A stretch of DNA of 38,139 nucleotides from the NCBI GenBank assembly GCA_016865895.1, contig VGNY01000009.1, positions 1 to 38,139 of the forward strand. The letters run 5' to 3'. The DNA comes from Chloroflexota bacterium (GTDB lineage: Bacteria > Chloroflexota > Dehalococcoidia > GIF9 > UBA5629). The notes below the pieces were generated by a model. The model searched no databases and was not told the origin of the DNA. It saw only the letters and a program-made list of their open reading frames with translations. Position numbers and translations under genes: made by a program. This document shows positions 1 through 38,139 of the stretch, one piece after another. The number at the start of each line of letters is the position of its first letter. Position 1 is the stretch's first letter.

Positions 1-2
1 TT

Positions 3-113
3 CGCTGCTACGACCCTTGCCTATCCTGCTCAACGCACGCTTTAGGCCAAATGCCCTTTAACATTCAGGTCATCTCATCTAATGGCAAGCTCGTAAAAGA
101 GGTAACAAGATAA
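3..113 (+). CDS. [NiFe]-hydrogenase large subunit, C-terminal end (partial)
   Basis: The gene enters from outside the window; only the last 36 codons, in frame 3, are present, ending at TAA 111-113. The peptide opens with [12 protein letters not shown], which contains the DPCxxCxxH signature supplying the last two cysteine ligands of the NiFe site in hydrogenase large subunits. It continues [13 protein letters not shown] and ends KEVTR. In this family a dedicated endopeptidase normally removes the tail after the His once nickel is inserted, so the roughly 24 residues after STH are probably the cleaved extension. The DPCLSCxTH form followed by A(L/V)GxMP fits group 3 (cytoplasmic, NAD- or F420-linked) or related enzymes, but the group cannot be fixed from this piece. 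A terminator follows at 160-178. Confidence 0.85.
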
Positions 114-159
114 TACCCTATATTTAACCCGCACACTGCCAAAAACAAAAACACCGTAG

Positions 160-190
160 GCCCCCTTAAAAAGGGGGCTATCTTCTTTCG
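160..190 (+). terminator. Intrinsic terminator after the hydrogenase gene
   Basis: GCCCCCTT (160-167), an AAA loop and AAGGGGGC (171-178) form a perfect 8-bp stem. A pyrimidine-rich tail (tatcttctttc) follows, although it is not a pure T run. It lies 47 bp after the hydrogenase stop and before the mrp start, so it probably separates the two transcription units. Confidence 0.7.
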
Positions 191-371
191 CTGCGGGCAA
201 AAATCAACAGACTTTGAATCTGACAGCTAAAACTAGTAAACTTTAGGAGCTGCCAATATCAAGAGTGTAGGGATGGGTCTAAAGAGCCTGTCCCTACATC
301 CTCTTAAAATTCTAACTAACTTAATAGCATCCATAACCACTGGAGTGGAAGAAATCAAGGAGCAAAATTTT

Positions 372-1382
372 ATGATAACTGAGAGGCAGGTAAAAGAAAG
401 TCTGGAAGAAATACTGACCCCAGGCGCTATGCGCAGCCCGGTTAAATTAAATCTAGTCCGCGAAATCGTTATTTCTGACCAGAAAGTTGACATCGCGCTC
501 GCCTCCGCAGCTCTGAACCCAGGCACTCAAGACTGGCTAAAATCAAAAGTCAGTGAAACTATCGGGCAGTTGCCGGGTGTAAATCAAACAAACGTAAACT
601 TCATAGAGACCGCACCTAAGGAAATTAACGATATAAGCCATGTAATCGCTGTGATGAGCGGCAAAGGTGGTGTAGGCAAATCTTCTCTTATGGCAGCTCT
701 AATTAGCGTCGCTCTCGCCCGCCAAGAAAAAGAGGTCGGTATCCTCGATGCCGACATCACTGGCCCCAGCATCCCCAAGATGTTCGGGCTGAGCAATGTT
801 CGTCCCAGTAGCAGTGATACCGGCATCATGCCAGTTCTGTCTAAAATAGGCATCAGCATCATGTCTATTAATCTTCTCCTCGAGCATGAAGACGAGGCGA
901 TTATCTGGCGCGGACCACTTATTAGCAAAGTTATTCAGCAATTCTGGGAAGATGTGCTCTGGGGCAAGCTTGATTATCTTATAGTTGATCTTCCCCCGGG
1001 CACTGCCGATGCTCCACTGACTGTGATGCAAACTCTACCCCTTTCTGGGATAATCATAGTGTTCAGCCCCCAGGAGCTGGCAGCAATGGTGGTGAAAAAA
1101 GCCGTTAGAATGGCAAAACAAATGGGTGTCCCTATCGTAGGGATTATAGAGAACATGAGTTATTTCACTGTGCCTGATACAGGGAAAAGAATAGAACTAT
1201 TCGGCAAGAGCCGAGGCCAGGAAATGGCAGAGGTAGCCAAAGCTCCTCTCTTAGCACAGATACCTATTGACCCTGAACTAGCCCGACTTTGCGACGAAGG
1301 CAAGATTGAGCGCTATCATTCTGATATATTTGAGGCGCTTATCCAGAACCTCACCCAAGTATTGCCCTCTAAGACAAAGTAG
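372..1382 (+). CDS. Mrp/ApbC/NBP35-family Fe-S cluster carrier ATPase with N-terminal DUF59 (MIP18-like) domain
   Basis: A 336-residue protein. Residues 1-85 resemble the DUF59/MIP18 domain that precedes the ATPase in bacterial Mrp proteins. Residues 97-105 are the deviant Walker A, GKGGVGKSS. DADITGPS follows, and DLPPGTADAPLT lies near residue 205. The family binds and transfers Fe-S clusters in the cytoplasm. ATG 372 is chosen over an in-frame codon at 273 because AAGGAG (357-362) sits 9 nt upstream and the DUF59 domain begins right there. An odd feature is that the CxxC normally found after ENMSYF, which bridges the cluster in ApbC/NBP35, is replaced by Val267 and Thr270. It may therefore use other ligands or act as a non-carrier ATPase. 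The NifU-like gene starts 25 bp downstream, and the two are probably cotranscribed. Confidence 0.9.
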   Translation: MITERQVKESLEEILTPGAMRSPVKLNLVREIVISDQKVDIALASAALNPGTQDWLKSKVSETIGQLPGVNQTNVNFIETAPKEINDISHVIAVMSGKGGVGKSSLMAALISVALARQEKEVGILDADITGPSIPKMFGLSNVRPSSSDTGIMPVLSKIGISIMSINLLLEHEDEAIIWRGPLISKVIQQFWEDVLWGKLDYLIVDLPPGTADAPLTVMQTLPLSGIIIVFSPQELAAMVVKKAVRMAKQMGVPIVGIIENMSYFTVPDTGKRIELFGKSRGQEMAEVAKAPLLAQIPIDPELARLCDEGKIERYHSDIFEALIQNLTQVLPSKTK

Positions 1383-1407
1383 ATTTAATACATTGTGGAG
1401 AGTAGAC

Positions 1408-1857
1408 ATGGCTGATGAATTCGACGAGCTGGAAAAAGAAATAATGGCGGAGATGAAGAAAGTATACTCTGAAACGGTTGTAGACCATGCTATGAATCCC
1501 CGGAATATGGGTAACATCCCCAACCCTGATGGTTTTGGTTCATCAACCAGCTCTTGTGGAGAAACTATGGAAATATGGCTTAAGGTGAAAGACAGCAAGC
1601 TGGCAGATACTGCCTTCTGGACAAATGGCTGTAGCCCCACCGTCGCCTGCGGCAGCATAGCCACAGAAATCATCAAGGGCAAGGATGTTGCTCAAGCGTT
1701 AGCTATAAATCAAAATGATATCGTAAAAGCTTTGGACGGATTGTCCGAGGGTAATCATCACTGCGCCTTGTTAGCAGCAAATGCAGTCAGGGCAGCAATT
1801 CAAGACTATATAGCGATAAGAAAGGAACCCTGGAAAAAAGCCTATAGGAAACGCTGA
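1408..1857 (+). CDS. NifU/IscU-like Fe-S cluster assembly scaffold
   Basis: 149 residues, the size of a single IscU/NifU N-terminal scaffold domain on which [2Fe-2S] or [4Fe-4S] clusters are built before transfer. The three conserved ligand cysteines are visible: Cys50 in SSCGE, Cys75 in NGCSPTVACG (with an extra Cys81) and Cys119 in HHCALLA. DHAMNPRNMG near the N terminus matches the family opening. The Asp after the first Cys (CGD in IscU) is Glu here, CGE. That Asp helps cluster release in the classical protein, so exchange kinetics may differ. ATG 1408 is preferred over an in-frame start at 1306 that would lie inside mrp; GGAG at 1397-1400 is correctly spaced. The adjacent Mrp-like ATPase is a natural partner for cluster delivery. 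Confidence 0.88.
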   Translation: MADEFDELEKEIMAEMKKVYSETVVDHAMNPRNMGNIPNPDGFGSSTSSCGETMEIWLKVKDSKLADTAFWTNGCSPTVACGSIATEIIKGKDVAQALAINQNDIVKALDGLSEGNHHCALLAANAVRAAIQDYIAIRKEPWKKAYRKR

Positions 1858-1899
1858 AGTCAAAAGTTTCTGTTTTCGATTCTATATCAGTTGGATTGA

Positions 1900-2403
1900 A
1901 TGCCTCCCATAGTTTCAATAGTAGGTAAATCGGAATCGGGCAAGACCACGCTTATAGAAGCGCTGGTGCCCGAGTTGAAGTTAAGGGGTTATCAAGTAGC
2001 TACAGTCAAGCACGTCCTCAGTGAGCTGGCTTTCGACAAACCAGGCAAGGATAGCTGGCGTCACATTCAAGCCGGTAGCCAGGCTACAGCCATCATCTCC
2101 CCAAACCAGATTGTGGTGCTCAAACCCATCCGCCAAGAACCTGGCCTTAATGACGTAGTCCACTTCCTAGGTAATGATTACGACATTATCATTGCTGAAG
2201 GGTTTAAGCAGAGCAGTGCACCGAAAATAGAGGTTCATCGTAAAGAAGCTGGGGCACCCCTCATCGGAATCACAAACCTCATAGCTATAGCCACTGATGA
2301 ACCCCTTGAAACCAAGGTTAGGCAATTCTCTCTGCGCGATATTAAAGGTCTGGCTGACCTTCTGGAAAATCGCTTCATCAAGCCAAAAAGGAAGAATATA
2401 TGA
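1900..2403 (+). CDS. mobB: Molybdopterin-guanine dinucleotide biosynthesis protein B (MobB)
   Basis: 167 residues with a P-loop right at the N terminus, GKSESGKTT (9-17), then ATVKH. That is the typical start of MobB, a small GTP-binding protein assisting MobA in attaching GMP to molybdopterin. Also visible are GSQAT, the IIAEGFKQS motif and PKIEVHR, all characteristic of the family. The length matches stand-alone MobB. The stop overlaps the next ATG by 4 bp (ATGA), so translation is probably coupled. The location between Fe-S assembly genes and a multi-cluster ferredoxin suggests a molybdo- or tungsto-enzyme elsewhere in the genome. No MobA is in this window. Confidence 0.9.
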   Translation: MPPIVSIVGKSESGKTTLIEALVPELKLRGYQVATVKHVLSELAFDKPGKDSWRHIQAGSQATAIISPNQIVVLKPIRQEPGLNDVVHFLGNDYDIIIAEGFKQSSAPKIEVHRKEAGAPLIGITNLIAIATDEPLETKVRQFSLRDIKGLADLLENRFIKPKRKNI

Positions 2404-2879
2404 ACGCACGCCTTAAAGTCCACCTGAGCAAATTAATTGCCAGCCCAGCAAAAGGCGAATATATTCTAATTCTCGAACTTACTGCCGACAGGATAATTAA
2501 TGTCGGCAGACTCGGGGCAATTTCATTTCCCAAAGGCTTTTATGCCTATGTAGGCTCAGCTTTAGGTGGATTCAAGTCAAGGATAAACCGCCATTTAGTT
2601 GAAGACAAGAAACCAAAATGGCACATTGACTACCTTCTAAATGAAGCCAGAATCTTACAGGTAATCCTTCACGAAACCGAACAAAGGCTTGAATGCCTTT
2701 TATCTCAAGCCCTAGCCAATGAATTGCTTTCTATCGCGGGCTTCGGCTCCAGCGATTGCCAGTGCAGAAGTCACCTATATTTTGCCAGTCATAGGCCTAA
2801 CCTTGAGATGAGCGTCGGAAAGGCAATTGCCCAAATAACCACGCCTGAAAAACAACCAAAAGAGTCGTCACGATTCTGA
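2400..2879 (+). CDS. DUF123-family GIY-YIG-like protein
   Basis: 159 residues. The region KGEYILILEL..., PKGFYAYVGSA (about 45-54), FKSRINRH (58-65) and KPKWHIDYLL (71-80) is the DUF123 pattern, a compact family related to GIY-YIG nucleases and best known in archaea and some anaerobic bacteria. GFYAYVGSA plays the part of the YIG strand, and Arg61 and His65 match conserved catalytic-face positions. The C-terminal GFGSSDCQCRSHLYF is also typical, with Cys and His residues that could bind metal. The family's biological role is not established; nuclease activity is only inferred from the fold. The ATG overlaps the mobB stop, so it sits in the same operon. Confidence 0.8.
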   Translation: MNARLKVHLSKLIASPAKGEYILILELTADRIINVGRLGAISFPKGFYAYVGSALGGFKSRINRHLVEDKKPKWHIDYLLNEARILQVILHETEQRLECLLSQALANELLSIAGFGSSDCQCRSHLYFASHRPNLEMSVGKAIAQITTPEKQPKESSRF

Positions 2880-2923
2880 AGAGGTATGAGAAACTGATTA
2901 CCGTAACTATTGATGGCATCGAA

Positions 2924-3562
2924 GTGAAGGCTAAAGAAGGAACCTGTATCCTCTGGGCAGCTCTGGATAACGGACTCTATATTCCTAACCTATGCGCTGT
3001 CAGAGAGATAAAGCCGCCTTTTGCTTCCTGTCGCCTCTGTTTCGTGGAAATTGAAGGTAGAAATGCCCCGGTCACTGCCTGCACTGAGCCTGTCAACGAT
3101 GGTATGGTAGTAAATCTTAATACTTCAAAAATAAAGAGGCTTAGAAATACCGCTTTTGAACTCCTCCTTAGTCATCACCACCTTGATTGTGCCCACTGTG
3201 ACAAGAACCGAAACTGTGAGTTGCAAAACATTGCGTCTCACCTCGGTCTAAAACTGAAGCCAAAGCGGTTCAAGCGTATACCCCGCGAACTGCCCATAGA
3301 TTCAAGCCACACCCTGTTTACATACGACCCCAATAAATGTGTAATATGTGGCAAATGTGTTTGGGTGTGTCAGAAACAAGGCTCCGGCATACTTGATTTC
3401 GCCTATAGAGGCATCGATACTGTGGTAAGCACCTTTTCTGGCATGCCTCTGTCTGATGCAGGGTGTACTTCCTGCCTTGCCTGTGTTGCTGTTTGCCCGG
3501 TTGGCGCACTGGTAGCAAAACTCGGCGTGGGCCCCATATTCTTGCCTAGGGCAGGCATCTAA
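2924..3562 (+). CDS. HoxU/NuoG-type ferredoxin subunit: [2Fe-2S], His-ligated [4Fe-4S] and two [4Fe-4S] clusters
   Basis: An electron-transfer subunit of the type found in HoxU, the N terminus of NuoG, and NAD-linked hydrogenases or formate dehydrogenases. Numbered from GTG 2924, the [2Fe-2S] ligands are C24, C36, C39 and C53. The HHHLDC..C.....C block (84-98) is the NuoG-type His/Cys 4Fe-4S module. Two ferredoxin-type clusters follow (C139, C142, C145, C149; C181, C184, C187, C191). The GTG at 2924 cuts into the first beta strand: the in-frame codons just upstream read KLITVTIDGIEV, the normal opening of this domain, yet no ATG, GTG or TTG exists between the upstream stop at 2846 and 2924. 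CTG 2894 lies 9 nt after an AGAGG motif, so the true protein is probably about 10 residues longer. At roughly 212-222 residues it is near HoxU size, without a catalytic domain. A partner hydrogenase is suggested by the gene end at 3-113. Confidence 0.85.
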   Translation: MKAKEGTCILWAALDNGLYIPNLCAVREIKPPFASCRLCFVEIEGRNAPVTACTEPVNDGMVVNLNTSKIKRLRNTAFELLLSHHHLDCAHCDKNRNCELQNIASHLGLKLKPKRFKRIPRELPIDSSHTLFTYDPNKCVICGKCVWVCQKQGSGILDFAYRGIDTVVSTFSGMPLSDAGCTSCLACVAVCPVGALVAKLGVGPIFLPRAGI

Positions 3563-3863
3563 ATCCAAGACAGCTCTGATAGGTAAACCAAGCATACCTC
3601 TCGGAGAAGCTAAAGATGTGGTAGCCACAGAGTGTAAAAGCAACAGTCAAATGTTGAAAAATTTACATTCCTATGTTAGGATGTCCCGTTTGAAGGCACA
3701 TGACCAATTCGAATCACCAAGAACTCAATGTATTTATTCCCAAACTGTTCCAACCCCAAAACCACCGCGAAGATACTTTTGATTATGGGTCATAAATTCG
3801 AAATCTGTGCAATTCGCGCCTCCGTACATAAATTAGGCCAGTAAAGGAGACCCTACAATAGGG
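3563..3863 (+). other. Intergenic stretch of 301 bp, no convincing gene
   Basis: No recognisable gene, tRNA or terminator. Frame 3 (the +1 frame relative to the ferredoxin gene) stays open from about 3516 to the TGA at 3780 and contains a peptide with KTALIGKPSIPLGEAKD followed by VVATECKS. This could be an eroded continuation of the ferredoxin subunit or simply chance. An AAAGGAG at 3843-3849 precedes the next gene by an unusually long 14 nt. Confidence 0.4.
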
Positions 3864-6350
3864 ATGCCAAACACGTTCGGTGAAAGTAATCCCGAGAAGA
3901 CTGCTTCTAGCGCTAGTCTAAAGGCTCTTGGAGGGACAAAGGTGCTGGAATGGGCTCAGTTAGCCGCAGGACCTTACTGTGCCAAATTACTAGCTGACCT
4001 TGGAGCAGAGGTCATCAAAGTGGAAGGGCCAGAGATTGGTGACGAGGCAAGACACAGAGGTCCTTTTCTTCATAATATTCCTCATCCCGAGAAAAGCCTG
4101 CTTTTCCTTTATCTCAACACAAATAAGCTGGGGGCAGCTTTAGACATAGAAAACCCCGCAGACCGAGAAAAATTCGTAGAACTAGTCAAATGGGCTGACA
4201 TCATAATAGAGGACAATCCTCCACAGACGCTGGATAGACTCAAATTGACTCACGAACACTTGAGAAGGATTAATCCGAGGTTGATTATGACCTCCATCAC
4301 GCCCTTTGGACAAACAGGGCCTTATCATAACTATAAAGCCTATCCAATCAATACGTATACTGGTGGAGGTTTAGGCTTCCTTAGTCCCCAAGTGGAAGGG
4401 GGTTCAGCTCATCCACCAGTTAAGATGGGTGGATTCTTTAGCGAGTACGCCTGTGGGTTAGTAGGTGCTGTAGGTACACTCGCTGCCCTATACGTACAGC
4501 AAGTGACAGGAGTAGGGCAACAAGTAGACATCTCAAAACAAGAAGCCATTTTAAGCCTGTGCAGGGTGCAAGTAGACCGCTATCCTAACGAGGGAATTAT
4601 CCAAAGCAGATCCGATAGCGGAAGAGGCTTTACCACCATCTTTCCGTGCAAGGACGGATACGCTGTTACTATCACCACTCAGCCACACGAATGGCAAGCA
4701 CTTGCCAAGTTAATAGGAAGTTCAGAGTGGGTGAATGACCAAAGATTCCAAGACAGGGACTTCCTTTTGCAGCACTGGAATGAAATAAACCGACGGGTTT
4801 CTGACTGGATGATAAACCAGTCCAAGGAGGATATTTATCACCAGGGTCAGGCTCTAGGTTGTCCTATCACTCCTATTATGACAGCTAAAGATATAGTAGA
4901 CTCCGAACAAACGATAGCCAGACAGTTTCTATTAGAGATTGACCACCCTGTAGCTGGCAGTTTGAAACACCCTGGTGCACCTTATCACTTCTCCGTCACA
5001 CCGTCTAGAATAGAGCAACCGGCACCACTATTGGGCCAGCACACCGAAGAAATCTTTTCAAAACTATTGAATTCAAATAGGCAAGATGTAAGCGTAGCTC
5101 AGGATACCATGCGACTTTTCAGCACAAGAGACAATAAGAAGCGAACTCCTCTACAAGGGGTACGAGTGGCTGACTTTTCATGGGCGTGGGCAGGAGCACA
5201 CGCCACAGAACTCCTGGCATTTCTGGGTGCCGAGGTCATCAAAATTGAGAGCATAAAACGCATTGACTTTACTAGACTGCTGTCATTCACTACCGGCCAG
5301 AAATTTGAAAATGTAAACGAATCGCGTGTTTTCAATGATATAAACCTTGGCAAACTAAGCATAAGACTCAATCTCAGCCAGCCCCAGGCAGTTGAGCTTG
5401 CTAAGAAGCTCGTTAGTATAAGCGATATAGTGATGCAAAACATGCGCCCCGGAGTCATGGAGAGACTAGGGCTAGGCTATGAGGCACTAAAGATAATAAA
5501 GCCAGATATTATCTATCTGTCGTCTTCAGCTCGCGGCGCCACCGGCCCTGAAAAAACATACTCTGGATACGCACCAAATTTCGCTGCCTGGGGCGGTATA
5601 TCCTATATCACCGGCAACCCAAATGGTAAGCCAGCTTTTATTGCTGGAGAAATTGATCTCTTAAGCGCGATAACATCAACCTTTGCTATACTTACAGCTC
5701 TTAACTATAGGCTCAAAACGGGTAAAGGCCAGTATATAGACCTTTCCTCTGCAGAAGCAATGAACGCACTTATCGGAGAAATCCTTATGGACTACACTGC
5801 CAATGGCAAGATTCAGACACGTAACGGAAACCTAGATGAACTCATGGCTCCTCACAATTTCTACCGATGTAAAGGCGAAGATAAATGGATAAGCATCGCA
5901 GTTGCAACAGATGAGGAGTGGCAAACATTCTGCAAGGTTTTCGGTAGCCCCAGTTTGGCTAAGGAGCAATGCTTCTCTACTGCAAACAACCGCTGGCAAA
6001 ACCAGGAAGAATTAGATAAACTTATTGAGAACTGGACTGTTAATTACAATCATTACGAAGTAATGGAGATGCTCCAGAAAGCCGGGATAGCAGCTATGCC
6101 TTGCTTTAATGCTGAAGAGCTGTTTAACAACCCTCATTTAAAACACCGCCAGTGCTGGACAAAAATCATTCACCCTATATTGGGAGAACAAGTAATGCTT
6201 GCTCCACCTTGGAAGCTGTCGACCACTCCAGCCAACATAAACTCGCCAGCACCTCTACTCGGTCAGCATGAGGATTACGTTTTCAAGGAACTCCTCGGCA
6301 TGACAGATAACGACATCAGTCTATTCGAAGAACAGAAGATCATCTACTGA
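3864..6350 (+). CDS. Tandem-domain CaiB/BaiF (family III) CoA-transferase
   Basis: 828 residues, about twice the usual 400, because two complete family III CoA-transferase domains are fused. Domain 1 (about 25-400) starts with KVLEWAQLAAGPYCAKLLADLG and domain 2 (about 430-815) with GVRVADFSWAWAGAHATELL. Each has the AEVIK(V/I)E strand. Each also has the catalytic aspartate in the G.GQ..D.S..EA motif: Asp222 and Asp626 by position. In this family the Asp forms the acyl-anhydride and CoA-thioester intermediates. Classical enzymes are interlocked homodimers, so the fusion may form a pseudo-dimer with two different active sites. The substrate cannot be read from the sequence; carboxylic acids in anaerobic fatty-acid or aromatic-acid degradation are plausible. 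The small gene at 6368 follows after 17 bp. Confidence 0.9.
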   Translation: MPNTFGESNPEKTASSASLKALGGTKVLEWAQLAAGPYCAKLLADLGAEVIKVEGPEIGDEARHRGPFLHNIPHPEKSLLFLYLNTNKLGAALDIENPADREKFVELVKWADIIIEDNPPQTLDRLKLTHEHLRRINPRLIMTSITPFGQTGPYHNYKAYPINTYTGGGLGFLSPQVEGGSAHPPVKMGGFFSEYACGLVGAVGTLAALYVQQVTGVGQQVDISKQEAILSLCRVQVDRYPNEGIIQSRSDSGRGFTTIFPCKDGYAVTITTQPHEWQALAKLIGSSEWVNDQRFQDRDFLLQHWNEINRRVSDWMINQSKEDIYHQGQALGCPITPIMTAKDIVDSEQTIARQFLLEIDHPVAGSLKHPGAPYHFSVTPSRIEQPAPLLGQHTEEIFSKLLNSNRQDVSVAQDTMRLFSTRDNKKRTPLQGVRVADFSWAWAGAHATELLAFLGAEVIKIESIKRIDFTRLLSFTTGQKFENVNESRVFNDINLGKLSIRLNLSQPQAVELAKKLVSISDIVMQNMRPGVMERLGLGYEALKIIKPDIIYLSSSARGATGPEKTYSGYAPNFAAWGGISYITGNPNGKPAFIAGEIDLLSAITSTFAILTALNYRLKTGKGQYIDLSSAEAMNALIGEILMDYTANGKIQTRNGNLDELMAPHNFYRCKGEDKWISIAVATDEEWQTFCKVFGSPSLAKEQCFSTANNRWQNQEELDKLIENWTVNYNHYEVMEMLQKAGIAAMPCFNAEELFNNPHLKHRQCWTKIIHPILGEQVMLAPPWKLSTTPANINSPAPLLGQHEDYVFKELLGMTDNDISLFEEQKIIY

Positions 6351-6367
6351 AAGCAAAGGATATCAAA

Positions 6368-6643
6368 ATGGCTGAAGACAAGAAATCATTAACAGCAACT
6401 GAGGCCCAGCAAATCGCCAAGAATTTCCTGCTCGGCGAACACTACGAATCAAAAATTGATTTCACCAATTGTCAGCTAATTGACAAAGATAATACCCAGA
6501 TATACCTATTACATGGCAAAATCACGATGCGCTCTCGAAGCCCGATGAGCCGATTTGTTGCCCCCAAATCCGCAAACCAGTACCAATTCAAGATAGAAAT
6601 TGACGCCCAGCAGAGAAATATTGTCGACTACGAGATTGTATAA
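6368..6643 (+). CDS. Small hypothetical protein (91 aa)
   Basis: I do not recognise the family. It has no signal peptide or membrane segment. The N terminus is polar and helical (LTATEAQQIAKNFLLGEHY), followed by alternating strands (IDFTNCQLIDKDNTQIYLLHGKI and YQFKIEIDAQQRNIVDYEIV). The helix-then-sheet order and the repeated I-D-x-x-x-x-I strand are reminiscent of PepSY/cystatin-like small domains, but that is only a shape impression. AAAGGA lies 10 nt before ATG 6368. It directly follows the double CoA-transferase (17 bp), so the two are probably cotranscribed and it could be an accessory to that enzyme. It ends 17 bp from the convergent pcm gene. Confidence 0.7.
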   Translation: MAEDKKSLTATEAQQIAKNFLLGEHYESKIDFTNCQLIDKDNTQIYLLHGKITMRSRSPMSRFVAPKSANQYQFKIEIDAQQRNIVDYEIV

Positions 6644-6660
6644 AACATATTTAATAGACA

Positions 6661-7296
6661 CTACCCTTCCCAGACTCCTTCGCCAATAAGAGGTACAAAG
6701 CGACAACCGCCCAGGCTTTCAATAAAATTCCGCTTTTTCCTTCTGGTAACCCTGAGCAAATCCTGCTCCCACCGTGAACCCACCGGAATGACCAACCTTC
6801 CCCCAAAACTCAGTTGCTCAAGCAATGCATTCGGGATACGAGGAGCACCAGCAGTAACAATTATGGCATCATAGGGCGCTCCCGCTGGCCAGCCCAGAGT
6901 CTTCTCCGCTACATGAATTTCGATATTGGCGTAGCCCAGTTTTTCCAGAACCTGTCTAGCCGACTCTGCCAGTTGAGGAACGCGCTCCACGCTAACTACC
7001 CATTTAGCCAGCTCTGCCAATATTGCCGCTTGATAGCCGCTTCCGGTGCCCAATTCTAACACCCTTTCATCGCCTTTGAGTTCCAAAGCCTGAGTCATCA
7101 AAGCCACGATAAAAGGCTGGGAAATTGTTTGCCCAAAGCCGATGCTCAAGGGCATATCTTCATAAGCTGAATAGTAACTGTCCGGTGGTACAAAAAGTTC
7201 ACGAGGTACACGCGCCATAGTTGACAGCACACGTTTGTCGCTGATTTCCTGGCTCAAACAGTCAATCAGTCTAGCTCGGGCTGCCTCTAAACCCAC
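6661..7296 (-). CDS. pcm: Protein-L-isoaspartate O-methyltransferase
   Basis: 211 residues, the normal length for PCMT, which uses S-adenosylmethionine to methylate isoaspartyl residues in damaged cytosolic proteins. The pre-motif FVPPDSYYSAYEDMPLSIGFGQTISQP (35-61) is diagnostic for the family, including GQTISQP. SAM motif I is VLELGTGSGYQAA (79-91), followed by VVSVERVPQLAE. The post-motif PYDAIIVTAGAPRIPNALLEQL and GGRLVIPVG complete the fold. The start is GTG at 7296, with AAGGTAG shortly upstream; the ATG at 7300 is out of frame. It is the last gene of a minus-strand group with the genes at 7317 and 7643, and it converges on the small gene at 6368. Confidence 0.93.
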   Translation of the reverse strand: MGLEAARARLIDCLSQEISDKRVLSTMARVPRELFVPPDSYYSAYEDMPLSIGFGQTISQPFIVALMTQALELKGDERVLELGTGSGYQAAILAELAKWVVSVERVPQLAESARQVLEKLGYANIEIHVAEKTLGWPAGAPYDAIIVTAGAPRIPNALLEQLSFGGRLVIPVGSRWEQDLLRVTRRKKRNFIESLGGCRFVPLIGEGVWEG

Positions 7297-7316
7297 GCAT
7301 CTACTACCTTGAAGCT

Positions 7317-7571
7317 TTAGCCGAGTATAAAGGCTAATACGATAAGGATTAAGAACAGAGCGCTAGCGATAATTCCAATGCGCCGTAGCTCAGGCAAAAC
7401 ATATTGATACCGAGTGGCTTGTGCTGATGAATAAGCGGGCGCAACCGAGGGCGCTGCTGCCTTAGGTTCAAGTTTTGGTTCAGATGGATAAATGTGTTGA
7501 GCTGGTGCTCTTTTAGCTAACTTACCACCAGCCCGATGCTTAGCCCTAGCTCGTCGCGATTTCTTTCCCAT
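7317..7571 (-). CDS. Small tail-anchored hypothetical protein
   Basis: 84 residues, family unknown. The N-terminal half is very basic (MGKKSRRARAKHRAGGKLAKR), then comes a proline/alanine linker (about 30-50), and residues 64-83 (IGIIASALFLILIVLAFILG) form a single hydrophobic helix ending the protein. The layout is that of a tail-anchored protein with a positively charged cytoplasmic head that could touch nucleic acid or ribosomes, as seen in short Chloroflexota proteins next to recombinase or methyltransferase genes. That role is inference only. It lies between pcm (20 bp away) and the Xer-like gene (71 bp away), all on the minus strand. Confidence 0.7.
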   Translation of the reverse strand: MGKKSRRARAKHRAGGKLAKRAPAQHIYPSEPKLEPKAAAPSVAPAYSSAQATRYQYVLPELRRIGIIASALFLILIVLAFILG

Positions 7572-7642
7572 AATCTTGCTTCGAAAAATCCGGTGTTATT
7601 ATTTTAACCAATCTCGTGGACTATAAATCCTTGTCTCCACAA

Positions 7643-8512
7643 TCAATCGCTAATCTCCACTTGTGTATAAGCCCTGGTAGTTGAAATGTGGGCATGCCCC
7701 AGAAGCTCCTGAACAGACTGCAAGTCCGCACCACCCTCCAGTTTATGGGCGGCAAAGCTATGGCGCAAACTGCGAGGCGTGACTTTACCACTAAGTCCAG
7801 TTCTATCGGCATAACCTTGAACAATCAGCCAGAAGCCCTGGCGAGTGAGCCGTTCACCACGGCGATTAAGAAACAAAGCAACCTCCTTCTCATTGCTCAA
7901 TAACTCAGGGCGAACACTATCAATATATTCTTTGATTAACCGCACTACAGACCGGTCAATAGGAATTAGCCGAACCTTTGAACCTCGACTTGAGCATCGC
8001 ACAGTACCTTTTTTCAAGTCAATATCTCTCGTGTTTAACGCCATCAGTTCACTGGCTGTTAAACCGGTGGCATAAAGTAGTTCCAGCATCGCCTTATCTC
8101 TCTTAGCGTCTATGGTAGAAAGTTTTGCTGGCTCTGCTAGCAAAAAACGAACTTCTGAAACTGACAGGGCCTTAGGCACAGGCTTGCTTACCTGGGGTGA
8201 AACCAAAATCGGTGCCAAATCGCCTCTCATCATGCCCTTGTCCACCATAAACCTGAGGAAGGATTTGGCAGCCGCTACCTTCCGAGCCACCGTAGTTGGA
8301 GTATACTTTCTTTCTCTAAGACTGCGTAGATAAGCTGATAGAACCCCGGCGTTTAAACTCGGCTCCGATGGGTCACCCCATCCTTTCATGCCCTCTGATT
8401 TCATACAAGCAGCTAGCTGATTCAAATCAGCATTGTAGGCCGCCAAGGTGTTGGGAGAATATTTCTTCTCCCTAGCCAAGTAATCGAGGAAGAACTTTAT
8501 GTCTTCTTCCAT
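7643..8512 (-). CDS. Xer-like tyrosine recombinase with altered catalytic residues
   Basis: 289 residues with the full XerC/D layout: an N-terminal SAM-like core-binding domain (1-95, with the LDYLAREKKYSPNTLAAY opening) and a C-terminal catalytic domain (110-289). Family members cut and rejoin DNA through a tyrosine, for example resolving chromosome dimers at dif. By alignment with XerD, Tyr282 (AYTQV), His273 (LLGH) and Arg250 (second Arg) are kept. The first catalytic Arg is Thr152 (ATGLTASEL), the catalytic Lys is Arg176 (SSRGSK) and the His of HxxR is Arg247 (PRSLR). It could be a lineage variant that is still active, a regulator-like binder, or inactivated. It is not next to cargo genes or att-like repeats, which argues for a chromosomal Xer role rather than a phage integrase. 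ATG 8512 gives a complete N-terminal domain. Confidence 0.85.
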   Translation of the reverse strand: MEEDIKFFLDYLAREKKYSPNTLAAYNADLNQLAACMKSEGMKGWGDPSEPSLNAGVLSAYLRSLRERKYTPTTVARKVAAAKSFLRFMVDKGMMRGDLAPILVSPQVSKPVPKALSVSEVRFLLAEPAKLSTIDAKRDKAMLELLYATGLTASELMALNTRDIDLKKGTVRCSSRGSKVRLIPIDRSVVRLIKEYIDSVRPELLSNEKEVALFLNRRGERLTRQGFWLIVQGYADRTGLSGKVTPRSLRHSFAAHKLEGGADLQSVQELLGHAHISTTRAYTQVEISD

Positions 8513-8587
8513 TTCAGGACGCCCTGCTTATTGTAGCACAACCCAACCAGACAAAGCCATTTGATTTAGAGGCAATTTTAAGATTTT

Positions 8588-8616
8588 TTGTCACCTTTTT
8601 TGCCTAATGCTACAAT
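8588..8616 (+). promoter_or_regulatory. Sigma-70-type promoter of uvrC
   Basis: TTGTCA (8588-8593), a 17-bp spacer and TACAAT (8611-8616) give five of six matches at each box. Transcription would start near 8623, only about 7 nt before ATG 8630, so the mRNA is nearly leaderless and has no Shine-Dalgarno. The TTG of the -35 box is also the first in-frame start-like codon of the ORF, which argues against translation starting there. Confidence 0.65.
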
Positions 8617-8629
8617 AAATCTTAACACA

Positions 8630-10435
8630 ATGCCTATCGAGGAACAGTTAAAAGCGCTACCGGTAAAGCCCGGCGTCTACATCTTCAAAGACAGCCAAGA
8701 CAAAGTTATTTACGTTGGTAAGGCAACTAGTCTTCGCCACAGGGTAAAAGCTTACTTTAGTCCTAGTACTAATCTATCACCTAAACATCAAAGGCTAGTA
8801 GCCAGGATAAGTGACTTCGAATCCATAGTTGCCGACTCCGAACAAGAAGCGCTTATTCTTGAGTGTAATCTAATTAAGAAATTTCGCCCCAGTTATAATG
8901 TCCGTCTGAAGGATGACAAGACCTTTCCTTATCTTAAAATAGACCTTAAAAATGATTGGCCGAGTGTCCGCATTACTCGTCATTTTCACAAAAACGGGGA
9001 TAGGTATTTTGGCCCCTTTGCCAGCGCCGGTTCACTGCGCCAAACAATAAGGCTAATTAAAAAAATCTTTCCCTTTCGTTCTTGCACCAAGAACATTACC
9101 GGAAAAGAGTTAAAGCCCTGCCTCGAATATCATATACATCGTTGCCTCGGTCCTTGCACCGGCACCGTAAGCAAAGAGGAATACAACGAAGTAATAAAGC
9201 AAGTTATCCTGTTTCTTGAAGGCAAGCAGGAGTTAGTGCTCCGAGACCTCAGGCAAAAAATGGAGAGGGCTTCACAGCAGTTACAATTCGAAAAAGCAGC
9301 TTTGCTTCGCGATCAAATACAAGCTATAGAGAGAGTTATTGAAGGACAGAGGAGCGCCATCACCGTAAGAGGTGACCAGGATGCTATCGCTCTGGCACAA
9401 ACTAAGGATATGGCTTACGTGGAGATTTTCTTCATCCGCAATAATAAACTCATCGGGCGCGACTACATACTTCTGGACGGCATCCACGACGAAGAGCCGA
9501 GTCAGATAATGACCAGTTTCGTCAAACAATACTACGCATCAGCTACATCAATACCACCGCTAATCCTGCTCCAATATCCCATTGAGGAGCCAGAGGTTAT
9601 CACCAAATGGCTGGCAAATCAGAGAGACGCCCCGGTTAAACTGCATGTGCCACGTAAAGGAACCAAGAAGCAGCTAATAGGTATAGTCGCCAAAAACGCT
9701 CGCCAGGGTTTAGCTTTATACCAAGCAAAGCAATCAACAATCATTCAATCCGCTCTCGCCCTAGAAGAGCTAAAGGAAAGACTGGGGTTACCCAGAGTGC
9801 CAATGAGGATAGAGGCATATGATATTTCGAATATCAAAGGTAATCTAGCCGTAGGCAGCATGGCCGTTATTGACAAAGGCACGCCTAAGCCAGCTCATTA
9901 CCGACGCTTCAAAATCAGGTCAGTAGTCGGCATAGATGACTATGCCATGATACAAGAAGTGCTAAGACGGCGTTTCCGAAGACACTTGACTACTGAAGAC
10001 AAGTGGGCAGTAACGCCTGACCTGATTCTCATTGATGGTGGCAAAGGTCATCTCAATGCTGCATTGGAGGTAATGAAAGAACTCGGACTGGACTCCATTC
10101 CCACGGCCAGCCTGGCTAAAGAAAAGGAGGATGTTTTCATACCTGACAAATCTGAGCCAGTTGATATACCACAGACCTCAGCAGCACTGCATCTGCTCCA
10201 GAGAATTAGAGACGAAGCCCATCGCTTCGCCCTGGGTTATCATCGGAGACTGCGTCAAAAAGAAGGAATAGCCTCGGCTCTGGACAGCATCCCCGGCATC
10301 GGCCCTAAACGCAAAAAAGCCTTGCTCAAGAAATTTGGCTCGGTGCGGGGTATCAAAGAGGCATCAATAGACGAGCTGTCTGGGGTTGAAGGAATAACCA
10401 CCAAACTGGCCGGGAAATTGAAAGAACACCTGTGA
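8630..10435 (+). CDS. uvrC: UvrABC excinuclease subunit C
   Basis: 601 residues from ATG 8630. UvrC makes the two incisions around DNA lesions in nucleotide excision repair. Domains in order: GIY-YIG nuclease (PGVYIFKD 14-21 and VIYVGKA 26-32, Arg and Glu further on) for the 3' cut; a UVR motif near residue 205-235 (LRQKMERASQQLQFEKAALLRDQ, cited in part) for UvrB contact; an RNase H-like domain with YDISNIKG, DDYAMI and LILIDGGKGH for the 5' cut; and tandem helix-hairpin-helix at the C terminus (IPGIGPKRKKALLKKFGS and VEGITTKLAGKL). All key elements are intact. The in-frame TTG at 8588 is rejected because it forms the -35 box. UvrA is in the same window at 23771, transcribed separately. Confidence 0.96.
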   Translation: MPIEEQLKALPVKPGVYIFKDSQDKVIYVGKATSLRHRVKAYFSPSTNLSPKHQRLVARISDFESIVADSEQEALILECNLIKKFRPSYNVRLKDDKTFPYLKIDLKNDWPSVRITRHFHKNGDRYFGPFASAGSLRQTIRLIKKIFPFRSCTKNITGKELKPCLEYHIHRCLGPCTGTVSKEEYNEVIKQVILFLEGKQELVLRDLRQKMERASQQLQFEKAALLRDQIQAIERVIEGQRSAITVRGDQDAIALAQTKDMAYVEIFFIRNNKLIGRDYILLDGIHDEEPSQIMTSFVKQYYASATSIPPLILLQYPIEEPEVITKWLANQRDAPVKLHVPRKGTKKQLIGIVAKNARQGLALYQAKQSTIIQSALALEELKERLGLPRVPMRIEAYDISNIKGNLAVGSMAVIDKGTPKPAHYRRFKIRSVVGIDDYAMIQEVLRRRFRRHLTTEDKWAVTPDLILIDGGKGHLNAALEVMKELGLDSIPTASLAKEKEDVFIPDKSEPVDIPQTSAALHLLQRIRDEAHRFALGYHRRLRQKEGIASALDSIPGIGPKRKKALLKKFGSVRGIKEASIDELSGVEGITTKLAGKLKEHL

Positions 10436-10455
10436 TTGGAGTTTGTTCATCGACA

Positions 10456-10487
10456 TGTAGTTGCGAGGCTTCAGCCTCGCCCGTACA
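10456..10487 (+). repeat. TGTAG hairpin element, single-hairpin copy
   Basis: TGTAG (10456-10460), TT, then GCGAGGCT-TC-AGCCTCGC (10463-10480), a perfect 8-bp stem with a 2-nt loop, closing with CCGTACA. It belongs to the same family as the copies at 10792, 23663 and 33181. It sits between uvrC and the small membrane-protein gene, where its RNA hairpin could also slow transcription. Confidence 0.75.
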
Positions 10488-10579
10488 CCAAAAGAACATT
10501 GCCGTCAAGTGCTCCCTTAACGCTCCACTTGTAAGGTGAAGTTCCAAATAGCTATAATTGCAGAAAAAGGAGGGCGATT

Positions 10580-10765
10580 ATGTTAACAGCTTCAAAATGG
10601 CTTCTAATCATAGGTAGTGCATTACTAATCATAGACGTGATACTGATAGTAGCCAAAATACCTAACCCAATTCCCGGCTTGCCATTGCCCTGCCCTGTAA
10701 CTTGGCTCGTGCTTGGCGTTGGGCTTCTTCTTTTCGCTATCAGTAGCAAAGCCTTTAAGAAATAG
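10580..10765 (+). CDS. Small two-helix membrane protein
   Basis: 61 residues. There are two hydrophobic helices, about 5-26 (SKWLLIIGSALLIIDVILIV) and 38-56 (PVTWLVLGVGLLLFAIS), joined by a short proline-rich turn (KIPNPIPGLPLPC) and ending in basic FKK. This is a helical-hairpin membrane protein, probably with both termini cytoplasmic. I recognise no family. A strong ribosome-binding site, AAAGGAGG (10566-10573), lies 6 nt before ATG 10580, so the gene is very likely translated despite its size. Hairpin-bearing repeat copies lie on both sides. Confidence 0.75.
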   Translation: MLTASKWLLIIGSALLIIDVILIVAKIPNPIPGLPLPCPVTWLVLGVGLLLFAISSKAFKK

Positions 10766-10791
10766 ACCGCGGCCAACAATAACCCCACCAA

Positions 10792-10850
10792 TGTAGTTGC
10801 GACCCTTTAGGGTCGCCCGAAGCTAGGATTGAGCGAGGCTAAAGCCTCCC
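10792..10850 (+). repeat. TGTAG bipartite hairpin element
   Basis: TGTAG (10792-10796) followed by GCGACCCT-TT-AGGGTCGC (10799-10816), a 16-bp spacer, and a second hairpin GCGAGGCT-AA-AGCCTCCC (10833-10850) with one mismatch. It lies between the convergent genes at 10580 and 10860, where it could serve as a bidirectional terminator. Confidence 0.75.
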
Positions 10851-10859
10851 TATCTTGAA

Positions 10860-11582
10860 TTAGCTTAAAAGCTGAGCGATTGTTTTGGCATTCCTCACCG
10901 CATAAGCTCCAGCATCATTGTTGAAATAAATATAAACCGCTTTCAGGTTTTTCCCCAGCTCAACTATCATCTTCGCCCAATCGGAAAGCTCATCATCGTT
11001 ATAACAACTCCAGTATAGGCCAGCGCTCCCATGAAAACGTATATAGGCAAAATCCGCCGTAGCTACTACTGGACAGGTGAAATCAGGCATATCAAAGACA
11101 CACAAGCCACTATTATGTCGTCTTAAAATGTCAAAAACTCCATCGTCAATCCAGGAGTCATGGCGAAACTCAAAGACATGACGATACTGCGGAGGCAAGA
11201 TAGCCAAGAACGCCTCCAATATCTTGTCATTACGCTTCATATTAGGTGGCAATTGGTATAAAAGCGGCCCGAGCTTATCCCACAAAGAATCAGCCCGTGA
11301 CAGGAAATTCCGCAGCGGCTCCTCTACATTCCGTAGCCTTTTTATATGAGTGATGAAGCGGCTAACTTTGACAGCAAAGACAAAACCTTTAGACGATGAC
11401 TCATGCCAATTAACGAAAGCTTTCTCAGAAGGCAAATGATAGAAGCTGTTATTAAGTTCCACGGTAGTAAAATGATGAGCATAGAATTCCAGCCACTTTG
11501 ATTTAGCCAGCTTCTCAGGATAGAAAAGCCCTCTCCAGTGCTCATAGTGCCAGCCGCTCGTCCCGATGTGGTATTCAGGCAT
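10860..11582 (-). CDS. DUF72 (YecE-like) TIM-barrel protein
   Basis: 240 residues, the expected length for DUF72. The opening YHIGTSGWHYEHWRG, then FYP, FTTVELNNSFYHLP, FAVKVSRFITHIKRL, LGPLLYQLPP, FEFRHDSW and AYIRFHGS are all signature segments of this widespread but functionally undefined family, which adopts a TIM-barrel fold with a conserved polar pocket. The C-terminal YIYFNNDAGAYAVRNA is also typical. No catalytic activity has been firmly assigned to the family. GGGGAG lies just upstream of ATG 11582. The gene stands alone on the minus strand, convergent with the small membrane protein at 10580 and divergent from the one at 11746. Confidence 0.88.
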   Translation of the reverse strand: MPEYHIGTSGWHYEHWRGLFYPEKLAKSKWLEFYAHHFTTVELNNSFYHLPSEKAFVNWHESSSKGFVFAVKVSRFITHIKRLRNVEEPLRNFLSRADSLWDKLGPLLYQLPPNMKRNDKILEAFLAILPPQYRHVFEFRHDSWIDDGVFDILRRHNSGLCVFDMPDFTCPVVATADFAYIRFHGSAGLYWSCYNDDELSDWAKMIVELGKNLKAVYIYFNNDAGAYAVRNAKTIAQLLS

Positions 11583-11633
11583 CGCTCCCCGGAGTGTCCT
11601 TAACTCAAATTGTCATTGTGAGTTCTTCCTCGC

Positions 11634-11688
11634 TGTCATTCTGAGCATAGCAAAGAATCTAGAGACCCTTCACTTCGTTCAGGGTGAC
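11634..11688 (+). repeat. TGTCATTCTGAG-type inverted-repeat element, copy 1
   Basis: It starts TGTCATTCTGAGCATAGC (11634 on) and ends GTTCAGGGTGACA (to 11688). The two ends are inverted copies (TGTCAxxCTGAxC). A degenerate end also occurs at 11611. The element fills the space upstream of the membrane-protein gene at 11746. Confidence 0.65.
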
Positions 11689-11745
11689 AAAAAGGAAAAC
11701 CAATATTGGACTTTGACGTCCCCTCCCCAGTATAATCAACCTCTA

Positions 11746-12018
11746 ATGGAAGAGGCGAATAAAGAATCAAGGCTCCCAATAATAGCTCCTGCCCAAGTTC
11801 TTAACCGGGGCTTCATCTGGATAAACACTCGTCGCAGCTTCATTAAGGTAAGGAAATTCTCTGGAATCTCCTCCGTCCTGATGCTGCCCGTTTTCATACT
11901 TGGGTTCCTTTTTCTGGCTTTGATTATAGCCGTGCTATTAACCTTCTTCTTACTTTATGTCATATTATATTTTCTGATTTCCCTACCCAAATTAAACAAG
12001 ACTGCCAGGCCCCTATAG
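11746..12018 (+). CDS. Small membrane protein
   Basis: 90 residues from ATG 11746. A polar N-terminal third (EEANKESRLPIIAPAQVLNRG) is followed by a basic patch (INTRRSFIKVRKF) and then about 37 strongly hydrophobic residues (47-83), enough for one long or two short transmembrane helices. It ends in KLNKTARPL. I do not recognise a family. The open frame extends up to 11566, but that part overlaps the start of the DUF72 gene and is filled by a dispersed repeat, so the internal ATG is chosen. It converges on the MBL gene so tightly that the two stop codons form the palindrome CTATAG (12013-12018). Confidence 0.55.
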   Translation: MEEANKESRLPIIAPAQVLNRGFIWINTRRSFIKVRKFSGISSVLMLPVFILGFLFLALIIAVLLTFFLLYVILYFLISLPKLNKTARPL

Positions 12019-12792
12019 CTCGTCCAGCAGGGATAAGTCAAACCTCATGCCATCCCGAGCAGCAACGACTTTAATCCCTGTATCTTCACTCATCTTTTGA
12101 GCCAATTCCCACGGTTTAGCCCGCCATAGTGACATACCAAAATGAGTGAGTATAGCAGTTTTCGGTCTCACTTCCTCGATTATCTGCCTGGCTTCAGGAA
12201 TAGACAAGTGGTCAACCCTATCCCGAGACTCCATCATGACTACATTCACGATTAACAACTCACCCCGATAGTGGCTGGACAATCCATCAAAGTACTTGGT
12301 ATCGGTAATCCAGGCAATAGTATGTCTTGGTGTTCGGAAAATAAAGCCATAAGTTTCAACAGGATGCACGTGCCTTATCGGAGTTTCAAAAGATATCTCC
12401 TCGATAGAATAAGACATACCCTCGGACAGAATGTCCACTTTTTGCGGATAGTTCTGCAAATACGGGAGGATTACAGTGCCCTGGTCTAAAGCATCAGACG
12501 GTACGAATATGACACCCCGCTGCTTCCAGCCGCCTTCAGTCATAGCCTCAATCATAATATTAATGTCACCTGATTGGTCCAGGTGTTTGTGAGACAAAAT
12601 AATAGCCTTCAGCTTGGAAGCATCAAGTTTTCTTTTGACACTATGAACCAGGCATCCGGGGCCGGGGTCAAGTAGTATCTCAGTGCCACCGAAATTGAGC
12701 CAGGCACCCCCAGAAGCAAGAAACTGCTTGGTCACCACAAACCGGGCGCCAGCAGTACCGAGAAAGATTATTGTATCCGACAAATCCTCCAT
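12013..12792 (-). CDS. Metallo-beta-lactamase-fold hydrolase
   Basis: 259 residues from ATG 12792. The MBL fold is shown by IIFLGTAGAR at the start, LLDPGPGCL (about 40-48), and the metal motif SHKHLDQSGD with His68, His70 and Asp72. Further ligand candidates are HVHPVETYG, WITDTKYFD and TAILTHFGMSL. The canonical HxHxDH ends in His, but here it is Gln73, so the second metal site may be altered or single-metal. It resembles the RNase Z/PhnP side of the superfamily in using a small-molecule or nucleic-acid phosphodiester substrate, but the substrate is not readable. Starts further upstream (12798 ATG, 12837 GTG) are possible, but a TATAAT box at 12805-12800 on this strand would place the transcript start at the chosen ATG. 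Confidence 0.85.
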   Translation of the reverse strand: MEDLSDTIIFLGTAGARFVVTKQFLASGGAWLNFGGTEILLDPGPGCLVHSVKRKLDASKLKAIILSHKHLDQSGDINIMIEAMTEGGWKQRGVIFVPSDALDQGTVILPYLQNYPQKVDILSEGMSYSIEEISFETPIRHVHPVETYGFIFRTPRHTIAWITDTKYFDGLSSHYRGELLIVNVVMMESRDRVDHLSIPEARQIIEEVRPKTAILTHFGMSLWRAKPWELAQKMSEDTGIKVVAARDGMRFDLSLLDEL

Positions 12793-12799
12793 GACCATA

Positions 12800-12805
12800 A
12801 TTATA
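12800..12805 (-). promoter_or_regulatory. -10 box of the MBL gene, probable leaderless start
   Basis: A perfect TATAAT on the minus strand, ending 7 nt before ATG 12792. No Shine-Dalgarno precedes the ATG. No good -35 match is found 16-18 bp upstream, so the call rests on the -10 box alone. Confidence 0.4.
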
Positions 12806-12859
12806 TCAGAAAGCCAAAGGGTATTTAGCACCTCCACTGCTATCTCTGAGAGTCTAACC

Positions 12860-12981
12860 TGTCATTCTGAGCGTAGCGAAGAATCTCCTCCCTTGTGTAC
12901 AGTTTATTTAGGGATATTCTTCGGTCGTGGAGTTTACATTGAGTTGAGATTCTTCAGTCGCTTCGCTCCTTCAGAATGACA
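12860..12981 (+). repeat. TGTCATTCTGAG-type inverted-repeat element, copy 2
   Basis: The left end TGTCATTCTGAGCGTAGCG (12860 on, continuing to AATCTCC) and the right end GAGATTCTTC...CAGAATGACA (12946-12981) are inverted copies flanking about 55 bp. A further partial end lies at about 12998-13010. The element sits in the divergent space between the MBL and CinA-NUDIX genes. It has the look of a short non-autonomous (MITE-like) element. Confidence 0.75.
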
Positions 12982-13106
12982 TAAACGAAGTGCTCCCTCA
13001 AGAATGACATGAGGACAGCATGGTAAACAAACCACCACAAGCTAGCTTGTTTATCCAAATTTCTGTTAAAATTGGCTCAGCCTTCTGAAGTGCCAAAGGA
13101 GCTCAC

Positions 13107-14024
13107 ATGGCAGAATTACAAGATGAGATTGCCCAACTGCTCAGAAAACATCAGGCCAAAACCGGCAAACTACTGACTATAGGCACGGTTGAATCAGCTA
13201 CCGGCGGCAGAATAGGCGATAAGATAACAAATGTGTCAGGCAGTTCCGACTACTACAAAGGCTCTATTGTTGCCTATAGCAATGAAGCCAAAACGGGAAT
13301 TGTCGGAGTACGAAAAGAAACTATCCAGAATCACGGTGCTGTCAGCCCGGAGACAGCTATCGAGATGGCCGAAGGCGGCAGGGATTTGCTTAAAGTAGAT
13401 ATCTGTATATCCGATACTGGAATCGCTGGACTAACCGGCGCTACACCGGGAAAACCGGTAGGGCTGTTTTACTTTGGTTTATCTGCTGATGATGCCGTCC
13501 TGTATAAGGAGCATCGCTTCCGAGGCAATAGAGAGAAAAACAAACAAAAAGCGACCGAAACAGCATTAAGCATATTGAGGGAATATCTGGAAAAACGCCT
13601 TAACGAAGTAACCAGTGAGGCATTGGAGGAAAGGCATGTAGTCACCTGCTTCCTTGAGCATGGTAACAAAATTCTGATTTTGAGACGTAGCACTAAGGTC
13701 GGCACTTACCGTAGAAGCTGGGCTGGTGTCAGCGGCTATATAGAGACAAACGATATCGAACAAGCCTTTACCGAGATAAGCCAGGAAACACAACTGTACA
13801 AGAATGACCTGAAACTGATAAAAAGAGGCAAGCCTTTGGAAGTTATCGACAGAAGTCTGAACCGGAAATGGATAGTGCACCCTTTCCTTTTCCATGTAAA
13901 ATCGCCGGAGAAAATCAAGATAGATTGGGAACACACAGAGACTAAATGGATTAAACCTAACGAGCTCAGCAAATATGAAACCGTCCCCGGACTGGGCGAA
14001 GCCCTAGGTCGGGTGATTAAATAA
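13107..14024 (+). CDS. CinA C-terminal (NMN deamidase-like) domain fused to a NUDIX domain
   Basis: 305 residues. Residues 1-165 form a CinA C-terminal/PncC domain: TVESATGG (28-34, catalytic Ser region), YSNEAKTGIVGV (58-68), HGAVSPETA and SDTGIAGLTGATPGKPVG (102-119). This domain normally hydrolyses nicotinamide mononucleotide amide, recycling pyridine nucleotides. Residues 178-305 are a NUDIX domain, with ILILRRS, SWAGVSGYIE and a modified Nudix box running from Gly207 with Glu213, Glu223 and Glu227. The box has one extra residue and Gln226 in place of a Glu, so metal binding may be altered. A single protein combining NMN amidase with a NUDIX hydrolase suggests NAD-related or damaged-nucleotide clean-up. 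AAAGGAG lies 8 nt or so before ATG 13107. The yifB gene starts 22 bp downstream. Confidence 0.88.
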   Translation: MAELQDEIAQLLRKHQAKTGKLLTIGTVESATGGRIGDKITNVSGSSDYYKGSIVAYSNEAKTGIVGVRKETIQNHGAVSPETAIEMAEGGRDLLKVDICISDTGIAGLTGATPGKPVGLFYFGLSADDAVLYKEHRFRGNREKNKQKATETALSILREYLEKRLNEVTSEALEERHVVTCFLEHGNKILILRRSTKVGTYRRSWAGVSGYIETNDIEQAFTEISQETQLYKNDLKLIKRGKPLEVIDRSLNRKWIVHPFLFHVKSPEKIKIDWEHTETKWIKPNELSKYETVPGLGEALGRVIK

Positions 14025-14046
14025 AGCAAAATGAAGAGTCCGAAGT

Positions 14047-15567
14047 ATGCTAGCTAAGGTGATGAGCTGTGCGGTGGTTGGCTTGGAGGGAGCCATTGTT
14101 GAGGTGGAGGTTTATATTTCGCCGGGGCTTCCTTCTTTTACCATCGTTGGTCTTCCAGATACCGCTGTCCAAGAATCTAGAGAGCGTGTCCGCGCTGCCA
14201 TCCGCAACTCCGGCTGCACATTCCCATCCAGACGAATTACAGTTAACCTTGCTCCGGCCGACCTTAAAAAAGCCGGCCCCGCCTACGATTTACCTATCGC
14301 CATCGGCATTCTGCTCAGCTCAGAGCAAATATACGCTGATGTATCAAAAACGCTTTTCCTCGGTGAACTTTCCTTAGATGGCAGTCTCCGCCACACCCAT
14401 GGCATCTTACCTATGGTAGCTTTGGCCCGGGATAAAGGGCTATCGGAAGTCTTCGTTCCCGCCGATGATGCCAACGAGGCTTCCCTGCTAGATGACGTCA
14501 AGGTCATCCCATCCATATCGCTGGCTCAATTGGTCAACCATCTCCGCGGAGAGATTTCAATTCCCCAATATCAGCCGGATAAAGACTGGAGAGACGTCAC
14601 CACTGACTTCGCCCGTGCTGACCTGGCACACATAAAAGGACAGGAACATGCCAAACGCGCTCTGGAAGTAGCTGCAGTTGGCGGCCATAATATCCTCATG
14701 TCCGGGCCACCGGGCAGCGGCAAGACCATGCTGGCTCGCTCGTTGCCCTCCATAATGCCCATGATGACTTTAGCCGAAGCCTTGGAGGTGACAAAAATCT
14801 ACAGCGTCAGTGGGCTTCTTTCTAGTGATACGCCCCTGATAAACCAGCGTCCCTTCCGCTCACCCCACTACACCATCTCTCATGCTGGGTTAGTTGGCGG
14901 TGGGCACTGGCCCAGGCCAGGTGAAATAAGCTTGAGCCATCGTGGCGTGCTCTTTCTCGATGAATTTCCCGAATTCAGCCACATGGCTCTGGAATCGCTA
15001 CGCCAGCCAGTTGAGGACAAGGTTGTCACCATCAGCCGTGCTCAGGGCAGTGTCACCTTTCCGGCAAATTTCATGCTGGTAGGCGCCATGAATCCCTGTC
15101 CCTGCGGCTATTATGGTGACCCGGTCAAAGATTGCAAGTGCTCCTCTGGTGAAATCTCACGCTACCAGAAGCGAATCAGCGGTCCTCTTCTCGACCGCAT
15201 CGATATTTTCATCGAAGTACCCCGAGTTGAGTACGAAAAGCTCACCGATGACACTTTAGGCGAAAGTTCGGAGAAAGTCCGCAGTAGAGTCGAAGCCGCC
15301 AGACAAATTCAACAGAAGCGTTTTGAAGGGACAAGACTCACCTGCAATGCTGAGATGACACCCATAGAGGTCAAGGAATTTTGCCGTGTAGACCCACCAG
15401 CTCAGAGCTTACTACGGACGGCAATGAAACAGCTACACCTTACCGCTCGCGCCTTTCACCGCGTCCTCAAGCTAGCTCGGACTATCGCCGACCTCGACAG
15501 AGCCGACATCATTAGAGCCAACCACCTCGCCGAAGCCCTCCAATACCGTCAAAGAAGCACTAGTTAG
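14047..15567 (+). CDS. YifB/ComM-type Mg-chelatase-like AAA+ ATPase
   Basis: 506 residues, the usual size. The N-terminal ChlI/Lon-S5-like domain (1-170) includes PSFTIVGLPDTAVQESRER and the region RRITVNLAPADLKKAG. The AAA+ core has Walker A GPPGSGKTMLAR near residue 218, Walker B GVLFLDEFPEF near 300, and the NPCPCGYYGD and C.C zinc-ribbon-like insert near 355-370. The C-terminal helical Mg_chelatase_C domain has the RAFHRVLKLARTIADL segment. ComM is a branch-migration helicase helping integrate single-stranded DNA during natural transformation, but YifB proteins are common outside competent species, so competence should not be concluded. It follows the CinA-NUDIX gene in the same direction. 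No clear Shine-Dalgarno is visible. Confidence 0.93.
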   Translation: MLAKVMSCAVVGLEGAIVEVEVYISPGLPSFTIVGLPDTAVQESRERVRAAIRNSGCTFPSRRITVNLAPADLKKAGPAYDLPIAIGILLSSEQIYADVSKTLFLGELSLDGSLRHTHGILPMVALARDKGLSEVFVPADDANEASLLDDVKVIPSISLAQLVNHLRGEISIPQYQPDKDWRDVTTDFARADLAHIKGQEHAKRALEVAAVGGHNILMSGPPGSGKTMLARSLPSIMPMMTLAEALEVTKIYSVSGLLSSDTPLINQRPFRSPHYTISHAGLVGGGHWPRPGEISLSHRGVLFLDEFPEFSHMALESLRQPVEDKVVTISRAQGSVTFPANFMLVGAMNPCPCGYYGDPVKDCKCSSGEISRYQKRISGPLLDRIDIFIEVPRVEYEKLTDDTLGESSEKVRSRVEAARQIQQKRFEGTRLTCNAEMTPIEVKEFCRVDPPAQSLLRTAMKQLHLTARAFHRVLKLARTIADLDRADIIRANHLAEALQYRQRSTS

Positions 15568-15736
15568 TAAGCAACCCAAGGTATCCCAATGACTATTTTC
15601 AAAAAACTGCAACCAGCTATATTGAATAAAATAGACAATTGTCGTTAAATCAACCGCTAAAAGGTGCAACACCCCACACGGGTACCAGTATGATTAGGTC
15701 AGCCATACATTGCTGGATACTCTATGCTATTGAATA

Positions 15737-15765
15737 TCGACAAATGCTTGTCTGCCTACTATAAT
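15737..15765 (+). promoter_or_regulatory. Sigma-70-type promoter of the surface-protein operon
   Basis: TCGACA (15737-15742), a 17-bp spacer and TATAAT (15760-15765) give a near-consensus promoter. The start would lie around 15772, about 4 nt before ATG 15776. No Shine-Dalgarno is present, so translation is probably leaderless or nearly so. Confidence 0.65.
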
Positions 15766-15775
15766 AGACTTAAGC

Positions 15776-17944
15776 ATGAGCAAGATAAAAACAAGGCACT
15801 GGCCAAAACGGCATTCTTTGAGGCACATCATTAGTCACGCATCTGGCATAACACTGATTTGCCTGCTTGTCCTCCTGAGTTTCGCCTTCCTGCTTGTCGG
15901 TCCTATTTTGGCTCAACCTGTCATCACCACCTCACCACTTTTACCACAAGCCCAAATGGGAAGCTCTTACTATACAGCACTGCAAGCTGCTGGAGGTACC
16001 CCACCTTATACCTGGACTATTATCAGCGGAGGCTTACCGACAGGACTAAATTTTGCCGCCACCGGTGTTATTTCAGGCACACCAACAGTAGCCGGGACTT
16101 TTAACTTCACCGCTGGAGTCACCGATAGCGCTGATTCCTCGGCAACACAGCCATTTGTTCTCACCGTTGCCCAGCCCCCACTAAGGTTCCTTACCACCTA
16201 TCTTTCAACAGCAACAGAGGGCAAAAGCTACACCGAGCCAATAAGAGTCAGCGGCGGCACATCACCCTATACCTGGTCTATCACCAGCGGTAACCTACCC
16301 ACAGGGCTGATACTGGGGGCAACTAACGGCTACATCTCAGGCACTCCAGCTAGAGGCACCGTCGGCATCTACAGCGTCATCATAAACGTCACCGACAGCT
16401 CATCCCCATCCCTCTCCGGCCAAGAAAGTTTCAGCCTTACTGTGGAAAAGGGCGGCTATGAAGCTACCATCACTATCGGCTCCGGCCTTAAAACCGGTGA
16501 GACAAAAGTATTGGTAAACGGAAGCCAGATGGGTACATTGCAGGGCGGCCAGTCAATGAAGCTCAGCCTCGACCTCGGCATCAGTCGCTCTATCGGCGTC
16601 GAGTCGCTCGTCGAGCACCCGAATGAGTCCGGCGTCAGATTCAAAGCTGAGGTGGATAGATTAACGGTGAGCGAGGCTTCACCCAATGCCACCTTCCCCT
16701 ATTACACCGAGTACTCCATCGAACTCAAGGCCGAACCATCAAAGGTCGGCCAACTAACCGGTACCGGCTGGTATAAACAGGGCTACACGCTGAGAGCCAG
16801 TGCTCCAGACCAGGTTAACGACCCTGACCAACAAGGTGTCCAATACCGTTTCTCACAATGGGTGCTGCCCACCGGTGAGACAGTCTCGGGCAGGGACCTA
16901 AGCCTGACTGTTAACGCCCCGGGGATTTGCACCGCCAAATACGATACCTATTATAAACTGACTTTAACATCCCCCTATGGCGAGGCAGAGGGCAGCAACT
17001 GGTACAAGGCTGGCAGCCAGGCTGAATGGAGTATGACCAATCCGCAAGTCCGCATGTCCGGTATCCTCGGTGTTTTCGGCGGTAAGCTAAAGGCTATAAA
17101 CTACAGCGGCACTACAATCATAGACAGCCCCAAGACCATAGAGATAGGATGGGAACCCGACTATAGCATGCCGATAATACTAATTCCTCTAACGATTATA
17201 CTGCTCATTTTGGGCGGTTACGGCTTATACCTCCTGTTACGCAGCCTTCAGCCCAAGCCAATGCCATATCCTCCGCCATACTACCAGCCCATGCCGCCCC
17301 CACCTCCGCAACCAATACCACCCCCGACCGTGGTTATGATAGGTGGAGACAAACCGAAACTGGGACCAGCATCAACCAGGGAACAACTTATGGAGAAGTT
17401 CGGTGAGCTTCTCGAGAGATACGAAGAGGAGATTAAAGGCACACTCTCAAAGGGGCTACCTGAAGTCAAAACTGTTGGGGAAGAGAAAAGGCTTCGAGCA
17501 CCTGAGCCAGTCCCACCAACCGTGGTCGAGGCAGAAGCCACTCCGGAGGAGGAAGGCACAACTTGTAGCTTCACTGCAAAAAAACCATTGAGGGTAGTTG
17601 CCAGCAACTGGAAGCAGACGGAAACCAGAACCGTAGCTCTGCCACCTGCCGATGAAAAAGAAACTGAAGGTGAATCCGGGCTCGCCATAGTATGGGCACG
17701 AGATATATATCAGGAATGGGAAATCCTAGGCTGCTGGCTACCGCGCGGCCACAAAGAACCCCACGAGGGCAGTGTGGAAATAGTTTACAGCCTGCTCAAT
17801 ACCGTCACCGAAGAGAGAATCTATAGACACGGGCAGGCACCCAACCCCCCCACACCCCACTACACCAACGGCATGCCTCAGGCACAAATAGCCGCTGATG
17901 AGCTTGTCACTCCTGACAAGCTACCACATGAAACTCTGTCATGA
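15776..17944 (+). CDS. Membrane-anchored surface protein with two putative Ig (He_PIG) domains and a cytoplasmic tail
   Basis: 722 residues. A hydrophobic signal/anchor lies at about 24-46 (ITLICLLVLLSFAFLLVGPI) ending in AQP. Two He_PIG Ig-like repeats follow (about 48-131 and 134-223), each with the GG(T)xPYTWxIxSGxLPTGL and ISGTP signature. Next comes a PEGA/beta-rich region (about 226-460) with two similar segments (GTGWYKQGYTL, GSNWYKAGSQA). A transmembrane helix spans 463-487, and a poly-proline stretch 494-518 leads into an acidic tail to 722. Topology is therefore outside N-terminal, inside C-terminal. The tail contains a compact domain (WARDIYQEWEILGCWLPRG) that I cannot identify. 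The TGA stop overlaps the next ATG (ATGA), so the two proteins are translationally coupled. They could build or sense the cell surface, but there is no direct evidence of function. Confidence 0.8.
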   Translation: MSKIKTRHWPKRHSLRHIISHASGITLICLLVLLSFAFLLVGPILAQPVITTSPLLPQAQMGSSYYTALQAAGGTPPYTWTIISGGLPTGLNFAATGVISGTPTVAGTFNFTAGVTDSADSSATQPFVLTVAQPPLRFLTTYLSTATEGKSYTEPIRVSGGTSPYTWSITSGNLPTGLILGATNGYISGTPARGTVGIYSVIINVTDSSSPSLSGQESFSLTVEKGGYEATITIGSGLKTGETKVLVNGSQMGTLQGGQSMKLSLDLGISRSIGVESLVEHPNESGVRFKAEVDRLTVSEASPNATFPYYTEYSIELKAEPSKVGQLTGTGWYKQGYTLRASAPDQVNDPDQQGVQYRFSQWVLPTGETVSGRDLSLTVNAPGICTAKYDTYYKLTLTSPYGEAEGSNWYKAGSQAEWSMTNPQVRMSGILGVFGGKLKAINYSGTTIIDSPKTIEIGWEPDYSMPIILIPLTIILLILGGYGLYLLLRSLQPKPMPYPPPYYQPMPPPPPQPIPPPTVVMIGGDKPKLGPASTREQLMEKFGELLERYEEEIKGTLSKGLPEVKTVGEEKRLRAPEPVPPTVVEAEATPEEEGTTCSFTAKKPLRVVASNWKQTETRTVALPPADEKETEGESGLAIVWARDIYQEWEILGCWLPRGHKEPHEGSVEIVYSLLNTVTEERIYRHGQAPNPPTPHYTNGMPQAQIAADELVTPDKLPHETLS

Positions 17945-20817
17945 GAGACTCCACCACCCTAAAGAAGCTTCTTAAATTAGGGCTTGGTCTAGTATTACCC
18001 GTAATCCTCTGCCTTATAATCCCCACCAAACCAGTTTCAGCCAATCCGGGAACCATGCAATGGAGTGTCGTTGACACCCCAAGCAGCGTGGGCAATGTCA
18101 TCGCTAGTCCATCGGAAATAAACGACCTCGCCATCAGCAGAGATGGAAGAACCCTCTACGCTGCAGACATCCCCCAGAGCAAAGTCTACAAGTCAGCAAA
18201 TGGTGGTATTACCTGGGATGAGATGACCAACCAATTGACACGTGCCGGTGCTATTCTTCCCGCCTGGCAATTAGCTACTGCCCCAGATAACCCGAACGTT
18301 GTAGCTGTGGTTACCAGCGATGGTGGCTTGCCCAGAAACGTATTCGTCTCAGCCGATGGCGGCGCCAACTGGCAGGACACCAACTGCCCGGCAACAAACA
18401 ACATTGGGGCCATTGACATTTCTCCAAGCTACGGCGGTTATGACATCGCCATAGGTACCCGCACTGGAGACGGCAAAGGCGATGTCTACGTCTTTAAAGC
18501 GGTTGGGCAGGGCATCTGGGCAACTCAAAACTTTGTCGGCGACATACTGGCCATAAAATTCTCACCAGCTTACCGTTCTGATTCCAGCCTTGTGGCCGTA
18601 TCAGCCAATATCACTGGTACTTATGTCAACCTCGGTATCCACGACACGGCAGCCAACACTACCAACTGGAGCATCTGGGGTCCAGTGGAGATTACAACCA
18701 AGGGCGCTAGTACATCACCCAAGGTAAACCAGGTTATAACCGCCGATTTGGAATTACCTCTGGACTTCTCAGGACAGGCACCAAGCTTACGCCGTTGCTA
18801 CGTCAGCATGGACGATGCCGGAGCCACAGGTAATGCCGGCATTTACCGTTTTGATGACACTGTGGGCTATGTGGTGATGCCTGTGGCTGCTCCCAGAAGG
18901 ATTTCCAGCATCGCTTACTTTGGCAGCTACACTTCCGGTAAACTGCTTGCTGGCGAGGTTCTGGGTAACTCTAACTCAGCCACAGTTACAGTCTGGTTCA
19001 CCGATGCTCCAATGACCTGCCCCGGGACCTGCTGGTATCAAACCCAGAAGGCACCTACTGGCGGTGGCAACTCCGCCTACGGCTACGCCAACGCTCAGGT
19101 AATCTGGAGTCCGGATGGCAGCCGGGCTTATTGCGCTACCAGCTCCGCCCTGCTCAATAGCCCGGCAAGTTGGCCCGACGGCTATTTAACCGGTGTCGTT
19201 CTGGATGAATCAGCTTTGTCGATAAGCCTCGATAATGGCGAAACATGGAATCAACTCAGCCTGATAGACACCGAGATAAGCTTTCTCTCCGATGTGGCAG
19301 TGACACCTGCTTCAGACACCATCTACCTGGCATCTATCAATAACCGTGCCGGGATAGACAACTTTGATAGTATATGGCGTACAACAGGCCCACCCACAGG
19401 ACAGACCTGGGAGCGAGTGCTGTGCCTCCTGTCAACAAGCAATGACTTAATCCTCCGCACAAACGACACCGGAAGTGACCAAGCCATATACTTCGCTTCC
19501 CGGCTAACAGGCGACCTAAGGCAATCGTTGGACAAAGGTCAAACCTGGTCCAACACGCTACCAAATGTGAATGTAACTGATTTCGCCATCACCCTAATTA
19601 ACAATATCTCCCACATGTTCGTGCTAGACAACAACTACGTCCGCAAAGGCACTGGCGCTTATCAGGCATGGCAATGGGCACAAAAAGTGGATACCACCCT
19701 GAGCACAGGGCACAGCATAACCGCCACACCAACAGGTGTCGTTGTAGTCGGCGATGATGGTAACGGCGAGGTAGCCTATTCACTGGACGCCGGCAGCATT
19801 TTCCAACGAACCCTGGCTATCCCGGAGCCTGGCAGAATGCATGCAGTTGCCGATTACAGATTTCGCAACGCCCTAGTTATCTATGCTGCCAGCGATAGCC
19901 CGAGCAGCGAAATTTATAACTGGGTCGTAGGCTCGAACTTCGGCTGGACGGAAATGGGGGCACCGGGACGCAACTTTTACGGCCTTGTCCAGCTAATCAC
20001 ACTTTACGGCGCCTGGTCAAGCGGGGGCAGTACTGCTGTTGACCGCACCTTGGAGCCGGAAAAACTGGCACGACCATTCATCGAGTGGGATAGCTTGACC
20101 GCAGGGTTGCCATCTGGAGTTGTTTTCACCACAGAACCGGCCTCCTTAAAAGTTTCTGCCGGCATCAACCTTTGGGCAATTGACAACCGGCCTTACACTG
20201 CCAACACAGGACGACTATGGAATTTCTACGACTGCCTGTCGCCAAGCCCCCAATACACCCCACCACCCCCACCAAGCCGTGAAGTATTATTCCAGGCTCC
20301 GACCCCAACGTCACCAGCTAAGGACGAGGTAATACCCATATATGTGGAAACTGGAAACATCGGCGACATCACATTCAAATGGAGGCACCCAACGAGGGCT
20401 ATAGAGTATGAACTATGGCTGGCAAAAGACGGTTCTTTCACCGAAACCATATTGCGCGAAACTATCAAGCCCGGAAATCGAGAGACGCCAAGCTGGGCAC
20501 TGTCTAAGACAGCCAATGTAGAGAAAGGTGCGAAGTATTACTGGAAGGTAAGGGTGAATCAGGCTGCCACAGGAGAAAAAGGTGAAGGGGAGTGGTCAAA
20601 GGTGATGTCGTTCAGTGTAGCAGCACTGGAGCCAGAGGAGACGTCCCTTGTTGAGCCTACCCCAGTACCCTCAGCGAACGGTTCCACAGAGAAACCCGCA
20701 CTTTCATTCATGCTAACAAATATCCCCATCTGGGTTTGGATAGCAATCGCCCTGCTGCTTTTTGCCGCGTCAGTTACTATCCTTGCTATCAGCATGGCAA
20801 GAAAGAGACAGTGGTAA
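17941..20817 (+). CDS. BNR/Asp-box beta-propeller surface protein with C-terminal membrane anchor
   Basis: 958 residues. The signal peptide occupies about 1-35 (LGLGLVLPVILCLIIP then ANP). Four Asp-box-like motifs are visible: SANGGITW (about 86), SADGGANW (137), SLDNGETW (430) and SLDKGQTW (529). This spacing fits one or two beta-propellers of the sialidase/sortilin (BNR) type, a fold used for glycan binding or protein interaction. Catalytic sialidase residues are not evident. Residues about 780-905 resemble a fibronectin III-like domain (FKWRHPTRAIEYELWLAKDG and YYWKVRVN). A transmembrane helix at about 928-950 (IPIWVWIAIALLLFAASVTI) is followed by short basic RKRQW, an outside-to-inside anchor. 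It overlaps the Ig-domain gene by 4 bp and shares its promoter. A structural or adhesive role at the cell surface is inferred. Confidence 0.8.
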   Translation: MRDSTTLKKLLKLGLGLVLPVILCLIIPTKPVSANPGTMQWSVVDTPSSVGNVIASPSEINDLAISRDGRTLYAADIPQSKVYKSANGGITWDEMTNQLTRAGAILPAWQLATAPDNPNVVAVVTSDGGLPRNVFVSADGGANWQDTNCPATNNIGAIDISPSYGGYDIAIGTRTGDGKGDVYVFKAVGQGIWATQNFVGDILAIKFSPAYRSDSSLVAVSANITGTYVNLGIHDTAANTTNWSIWGPVEITTKGASTSPKVNQVITADLELPLDFSGQAPSLRRCYVSMDDAGATGNAGIYRFDDTVGYVVMPVAAPRRISSIAYFGSYTSGKLLAGEVLGNSNSATVTVWFTDAPMTCPGTCWYQTQKAPTGGGNSAYGYANAQVIWSPDGSRAYCATSSALLNSPASWPDGYLTGVVLDESALSISLDNGETWNQLSLIDTEISFLSDVAVTPASDTIYLASINNRAGIDNFDSIWRTTGPPTGQTWERVLCLLSTSNDLILRTNDTGSDQAIYFASRLTGDLRQSLDKGQTWSNTLPNVNVTDFAITLINNISHMFVLDNNYVRKGTGAYQAWQWAQKVDTTLSTGHSITATPTGVVVVGDDGNGEVAYSLDAGSIFQRTLAIPEPGRMHAVADYRFRNALVIYAASDSPSSEIYNWVVGSNFGWTEMGAPGRNFYGLVQLITLYGAWSSGGSTAVDRTLEPEKLARPFIEWDSLTAGLPSGVVFTTEPASLKVSAGINLWAIDNRPYTANTGRLWNFYDCLSPSPQYTPPPPPSREVLFQAPTPTSPAKDEVIPIYVETGNIGDITFKWRHPTRAIEYELWLAKDGSFTETILRETIKPGNRETPSWALSKTANVEKGAKYYWKVRVNQAATGEKGEGEWSKVMSFSVAALEPEETSLVEPTPVPSANGSTEKPALSFMLTNIPIWVWIAIALLLFAASVTILAISMARKRQW

Positions 20818-20869
20818 CAACGCTACCACTCAGTCAAACATAATAACGGATTAGTTCCCGGAGCGGGTA

Positions 20870-21634
20870 TCATCCCATTTTTGTGCGCTTGATGACCCAC
20901 GCCCTAGATGGATTGCAAGTAACCAGAACCACGCTGAACGCCGCAAAATCCAGGAATCCGAACATCCACTGTGGATCGGGGTAGAGAGAAAGCGCCACTC
21001 GCATTCCGCTTCCCCACATAAAAAGAAAAAAGGCGGTCATCAACAGGATTGCCCATTCAGTCAGACGGTTTCCCCGCGCGAAGATGGTATACATGCGAGG
21101 AAGAATCTCTATGATAAGGATGTACAGCCCGGCCGCGATGGCCAGCAACCCCACGATGAAGGCGACCCAGGGAGAAAGTCCCAGCCCGTGGTTGAAATGA
21201 CCGACATCGCCGCCGGTTGCGAACGCCCCCATCGTGATGTAGGCAATAAGTTCCATGAAGTTGGCTATGACAAACCAGAAGAGAGTGTGAAAAAGCCATT
21301 TTCTCCTTCGCATCGCTTTCCGCTGCATCAGAACAAGGCCAAGAATCACGATGATTGAATGGACGATCAGCGGGCTCACCCCAATGATAGCCGCAGCGTG
21401 GAAGTGACCGGCGGCATATAGTTCGGAATAATGAACCCCTTCGTCCCATCCTGTCAGCGTCAAGGGATTGCCCCAGACGATGTCGAGAGGGCTTCGCATG
21501 TGGCCGAGTGTCCAGGCGACGGTGCTGTGAGTAAACTCATGCATGACGACGACCACAGCCTGGAGGACAGCGAATGTCACTACCACGATCATCAAGTATA
21601 CCAAGGTTTCCCGGATGCGTTCAGAAGTAGTCAT
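20870..21634 (-). CDS. Multi-pass membrane protein with HExxH motif
   Basis: 254 residues. The first transmembrane helix (about 12-31) ends in MHEFTH, so His32, Glu33 and His36 form an HExxH zinc-protease-type motif at the membrane face, as in M50 site-2 proteases or M48-like enzymes. Four or five further helices follow, for example AIIGVSPLIVHSIIVILGLV, TLFWFVIANFMELIAYI, VAFIVGLLAIAAGLYILII and WAILLMTAFFLFMWG. A third zinc ligand such as a downstream Asp or Glu in a known context is not clear, so catalysis is possible but unproven. The gene stands alone between the BNR gene (convergent) and a crotonase, and its sequence is locally GC-richer than the flanks. Confidence 0.7.
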   Translation of the reverse strand: MTTSERIRETLVYLMIVVVTFAVLQAVVVVMHEFTHSTVAWTLGHMRSPLDIVWGNPLTLTGWDEGVHYSELYAAGHFHAAAIIGVSPLIVHSIIVILGLVLMQRKAMRRRKWLFHTLFWFVIANFMELIAYITMGAFATGGDVGHFNHGLGLSPWVAFIVGLLAIAAGLYILIIEILPRMYTIFARGNRLTEWAILLMTAFFLFMWGSGMRVALSLYPDPQWMFGFLDFAAFSVVLVTCNPSRAWVIKRTKMG

Positions 21635-21867
21635 AGTTCGTTACTCCGTCGGCTAATACACAATTTACTATTCATACAACAATCATTACCTCAGCATTAC
21701 CCACCAAACATGATCTGCGCCCAGCAATTGTATCACTTTTTTAAGTTAGAGTTATCACCATTGTAGCCTCTGGAACAGGTGGTCGGTAGTTGAATATACC
21801 ATGTGGTCATACTTGATTGAACGAAAGCCTGAATTTTGGCTCTTCCGGGACATCAATCTAGGAGATG

Positions 21868-22611
21868 TTATTGAAAGCTATTTCTAGCTTTGGCTTGAAA
21901 AACGAGGCTTGCCAGCCTTTTTTCCAGTTCCAAGCCTTCAGCCAAGGGCAAATCTAATCCTCTCACTACCGCCTGCTTGATGCTTCTAACCACCGCAGGG
22001 TCAAAATGCGCAATCTGCCTGGCCAGACTTTCCGCGGTTGGCAAAAGTTCGCCCTTCGACACCACTCGATTGACCAAGCTAATATCTAGCGCCTCTTTTG
22101 CGCCGATACGGCGATCGGTAAGCATCATCTCTAGGGCTCTGGCTCGACCTACGACACGAGGCAAAGTCTGGGTAGCTCCAGCAGCCGGGATAATACCTAA
22201 CCCCACTTCAGGCAAACCAAACTGGGCATCCTCGGAAGCAATTCTAATATCACAGCACAACGCTATCTCAATCCCTGACCCAAGGACATAGCCATGAAGG
22301 GCAGCAAGCAGAGGTTGAGGCAGGCTTAAGAAAAGCCCCCAGACATCCCGTTCCCACCGTACCTGTCGGGCAAGTGTCGGCGACGGCGCAGTGAGAAACT
22401 CGCTTAAGTCAGCTCCAGCACAAAATGCCTTTTCCCCTGCCCCTTTGAATACTGCTGCCCTTACTTCAGGGTCGTCCTTAATAGCGCCCAAGACCTGGTA
22501 CAACTCATCGCGCATCCGGATATTATATACGTTCAAAACATGGGGACGGTTAAGGGTAACATAAGCGATATTATCTTCTTTTTCGTAGATTATTGTCTCA
22601 AAAGTACTCAT
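21868..22611 (-). CDS. Enoyl-CoA hydratase/isomerase family protein (crotonase)
   Basis: 247 residues, a full crotonase domain. The oxyanion-hole segments are KAFCAGADLSEF (61-72) and HGYVLGSGIEIALCCD (106-121). Both catalytic glutamates of hydratases are in place: Glu115 in GSGIE and Glu135 in FGLPEVGLGIIPAAGATQ. It should therefore be able to hydrate a 2-enoyl-CoA or act as an isomerase in beta-oxidation or a related pathway. The C-terminal helix pair (FDPAVVRSIKQAVVRG...) is the standard trimerisation region. The substrate is not decidable. The paralogue at 22817 lies about 205 bp upstream, separated by a dispersed repeat element. The start at 22611 has only a weak AAAGAG ribosome site. 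Confidence 0.92.
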   Translation of the reverse strand: MSTFETIIYEKEDNIAYVTLNRPHVLNVYNIRMRDELYQVLGAIKDDPEVRAAVFKGAGEKAFCAGADLSEFLTAPSPTLARQVRWERDVWGLFLSLPQPLLAALHGYVLGSGIEIALCCDIRIASEDAQFGLPEVGLGIIPAAGATQTLPRVVGRARALEMMLTDRRIGAKEALDISLVNRVVSKGELLPTAESLARQIAHFDPAVVRSIKQAVVRGLDLPLAEGLELEKRLASLVFQAKARNSFQ

Positions 22612-22641
22612 TTTCTCTTTTTGTCATCTCGCGTTTCTTTT

Positions 22642-22739
22642 TGTCATTCTTAGCAAAGCGAAGAATCTCCTCATATTCCCCACCTCCCGAGATTCTTCGG
22701 TCGTCTCGATTGCTTCGGGACTCGCAACGACGAATGACA
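22642..22739 (+). repeat. TGTCATTCTGAG-type inverted-repeat element, copy 3
   Basis: The left end is TGTCATTCTTAGCAAAGCG (22642 on, then AAGAATCTCC) and the right end GACGAATGACA (to 22739). An internal GAGATTCTTCGGTCG (about 22690) matches the internal arm of copy 2. It lies between the two crotonase genes. Confidence 0.65.
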
Positions 22740-22816
22740 GAATGAGAGCACAATTGCTTCATGGCTCCGCTCCTCACGCTGACCAATGAAAGAATTTACC
22801 ATCAATCTCTAGCCTA

Positions 22817-23575
22817 CTATTTCCCCTGAAACTTCGGAGGCCTCTTTTCCAGAAAAGCCCTGATGCCCTCGGTGCGGTCTTCAGTTGTGTGCAGTAGGCA
22901 ATATAAGTCAGCTTCCAGCCGCAGCCCCTGTTCTAGCGTCAGGTCTAAGCCCTTACATATCGCCTCTTTAGCGTATTTCACCGCAAAAAGAGCTTTCGCG
23001 GCTATCGCCTGTGCCATGTCCATCACCAGCGGCATGAGTTCCTCTCGCGAAACCACTCTATGAATTAAGCCGATGTGATAAGCCTCTGTGGCATCTATAT
23101 GCTGCCCGGTGAGAAGCATCTCCATAGCCTTGGCTCGACCTACCAGCCTCGGCAACCGCTGGGTTGCACCATCCCAGGGAATAAATCCTAAGGCAACATG
23201 GTTTAAGGCAAACCGGGCCGTTTCTACAGCAATTCTTAAGTCACAGGCCAAAGCTAACTCCAGCCCCTGCCCTAAAGCATCACCGTTAATAGCAACGATA
23301 ACCGGGATTGTAAGGCTGGCCACCGGGGCAGCAACAGATGGCGGTTTAGCTATCTGTAAGGAGAACTCTTTCAAGTCAGCACCAACAGAAAATGCTTTCT
23401 CTCCGACGCCGGTAATGATTACCACCCTTGCCATTTCGTCACGGTTAACGTCGGCACAAACATCAGCCAACTCTTCAGCCAGCCGCATGTTTATGGCATT
23501 ATCCGCTTCTGGACGGTTGATGCTTATTAGCCTTACTGCTTCTGCCTTTCGATATAAAAGTGTCTCGTAGCGCAT
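22817..23575 (-). CDS. Crotonase-family protein with a substituted active-site glutamate
   Basis: 252 residues from ATG 23575, where MRYETLLYRKAEAVRLISINRP is the normal crotonase opening. The open frame continues to 23731, but that part has no family similarity, and an AAAGG lies 9 nt before ATG 23575. The oxyanion-hole segments are KAFSVGADLKEF (60-71) and NGDALGQGLELALACD (97-112). The first catalytic glutamate, Glu106, is kept. The second, in FGxPE of hydratases, is replaced: the segment reads FALNHVALG with His126. Also odd is FIPWDGATQRLPR, where a Gly-rich loop is usual. The family is catalytically diverse, so a different reaction (isomerase, hydrolase or dienoyl-CoA chemistry) is more likely than plain hydration. 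Confidence 0.88.
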   Translation of the reverse strand: MRYETLLYRKAEAVRLISINRPEADNAINMRLAEELADVCADVNRDEMARVVIITGVGEKAFSVGADLKEFSLQIAKPPSVAAPVASLTIPVIVAINGDALGQGLELALACDLRIAVETARFALNHVALGFIPWDGATQRLPRLVGRAKAMEMLLTGQHIDATEAYHIGLIHRVVSREELMPLVMDMAQAIAAKALFAVKYAKEAICKGLDLTLEQGLRLEADLYCLLHTTEDRTEGIRAFLEKRPPKFQGK

Positions 23576-23662
23576 GCGACCTGGCCTTTGCCTGTGAATA
23601 CAGCCATTATACAATAACCACAAATGCAGGGACAGGGTTTCAGCCTGTTCTTGAGTAGAACA

Positions 23663-23704
23663 TGTAGTGCGACCCTTTAGGGTCGCCGAGGTGGGGCTAA
23701 AGCT
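23663..23704 (+). repeat. TGTAG bipartite hairpin element, decayed second half
   Basis: TGTAG (23663-23667) is followed by a perfect hairpin GCGACCCT-TT-AGGGTCGC (23669-23686), then a decayed second hairpin with GGGGCTAAAGCTCC at its core (about 23693-23706). It lies between divergent crotonase and uvrA genes, so here it cannot act as a shared terminator. Confidence 0.7.
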
Positions 23705-23770
23705 CCAAAATGCAGCACACCCGAGTCTCATGCTAAAATAAATAGCGAGCTACACAATGAGGAAATAGAT

Positions 23771-26632
23771 ATGCCTTCAGACCGTATAATTGTAAAAGGG
23801 GCACGGGAGCACAATCTTAAAAACATAGACGTAGCTATACCCCGTGACAAGCTGGTGGTTATCACCGGCGTCTCCGGTTCAGGAAAAAGCTCTCTAGCCT
23901 TCGACACTATATATGCCGAAGGGCAGCGCCGCTATGTAGAATCGCTGTCCGCATATGCACGCCAGTTTTTGGGGCGGATGGAAAAACCTGACGTTGACTA
24001 TATAGAAGGTTTAAGCCCAGCTATCTCAATTGACCAGAAAGGTCCATCACACAATCCCCGCTCCACAGTAGGCACAGTAACCGAGATTTACGACTACCTT
24101 CGCCTTCTTTTCGCCCGCGTCGGTCATCCCCACTGCTCTAATTGCGGACGCGAAATCTCCCGGCAGACAGTACAGCAAATCGTGGACGCCATACAAGGGT
24201 TACCTGCAGGCAGCCGAATTATGATTCTGGCGCCGTTGGTCAGAGACCGCAAAGGCGAGCACCAGGTGATTTTCGATGACCTGCGTAAGGCAGGATTTGT
24301 CCGTGTCCGGGTTGACAAGTATATCCATGACCTTTCTGAAGAGTTCCAGTTGGATAAGAACAAGAAACACACCATTGAAGCTGTAGTTGACCGACTTCAA
24401 ATAGGCGAGGCTGAAAATAGCCGCATTGCTGACTCGGTAGAAACAGCGTTGAAGCTTGGAGCCGGAGTCGTTCTCGTCTCCATTATTGATGGCGAGGAAT
24501 TGCTGTTCTCCGAGCACTTTGCCTGTGTCCACTGCGGCATAAGTCTAGGTGAAATCGCACCGCGAACTTTCAGTTTCAATAGCCCCCACGGAGCCTGCCC
24601 GGCATGCAGCGGGCTCGGTGTAAAGCTAGAGGTTGACCCGGATTTGCTCATACCCAACAAAGACCTCAGTTTAGCTCAAGGTGCTATTCGTGCCTGGGGA
24701 TGGTTTGCCTGGCATGCCAGCGAGCTCCATGCTTTAGCCCGACGCTATGGCTTCTCACTTCAGACTCCAGTAAGCAAGCTCAGCAAAGAGCACCTAAATC
24801 TGGTGCTCTATGGTGAAGATGGTGAACTGGTAAGATACCGCAATCGCTTTGGACGAGTCAGAGAATACTTCACTGGCTATGAAGGGGCAATCCCCTACCT
24901 AGAACGAATCTATAAAGATACCGAGTCCAACAATACCCGTGCTGAAATCGAACGGTACATGGCCTCTTATCCCTGTCCCGCCTGCCAAGGAAAACGGCTT
25001 AAACCTGAATCTCTAGCCATCACTATTGATGGCATGAATATAATAGGGGTAACCGAATTGTCAGCTTTGGAAACGCTGCACTGGATACGCCTACTTGGTG
25101 GTGACCATAATAGTACACCCCACCTGTCACCTTACGAGTTAACAATAGCCCATCAAATCCTCAAGGAAATAAGCACTCGCCTTGGCTTCCTCATAGACAT
25201 CGGACTGGGCTATCTGACTCTAGAACGTGCCTCAGCCACCCTGAGCGGTGGTGAAGCCCAGAGAATCCGCCTGGCTACCCAAATCGGCAGCGGTCTAATG
25301 GGGGTGCTTTATATCTGTGATGAGCCTACAATTGGTCTGCATCCAGCCGATATCTTCCGCCTTACTGAGACAATGAAAAGGTTACGAGATTTAGGCAATA
25401 CGATTCTCATCGTGGAGCACGACGAAGCTATGATGCGTGCGTCTGATTATATTATAGACATGGGCCCAGGCGCGGGAGAAAAAGGCGGCCAGATTGTAGC
25501 CACTGGAACATTGACTGACATAATGAACTGCCCTGAGTCGATAACCGGACAATACCTCAGCAGAGCAAAGCAAATTCCCTTGCCACAATCCCGCCGCCCC
25601 GGCTCAGGCAAGTACTTGACAATAAAAGGTGCCCAAGAGAATAACCTCAAAAATATTGACGTCACTATACCTTTGGGCAAATTTGTTTGCATAAGCGGTG
25701 TGTCAGGCAGCGGCAAGAGCACACTTATCAACGAGGTATTATATAAAAGGCTGGCCCAGATATTTTACAAGGCGAAGGATAGACCAGGAAAATGCGATGG
25801 CATCGTTGGTGTTGAGCATATTGACAAGGTCATCAATATTGACCAATCACCCATCGGCCGCACTCCACGCAGCAATCCGGCTACCTATACCGGGACATTT
25901 ACCCCCATTCGGGAACTTTTTGCCACCATTCCTGAAGCCCGTATGCGCGGTTATCAACCGGGGCGGTTTTCCTTCAATGTTAAGGGCGGGCGCTGTGAAG
26001 CCTGTCAGGGTGAAGGCTATATCCAAATAGAGATGCAGTTCCTACCCGATGTTACCGTGCCCTGCGAAGTTTGCAAAGGCAAGCGTTATAACCGTGAGGC
26101 ATTGGAAATTTATTTCAAGGGCAAGAATATAGCCGATATTCTAGATATGAGTGTGGACGAAGCCTCAGTTTTCTTTGAACACTTTCCCAAAGTCAGAAAC
26201 AAGCTGGAGACGCTGCGAGACGTTGGACTGGGCTATATACGTTTGGGGCAGCCAGCCCCAACCCTTTCTGGCGGTGAAGCCCAACGAGTCAAACTTGCTA
26301 CCGAACTATCGCGTCGCTCCACAGGCAAGACCCTCTACATCCTCGACGAGCCTACTACAGGGCTATCTTTTGCGGATATAGCCTGCTTACTACAGGTACT
26401 TCAACGATTGGTAAATGCCGGAAACACAGTGGTAATCATCGAGCACCATGTAGATGTAATGAAAAACGCCGACTATATCATTGACCTTGGCCCCGGTGCT
26501 GGCGACGAAGGCGGCTACATCATAGCAACCGGCACACCCGAAGAGGTGGCCCAGATTGAGACTTCTTATACTGGCCAATACCTCAAAAATGCACTCCAGA
26601 AACAGCAAAGAGAGTATTCTTTAGCCTCGTAG
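23771..26632 (+). CDS. uvrA: UvrABC excinuclease subunit A
   Basis: 953 residues, full length. UvrA is the damage-sensing ATPase dimer of nucleotide excision repair. The first ATPase half has Walker [15 protein letters not shown] (near residue 33) and signature [16 protein letters not shown] with Walker [12 protein letters not shown]. The second has [14 protein letters not shown] (near 645) and [15 protein letters not shown] with [10 protein letters not shown]. Zinc modules are visible: CVHCG...CPACSG (about 253-280), CPACQG and CEACQGEG...CEVCKG (about 740-765). The UvrB-binding and insertion domains lie between. One oddity is that the segment after the second Walker B reads TTGLSFADI, where most UvrA proteins have His (TTGLH). 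GAGGAA precedes ATG 23771. UvrC is also in this window. Confidence 0.97.
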
Positions 26633-26707
26633 CAACCTGAGTGCAACAAGATAGCATTCCGCTGGATATACCATCCACTTCACTAAAGGAGCTTAACGAC
26701 TACCCTA

Positions 26708-27805
26708 CTACTCAGCAGGCTGCTGAGTTTCCCCTGTTTGCCATGTCTGCCGCACATACTTGTAAATTTCCACGACGGTAGCTGTCAGAGGGACAACCAG
26801 TATTATCCCCCACAGGCCGGCAATGTAAGCCCCCAGAGGAAGCAGAACCAGAATAAGGGCTGGATGTATTCGCAGATAGCCACCATGGATTCTAGGGACG
26901 AGCAGAATGTTCTCCAACAATTGAACACCCACATAGACAACAGCTACCCAGATTACTTTCTGCGGTGCTATTGCCAGAACGACAATCACGCCCACCGCAC
27001 CACCAATCCACGGTCCTAATATAGGAATAAATTCCATAAGTCCCTGCAGAACAGCAAGTGCCGGGGCAAGTGTTATTCCTAAAGCGGCTAACCCGATAAA
27101 ACACAAAACAGCCACAGCGGCAGAAAGCACTAACTGAGCACGAATCCACCGTCCCAGCACCTTGTCTATGACCGAAACAACACCCCTAACATGCTCAGCC
27201 ATCCGCGGTGAGAAAGTCGAATAGAAACCACTGCCCAGTTTCTCCCAGTCCTTTAAGATATAGAAAAGGAACACGGGCAAGGCAACAAAGCCAAGAATTA
27301 GGCCAAAAGTCGTTGGTATGTATTCAAGTCCCTTGGCAAAGGCATTCCGCATAGCGTTGCCCAATGCTGTGCCTATATCTTGAACAACCTGGTCCACCTG
27401 CTGCTGCATTTCTGAAGGAAACCACTGTCGAATACCGACACCCCACTCCCGCACCGTGTCTAAACCTTCAGAAAAATACTGAGGTGCATTCTGTATTAAA
27501 ATGGAAAAGGAACTTACCACACCCATAATGATATAGAACGCCAAGAGGCCAATGAGTGCCAGCAGCACTATAAAGATGAATACTACCAAGCCGGCACGCC
27601 TGGTTGACAGCCATTTGCCTTGACCCGGCAGCTTTCTCTCAAGCCAAGAGACAATAGGATACAGAAGGTAAGCCAGCACCAGACCGCAAATGAAGGGGAG
27701 CAAGACGCTTCTGAACACGTAGAGAAGCCAAAAAGTTATAATAACGCCTAATACGAATAGTATCAGGCGCCAGTTTCTTCTAAATATGTTACCTGCCGTA
27801 TCCAA
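26708..27805 (-). CDS. AI-2E-family transporter (membrane permease)
   Basis: 365 residues, typical for the AI-2E (UPF0118/TqsA-PerM) family, with about eight transmembrane helices. Visible features are an N-terminal helix pair (LILFVLGVIITFWLLYVF and LPFICGLVLAYLLYPI), a long amphipathic loop (about 110-165), then GFVALPVFLFYILKDWEKLG, LVLSAAVAVLCFIGLAALGI and the family-typical LEFIPILGPWIGGAVGV. Members export small molecules such as autoinducer-2 or act as ion antiporters, and the substrate cannot be told from sequence. The start is TTG at 27805; no ATG lies near. It is followed on the same strand by YtxH and DUF948-like genes, an envelope-type neighbourhood, and converges on uvrA. Confidence 0.9.
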   Translation of the reverse strand: MDTAGNIFRRNWRLILFVLGVIITFWLLYVFRSVLLPFICGLVLAYLLYPIVSWLERKLPGQGKWLSTRRAGLVVFIFIVLLALIGLLAFYIIMGVVSSFSILIQNAPQYFSEGLDTVREWGVGIRQWFPSEMQQQVDQVVQDIGTALGNAMRNAFAKGLEYIPTTFGLILGFVALPVFLFYILKDWEKLGSGFYSTFSPRMAEHVRGVVSVIDKVLGRWIRAQLVLSAAVAVLCFIGLAALGITLAPALAVLQGLMEFIPILGPWIGGAVGVIVVLAIAPQKVIWVAVVYVGVQLLENILLVPRIHGGYLRIHPALILVLLPLGAYIAGLWGIILVVPLTATVVEIYKYVRQTWQTGETQQPAE

Positions 27806-27887
27806 GCTTAATCTCTCATCCCAAACAGGAGAGCAAAGAGCTCAAATTCCGAGAGTCGTTAGTTAGATAGGCTATAGATTAGTTCGT

Positions 27888-28118
27888 TTACGTCTCTTTT
27901 ATCTTTGCCTGCGCCTTCTTAGCTGCCTCAGCAGCAGTTTCCCTCACCTTCCGGGCAACTTCTGCGGCTCGCTCTCGGGCTACCTCCGCCTTTTCCTTCA
28001 ATAGCTCTCTGGTCTCTGCTCCCGGTCTTGGAGCAAAGAGAAGTCCGATAGCCAGACCGAGAACCGCTCCCACGATGAACCCTATACCAAATCCGCTACC
28101 ACCATCTCTATCAGCCAT
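27888..28118 (-). CDS. YtxH domain-containing small protein
   Basis: 76 residues from ATG 28118. The hydrophobic glycine-rich N-terminal segment GFGIGFIVGAVLGLAIGLLFAPRPGAETR is the YtxH signature (GxxxGxxxGLLFAPxxGxxTR). A highly charged, Ala/Glu/Lys-rich coiled-coil tail follows (to residue 76). YtxH proteins are general-stress or envelope-associated proteins of unknown mechanism. GGAGG shortly before ATG 28118 decides the start over an earlier in-frame codon at 28163. The gene overlaps the end of the DUF948-like gene by 8 bp, so the two are coupled, which is a recurrent pair in Gram-positive-type genomes. Confidence 0.85.
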   Translation of the reverse strand: MADRDGGSGFGIGFIVGAVLGLAIGLLFAPRPGAETRELLKEKAEVARERAAEVARKVRETAAEAAKKAQAKIKET

Positions 28119-28398
28119 CTCTTCCTCCTTCCTGCTTCTTAAAGAACCTGCTGAATATATCAACGCCTTGGCATATACCTCTAATTAGAGCCACAAATTG
28201 AACAATGGGATTTACCACCTCGTCCTTCACCACCGAAGTAATCTCACGTACAGTTGTGGCTATGGCCTCCACCGAATTCAATACAGACCTTGCGCGATTA
28301 TACAACAAGTATGCTAATATGGCGATGAAGACGACCACACATGTTACTACCAATCCCGAGATGACGATAACCAAATCACGAAACCATGCAATATCCAT
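28111..28398 (-). CDS. DUF948-like single-helix membrane protein
   Basis: 95 residues. One transmembrane helix at about 9-34 (VIVISGLVVTCVVVFIAILAYLLY) is followed by a long helical segment (NRARSVLNSVEAIATTVREITSVVKDEVV...) and a basic end (FFKKQEGGRDG). This matches the DUF948/YtxG layout, whose members accompany YtxH. Function is unknown; a membrane-associated scaffold is possible. GGAGG 7 nt before ATG 28398 supports the start. The downstream YtxH gene overlaps its stop by 8 bp. Confidence 0.75.
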   Translation of the reverse strand: MDIAWFRDLVIVISGLVVTCVVVFIAILAYLLYNRARSVLNSVEAIATTVREITSVVKDEVVNPIVQFVALIRGICQGVDIFSRFFKKQEGGRDG

Positions 28399-28535
28399 AG
28401 CCGCACCTCCGTCTCGATATCATCTCCAGTCTATTGTATCACCTTTTACTAATAGACGAATACTATTCAGTCACAGCAATATTCATTTAGCCAAATCTCG
28501 TTTAATTGCACGTAATAGTAAAGCGTGGCACAAAT

Positions 28536-29297
28536 TCAATCTGCCATCCGCCTCTCACGGAACCAAAGGGCTACTCCTGTTACCAACAATGCCCAGGCAG
28601 CGATAAAAAACTCAACCTGAATAGCTGAAATAAGCCCGCGGCTTAACAAAACAGAACTGTAGTTCGGGAACATATACAAGAAAGCCGCCAAAAGATAGAA
28701 CTGCCATCCCCAACCCCTAGCCAATCCCCAACCCGCCAGTGCAGTTGTGGCGATATGAAGGGCTACGACAAAAAAAGTCTCCCAGAATCCAGCTAACGCT
28801 GTAAACCCCTGAATCTGTACAGTTTCCCAGCTCCAACCAGAAGCGAGGATATAATTAAGTGTCCACTGTGCCTCCAGAATGCCATATCCCGCCCCAGCTA
28901 CAGCCCCAGCAGCCAATCCCAGCTTAAGGTCAATATTTCTGCCCTTGCGCCACCAATAGACAGCCACAGGCAATAGCTTGGCCCCCTCTCGAATTAGACC
29001 GAACAGATACATAGACGGTATACTTGCCAGTAAAGACCACCGCACAAGAGTCTCTTGGCTCCAGAAATGACCATACACTTGCACAAGCCCAAACCTGAGC
29101 GGAAACGCAGTAACAGCAATTGCGACAGGCGCAAGAACAGCGCCGGCACAAAGAACCGCCCAGAGCCACGGCCTAGAAATCATCGGTGGCCGATAACAAG
29201 CTAGCCAAACCGCACCAAAAACGATTGCCAGACTAATCCCCAAGATGCTGGGCTTAGAGAAGAAATAACCGAAAAAATTAAGCATTTGCTGTAACAT
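28536..29297 (-). CDS. PrsW/YhfC-like intramembrane protease family protein
   Basis: 253 residues with about seven transmembrane helices. The conserved polar residues of the PrsW/CPBP-type intramembrane proteases appear in order: LIREGAKLLPV (Glu104, Lys107), GAVAGAGYGILEAQW (Glu142) and the ALHIATTALAGWGLAR segment (His181). In PrsW these motifs read EExxK, FxxxE and HxxxD, so the first here is reduced to one Glu and the HxxxD Asp is replaced. It might be a diverged, possibly inactive relative. Known PrsW cuts an anti-sigma factor; no such partner is visible. A good AGGAGG lies before ATG 29297. It starts 11 bp after the end of the phosphoesterase gene. Confidence 0.72.
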   Translation of the reverse strand: MLQQMLNFFGYFFSKPSILGISLAIVFGAVWLACYRPPMISRPWLWAVLCAGAVLAPVAIAVTAFPLRFGLVQVYGHFWSQETLVRWSLLASIPSMYLFGLIREGAKLLPVAVYWWRKGRNIDLKLGLAAGAVAGAGYGILEAQWTLNYILASGWSWETVQIQGFTALAGFWETFFVVALHIATTALAGWGLARGWGWQFYLLAAFLYMFPNYSSVLLSRGLISAIQVEFFIAAWALLVTGVALWFRERRMAD

Positions 29298-29308
29298 AAA
29301 TCCTCCTA

Positions 29309-29800
29309 TTACAGTTCCACTATCTCGGCACGCATCTTATCTAGGTCAAGTATGGCAACTGTTCGACGGCCGCTAAGATAACCACAGACTTCACCGGGAT
29401 TCACTAAAAGCGTCTTGCCCTCAATAATCTCCGCCTTATGATTATGTCCCCTGACAACCACATCAAAAAGCCCGCTCTTAACAAGCGAATCAACAATGAA
29501 TTCATGCGTGCCATGAAGCAGCGCAATTTTCTTTCCGCTTAATTCAAGCGTGGCGAAATCTCCCAGTGGTATAACTCCAATCTCTCCAAATCTGACCCTA
29601 ACGAATTCACGGTCGCCCTCGTTGTTCCCCCAGACATAGTGAAGCTTCGCTTTCAACTTGGAGAACTTGGGAGCTGCTAATGGCGATACCAAGTCGCCAG
29701 CGTGCAAGACATCCTTTACGCCCTGGCAATTGAAGAAATCAATAGCCACCTCAATCCCATCAAGCCTGTCATGTGTATCAGACATCAATCCAATTATCAT
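29309..29800 (-). CDS. YfcE/MJ0936-type metallophosphoesterase
   Basis: 163 residues, the expected length. Calcineurin-like metal ligands are present in order: Asp8 and His10 (SDTHDR), Asp36 (LHAGDLV), Asn59 or Asn60 (WGNNEGD), His96 (LLHGTHE) and His119 and His121 (RGHNHKAE). Members hydrolyse phosphodiesters such as model bis-pNPP with Mn or Ni; the physiological substrate is generally unknown. The C-terminal LLVNPGEVCGYLSGR and VAILDL are also typical. It sits in the same minus-strand run as the PrsW-like gene (11 bp) and the zinc-ribbon gene (58 bp). Confidence 0.92.
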   Translation of the reverse strand: MIIGLMSDTHDRLDGIEVAIDFFNCQGVKDVLHAGDLVSPLAAPKFSKLKAKLHYVWGNNEGDREFVRVRFGEIGVIPLGDFATLELSGKKIALLHGTHEFIVDSLVKSGLFDVVVRGHNHKAEIIEGKTLLVNPGEVCGYLSGRRTVAILDLDKMRAEIVEL

Positions 29801-29858
29801 TTACCACTTTCACTTTTTAAGCGCCTCTACAAGTAGACCGCGAGAAGCAGCGGAAAAG

Positions 29859-30356
29859 CTAAACATCCTTATGTGCTTCAATCCCAAGTGACATACTAGC
29901 AGACACTGTTTCAGAAAATTCGCTTAAAGCAGCCTGTACCTCGATATTCATTCGGTTCTCTGATGCCGGCGGCAGCTCATGAGTAGCTGGTGGTTTCCTA
30001 ATAAAATTATCATAAATAAAATATGCTCCCAACGCTAGAATGGCGATAATCACCAAGCCAAGACACCCCGTAAGCCATAGGTCTGACTTTTTCTTCTCAG
30101 GTTTTTCTTCCTCCTCTTCTTCCTCAACTTCCACTCGACCTCGCTGGGTTACTGCTTGCTTCGGAAAAGGCTTCACCTTCTGTGGCGTTGGCCAGTAAAG
30201 ACTTTCACGACACCCGGGGCAATTTATCAATGTCGAGTCAACTATAGCACCACAATAGGGGCAATTATATTGGAACCTTTGTCCACACGACTGGCAAAAT
30301 TCTTGACCTACAATATTTTGCGCACCGCATGTAGGACAGAGAAAAATTTGTTGCAT
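29859..30356 (-). CDS. Double zinc-ribbon protein with one transmembrane helix
   Basis: 165 residues. Four CxxC knuckles in the first 50 residues (C7/C10, C21/C24, C32/C35, C46/C49) give two treble-clef zinc ribbons of the type common in small bacterial and archaeal zinc-ribbon proteins. A very acidic stretch (about 77-90, EVEEEEEEEKPEKKK) follows, then one transmembrane helix (about 94-115, TGCLGLVIIAILALGAYFIY) and a C-terminal extracellular domain of about 45 residues (EVQAALSEFSETVSASM). The zinc part is cytoplasmic. I know no defined function. The start at 30356 lacks a strong ribosome site. It is unlinked in function to its neighbours as far as I can see. Confidence 0.7.
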   Translation of the reverse strand: MQQIFLCPTCGAQNIVGQEFCQSCGQRFQYNCPYCGAIVDSTLINCPGCRESLYWPTPQKVKPFPKQAVTQRGRVEVEEEEEEEKPEKKKSDLWLTGCLGLVIIAILALGAYFIYDNFIRKPPATHELPPASENRMNIEVQAALSEFSETVSASMSLGIEAHKDV

Positions 30357-30539
30357 TTCAATTATCGTTTACCTGTCGTTTAATCAAGTACTACCACATC
30401 TCCGCTAAAAACAACGCTCAATTTTAACCTGTAAAGTTTACACTTGCAAGCCATATGAGGTTTTAGCTACTAGCATGAGAGAAAAAAACAAGGCAAGGCG
30501 TTTTACTTAATCGTATCAAACCTGCAGAATGCTCTAACC

Positions 30540-31376
30540 TCAATATCTTCCTAAGAATTCTTCCATCCCCTTAACCAGTTTCTCGCTTTCATCCACCGTT
30601 AGGCTTAGATTACTTTCCAGCCTATTGATATAACCGTCGAGTTCAGGAAACTGGCTCCTCAACTGGGCTATCTTGTTATTCTGCTTTACTACCTCTTCAT
30701 CCATATCTGTGAAATCTATGCCTAACCCAAACCGTCTATCCAAAAACTCGGTGACTTTCTTCCAAGCCCGTGGGTCCTCAGTTGAGATTAAATAGAAAGG
30801 CACTGGCACCCAAAGGCTTACACCAGCAATTTTCCTCCTCTTAGCAATCCAAAGGAGAAAGGAGCTCAAGGTCGGTCTTTGACCATCCGGAGTCTCGTAA
30901 TTCATATCAGTGATAAGGTCATATTGAGTCAACAATCCCTTCGTTGCCACTGAATTAGCTACGGACAACAACACTCGTGGTGTAGTATGAGCACCTGGAG
31001 AAACCATGCCACCGATAATATAAAACTCTTTCGCCTTACAATAATCTTCGGCTACATCTAAAACCAAGTTCAGGAACTCATACCACTCGGACCCTGGTAT
31101 ATCGCTCTTAAAGACCACCAGACCCTTTTCTTGGCAGTAATAGAATTTGCTCTCCGGAAACTGAGCTACATCATCCTCTACTGAGACACCTCCCAGTGGG
31201 AAAAAGCCGATGGGGTTGATTTCAGCAAATTCACGGCCTTCCAGTTTTCTATTCAGGTAGTCAGTGACCTTTGGCCCAACCTTGCCAGCATCCTGACTCC
31301 AGCTTATCACCAATGCTGAGCTCTGCAACTCCGGCTTAGCAAAAACTTTAAAAGCACGCTCTTTGCTCAATATCAA
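30540..31376 (-). CDS. PAC2 family protein, second of a pair
   Basis: 278 residues. PAC2 proteins are related to eukaryotic and archaeal proteasome-assembly chaperones, with a phosphorylase-like Rossmann fold. Support comes from LVISWSQDAGKVGPKVTDYL near the N terminus, the central YIIGGMVSPGAHTTPRVLLSVAN (about 120-142, the conserved GGM.....TPR) and the C-terminal coiled-coil acidic helices. The start overlaps the stop of the upstream PAC2 gene by 4 bp (ATGA), so they are translated together. In bacteria without proteasomes the role is unknown; one idea is a ligand-binding or chaperone function. No proteasome subunit is in this window. Confidence 0.85.
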   Translation of the reverse strand: MILSKERAFKVFAKPELQSSALVISWSQDAGKVGPKVTDYLNRKLEGREFAEINPIGFFPLGGVSVEDDVAQFPESKFYYCQEKGLVVFKSDIPGSEWYEFLNLVLDVAEDYCKAKEFYIIGGMVSPGAHTTPRVLLSVANSVATKGLLTQYDLITDMNYETPDGQRPTLSSFLLWIAKRRKIAGVSLWVPVPFYLISTEDPRAWKKVTEFLDRRFGLGIDFTDMDEEVVKQNNKIAQLRSQFPELDGYINRLESNLSLTVDESEKLVKGMEEFLGRY

Positions 31377-32284
31377 TCTCCCCCGGATTCTTTCTTAAAC
31401 AACCTATCAATTTCTTGCAGGATTCTCTTCTTATCTTCCTCCGTTATGGGTCCTGGCTCGGCAGGCCTGGCATAAGTGACATATTTCAACTTGTCGAGCT
31501 GCTCCTTTATCTCCGCAGGCAATCTTTCATAGACACTGTCAATGTCTCTTTCACTTTGTTCAACAAGCCCATCGAGTCCTTGCATATCAATTTCAATACC
31601 AAGAGCAGCGCTTAACACTTCTAGTACTGACTTTGACCCCTTGGGATAGGGAATCGGGAAACCATGAACGTAAATTGGAATCTCACCCATCACACAGATA
31701 GCTTCCAGTCCCCTCTTTTTAGCAACACCCAGCAGAAGCCCATTTAGACCTGTAATATTACCTTGCCCACCTCTCCCCTCTATGTCTGACATCAGTACCG
31801 TATTCTCATAGCTTCTAACCTCATCAATCAAGACATCACTATTGGGTACAGCCCAGACTCTCGACCTGGTAGTATGATGGATAGGAGCAACCGCTGCTCC
31901 TGAAGTATAGACCCTCTGGCATCCAAACTTCAGTGCTACATCCAAAACAAGATTGGCCATTCGATAAGCTTTTGTCCCCTCAGCATAAACCCTCCCACCA
32001 TCGCTAGGCTGTTCTTCACCTATAAAGAACAGCAAGTCCCTTCTCGTGGTTTTCTTAAAATAGAATTTGCTAATAGGAAATTCCAGGGTTTTTAATTCAC
32101 CGTCTTTGATTATAACCTTCCGAGGGTAGAAAAAATCCCATGGCTCTATCTCACCAAGTTCCTCGGCTCCAACCATTCTCCTTAGAGTATCAACTGCTAT
32201 TATTCCTATGTTACCAATTCCCGGCCAACACGCTATCAAAACCGGGCTGTCAAGTTTTGGTTTTTTGTACAGTCTAATTCCCAT
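31373..32284 (-). CDS. PAC2 family protein, first of a pair
   Basis: 303 residues from ATG 32284, where GAGG lies 5-6 nt upstream; the open frame extends to 32326 without family support. The diagnostic opening SPVLIACWPGIGNIGIIAVDTL (about 12-33) contains the WPGxGN motif of PAC2. The central KFGCQRVYTSGAAVAPIHHTTRSRVWAV and GNITGLNGLLLG segments match the family. The C terminus is helical and charged (RILQEIDRLFKKESGG). It overlaps the second PAC2 gene by 4 bp. The two share the architecture but differ in length and sequence, so they may form a hetero-oligomer like Pac1-Pac2. This is inference from known eukaryotic pairs. Confidence 0.88.
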   Translation of the reverse strand: MGIRLYKKPKLDSPVLIACWPGIGNIGIIAVDTLRRMVGAEELGEIEPWDFFYPRKVIIKDGELKTLEFPISKFYFKKTTRRDLLFFIGEEQPSDGGRVYAEGTKAYRMANLVLDVALKFGCQRVYTSGAAVAPIHHTTRSRVWAVPNSDVLIDEVRSYENTVLMSDIEGRGGQGNITGLNGLLLGVAKKRGLEAICVMGEIPIYVHGFPIPYPKGSKSVLEVLSAALGIEIDMQGLDGLVEQSERDIDSVYERLPAEIKEQLDKLKYVTYARPAEPGPITEEDKKRILQEIDRLFKKESGGD

Positions 32285-32435
32285 TATTTCCTCATTCCTC
32301 TGGACCATGTTCGATAAGTATATCACACGTCCACGATAACTTTAACCCAGCATACTCCCTCACAGAAGCTCAAAAGAAGATTAGACCAAGGCTATGGTAA
32401 ACTAAGAACAAGAATCATAAAGAGGAGGCAGTCCA

Positions 32436-32843
32436 TTGTTTAAAAAGGTGCATGTATTCAGAGTCAAACCAGGACACGAATTGCTCAATGAGACAGCACA
32501 CTACTGCCATAAGCATAAAATTTCCTCGGGCATAGTCATCGGTATTATCGGCTCGGTGGAGAGCGCCCAACTCAATTTTCTGACAGGACTCCCGGGGAAA
32601 TATAACAGTGTAGACTATCAAGGCCCACTGGAAATTGTCTGTGCTCAAGGCTCAGTAGCCTTGAAAGATGACACGCCAATCATCCACATACATATTCAAC
32701 TTTCAGGACAGGCTATCTGCCGGGGTGGTCATCTTGCCAAAGCAATGGTTTTTTCCACAGCCGAGGTGGTCATAGGTGAGCTTGATTATCAGCTTCGACG
32801 CCAGTCCGATAGTTACACTGGCCTCAACGAATTGGTTGACTAA
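32436..32843 (+). CDS. PPC/DUF296 domain protein
   Basis: 135 residues, a single PPC (plant and prokaryote conserved, DUF296) domain. Family hallmarks are visible: KKVHVFRVKPGHELLNETAHYC at the start, SSGIVIGIIGSVESAQLNF (about 30-48), GPLEIVCAQGSVAL, the metal-like HIHIQLSG pair and the GGHL segment followed by TAEVVIGEL. Prokaryotic members trimerise; some act as DNA-binding proteins, others as small-molecule or metal binders, so the name 'DNA-binding' should be used with care. The start is TTG 32436, with a strong AGAGGAGG about 8 nt before it. It is convergent with the biotin carrier gene and divergent from the PAC2 pair. Confidence 0.83.
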   Translation: MFKKVHVFRVKPGHELLNETAHYCHKHKISSGIVIGIIGSVESAQLNFLTGLPGKYNSVDYQGPLEIVCAQGSVALKDDTPIIHIHIQLSGQAICRGGHLAKAMVFSTAEVVIGELDYQLRRQSDSYTGLNELVD

Positions 32844-32906
32844 TAATGAAGCTATGTCAAAAGGTGAAAATCTGACATCAGGACAAAGTCACACAGACCG
32901 CTAACA

Positions 32907-33128
32907 TCAAACCTCTATTGCAAACAATGCATATCCACGCTTTACTGCTTGGCCATCAGAAACATTCATTTCAACAATTCTGCCACCAATTGGTGCCACA
33001 ATAGGGTTCTCCATCTTCATAGCCTCCAATAAACACAAAGTGTCACCCTCTTTGACCTGGTCACCGACGGCAACACCAATATTCCTTATTATCCCTGGCA
33101 TGTGGCTCTCGATAATCTCTCTTGCCAT
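32907..33128 (-). CDS. Stand-alone biotin carrier (biotinyl/lipoyl-domain) protein
   Basis: 73 residues, one complete biotinyl domain. The EAMKM motif (35-39) carries the biotinylated Lys38. The fold is shown by HMPGIIRNIGVAVGDQVKEGDTL and by the mirrored NPIVAPIGGRIVEM...DGQAVKRG half. It would carry CO2 for a biotin-dependent carboxylase such as propionyl- or methylmalonyl-type carboxyltransferases or a decarboxylase pump. No carboxyltransferase or biotin carboxylase gene is adjacent in this window, so its partners lie elsewhere. GGAGG lies 8 nt or so before ATG 33128. Nearby acyl-CoA genes support a role in acyl-CoA metabolism. Confidence 0.9.
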   Translation of the reverse strand: MAREIIESHMPGIIRNIGVAVGDQVKEGDTLCLLEAMKMENPIVAPIGGRIVEMNVSDGQAVKRGYALFAIEV

Positions 33129-33180
33129 TCTTTAACCTCCCGTTGATAGCTTCAGCCATGACACAGAGATTATTTACCAA

Positions 33181-33238
33181 TGTAGCGGCGAGGCTTTAGC
33201 CTCGCTTCGAAAAGCGACCCTAAAGGGTCGCAACTACA
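33181..33238 (+). repeat. TGTAG bipartite hairpin element, most complete copy
   Basis: A 58-bp element running from TGTAG (33181-33185) to CTACA (33234-33238), which are inverted repeats. Inside are two hairpins: GCGAGGCT-TT-AGCCTCGC (33188-33205) and GCGACCCT-AA-AGGGTCGC (33214-33231), separated by 8 bp. It lies upstream of both the biotin carrier gene and the divergent synthetase gene. Confidence 0.85.
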
Positions 33239-33363
33239 AGGTGCTAGACTGTTGATAAACACTCTCTTGGCTGCTACGGTGTAGGAACAGTCAGACAAAT
33301 AAATTGTATAATAATAGACTTGGCACACCCAAACAATGTAACAGCAAATAAGAAGACGTAGAA

Positions 33364-34803
33364 TTGAACAGCATTGTAGAACAACTTGACCCCATCTTCA
33401 AGCCCAAATCAATTGCTGTCTTGGGCGCCTCCGACAGACAAGGTAAATGGGGATACCTGATGGTAGATAGGCCTCTAAAGACTGGATATAGTGGAGCCAT
33501 ATATCCTGTAAATCCCAATAAGGACGAGATTCTTGGCTTACGCGCCTATCGGAGTATCCTGGATATCCCTGACCAAGTTGACCTAGCTGTGATAGCAGCT
33601 CCGGCTCCCAGCACGCCTCAATTGATGCAAGAGTGCGTGAAAAAGGGAATTAAGGGAGCAATTCTCATCTCAGGTGGATTCGCCGAGGCCGGAAATAAGG
33701 GAAAGGCACTTGAAGATGAGATTGTGAAGATAGCCAAAGGAACAGGACTGCGGTTTGTGGGCCCCAATTGTATGGGAATATGGAGCGCTGCCGGGCAACT
33801 CAATCTATGTTTCCAGCAAGCACCTAAACCGGGAGCCATTGCCTTTGTTTCCCAGAGTGGGACTTTCGGTGGCTATCTATCTGAGATAGCAAATGCTAGA
33901 GGTTATGGACTGGCCAAGTTCATAAGTATCGGAAATCAAGCCGACCTTACCGCCTCTGACTACCTGGAATACCTGGCCGAAGACAAAGAGACAAGAGTCA
34001 TCGTCTTCTATATGGAAGGCTTTAAAGATGGCAGGAGGTTCTTTGAGCTTGCCAGAGAAATAATAAAGAGGAAGCCAATAGTTATCTATAAAGGTGGCAA
34101 TAGTGGGGCTGGCGCTAGAGCAATGCTATCCCACACCGCTTCTCTCGCTGGCTCTGATAATACATTCGAAGGGATGTGTCGACAGGCTGGCCTCATAAGG
34201 GCTGAGGAGGCTCTGCACTCCTTTGAAATGGCGGAGGCACTTGTGAGCCAGCCTTTACCTCAAGGCAAAAGGGTAGCCGTAATGGGAAGTGGAGGCCAGG
34301 GCGTTGTCACTACTGATGCCTGCGCCTCTCTAGGACTTGAAGTTCCTGAGTTCGATGAGGAGACCGTAACAGGTTTGAAAAGTATTTTACCCCCACACGC
34401 GCCACCACCCAGAAACCCGGTGGACTTCGCCGGTAGTTACCGCACTACTCTTGATGAGACATCAGTCACCGAAAAGCTCCTCAGCCTGAACTACATTGAC
34501 GGGGTAATAACCAATGTTCCCATAAGCCCAATGGTTTGGGGACTTAAGCCAATCTCAACAGATACTGACAAGGCTCTATCCGATGCTATCACGGCCGCCA
34601 TTCAAAGTGCTGAGCTATTCGCTTCCCTCCCCAAGAAATATAATAAACCAATCATCACACTTCGCTTTCGTCGCGCTGATGACGACCCCATAACCAAAAC
34701 CATAAAGGAAGCCGGAATACCCGTCTATGACACTCCTGAGCAGTGTGCTCGCGCTATGTATGCCCTGGTAAAATACGCCGAAGCCAGAAGAGCCGTCGAA
34801 TAA
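33364..34803 (+). CDS. NDP-forming acyl-CoA synthetase, alpha subunit (CoA-binding and ligase domains)
   Basis: 479 residues. Domain 1 (about 8-140) is a CoA-binding Rossmann domain (KPKSIAVLGASDRQGKWGY, GAIYPVNP, GAILISGGFAEAGN, GPNCMGIW). Domains 2 and 3 (about 150-470) are succinyl-CoA-synthetase-like (FVSQSGTFGGYLSEIANARG, GNQADLTASDYLEYLAED). The phosphorylated histidine is His257 in SHTASLAGSD, the same number as in characterised archaeal ADP-forming acetyl-CoA synthetases. The ATP-grasp beta subunit is not fused and not found next door, so a partner gene elsewhere is expected. The enzyme makes ATP from acyl-CoA during fermentation of acids or amino acids. The start is TTG 33364; no ATG lies near, and the family-typical opening begins shortly after. 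TATAAT at 33307-33312 may be its -10 box. Confidence 0.92.
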   Translation: MNSIVEQLDPIFKPKSIAVLGASDRQGKWGYLMVDRPLKTGYSGAIYPVNPNKDEILGLRAYRSILDIPDQVDLAVIAAPAPSTPQLMQECVKKGIKGAILISGGFAEAGNKGKALEDEIVKIAKGTGLRFVGPNCMGIWSAAGQLNLCFQQAPKPGAIAFVSQSGTFGGYLSEIANARGYGLAKFISIGNQADLTASDYLEYLAEDKETRVIVFYMEGFKDGRRFFELAREIIKRKPIVIYKGGNSGAGARAMLSHTASLAGSDNTFEGMCRQAGLIRAEEALHSFEMAEALVSQPLPQGKRVAVMGSGGQGVVTTDACASLGLEVPEFDEETVTGLKSILPPHAPPPRNPVDFAGSYRTTLDETSVTEKLLSLNYIDGVITNVPISPMVWGLKPISTDTDKALSDAITAAIQSAELFASLPKKYNKPIITLRFRRADDDPITKTIKEAGIPVYDTPEQCARAMYALVKYAEARRAVE

Positions 34804-34873
34804 CGATACTCGATTCCGAAGTCTCGCCAGAAACCTTGACACTCACTCTAGACACAAGCTATACTCTTTGCCG

Positions 34874-34950
34874 GGGCCATTAGCTCAGTCGGTTAGAGCA
34901 CGGTCCTGATAAGACCGGGGTCTGTGGTTCGAGTCCACAATGGCCCACCA
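34874..34950 (+). tRNA. tRNA-Ile (GAT anticodon)
   Basis: A 77-nt cloverleaf including encoded CCA. The acceptor stem is GGGCCAT (34874-34880) with ATGGCCC (34940-34946). The D arm is in 34883-34898. The anticodon stem CGGTC/GACCG (34901-34905 and 34913-34917) encloses loop CTGATAA with anticodon GAT (34908-34910). The T arm TGTGG-TTCGAGT-CCACA spans 34923-34939. The discriminator is A34947, then CCA. All stems pair perfectly. The gene stands alone, not in an rRNA operon, and an accessory segment begins right after it. Confidence 0.97.
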
Positions 34951-34954
34951 GCTT

Positions 34955-34980
34955 GCAAAAGTTTAGCAAAAGTTAGCAAG
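34955..34980 (+). repeat. Short tandem repeat at the 3' end of tRNA-Ile
   Basis: GCAAAAGTTTA (34955-34965), GCAAAAGTTA (34966-34975) and GCAAG (34976-34980) follow the tRNA by 4 nt. CTTGC just before and GCAAG at the end are inverted copies. Such repeats behind tRNA 3' ends often lie at integration sites, but no integrase is present here. Confidence 0.4.
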
Positions 34981-34988
34981 AATTGACA

Positions 34989-35609
34989 ATGTTAAACTGT
35001 GACAAGGAACGTCACGCCCAGGCGGCTCTTGTATGCGGCGAGGCCTTCCAGAGGTTGGTAGCGGAATTCATCCCTAAGATAGGCGTAATAAAAGAGACGT
35101 CCGCACAAGCTATGTCGAATGAATTGGGCGATCTGGTAGCCTGTGCAACGAACCTGGGATTTGCCATCGAACTCTACTTAAAGGCCCTCCTAATACAACT
35201 GGACTTACGAGTCCCACAAACACACGATCTCCGCACTCTGTACGACAAGATACCTCAGCCAGTCCGGACGGTCATTCAAGACGTTTATGGCACGAAATGG
35301 CCGGAACAACTGCGTTTCCTCCCATACCATAGAGTCACACTCGCTACGGGTCCGCTGAAGGAGCCACAGTGGGACGTTTACAAGGTATCACCGTCCCTCC
35401 CGGATCTGCTGGCAAGATCAAAAGACATATTCCAGTCCTGGAGGTATGTTTTCGAGTATAGCCAGCCCGAAGATAGTCCCTATCAGTTTTATCACTTCGA
35501 ATATGGCCTTCTTTGGTGCGCAGCCGAGGCAATCAGGGTTGAGGTCATGGTACGCTTGCACGGGACAGGAGACGTGCCCCCAACAAGCTCACTCGCTGGC
35601 GAGCCTTGA
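34989..35609 (+). CDS. HEPN-like protein, putative ribonuclease
   Basis: 206 residues from ATG 34989. The segment NLGFAIELYLKALLIQLDL and RVPQTHDLRTLYDKIP (about 55-90) resembles HEPN proteins, in which an alpha-helical bundle carries an RX4-6H motif. Arg74 and His79 (RVPQTH) fit this spacing exactly. The family includes RNA-cleaving toxins and defence proteins, and also non-catalytic helical domains, so nuclease activity is a hypothesis. The C-terminal half (SWRYVFEYSQPEDSPYQFYHFEYGLL) has no clear match. A TTG at 34983 is possible but lacks support. It is the first gene after tRNA-Ile and lies upstream of HicBA. Confidence 0.65.
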   Translation: MLNCDKERHAQAALVCGEAFQRLVAEFIPKIGVIKETSAQAMSNELGDLVACATNLGFAIELYLKALLIQLDLRVPQTHDLRTLYDKIPQPVRTVIQDVYGTKWPEQLRFLPYHRVTLATGPLKEPQWDVYKVSPSLPDLLARSKDIFQSWRYVFEYSQPEDSPYQFYHFEYGLLWCAAEAIRVEVMVRLHGTGDVPPTSSLAGEP

Positions 35610-35752
35610 TGGAGACATTGATCTTCAATGACCGTCTCGCTCGCGCTCTGCAGCGATTAATCACAAACAGAGCGCCTAGTGCTTTGTTGCAGCCGTAGCT
35701 CGAAGTGGGTTGCTTGCTATTGTCCATTTAGGCACGTTCGGTTAATTTCTGC

Positions 35753-35758
35753 TATAAT
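35753..35758 (+). promoter_or_regulatory. -10 box of hicBA
   Basis: A perfect TATAAT about 34 bp before ATG 35792, with ribosome site GGAGAGAG just before the ATG. The -35 region is poor, which would fit autoregulation, although no operator is recognisable. Confidence 0.4.
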
Positions 35759-35791
35759 TGAATTGAAAATATTTATTACTATGGAGAGAGT

Positions 35792-36094
35792 ATGAAGTTT
35801 GCTATTACCGTAATTCTGGAGCCTGAAGAAGACAGGGGGTATTCCGTTCACTGTCCGGCGCTCCCTGGTTGCTCAAGTCAGGGTGATACTCTGGAGGAGG
35901 CATTAGCCAATATCCAAGAAGCTATATTGGGTGTACTGAAAGTTCGCCAGCGAGAAGGAATGTCCTCACCAAAAGAAACGCCCGAAATAGTGACTGAAGA
36001 GATTCGTCAGATACTGGCCGGCCGTGCTGAAGATGACCTACCGCTTACCATAGAGACGAGGGTAGTCGAGTTACCGGCAGAGGTAGCGGTGTAA
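35792..36094 (+). CDS. hicB: HicB-family antitoxin
   Basis: 100 residues. The partial RNase H-like HicB domain is clear: FAITVILEPEEDRGYSVHCPALPGCSSQGDTLEEALANIQEAI (5-47, cited in part), with the family-typical GYSVHCPALPGC and EEAL. The protein binds and blocks the HicA toxin. The remaining C-terminal half (EGMSSPKETPEIVTEEIRQILAG) is an extension that may hold the toxin or the DNA. No C-terminal HTH/RHH is obvious, unlike many HicB proteins, so DNA-binding autoregulation is uncertain. It overlaps hicA by 1 bp (TAATG). The order is antitoxin first, opposite to the E. coli hicAB pair but common elsewhere. Confidence 0.9.
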   Translation: MKFAITVILEPEEDRGYSVHCPALPGCSSQGDTLEEALANIQEAILGVLKVRQREGMSSPKETPEIVTEEIRQILAGRAEDDLPLTIETRVVELPAEVAV

Positions 36095-36321
36095 TGCCGC
36101 GATTGCCTGCTATTTCCGGTAAGGAGGCAGTTGATGCCTTTGAGAAAGCGGGGTGGCGGGTAGCGCGGAGAGAAGGAAGCCACATCATCTTAACCAAAGT
36201 AGGGGTGCCGACAATTCTTTCCGTTCCTGCCCATCGGGAAGTGAGGAGAGGTACTTTAAGAAGTCTCATCCGTAAAGCAGGATTGAGCGTTGAAGAATTT
36301 ATAGCATTAGTGCGAGACTAG
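36094..36321 (+). CDS. hicA: HicA-family mRNA interferase toxin
   Basis: 75 residues, standard for HicA. The double-stranded RNA-binding-like fold with catalytic His30 is seen in FEKAGWRVARREGSHIILTK, followed by TILSVPAHREVRRGTLRSLIRKAGLSVEEF (cited in part), which is the conserved signature. The toxin cleaves mRNA when its HicB partner is degraded. It begins within the hicB stop codon, so it is translationally coupled. The protein looks intact, so the module is probably functional. The downstream space (36322-36518) holds GGTAAT-type palindromes. Confidence 0.92.
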   Translation: MPRLPAISGKEAVDAFEKAGWRVARREGSHIILTKVGVPTILSVPAHREVRRGTLRSLIRKAGLSVEEFIALVRD

Positions 36322-36352
36322 ATTGAAAGCCAGACGAAAAGTTCTTTGTTCC

Positions 36353-36466
36353 GTCCACTGAGCTCCACCATTTAGGTAGTGATATTATCTAAGATTAGCT
36401 TCGGATTTTCGTTTAGGTTTTCAACCAGTCAAAGTTTTAGCTTCATTATCTGGTAAATAAATTACC
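36353..36466 (+). repeat. Repeat unit A with two GGTAAT/ATTACC-type palindromes
   Basis: It starts GTCCACTG (36353) and contains CCACCATTTAGGTA. The first palindrome-like site is GGTAGTGATATTATC (36375-36389) and the second GGTAAATAAATTACC (36452-36466), 77 bp apart. It is collinear with unit B at 38003-38116 without any gap in the flanks. The middle part is hardly conserved. Confidence 0.5.
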
Positions 36467-36518
36467 TTAATAGCCTATTCAGCAGTGTTAGCTGCTTTAC
36501 CATTAGAGCGATTTCATT

Positions 36519-36980
36519 CTAAACTGGTACTGATTGCTTCAATTGTTTGATTTGCTCTACTACCTTTTTTACTTGTGCCAGTTCGAGGCTTTTCGCCTTA
36601 ATGCCCTCACGTGCGAGCCAGATTAATGCTTCACTTCGATTCTCAAACTTGCCCACTTCTACAAGTATGTTAATGGTCTCAGAAATATCAGTGGGAAGAA
36701 GAATTGTCGTTGGTTTGTCAAAATTGGGCGGAGAAACTTTTGAAGTGTGACTATCAGGGTAGAATCGCATCGGTCTTCCACTAGCCCTGACACCGGGCAT
36801 TCGTCCCTCCCGTACTTCTTTCATTAAGGTTGTAGCCAAAGAGAAAACAGGGTCCTTGGAGGCGCTGCCACAAAGACCTTGGTCGAGAGCCATATTAGCA
36901 TACTCTCTGGCCGTACGTCCCGGTTTCGCTCTTATGAGGTCGGGAAAGACCTTTTTAGAGCCCGTAATACGTTTCTGCAT
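36519..36980 (-). CDS. Putative DNA-binding regulator: wHTH-like N terminus and ribbon-helix-helix C terminus
   Basis: 153 residues, no firm family. Residues about 15-70 (AKPGRTAREYANMALDQGL, SLATTLMKEVREGRMPGVRA, RPMRFYP) resemble a winged helix of the HARE-HTH type. Residues about 88-130 (TTILLPTDISETINILVEV and NRSEALIWLAREGI) look like a ribbon-helix-helix, with the NRSEALIWLAREGI portion being typical of its second helix. Both parts suggest DNA binding. AAGGAG lies about 8 nt before ATG 36980. A perfect 14-bp AT palindrome lies 27 bp further upstream. It might be an autoregulated regulator or the antitoxin part of an incomplete module. No toxin gene is adjacent on this strand. Confidence 0.6.
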   Translation of the reverse strand: MQKRITGSKKVFPDLIRAKPGRTAREYANMALDQGLCGSASKDPVFSLATTLMKEVREGRMPGVRASGRPMRFYPDSHTSKVSPPNFDKPTTILLPTDISETINILVEVGKFENRSEALIWLAREGIKAKSLELAQVKKVVEQIKQLKQSVPV

Positions 36981-37006
36981 TTTATCTTCTCCTTAGGTGA
37001 ATTTGT

Positions 37007-37020
37007 TATATTATAATATA
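37007..37020 (-). promoter_or_regulatory. 14-bp palindrome upstream of the wHTH-RHH gene
   Basis: TATATTATAATATA is perfectly palindromic and lies 27 bp upstream of ATG 36980 on the minus strand. It contains TATAAT in both directions, so it may be both a -10 region and the regulator's operator. Confidence 0.45.
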
Positions 37021-37195
37021 GAATTAAAGTTTTGTCAATAATATAGGTATTAGGTTTATCCAATATAATTATTGCTAGCTAAAAACTGAGAGGGTAAACC
37101 GCTTGTCTCTAGGGAAGCATTGCCATTGACAACTGCTCATTTCTATGAGAAAATGAGAAATAAGACATCTGATATCTAACAAAAGAGGTAAGCAT

Positions 37196-37480
37196 ATGAG
37201 TGAGAGAAAAGTAGCTGATGTGGTGCTTCGTCCGAAACGTCAGGTAACTCTTCCAAAAGAGATATGTAACCAGCTAGGCATCGAGCCTGGTGACGTGCTG
37301 GAATTGATGGTTGAAGACTCCGCTCTTATTGCCAGGCCAAGAAAAAGCGTAGCTCTGGAAGCGCTAAAGGAGATTCAACAGGCTTTCCAACGTTCTGGAA
37401 TTACCGAAGAAGAACTTCAAGAGGCTGGGCGCCGGGTAAGGCAAGAAATAGCCAGAGAGCGATACAGTGCCAAAGTCTAA
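37196..37480 (+). CDS. AbrB/MazE-type (SpoVT fold) antitoxin
   Basis: 94 residues. The N-terminal swapped-hairpin DNA-binding domain is plain: VLRPKRQVTLPKEICNQLGIEPGDVLELMVEDSALIARP (cited in part, 11-50), with the family pattern of ...VTLPKEI...LGI.PGD.LEL. The remainder (SVALEALKEIQQAFQRSGI and EEELQEAGRRVRQEIARER) is a helical tail that would bind the PIN toxin. A ribosome site AAAAGAGG precedes ATG 37196. The downstream PIN gene overlaps by 14 bp, the usual VapBC-like arrangement. Confidence 0.9.
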   Translation: MSERKVADVVLRPKRQVTLPKEICNQLGIEPGDVLELMVEDSALIARPRKSVALEALKEIQQAFQRSGITEEELQEAGRRVRQEIARERYSAKV

Positions 37481-37910
37481 GCCTCGGGTTTTTCTGGACA
37501 GCAATGTAATTTTCTCAGGGCTTTATTCCTCTGAAGGAGCACCGGCCATCATCCTTGAGCATTTCGTCAAAGGAAATATAAGCGTGGTTGTGTCACAGCA
37601 GGTATTGGAAGAAGTGATTCGCACTGTTAAGGAGAAGCTACCTGATTTCCTTCCTGCCCTAAGGAGATTGCTGGTAAACACACCTCCCGAGGTGGCAGCC
37701 GACCCCAAATTGCCAGATATAAAGCGCTGGACAAAGAAACTACACCTTGGAGATGCGACTATCCTGGCGGCAGCAGTAACAGCTCAGTCCGATTACTTCA
37801 TTACAGGTGATAGGCACTTTGTTGAGAATCCCGATATCGTCAAAGAGACAGGATTGACCATCGTTATGCCGGCACAGTTTCTAAAAATCATGGACCGTGA
37901 TGAGGCATAG
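37467..37910 (+). CDS. PIN-domain ribonuclease toxin
   Basis: 147 residues, a complete PIN domain of the type that cleaves RNA with Mg ions. Acidic residues expected at the active site are Asp11 (VFLDSNVIFSGL, with Asn13), Glu48 or Glu49 (VLEEVIRT), Asp96 (LHLGDATILAAA) and Asp115 (FITGDRHF). The start is GTG 37467, inside the antitoxin gene, so they are coupled. The final part is intact (TIVMPAQFLKIMDRD), so an active toxin is likely. It belongs to the putative toxin PIN family (PilT N-terminus type, COG1569-like), which usually pairs with AbrB-type partners as seen here. Confidence 0.92.
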   Translation: MPKSKPRVFLDSNVIFSGLYSSEGAPAIILEHFVKGNISVVVSQQVLEEVIRTVKEKLPDFLPALRRLLVNTPPEVAADPKLPDIKRWTKKLHLGDATILAAAVTAQSDYFITGDRHFVENPDIVKETGLTIVMPAQFLKIMDRDEA

Positions 37911-38002
37911 CAAAGTTTCTTCTTTCTCCCTTTTGGTAGGACGCCAGCAAATGCTGTACCGCCGGAATCAGCCCTTTCTTCTCAAAAATAAGTTCGGGAA
38001 CT

Positions 38003-38116
38003 GTCCAGTGTCCCCCACCAGTTAGGTAATATCATTACCTTTCTTTGGCTTCAAGTTATTCATCCATCCCAAATATTTTCTGTAACCCACGTTCAACTGC
38101 TGGTAATAATATTACC
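38003..38116 (+). repeat. Repeat unit B with two GGTAAT/ATTACC palindromes
   Basis: It starts GTCCAGTG (38003) and contains CCACCAGTTAGGTA. The palindromes GGTAATATCATTACC (38025-38039) and GGTAATAATATTACC (38102-38116) are exactly 77 bp apart, as in unit A, 1,650 bp upstream. A short minus-strand reading frame crosses it but shows no known family. Confidence 0.5.
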
Positions 38117-38139
38117 CTACATATCGCGTTCAAATCTTT

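Follow-up and report, generated by a model that had tools for sequence, protein, structure and literature searches.

What are the short palindromes that recur between unrelated genes in this stretch of a Dehalococcoidia genome, and what could have dispersed them? The stretch, referred to here as the window, comprises 38,139 nucleotides and is contig 9 of a 2.61-Mb genome (G000) in 306 contigs. An initial annotation had reported hairpins at four loci (10456, 10792, 23663, and 33181), the most complete copy measuring 58 bp with TGTAG and CTACA ends. The coordinates prove exact: a TGTAG starts at each of the four positions, followed by a perfect hairpin with 8-bp arms, and two types of stem occur, type A (GCGACCC) and type B (GCGAGGC).

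The 58-bp copy is a complete inverted pair at 33181–33238 that reads TGTAG, CG, hairpin B, 8 nt, hairpin A, AA, and CTACA, the latter ending at 33238. Its left REP (33181–33205, plus strand) contains the type B hairpin GCGAGGCTTTAGCCTCGC at 33188–33205 with the loop TTTA; the spacer occupies 33206–33213, and the right REP (33214–33238, minus strand) contains the type A hairpin GCGACCCTAAAGGGTCGC at 33214–33231, followed by AA and CTACA; read on the minus strand, this is TGTAG-TT-GCGACCC. Divergent genes flank the pair, one at 32907–33128 (minus) with the motif EAMKMEN, which we take to be of the biotinyl type, and one at 33364–34803 (plus) encoding CoA-ligase domains. A lone REP monomer is found at 10456–10480 (plus), where TGTAG and TT precede a type B hairpin (GCGAGGCTTCAGCCTCGC, 10463–10480) with the loop TTCA, between uvrC (8588–10435) and an ORF of 61 amino acids (10580–10765). 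This small ORF downstream of uvrC has no Pfam match, and DNA similarity at its place is kept in the relatives G055, G056, G057, G073, G081, and G082.

At 10792–10816 (plus), TGTAG and TT are followed by the type A hairpin GCGACCCTTTAGGGTCGC (10799–10816) with the loop TTTA. Together with a decayed type B partner that has lost its CTAC tail (GCGAGGCTAAAGCCTCcC, 10833–10850, minus), this REP forms a former inverted pair flanked by convergent genes. The REP at 23663–23686 (plus) has TGTAG, a single T, and the same hairpin GCGACCCTTTAGGGTCGC (23669–23686; loop TTTA), with a decayed partner hairpin, GGGGCTAAAGCTCC, at 23693–23706 (minus). Its divergent neighbors are an enoyl-CoA hydratase-like gene (minus) and uvrA (plus); the ECH_1 match starts only at residue 63 of the ORF at 22817–23731, which places the likely gene start downstream of the mechanical ORF start. 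Immediately beside this REP, a decayed GGACAG-type palindrome (GGACAGGGTTTCAGCCTGTTC, 23630–23650) is present, which suggests a mosaic of two REP families. The CTTTAG and CTAAAG sequences that had been annotated as two kinds of core do exist, but they are one TTYA loop seen on opposite strands, and at 10456 the loop reads CTTCAG instead of CTTTAG.

Throughout the genome, the elements are numerous and dispersed, as are REPs of the GTAG superfamily. The pattern GCGAGGCTNNAGCCTCGC, with 16 fixed bases, occurs 51 times and the looser core GCGANNCTNNAGNNTCGC 104 times in the 2.61 Mb, with no occurrence of the reversed control pattern in either case; 89 copies have both GTAG 0–2 nt ahead and a TTYA loop. 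The genome-wide count that the initial annotation had recommended thus gave a high number by either measure. We sampled 41 stretches, the window among them, with 796,649 bases in total. Counting arms of at least 7 bp, 90 hairpins in this sample stand 0–3 nt behind GTAG, which forms an unpaired tag on one side of the short stem-loop. The control tags CTAC, ATGG, GAGT, and GATG yielded 8, 8, 9, and 10 hairpins in the same sample; GGTA, TGAG, TAGG, and AGTG yielded 16, 22, 28, and 39, and we think that some of these matches are the same elements in a shifted register. In the initial sample of 425,819 bases, the tag was found on 43 of 179 hairpins and the control on 4. The window's genome harbors at least three REP families and two RAYTs.

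The stems of these elements vary in a paired fashion. A pattern in which only GTAG, the outer GCG/CGC, and the T..A of the loop were fixed retrieved 51 sites, and their free stem pairs are complementary in 198 of 204 cells; 2000 shuffles gave a mean of 136.8 and never more than 160. At pair 5, C-G occurs in 28 sites and G-C in 20; at pair 6, C-G in 30 and G-C in 21; and at pair 7, C-G in 41, T-A in 6, and A-T in 1. Covariation was the check proposed for the compensatory evolution that the initial annotation had suspected in the arms, and it bears this suspicion out: the two alternating stem sequences represent a single unit whose stem varies in a paired manner. Since pairing matters more than the stem letters, stems drift by paired changes, from CC/GG to GG/CC. 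Read from GTAG, 74 of the 85 classified copies have TT or TC as the middle dinucleotide of the loop and 11 have another, and the loop lies 9–10 nt from GTAG in 63 of the 67 hairpins of type A or B and 10 nt from it in all 14 GGACAG hairpins; the class labels are loose, and hairpins counted at window 160–178, L032 2059, and L173 16060 resemble chance hairpins.

The elements are also arranged in a distinct manner. Among pairs no more than 60 bp apart, 19 are inverted with GTAG outward (HH), which is the arrangement of BIMEs and REPINs, compared with one inward (TT) and one tandem (HT) pair; five hairpins classed as "other" are excluded from these dimer counts, as they are from the loop counts. 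The HH pairs comprise 13 of A with B, five of GGACAG type (ACC with GTC or GTT), and one of the GGAGCATC family, with spacers of 2–40 nt. In the two main families, each of the 18 inverted pairs lying close together is a heterodimer of unlike stems; A/A and B/B inverted pairs were absent among the pairs of up to 60 bp in the sample. Because the stems within a pair are unlike, the pair remains two small hairpins and does not become a single long and perfect inverted repeat.

It is very likely that these elements are GTAG-tagged REPs, often in the form of inverted heterodimers (BIME- or REPIN-like), with RAYT-based recognition and movement. REPs are small passenger repeats of bacterial genomes that would spread between genes with the aid of a specialized DNA-cutting enzyme; here they occur in a poorly known relative of Dehalococcoides within the Chloroflexota. 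The initial guess of a REP-like mobile unit is thereby supported and made specific, as REPs of the GTAG superfamily arranged as BIMEs. With the tag, the TTYA loop, and their distance fixed and the stem covarying freely, recognition of single-stranded DNA hairpins by a RAYT is the best explanation. In such a unit, GTAG and one or two unpaired bases would precede a perfectly paired stem of some 8 bp that closes the TTYA loop. Most likely, an HUH-type RAYT (TnpA-REP) would read it in single-stranded form, with GTAG serving as guide alongside hairpin and TTYA loop, and, by cutting nearby, would move REPs or REP pairs between genes. We infer recognition, cleavage, and mobilization from published work on other RAYTs. 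For TnpA-Mb of Marinomonas, the available text of Corneloup et al. 2021 (PMC8266576) reports that T, T, and A of the loop are required with the third base free, that perfect pairing matters and the stem letters carry little weight, that GTAG guides the cut site, and that swapping the whole stem lowered cleavage only moderately. The elements described here follow the same constraints, and their TTYA loop agrees with the one that TnpA-Mb needs. The route of REP dissemination is still called unelucidated there.

Searches with the RAYT model NF047646 (REP-associated tyrosine transposase) gave two matches in the window's own genome, each beside another REP family. One of them, L084, is a protein of 160 amino acids whose gene has GTAG-GGACAG hairpins on both sides; it aligns with the structure of E. 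coli TnpA-REP (4er8; E 8.4e-05), including the HxH, W..DH..R, and YI..NP motifs. The residues of these motifs have established roles in RAYTs. Part of these roles is described in the available text of PMC6006769. The other, L024/L067 (G000:C105; L024 1174–1863, minus strand), has 229 amino acids and REP-like hairpins within its reading frame, a GTAG...CTAC palindrome (GGTAGATTGGAGCATCTGCTCCAATCTACC) lying between the HUH and Y motifs; hairpins of this family also occur elsewhere in the genome behind GTAG.

RAYTs flanked by stems of the same type as the window's elements were found in three other genomes. GCGAGGC-type stems lie on both sides of L136 (G091) and L137 (G092), from MAGs titled Deltaproteobacteria, and CGACCC/CGAGGC pairs on both sides of L072 (G041), from the window's order. 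At L072 1333–2375, REP heterodimers form short arrays on either side of the RAYT gene. The search for an associated RAYT that the initial annotation had advised was therefore successful in these genomes but not in the window's own, where the two RAYTs have other stems and none flanked by GCGACCC/GCGAGGC was found. A search for a decayed cognate RAYT with the L137 protein (E up to 1; G000, G056, G057, G068, G073, and G038) returned known RAYTs and weak rows only. For GTAG-superfamily REPs, a cognate RAYT flanked by its REPs is usual, not obligatory.

It is conceivable, if somewhat doubtful, as a sub-variant of the preferred explanation, that the GCGA family no longer has a RAYT of its own in this genome, having lost it, and is either inert by now or moved by L084, the GGACAG RAYT. 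We built a tree of RAYT sequences. A motif rule applied to 44 RAYT loci yielded 25 sequences and gave no frame at 19; the tree contains 24 of the 25, the remaining one, of 337 residues, having been dropped. Eleven RAYTs labeled as having GTAG-TTYA-like flanking REPs form one group (82/93), in which L084 falls together with the GCGA-flanked RAYTs; it is 42% identical to L137. Service by L084 would also be consistent with the GTAG, the TTYA loop, and the GTAG-to-loop distance that both REP families have in common and with the moderate effect of the stem swap in Marinomonas. Against it, stem type tracks RAYT subclade within the group, four GGACAG RAYTs (99/99) being separate from five with CGA-type stems (93/95), which suggests specificity. 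GGACAG stems lie on both sides of L084 and L069, intact GGACAG hairpins on one side only of L066, and a decayed pair on one side of L083. L140 speaks against a strict correspondence between stem types and RAYT clades: it falls outside the group, and only one of its flanks bears a CGA-type REP pair, whose loop is longer. Moreover, with 306 contigs and a completeness of 96%, the assembly may simply lack the cognate RAYT.

A second genome, G056 (L047, L052, L055, and others), contains 108 strictly tagged GCGA-type REPs, or 106 by the stricter TGTAG pattern, and no RAYT was found in this 91% complete assembly at E 0.001 or with the L137 query at E up to 1. Like the lack of a RAYT with matching stems in the window's genome and the 11 loops other than TT or TC, this counts against the preferred explanation. 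G057, from the same genus as G056, has 11 copies of the TGTAG pattern and two RAYTs. Across 84 genomes of the window's order, the strict TGTAG pattern is present in six; RAYT matches occur in four of these six and in 13 of the other 78 (Fisher p 0.014), a co-occurrence to which we give little weight because relatedness was uncontrolled. With its 108 copies and no RAYT found, G056, like the window's genome, provides material for the question of whether REPs need a RAYT of their own.

The genomic placement of the elements bears on whether they could instead be intrinsic transcription terminators or 3′-end RNA stabilizers after genes, which we regard as highly improbable. The hairpins are GC-rich and some lie between convergent genes (10792; 14 of the 81 type A, type B, and GGACAG hairpins sampled), as this explanation would have it. 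However, two of the four window loci and 12 of the 81 lie between divergent genes and 34 between genes of the same direction, and no terminator-like site overlaps any copy in two scans. Of the remaining sampled hairpins, 17 are at a stretch edge and four inside mechanical ORFs, which hold 85.6% of random positions; the elements are thus mostly outside genes, and their gene-orientation shares are close to the expectation for random intergenic positions. Occurrence upstream as well as downstream of genes, noted in the initial annotation, is confirmed by 23663 and 33181 between divergent genes and 10792 between convergent ones, and the outcome that would have told against its mobile unit, all copies acting as terminators at gene 3′ ends, was not observed, as no intrinsic-terminator match coincides with any copy. 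The 5′ GTAG tag and the heterodimer rule would also be left unexplained. An intrinsic terminator in the sense of a hairpin with a U-tract at gene 3′ ends is largely refuted by the divergent sites and the missing U-tract.

The covarying stem pairs might also call to mind a structured non-coding RNA or a riboswitch-like family, to which we attach very little probability. The same covariation is predicted for single-stranded DNA hairpins recognized by a RAYT, and the window copies adjoin unrelated genes, between gene pairs of every orientation. The Rfam matches in the window are limited to a tRNA at 34874–34947; a known RNA family was rejected, there being no Rfam match at the elements. A conventional MITE with TGTAG terminal repeats and a DDE transposase would fit the 58-bp unit with its TGTAG/CTACA ends and the dispersed intergenic copies, but is scarcely credible given that single tagged hairpins exist beside pairs, that spacers range from 2 to 40 nt, and that the transposases associated with matching elements are HUH RAYTs.

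The GTAG-tagged REPs extend beyond the window's order. A heterodimer pattern that did not include GTAG retrieved 45 exact pairs in 44 stretches of the genome_contigs collection; of the 45 pairs, 43 have GTAG within 6 nt upstream and 41 have CTAC within 6 nt downstream. The MAGs that bear them are titled Chloroflexi/Dehalococcoidia, Endomicrobiales, Nitrospinae, Deltaproteobacteria, Zixiibacteriota, and Bacillota. Thirteen such genomes were searched and contain 3 to 39 tagged copies each, although contigs of those with few copies may be misbinned. The 58-bp element with its flanks had no match in the plasmid collection.

The window's genus is represented only by its own genome, so orthologous gaps were compared at genus distance. 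Between uvrC and the small ORF, the window has 115 nt that include the REP, and G057, G073, and G082 have 35, 43, and 33 nt without one. Between the small ORF and a DUF72 gene, G057 carries REPs, as does G056, and G073 has a REP of the GGACAG type; the uvrC-DUF72 gaps of G083 and G067 measure 24 and 79 nt and have neither the small ORF nor REPs. In the gap that matches the 33181 pair, the pair is absent from G056. In L205 and L206 (G056, G055), the uvrC-DUF72 gap is taken up by a further intergenic sequence of repeat-like character, TGTCATTGCGAG...GAAGCAATC. What these between-genus comparisons show is turnover and no clean insertion; other flanking sequence differs as well, so that loss or general turnover may account for the absences. 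It seems rather unlikely, though worth stating, that the design of GTAG, CGACC/CGAGG heterodimer, and TTYA loop crossed phyla together with its RAYT subclade and that the roughly 100 copies in Dehalococcoidia outlive their RAYT, either as fossils or served in trans by the RAYT of another REP family, which would recognize loop and guide and not the stem sequence.

The elements belong to the published GTAG REP/BIME type, and our finding mostly confirms published work: the available text of Di Nocera et al. 2013 (PMC3733652) already describes GTAG REPs, heterodimers, flanking of RAYTs, and presence in Chloroflexi, with the family GTAG-23 from T. roseum. The six exact cores were not found as text in the literature searched, and among the matches listed for Dehalococcoids or Chloroflexi with REP or RAYT, none concerns this REP family by title; palindrome counts for Dehalococcoides mccartyi are given in the available text of PMC12306157. 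What our analysis contributes is the extension of well-formed REP/RAYT systems to uncultured Dehalococcoidia and a natural case in which stems change freely and tag, loop, and spacing stay fixed.

Several known systems share parts of this design. An in-frame GTAG...CTAC hairpin as in L024/L067 is also a feature of subclass 2.4 tnpA-REP genes, which carry REPs in frame (PMC6006769); this hairpin is of the GGAGCATC family, unlike the window's elements. The Group 3 (subclass 2.5) REPtrons Mb of Marinomonas and Sm of Stenotrophomonas, according to the text available of PMC8266576, likewise have a perfect palindrome whose pairing is needed and whose stem letters are of minor importance; Mb in addition has GTAG 2 nt from the stem and the loop T-T-N-A, but its stem is 5 bp, versus 8–10 bp here. 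The GTAG-to-loop distance of our elements resembles the published foot-plus-stem ruler of subclass 2.5. In E. coli BIMEs the REP stem is bulged, whereas that of our elements is perfect. Those BIMEs (Y and Z REPs, TnpA-REP) otherwise resemble the pairs described here in that unlike REPs with GTAG are inverted (PMC8266576). The GTAG superfamily as described in PMC3733652 likewise has the GTAG tag, a perfect short stem, the TY loop, HH dimers, the preference for heterodimers, intergenic location, and flanked RAYTs; the GCGACCC/GCGAGGC stems may fall within one of its 24 listed families. For the preference for unlike stems, the same source suggests protection from the clearance of long hairpins as the reason.
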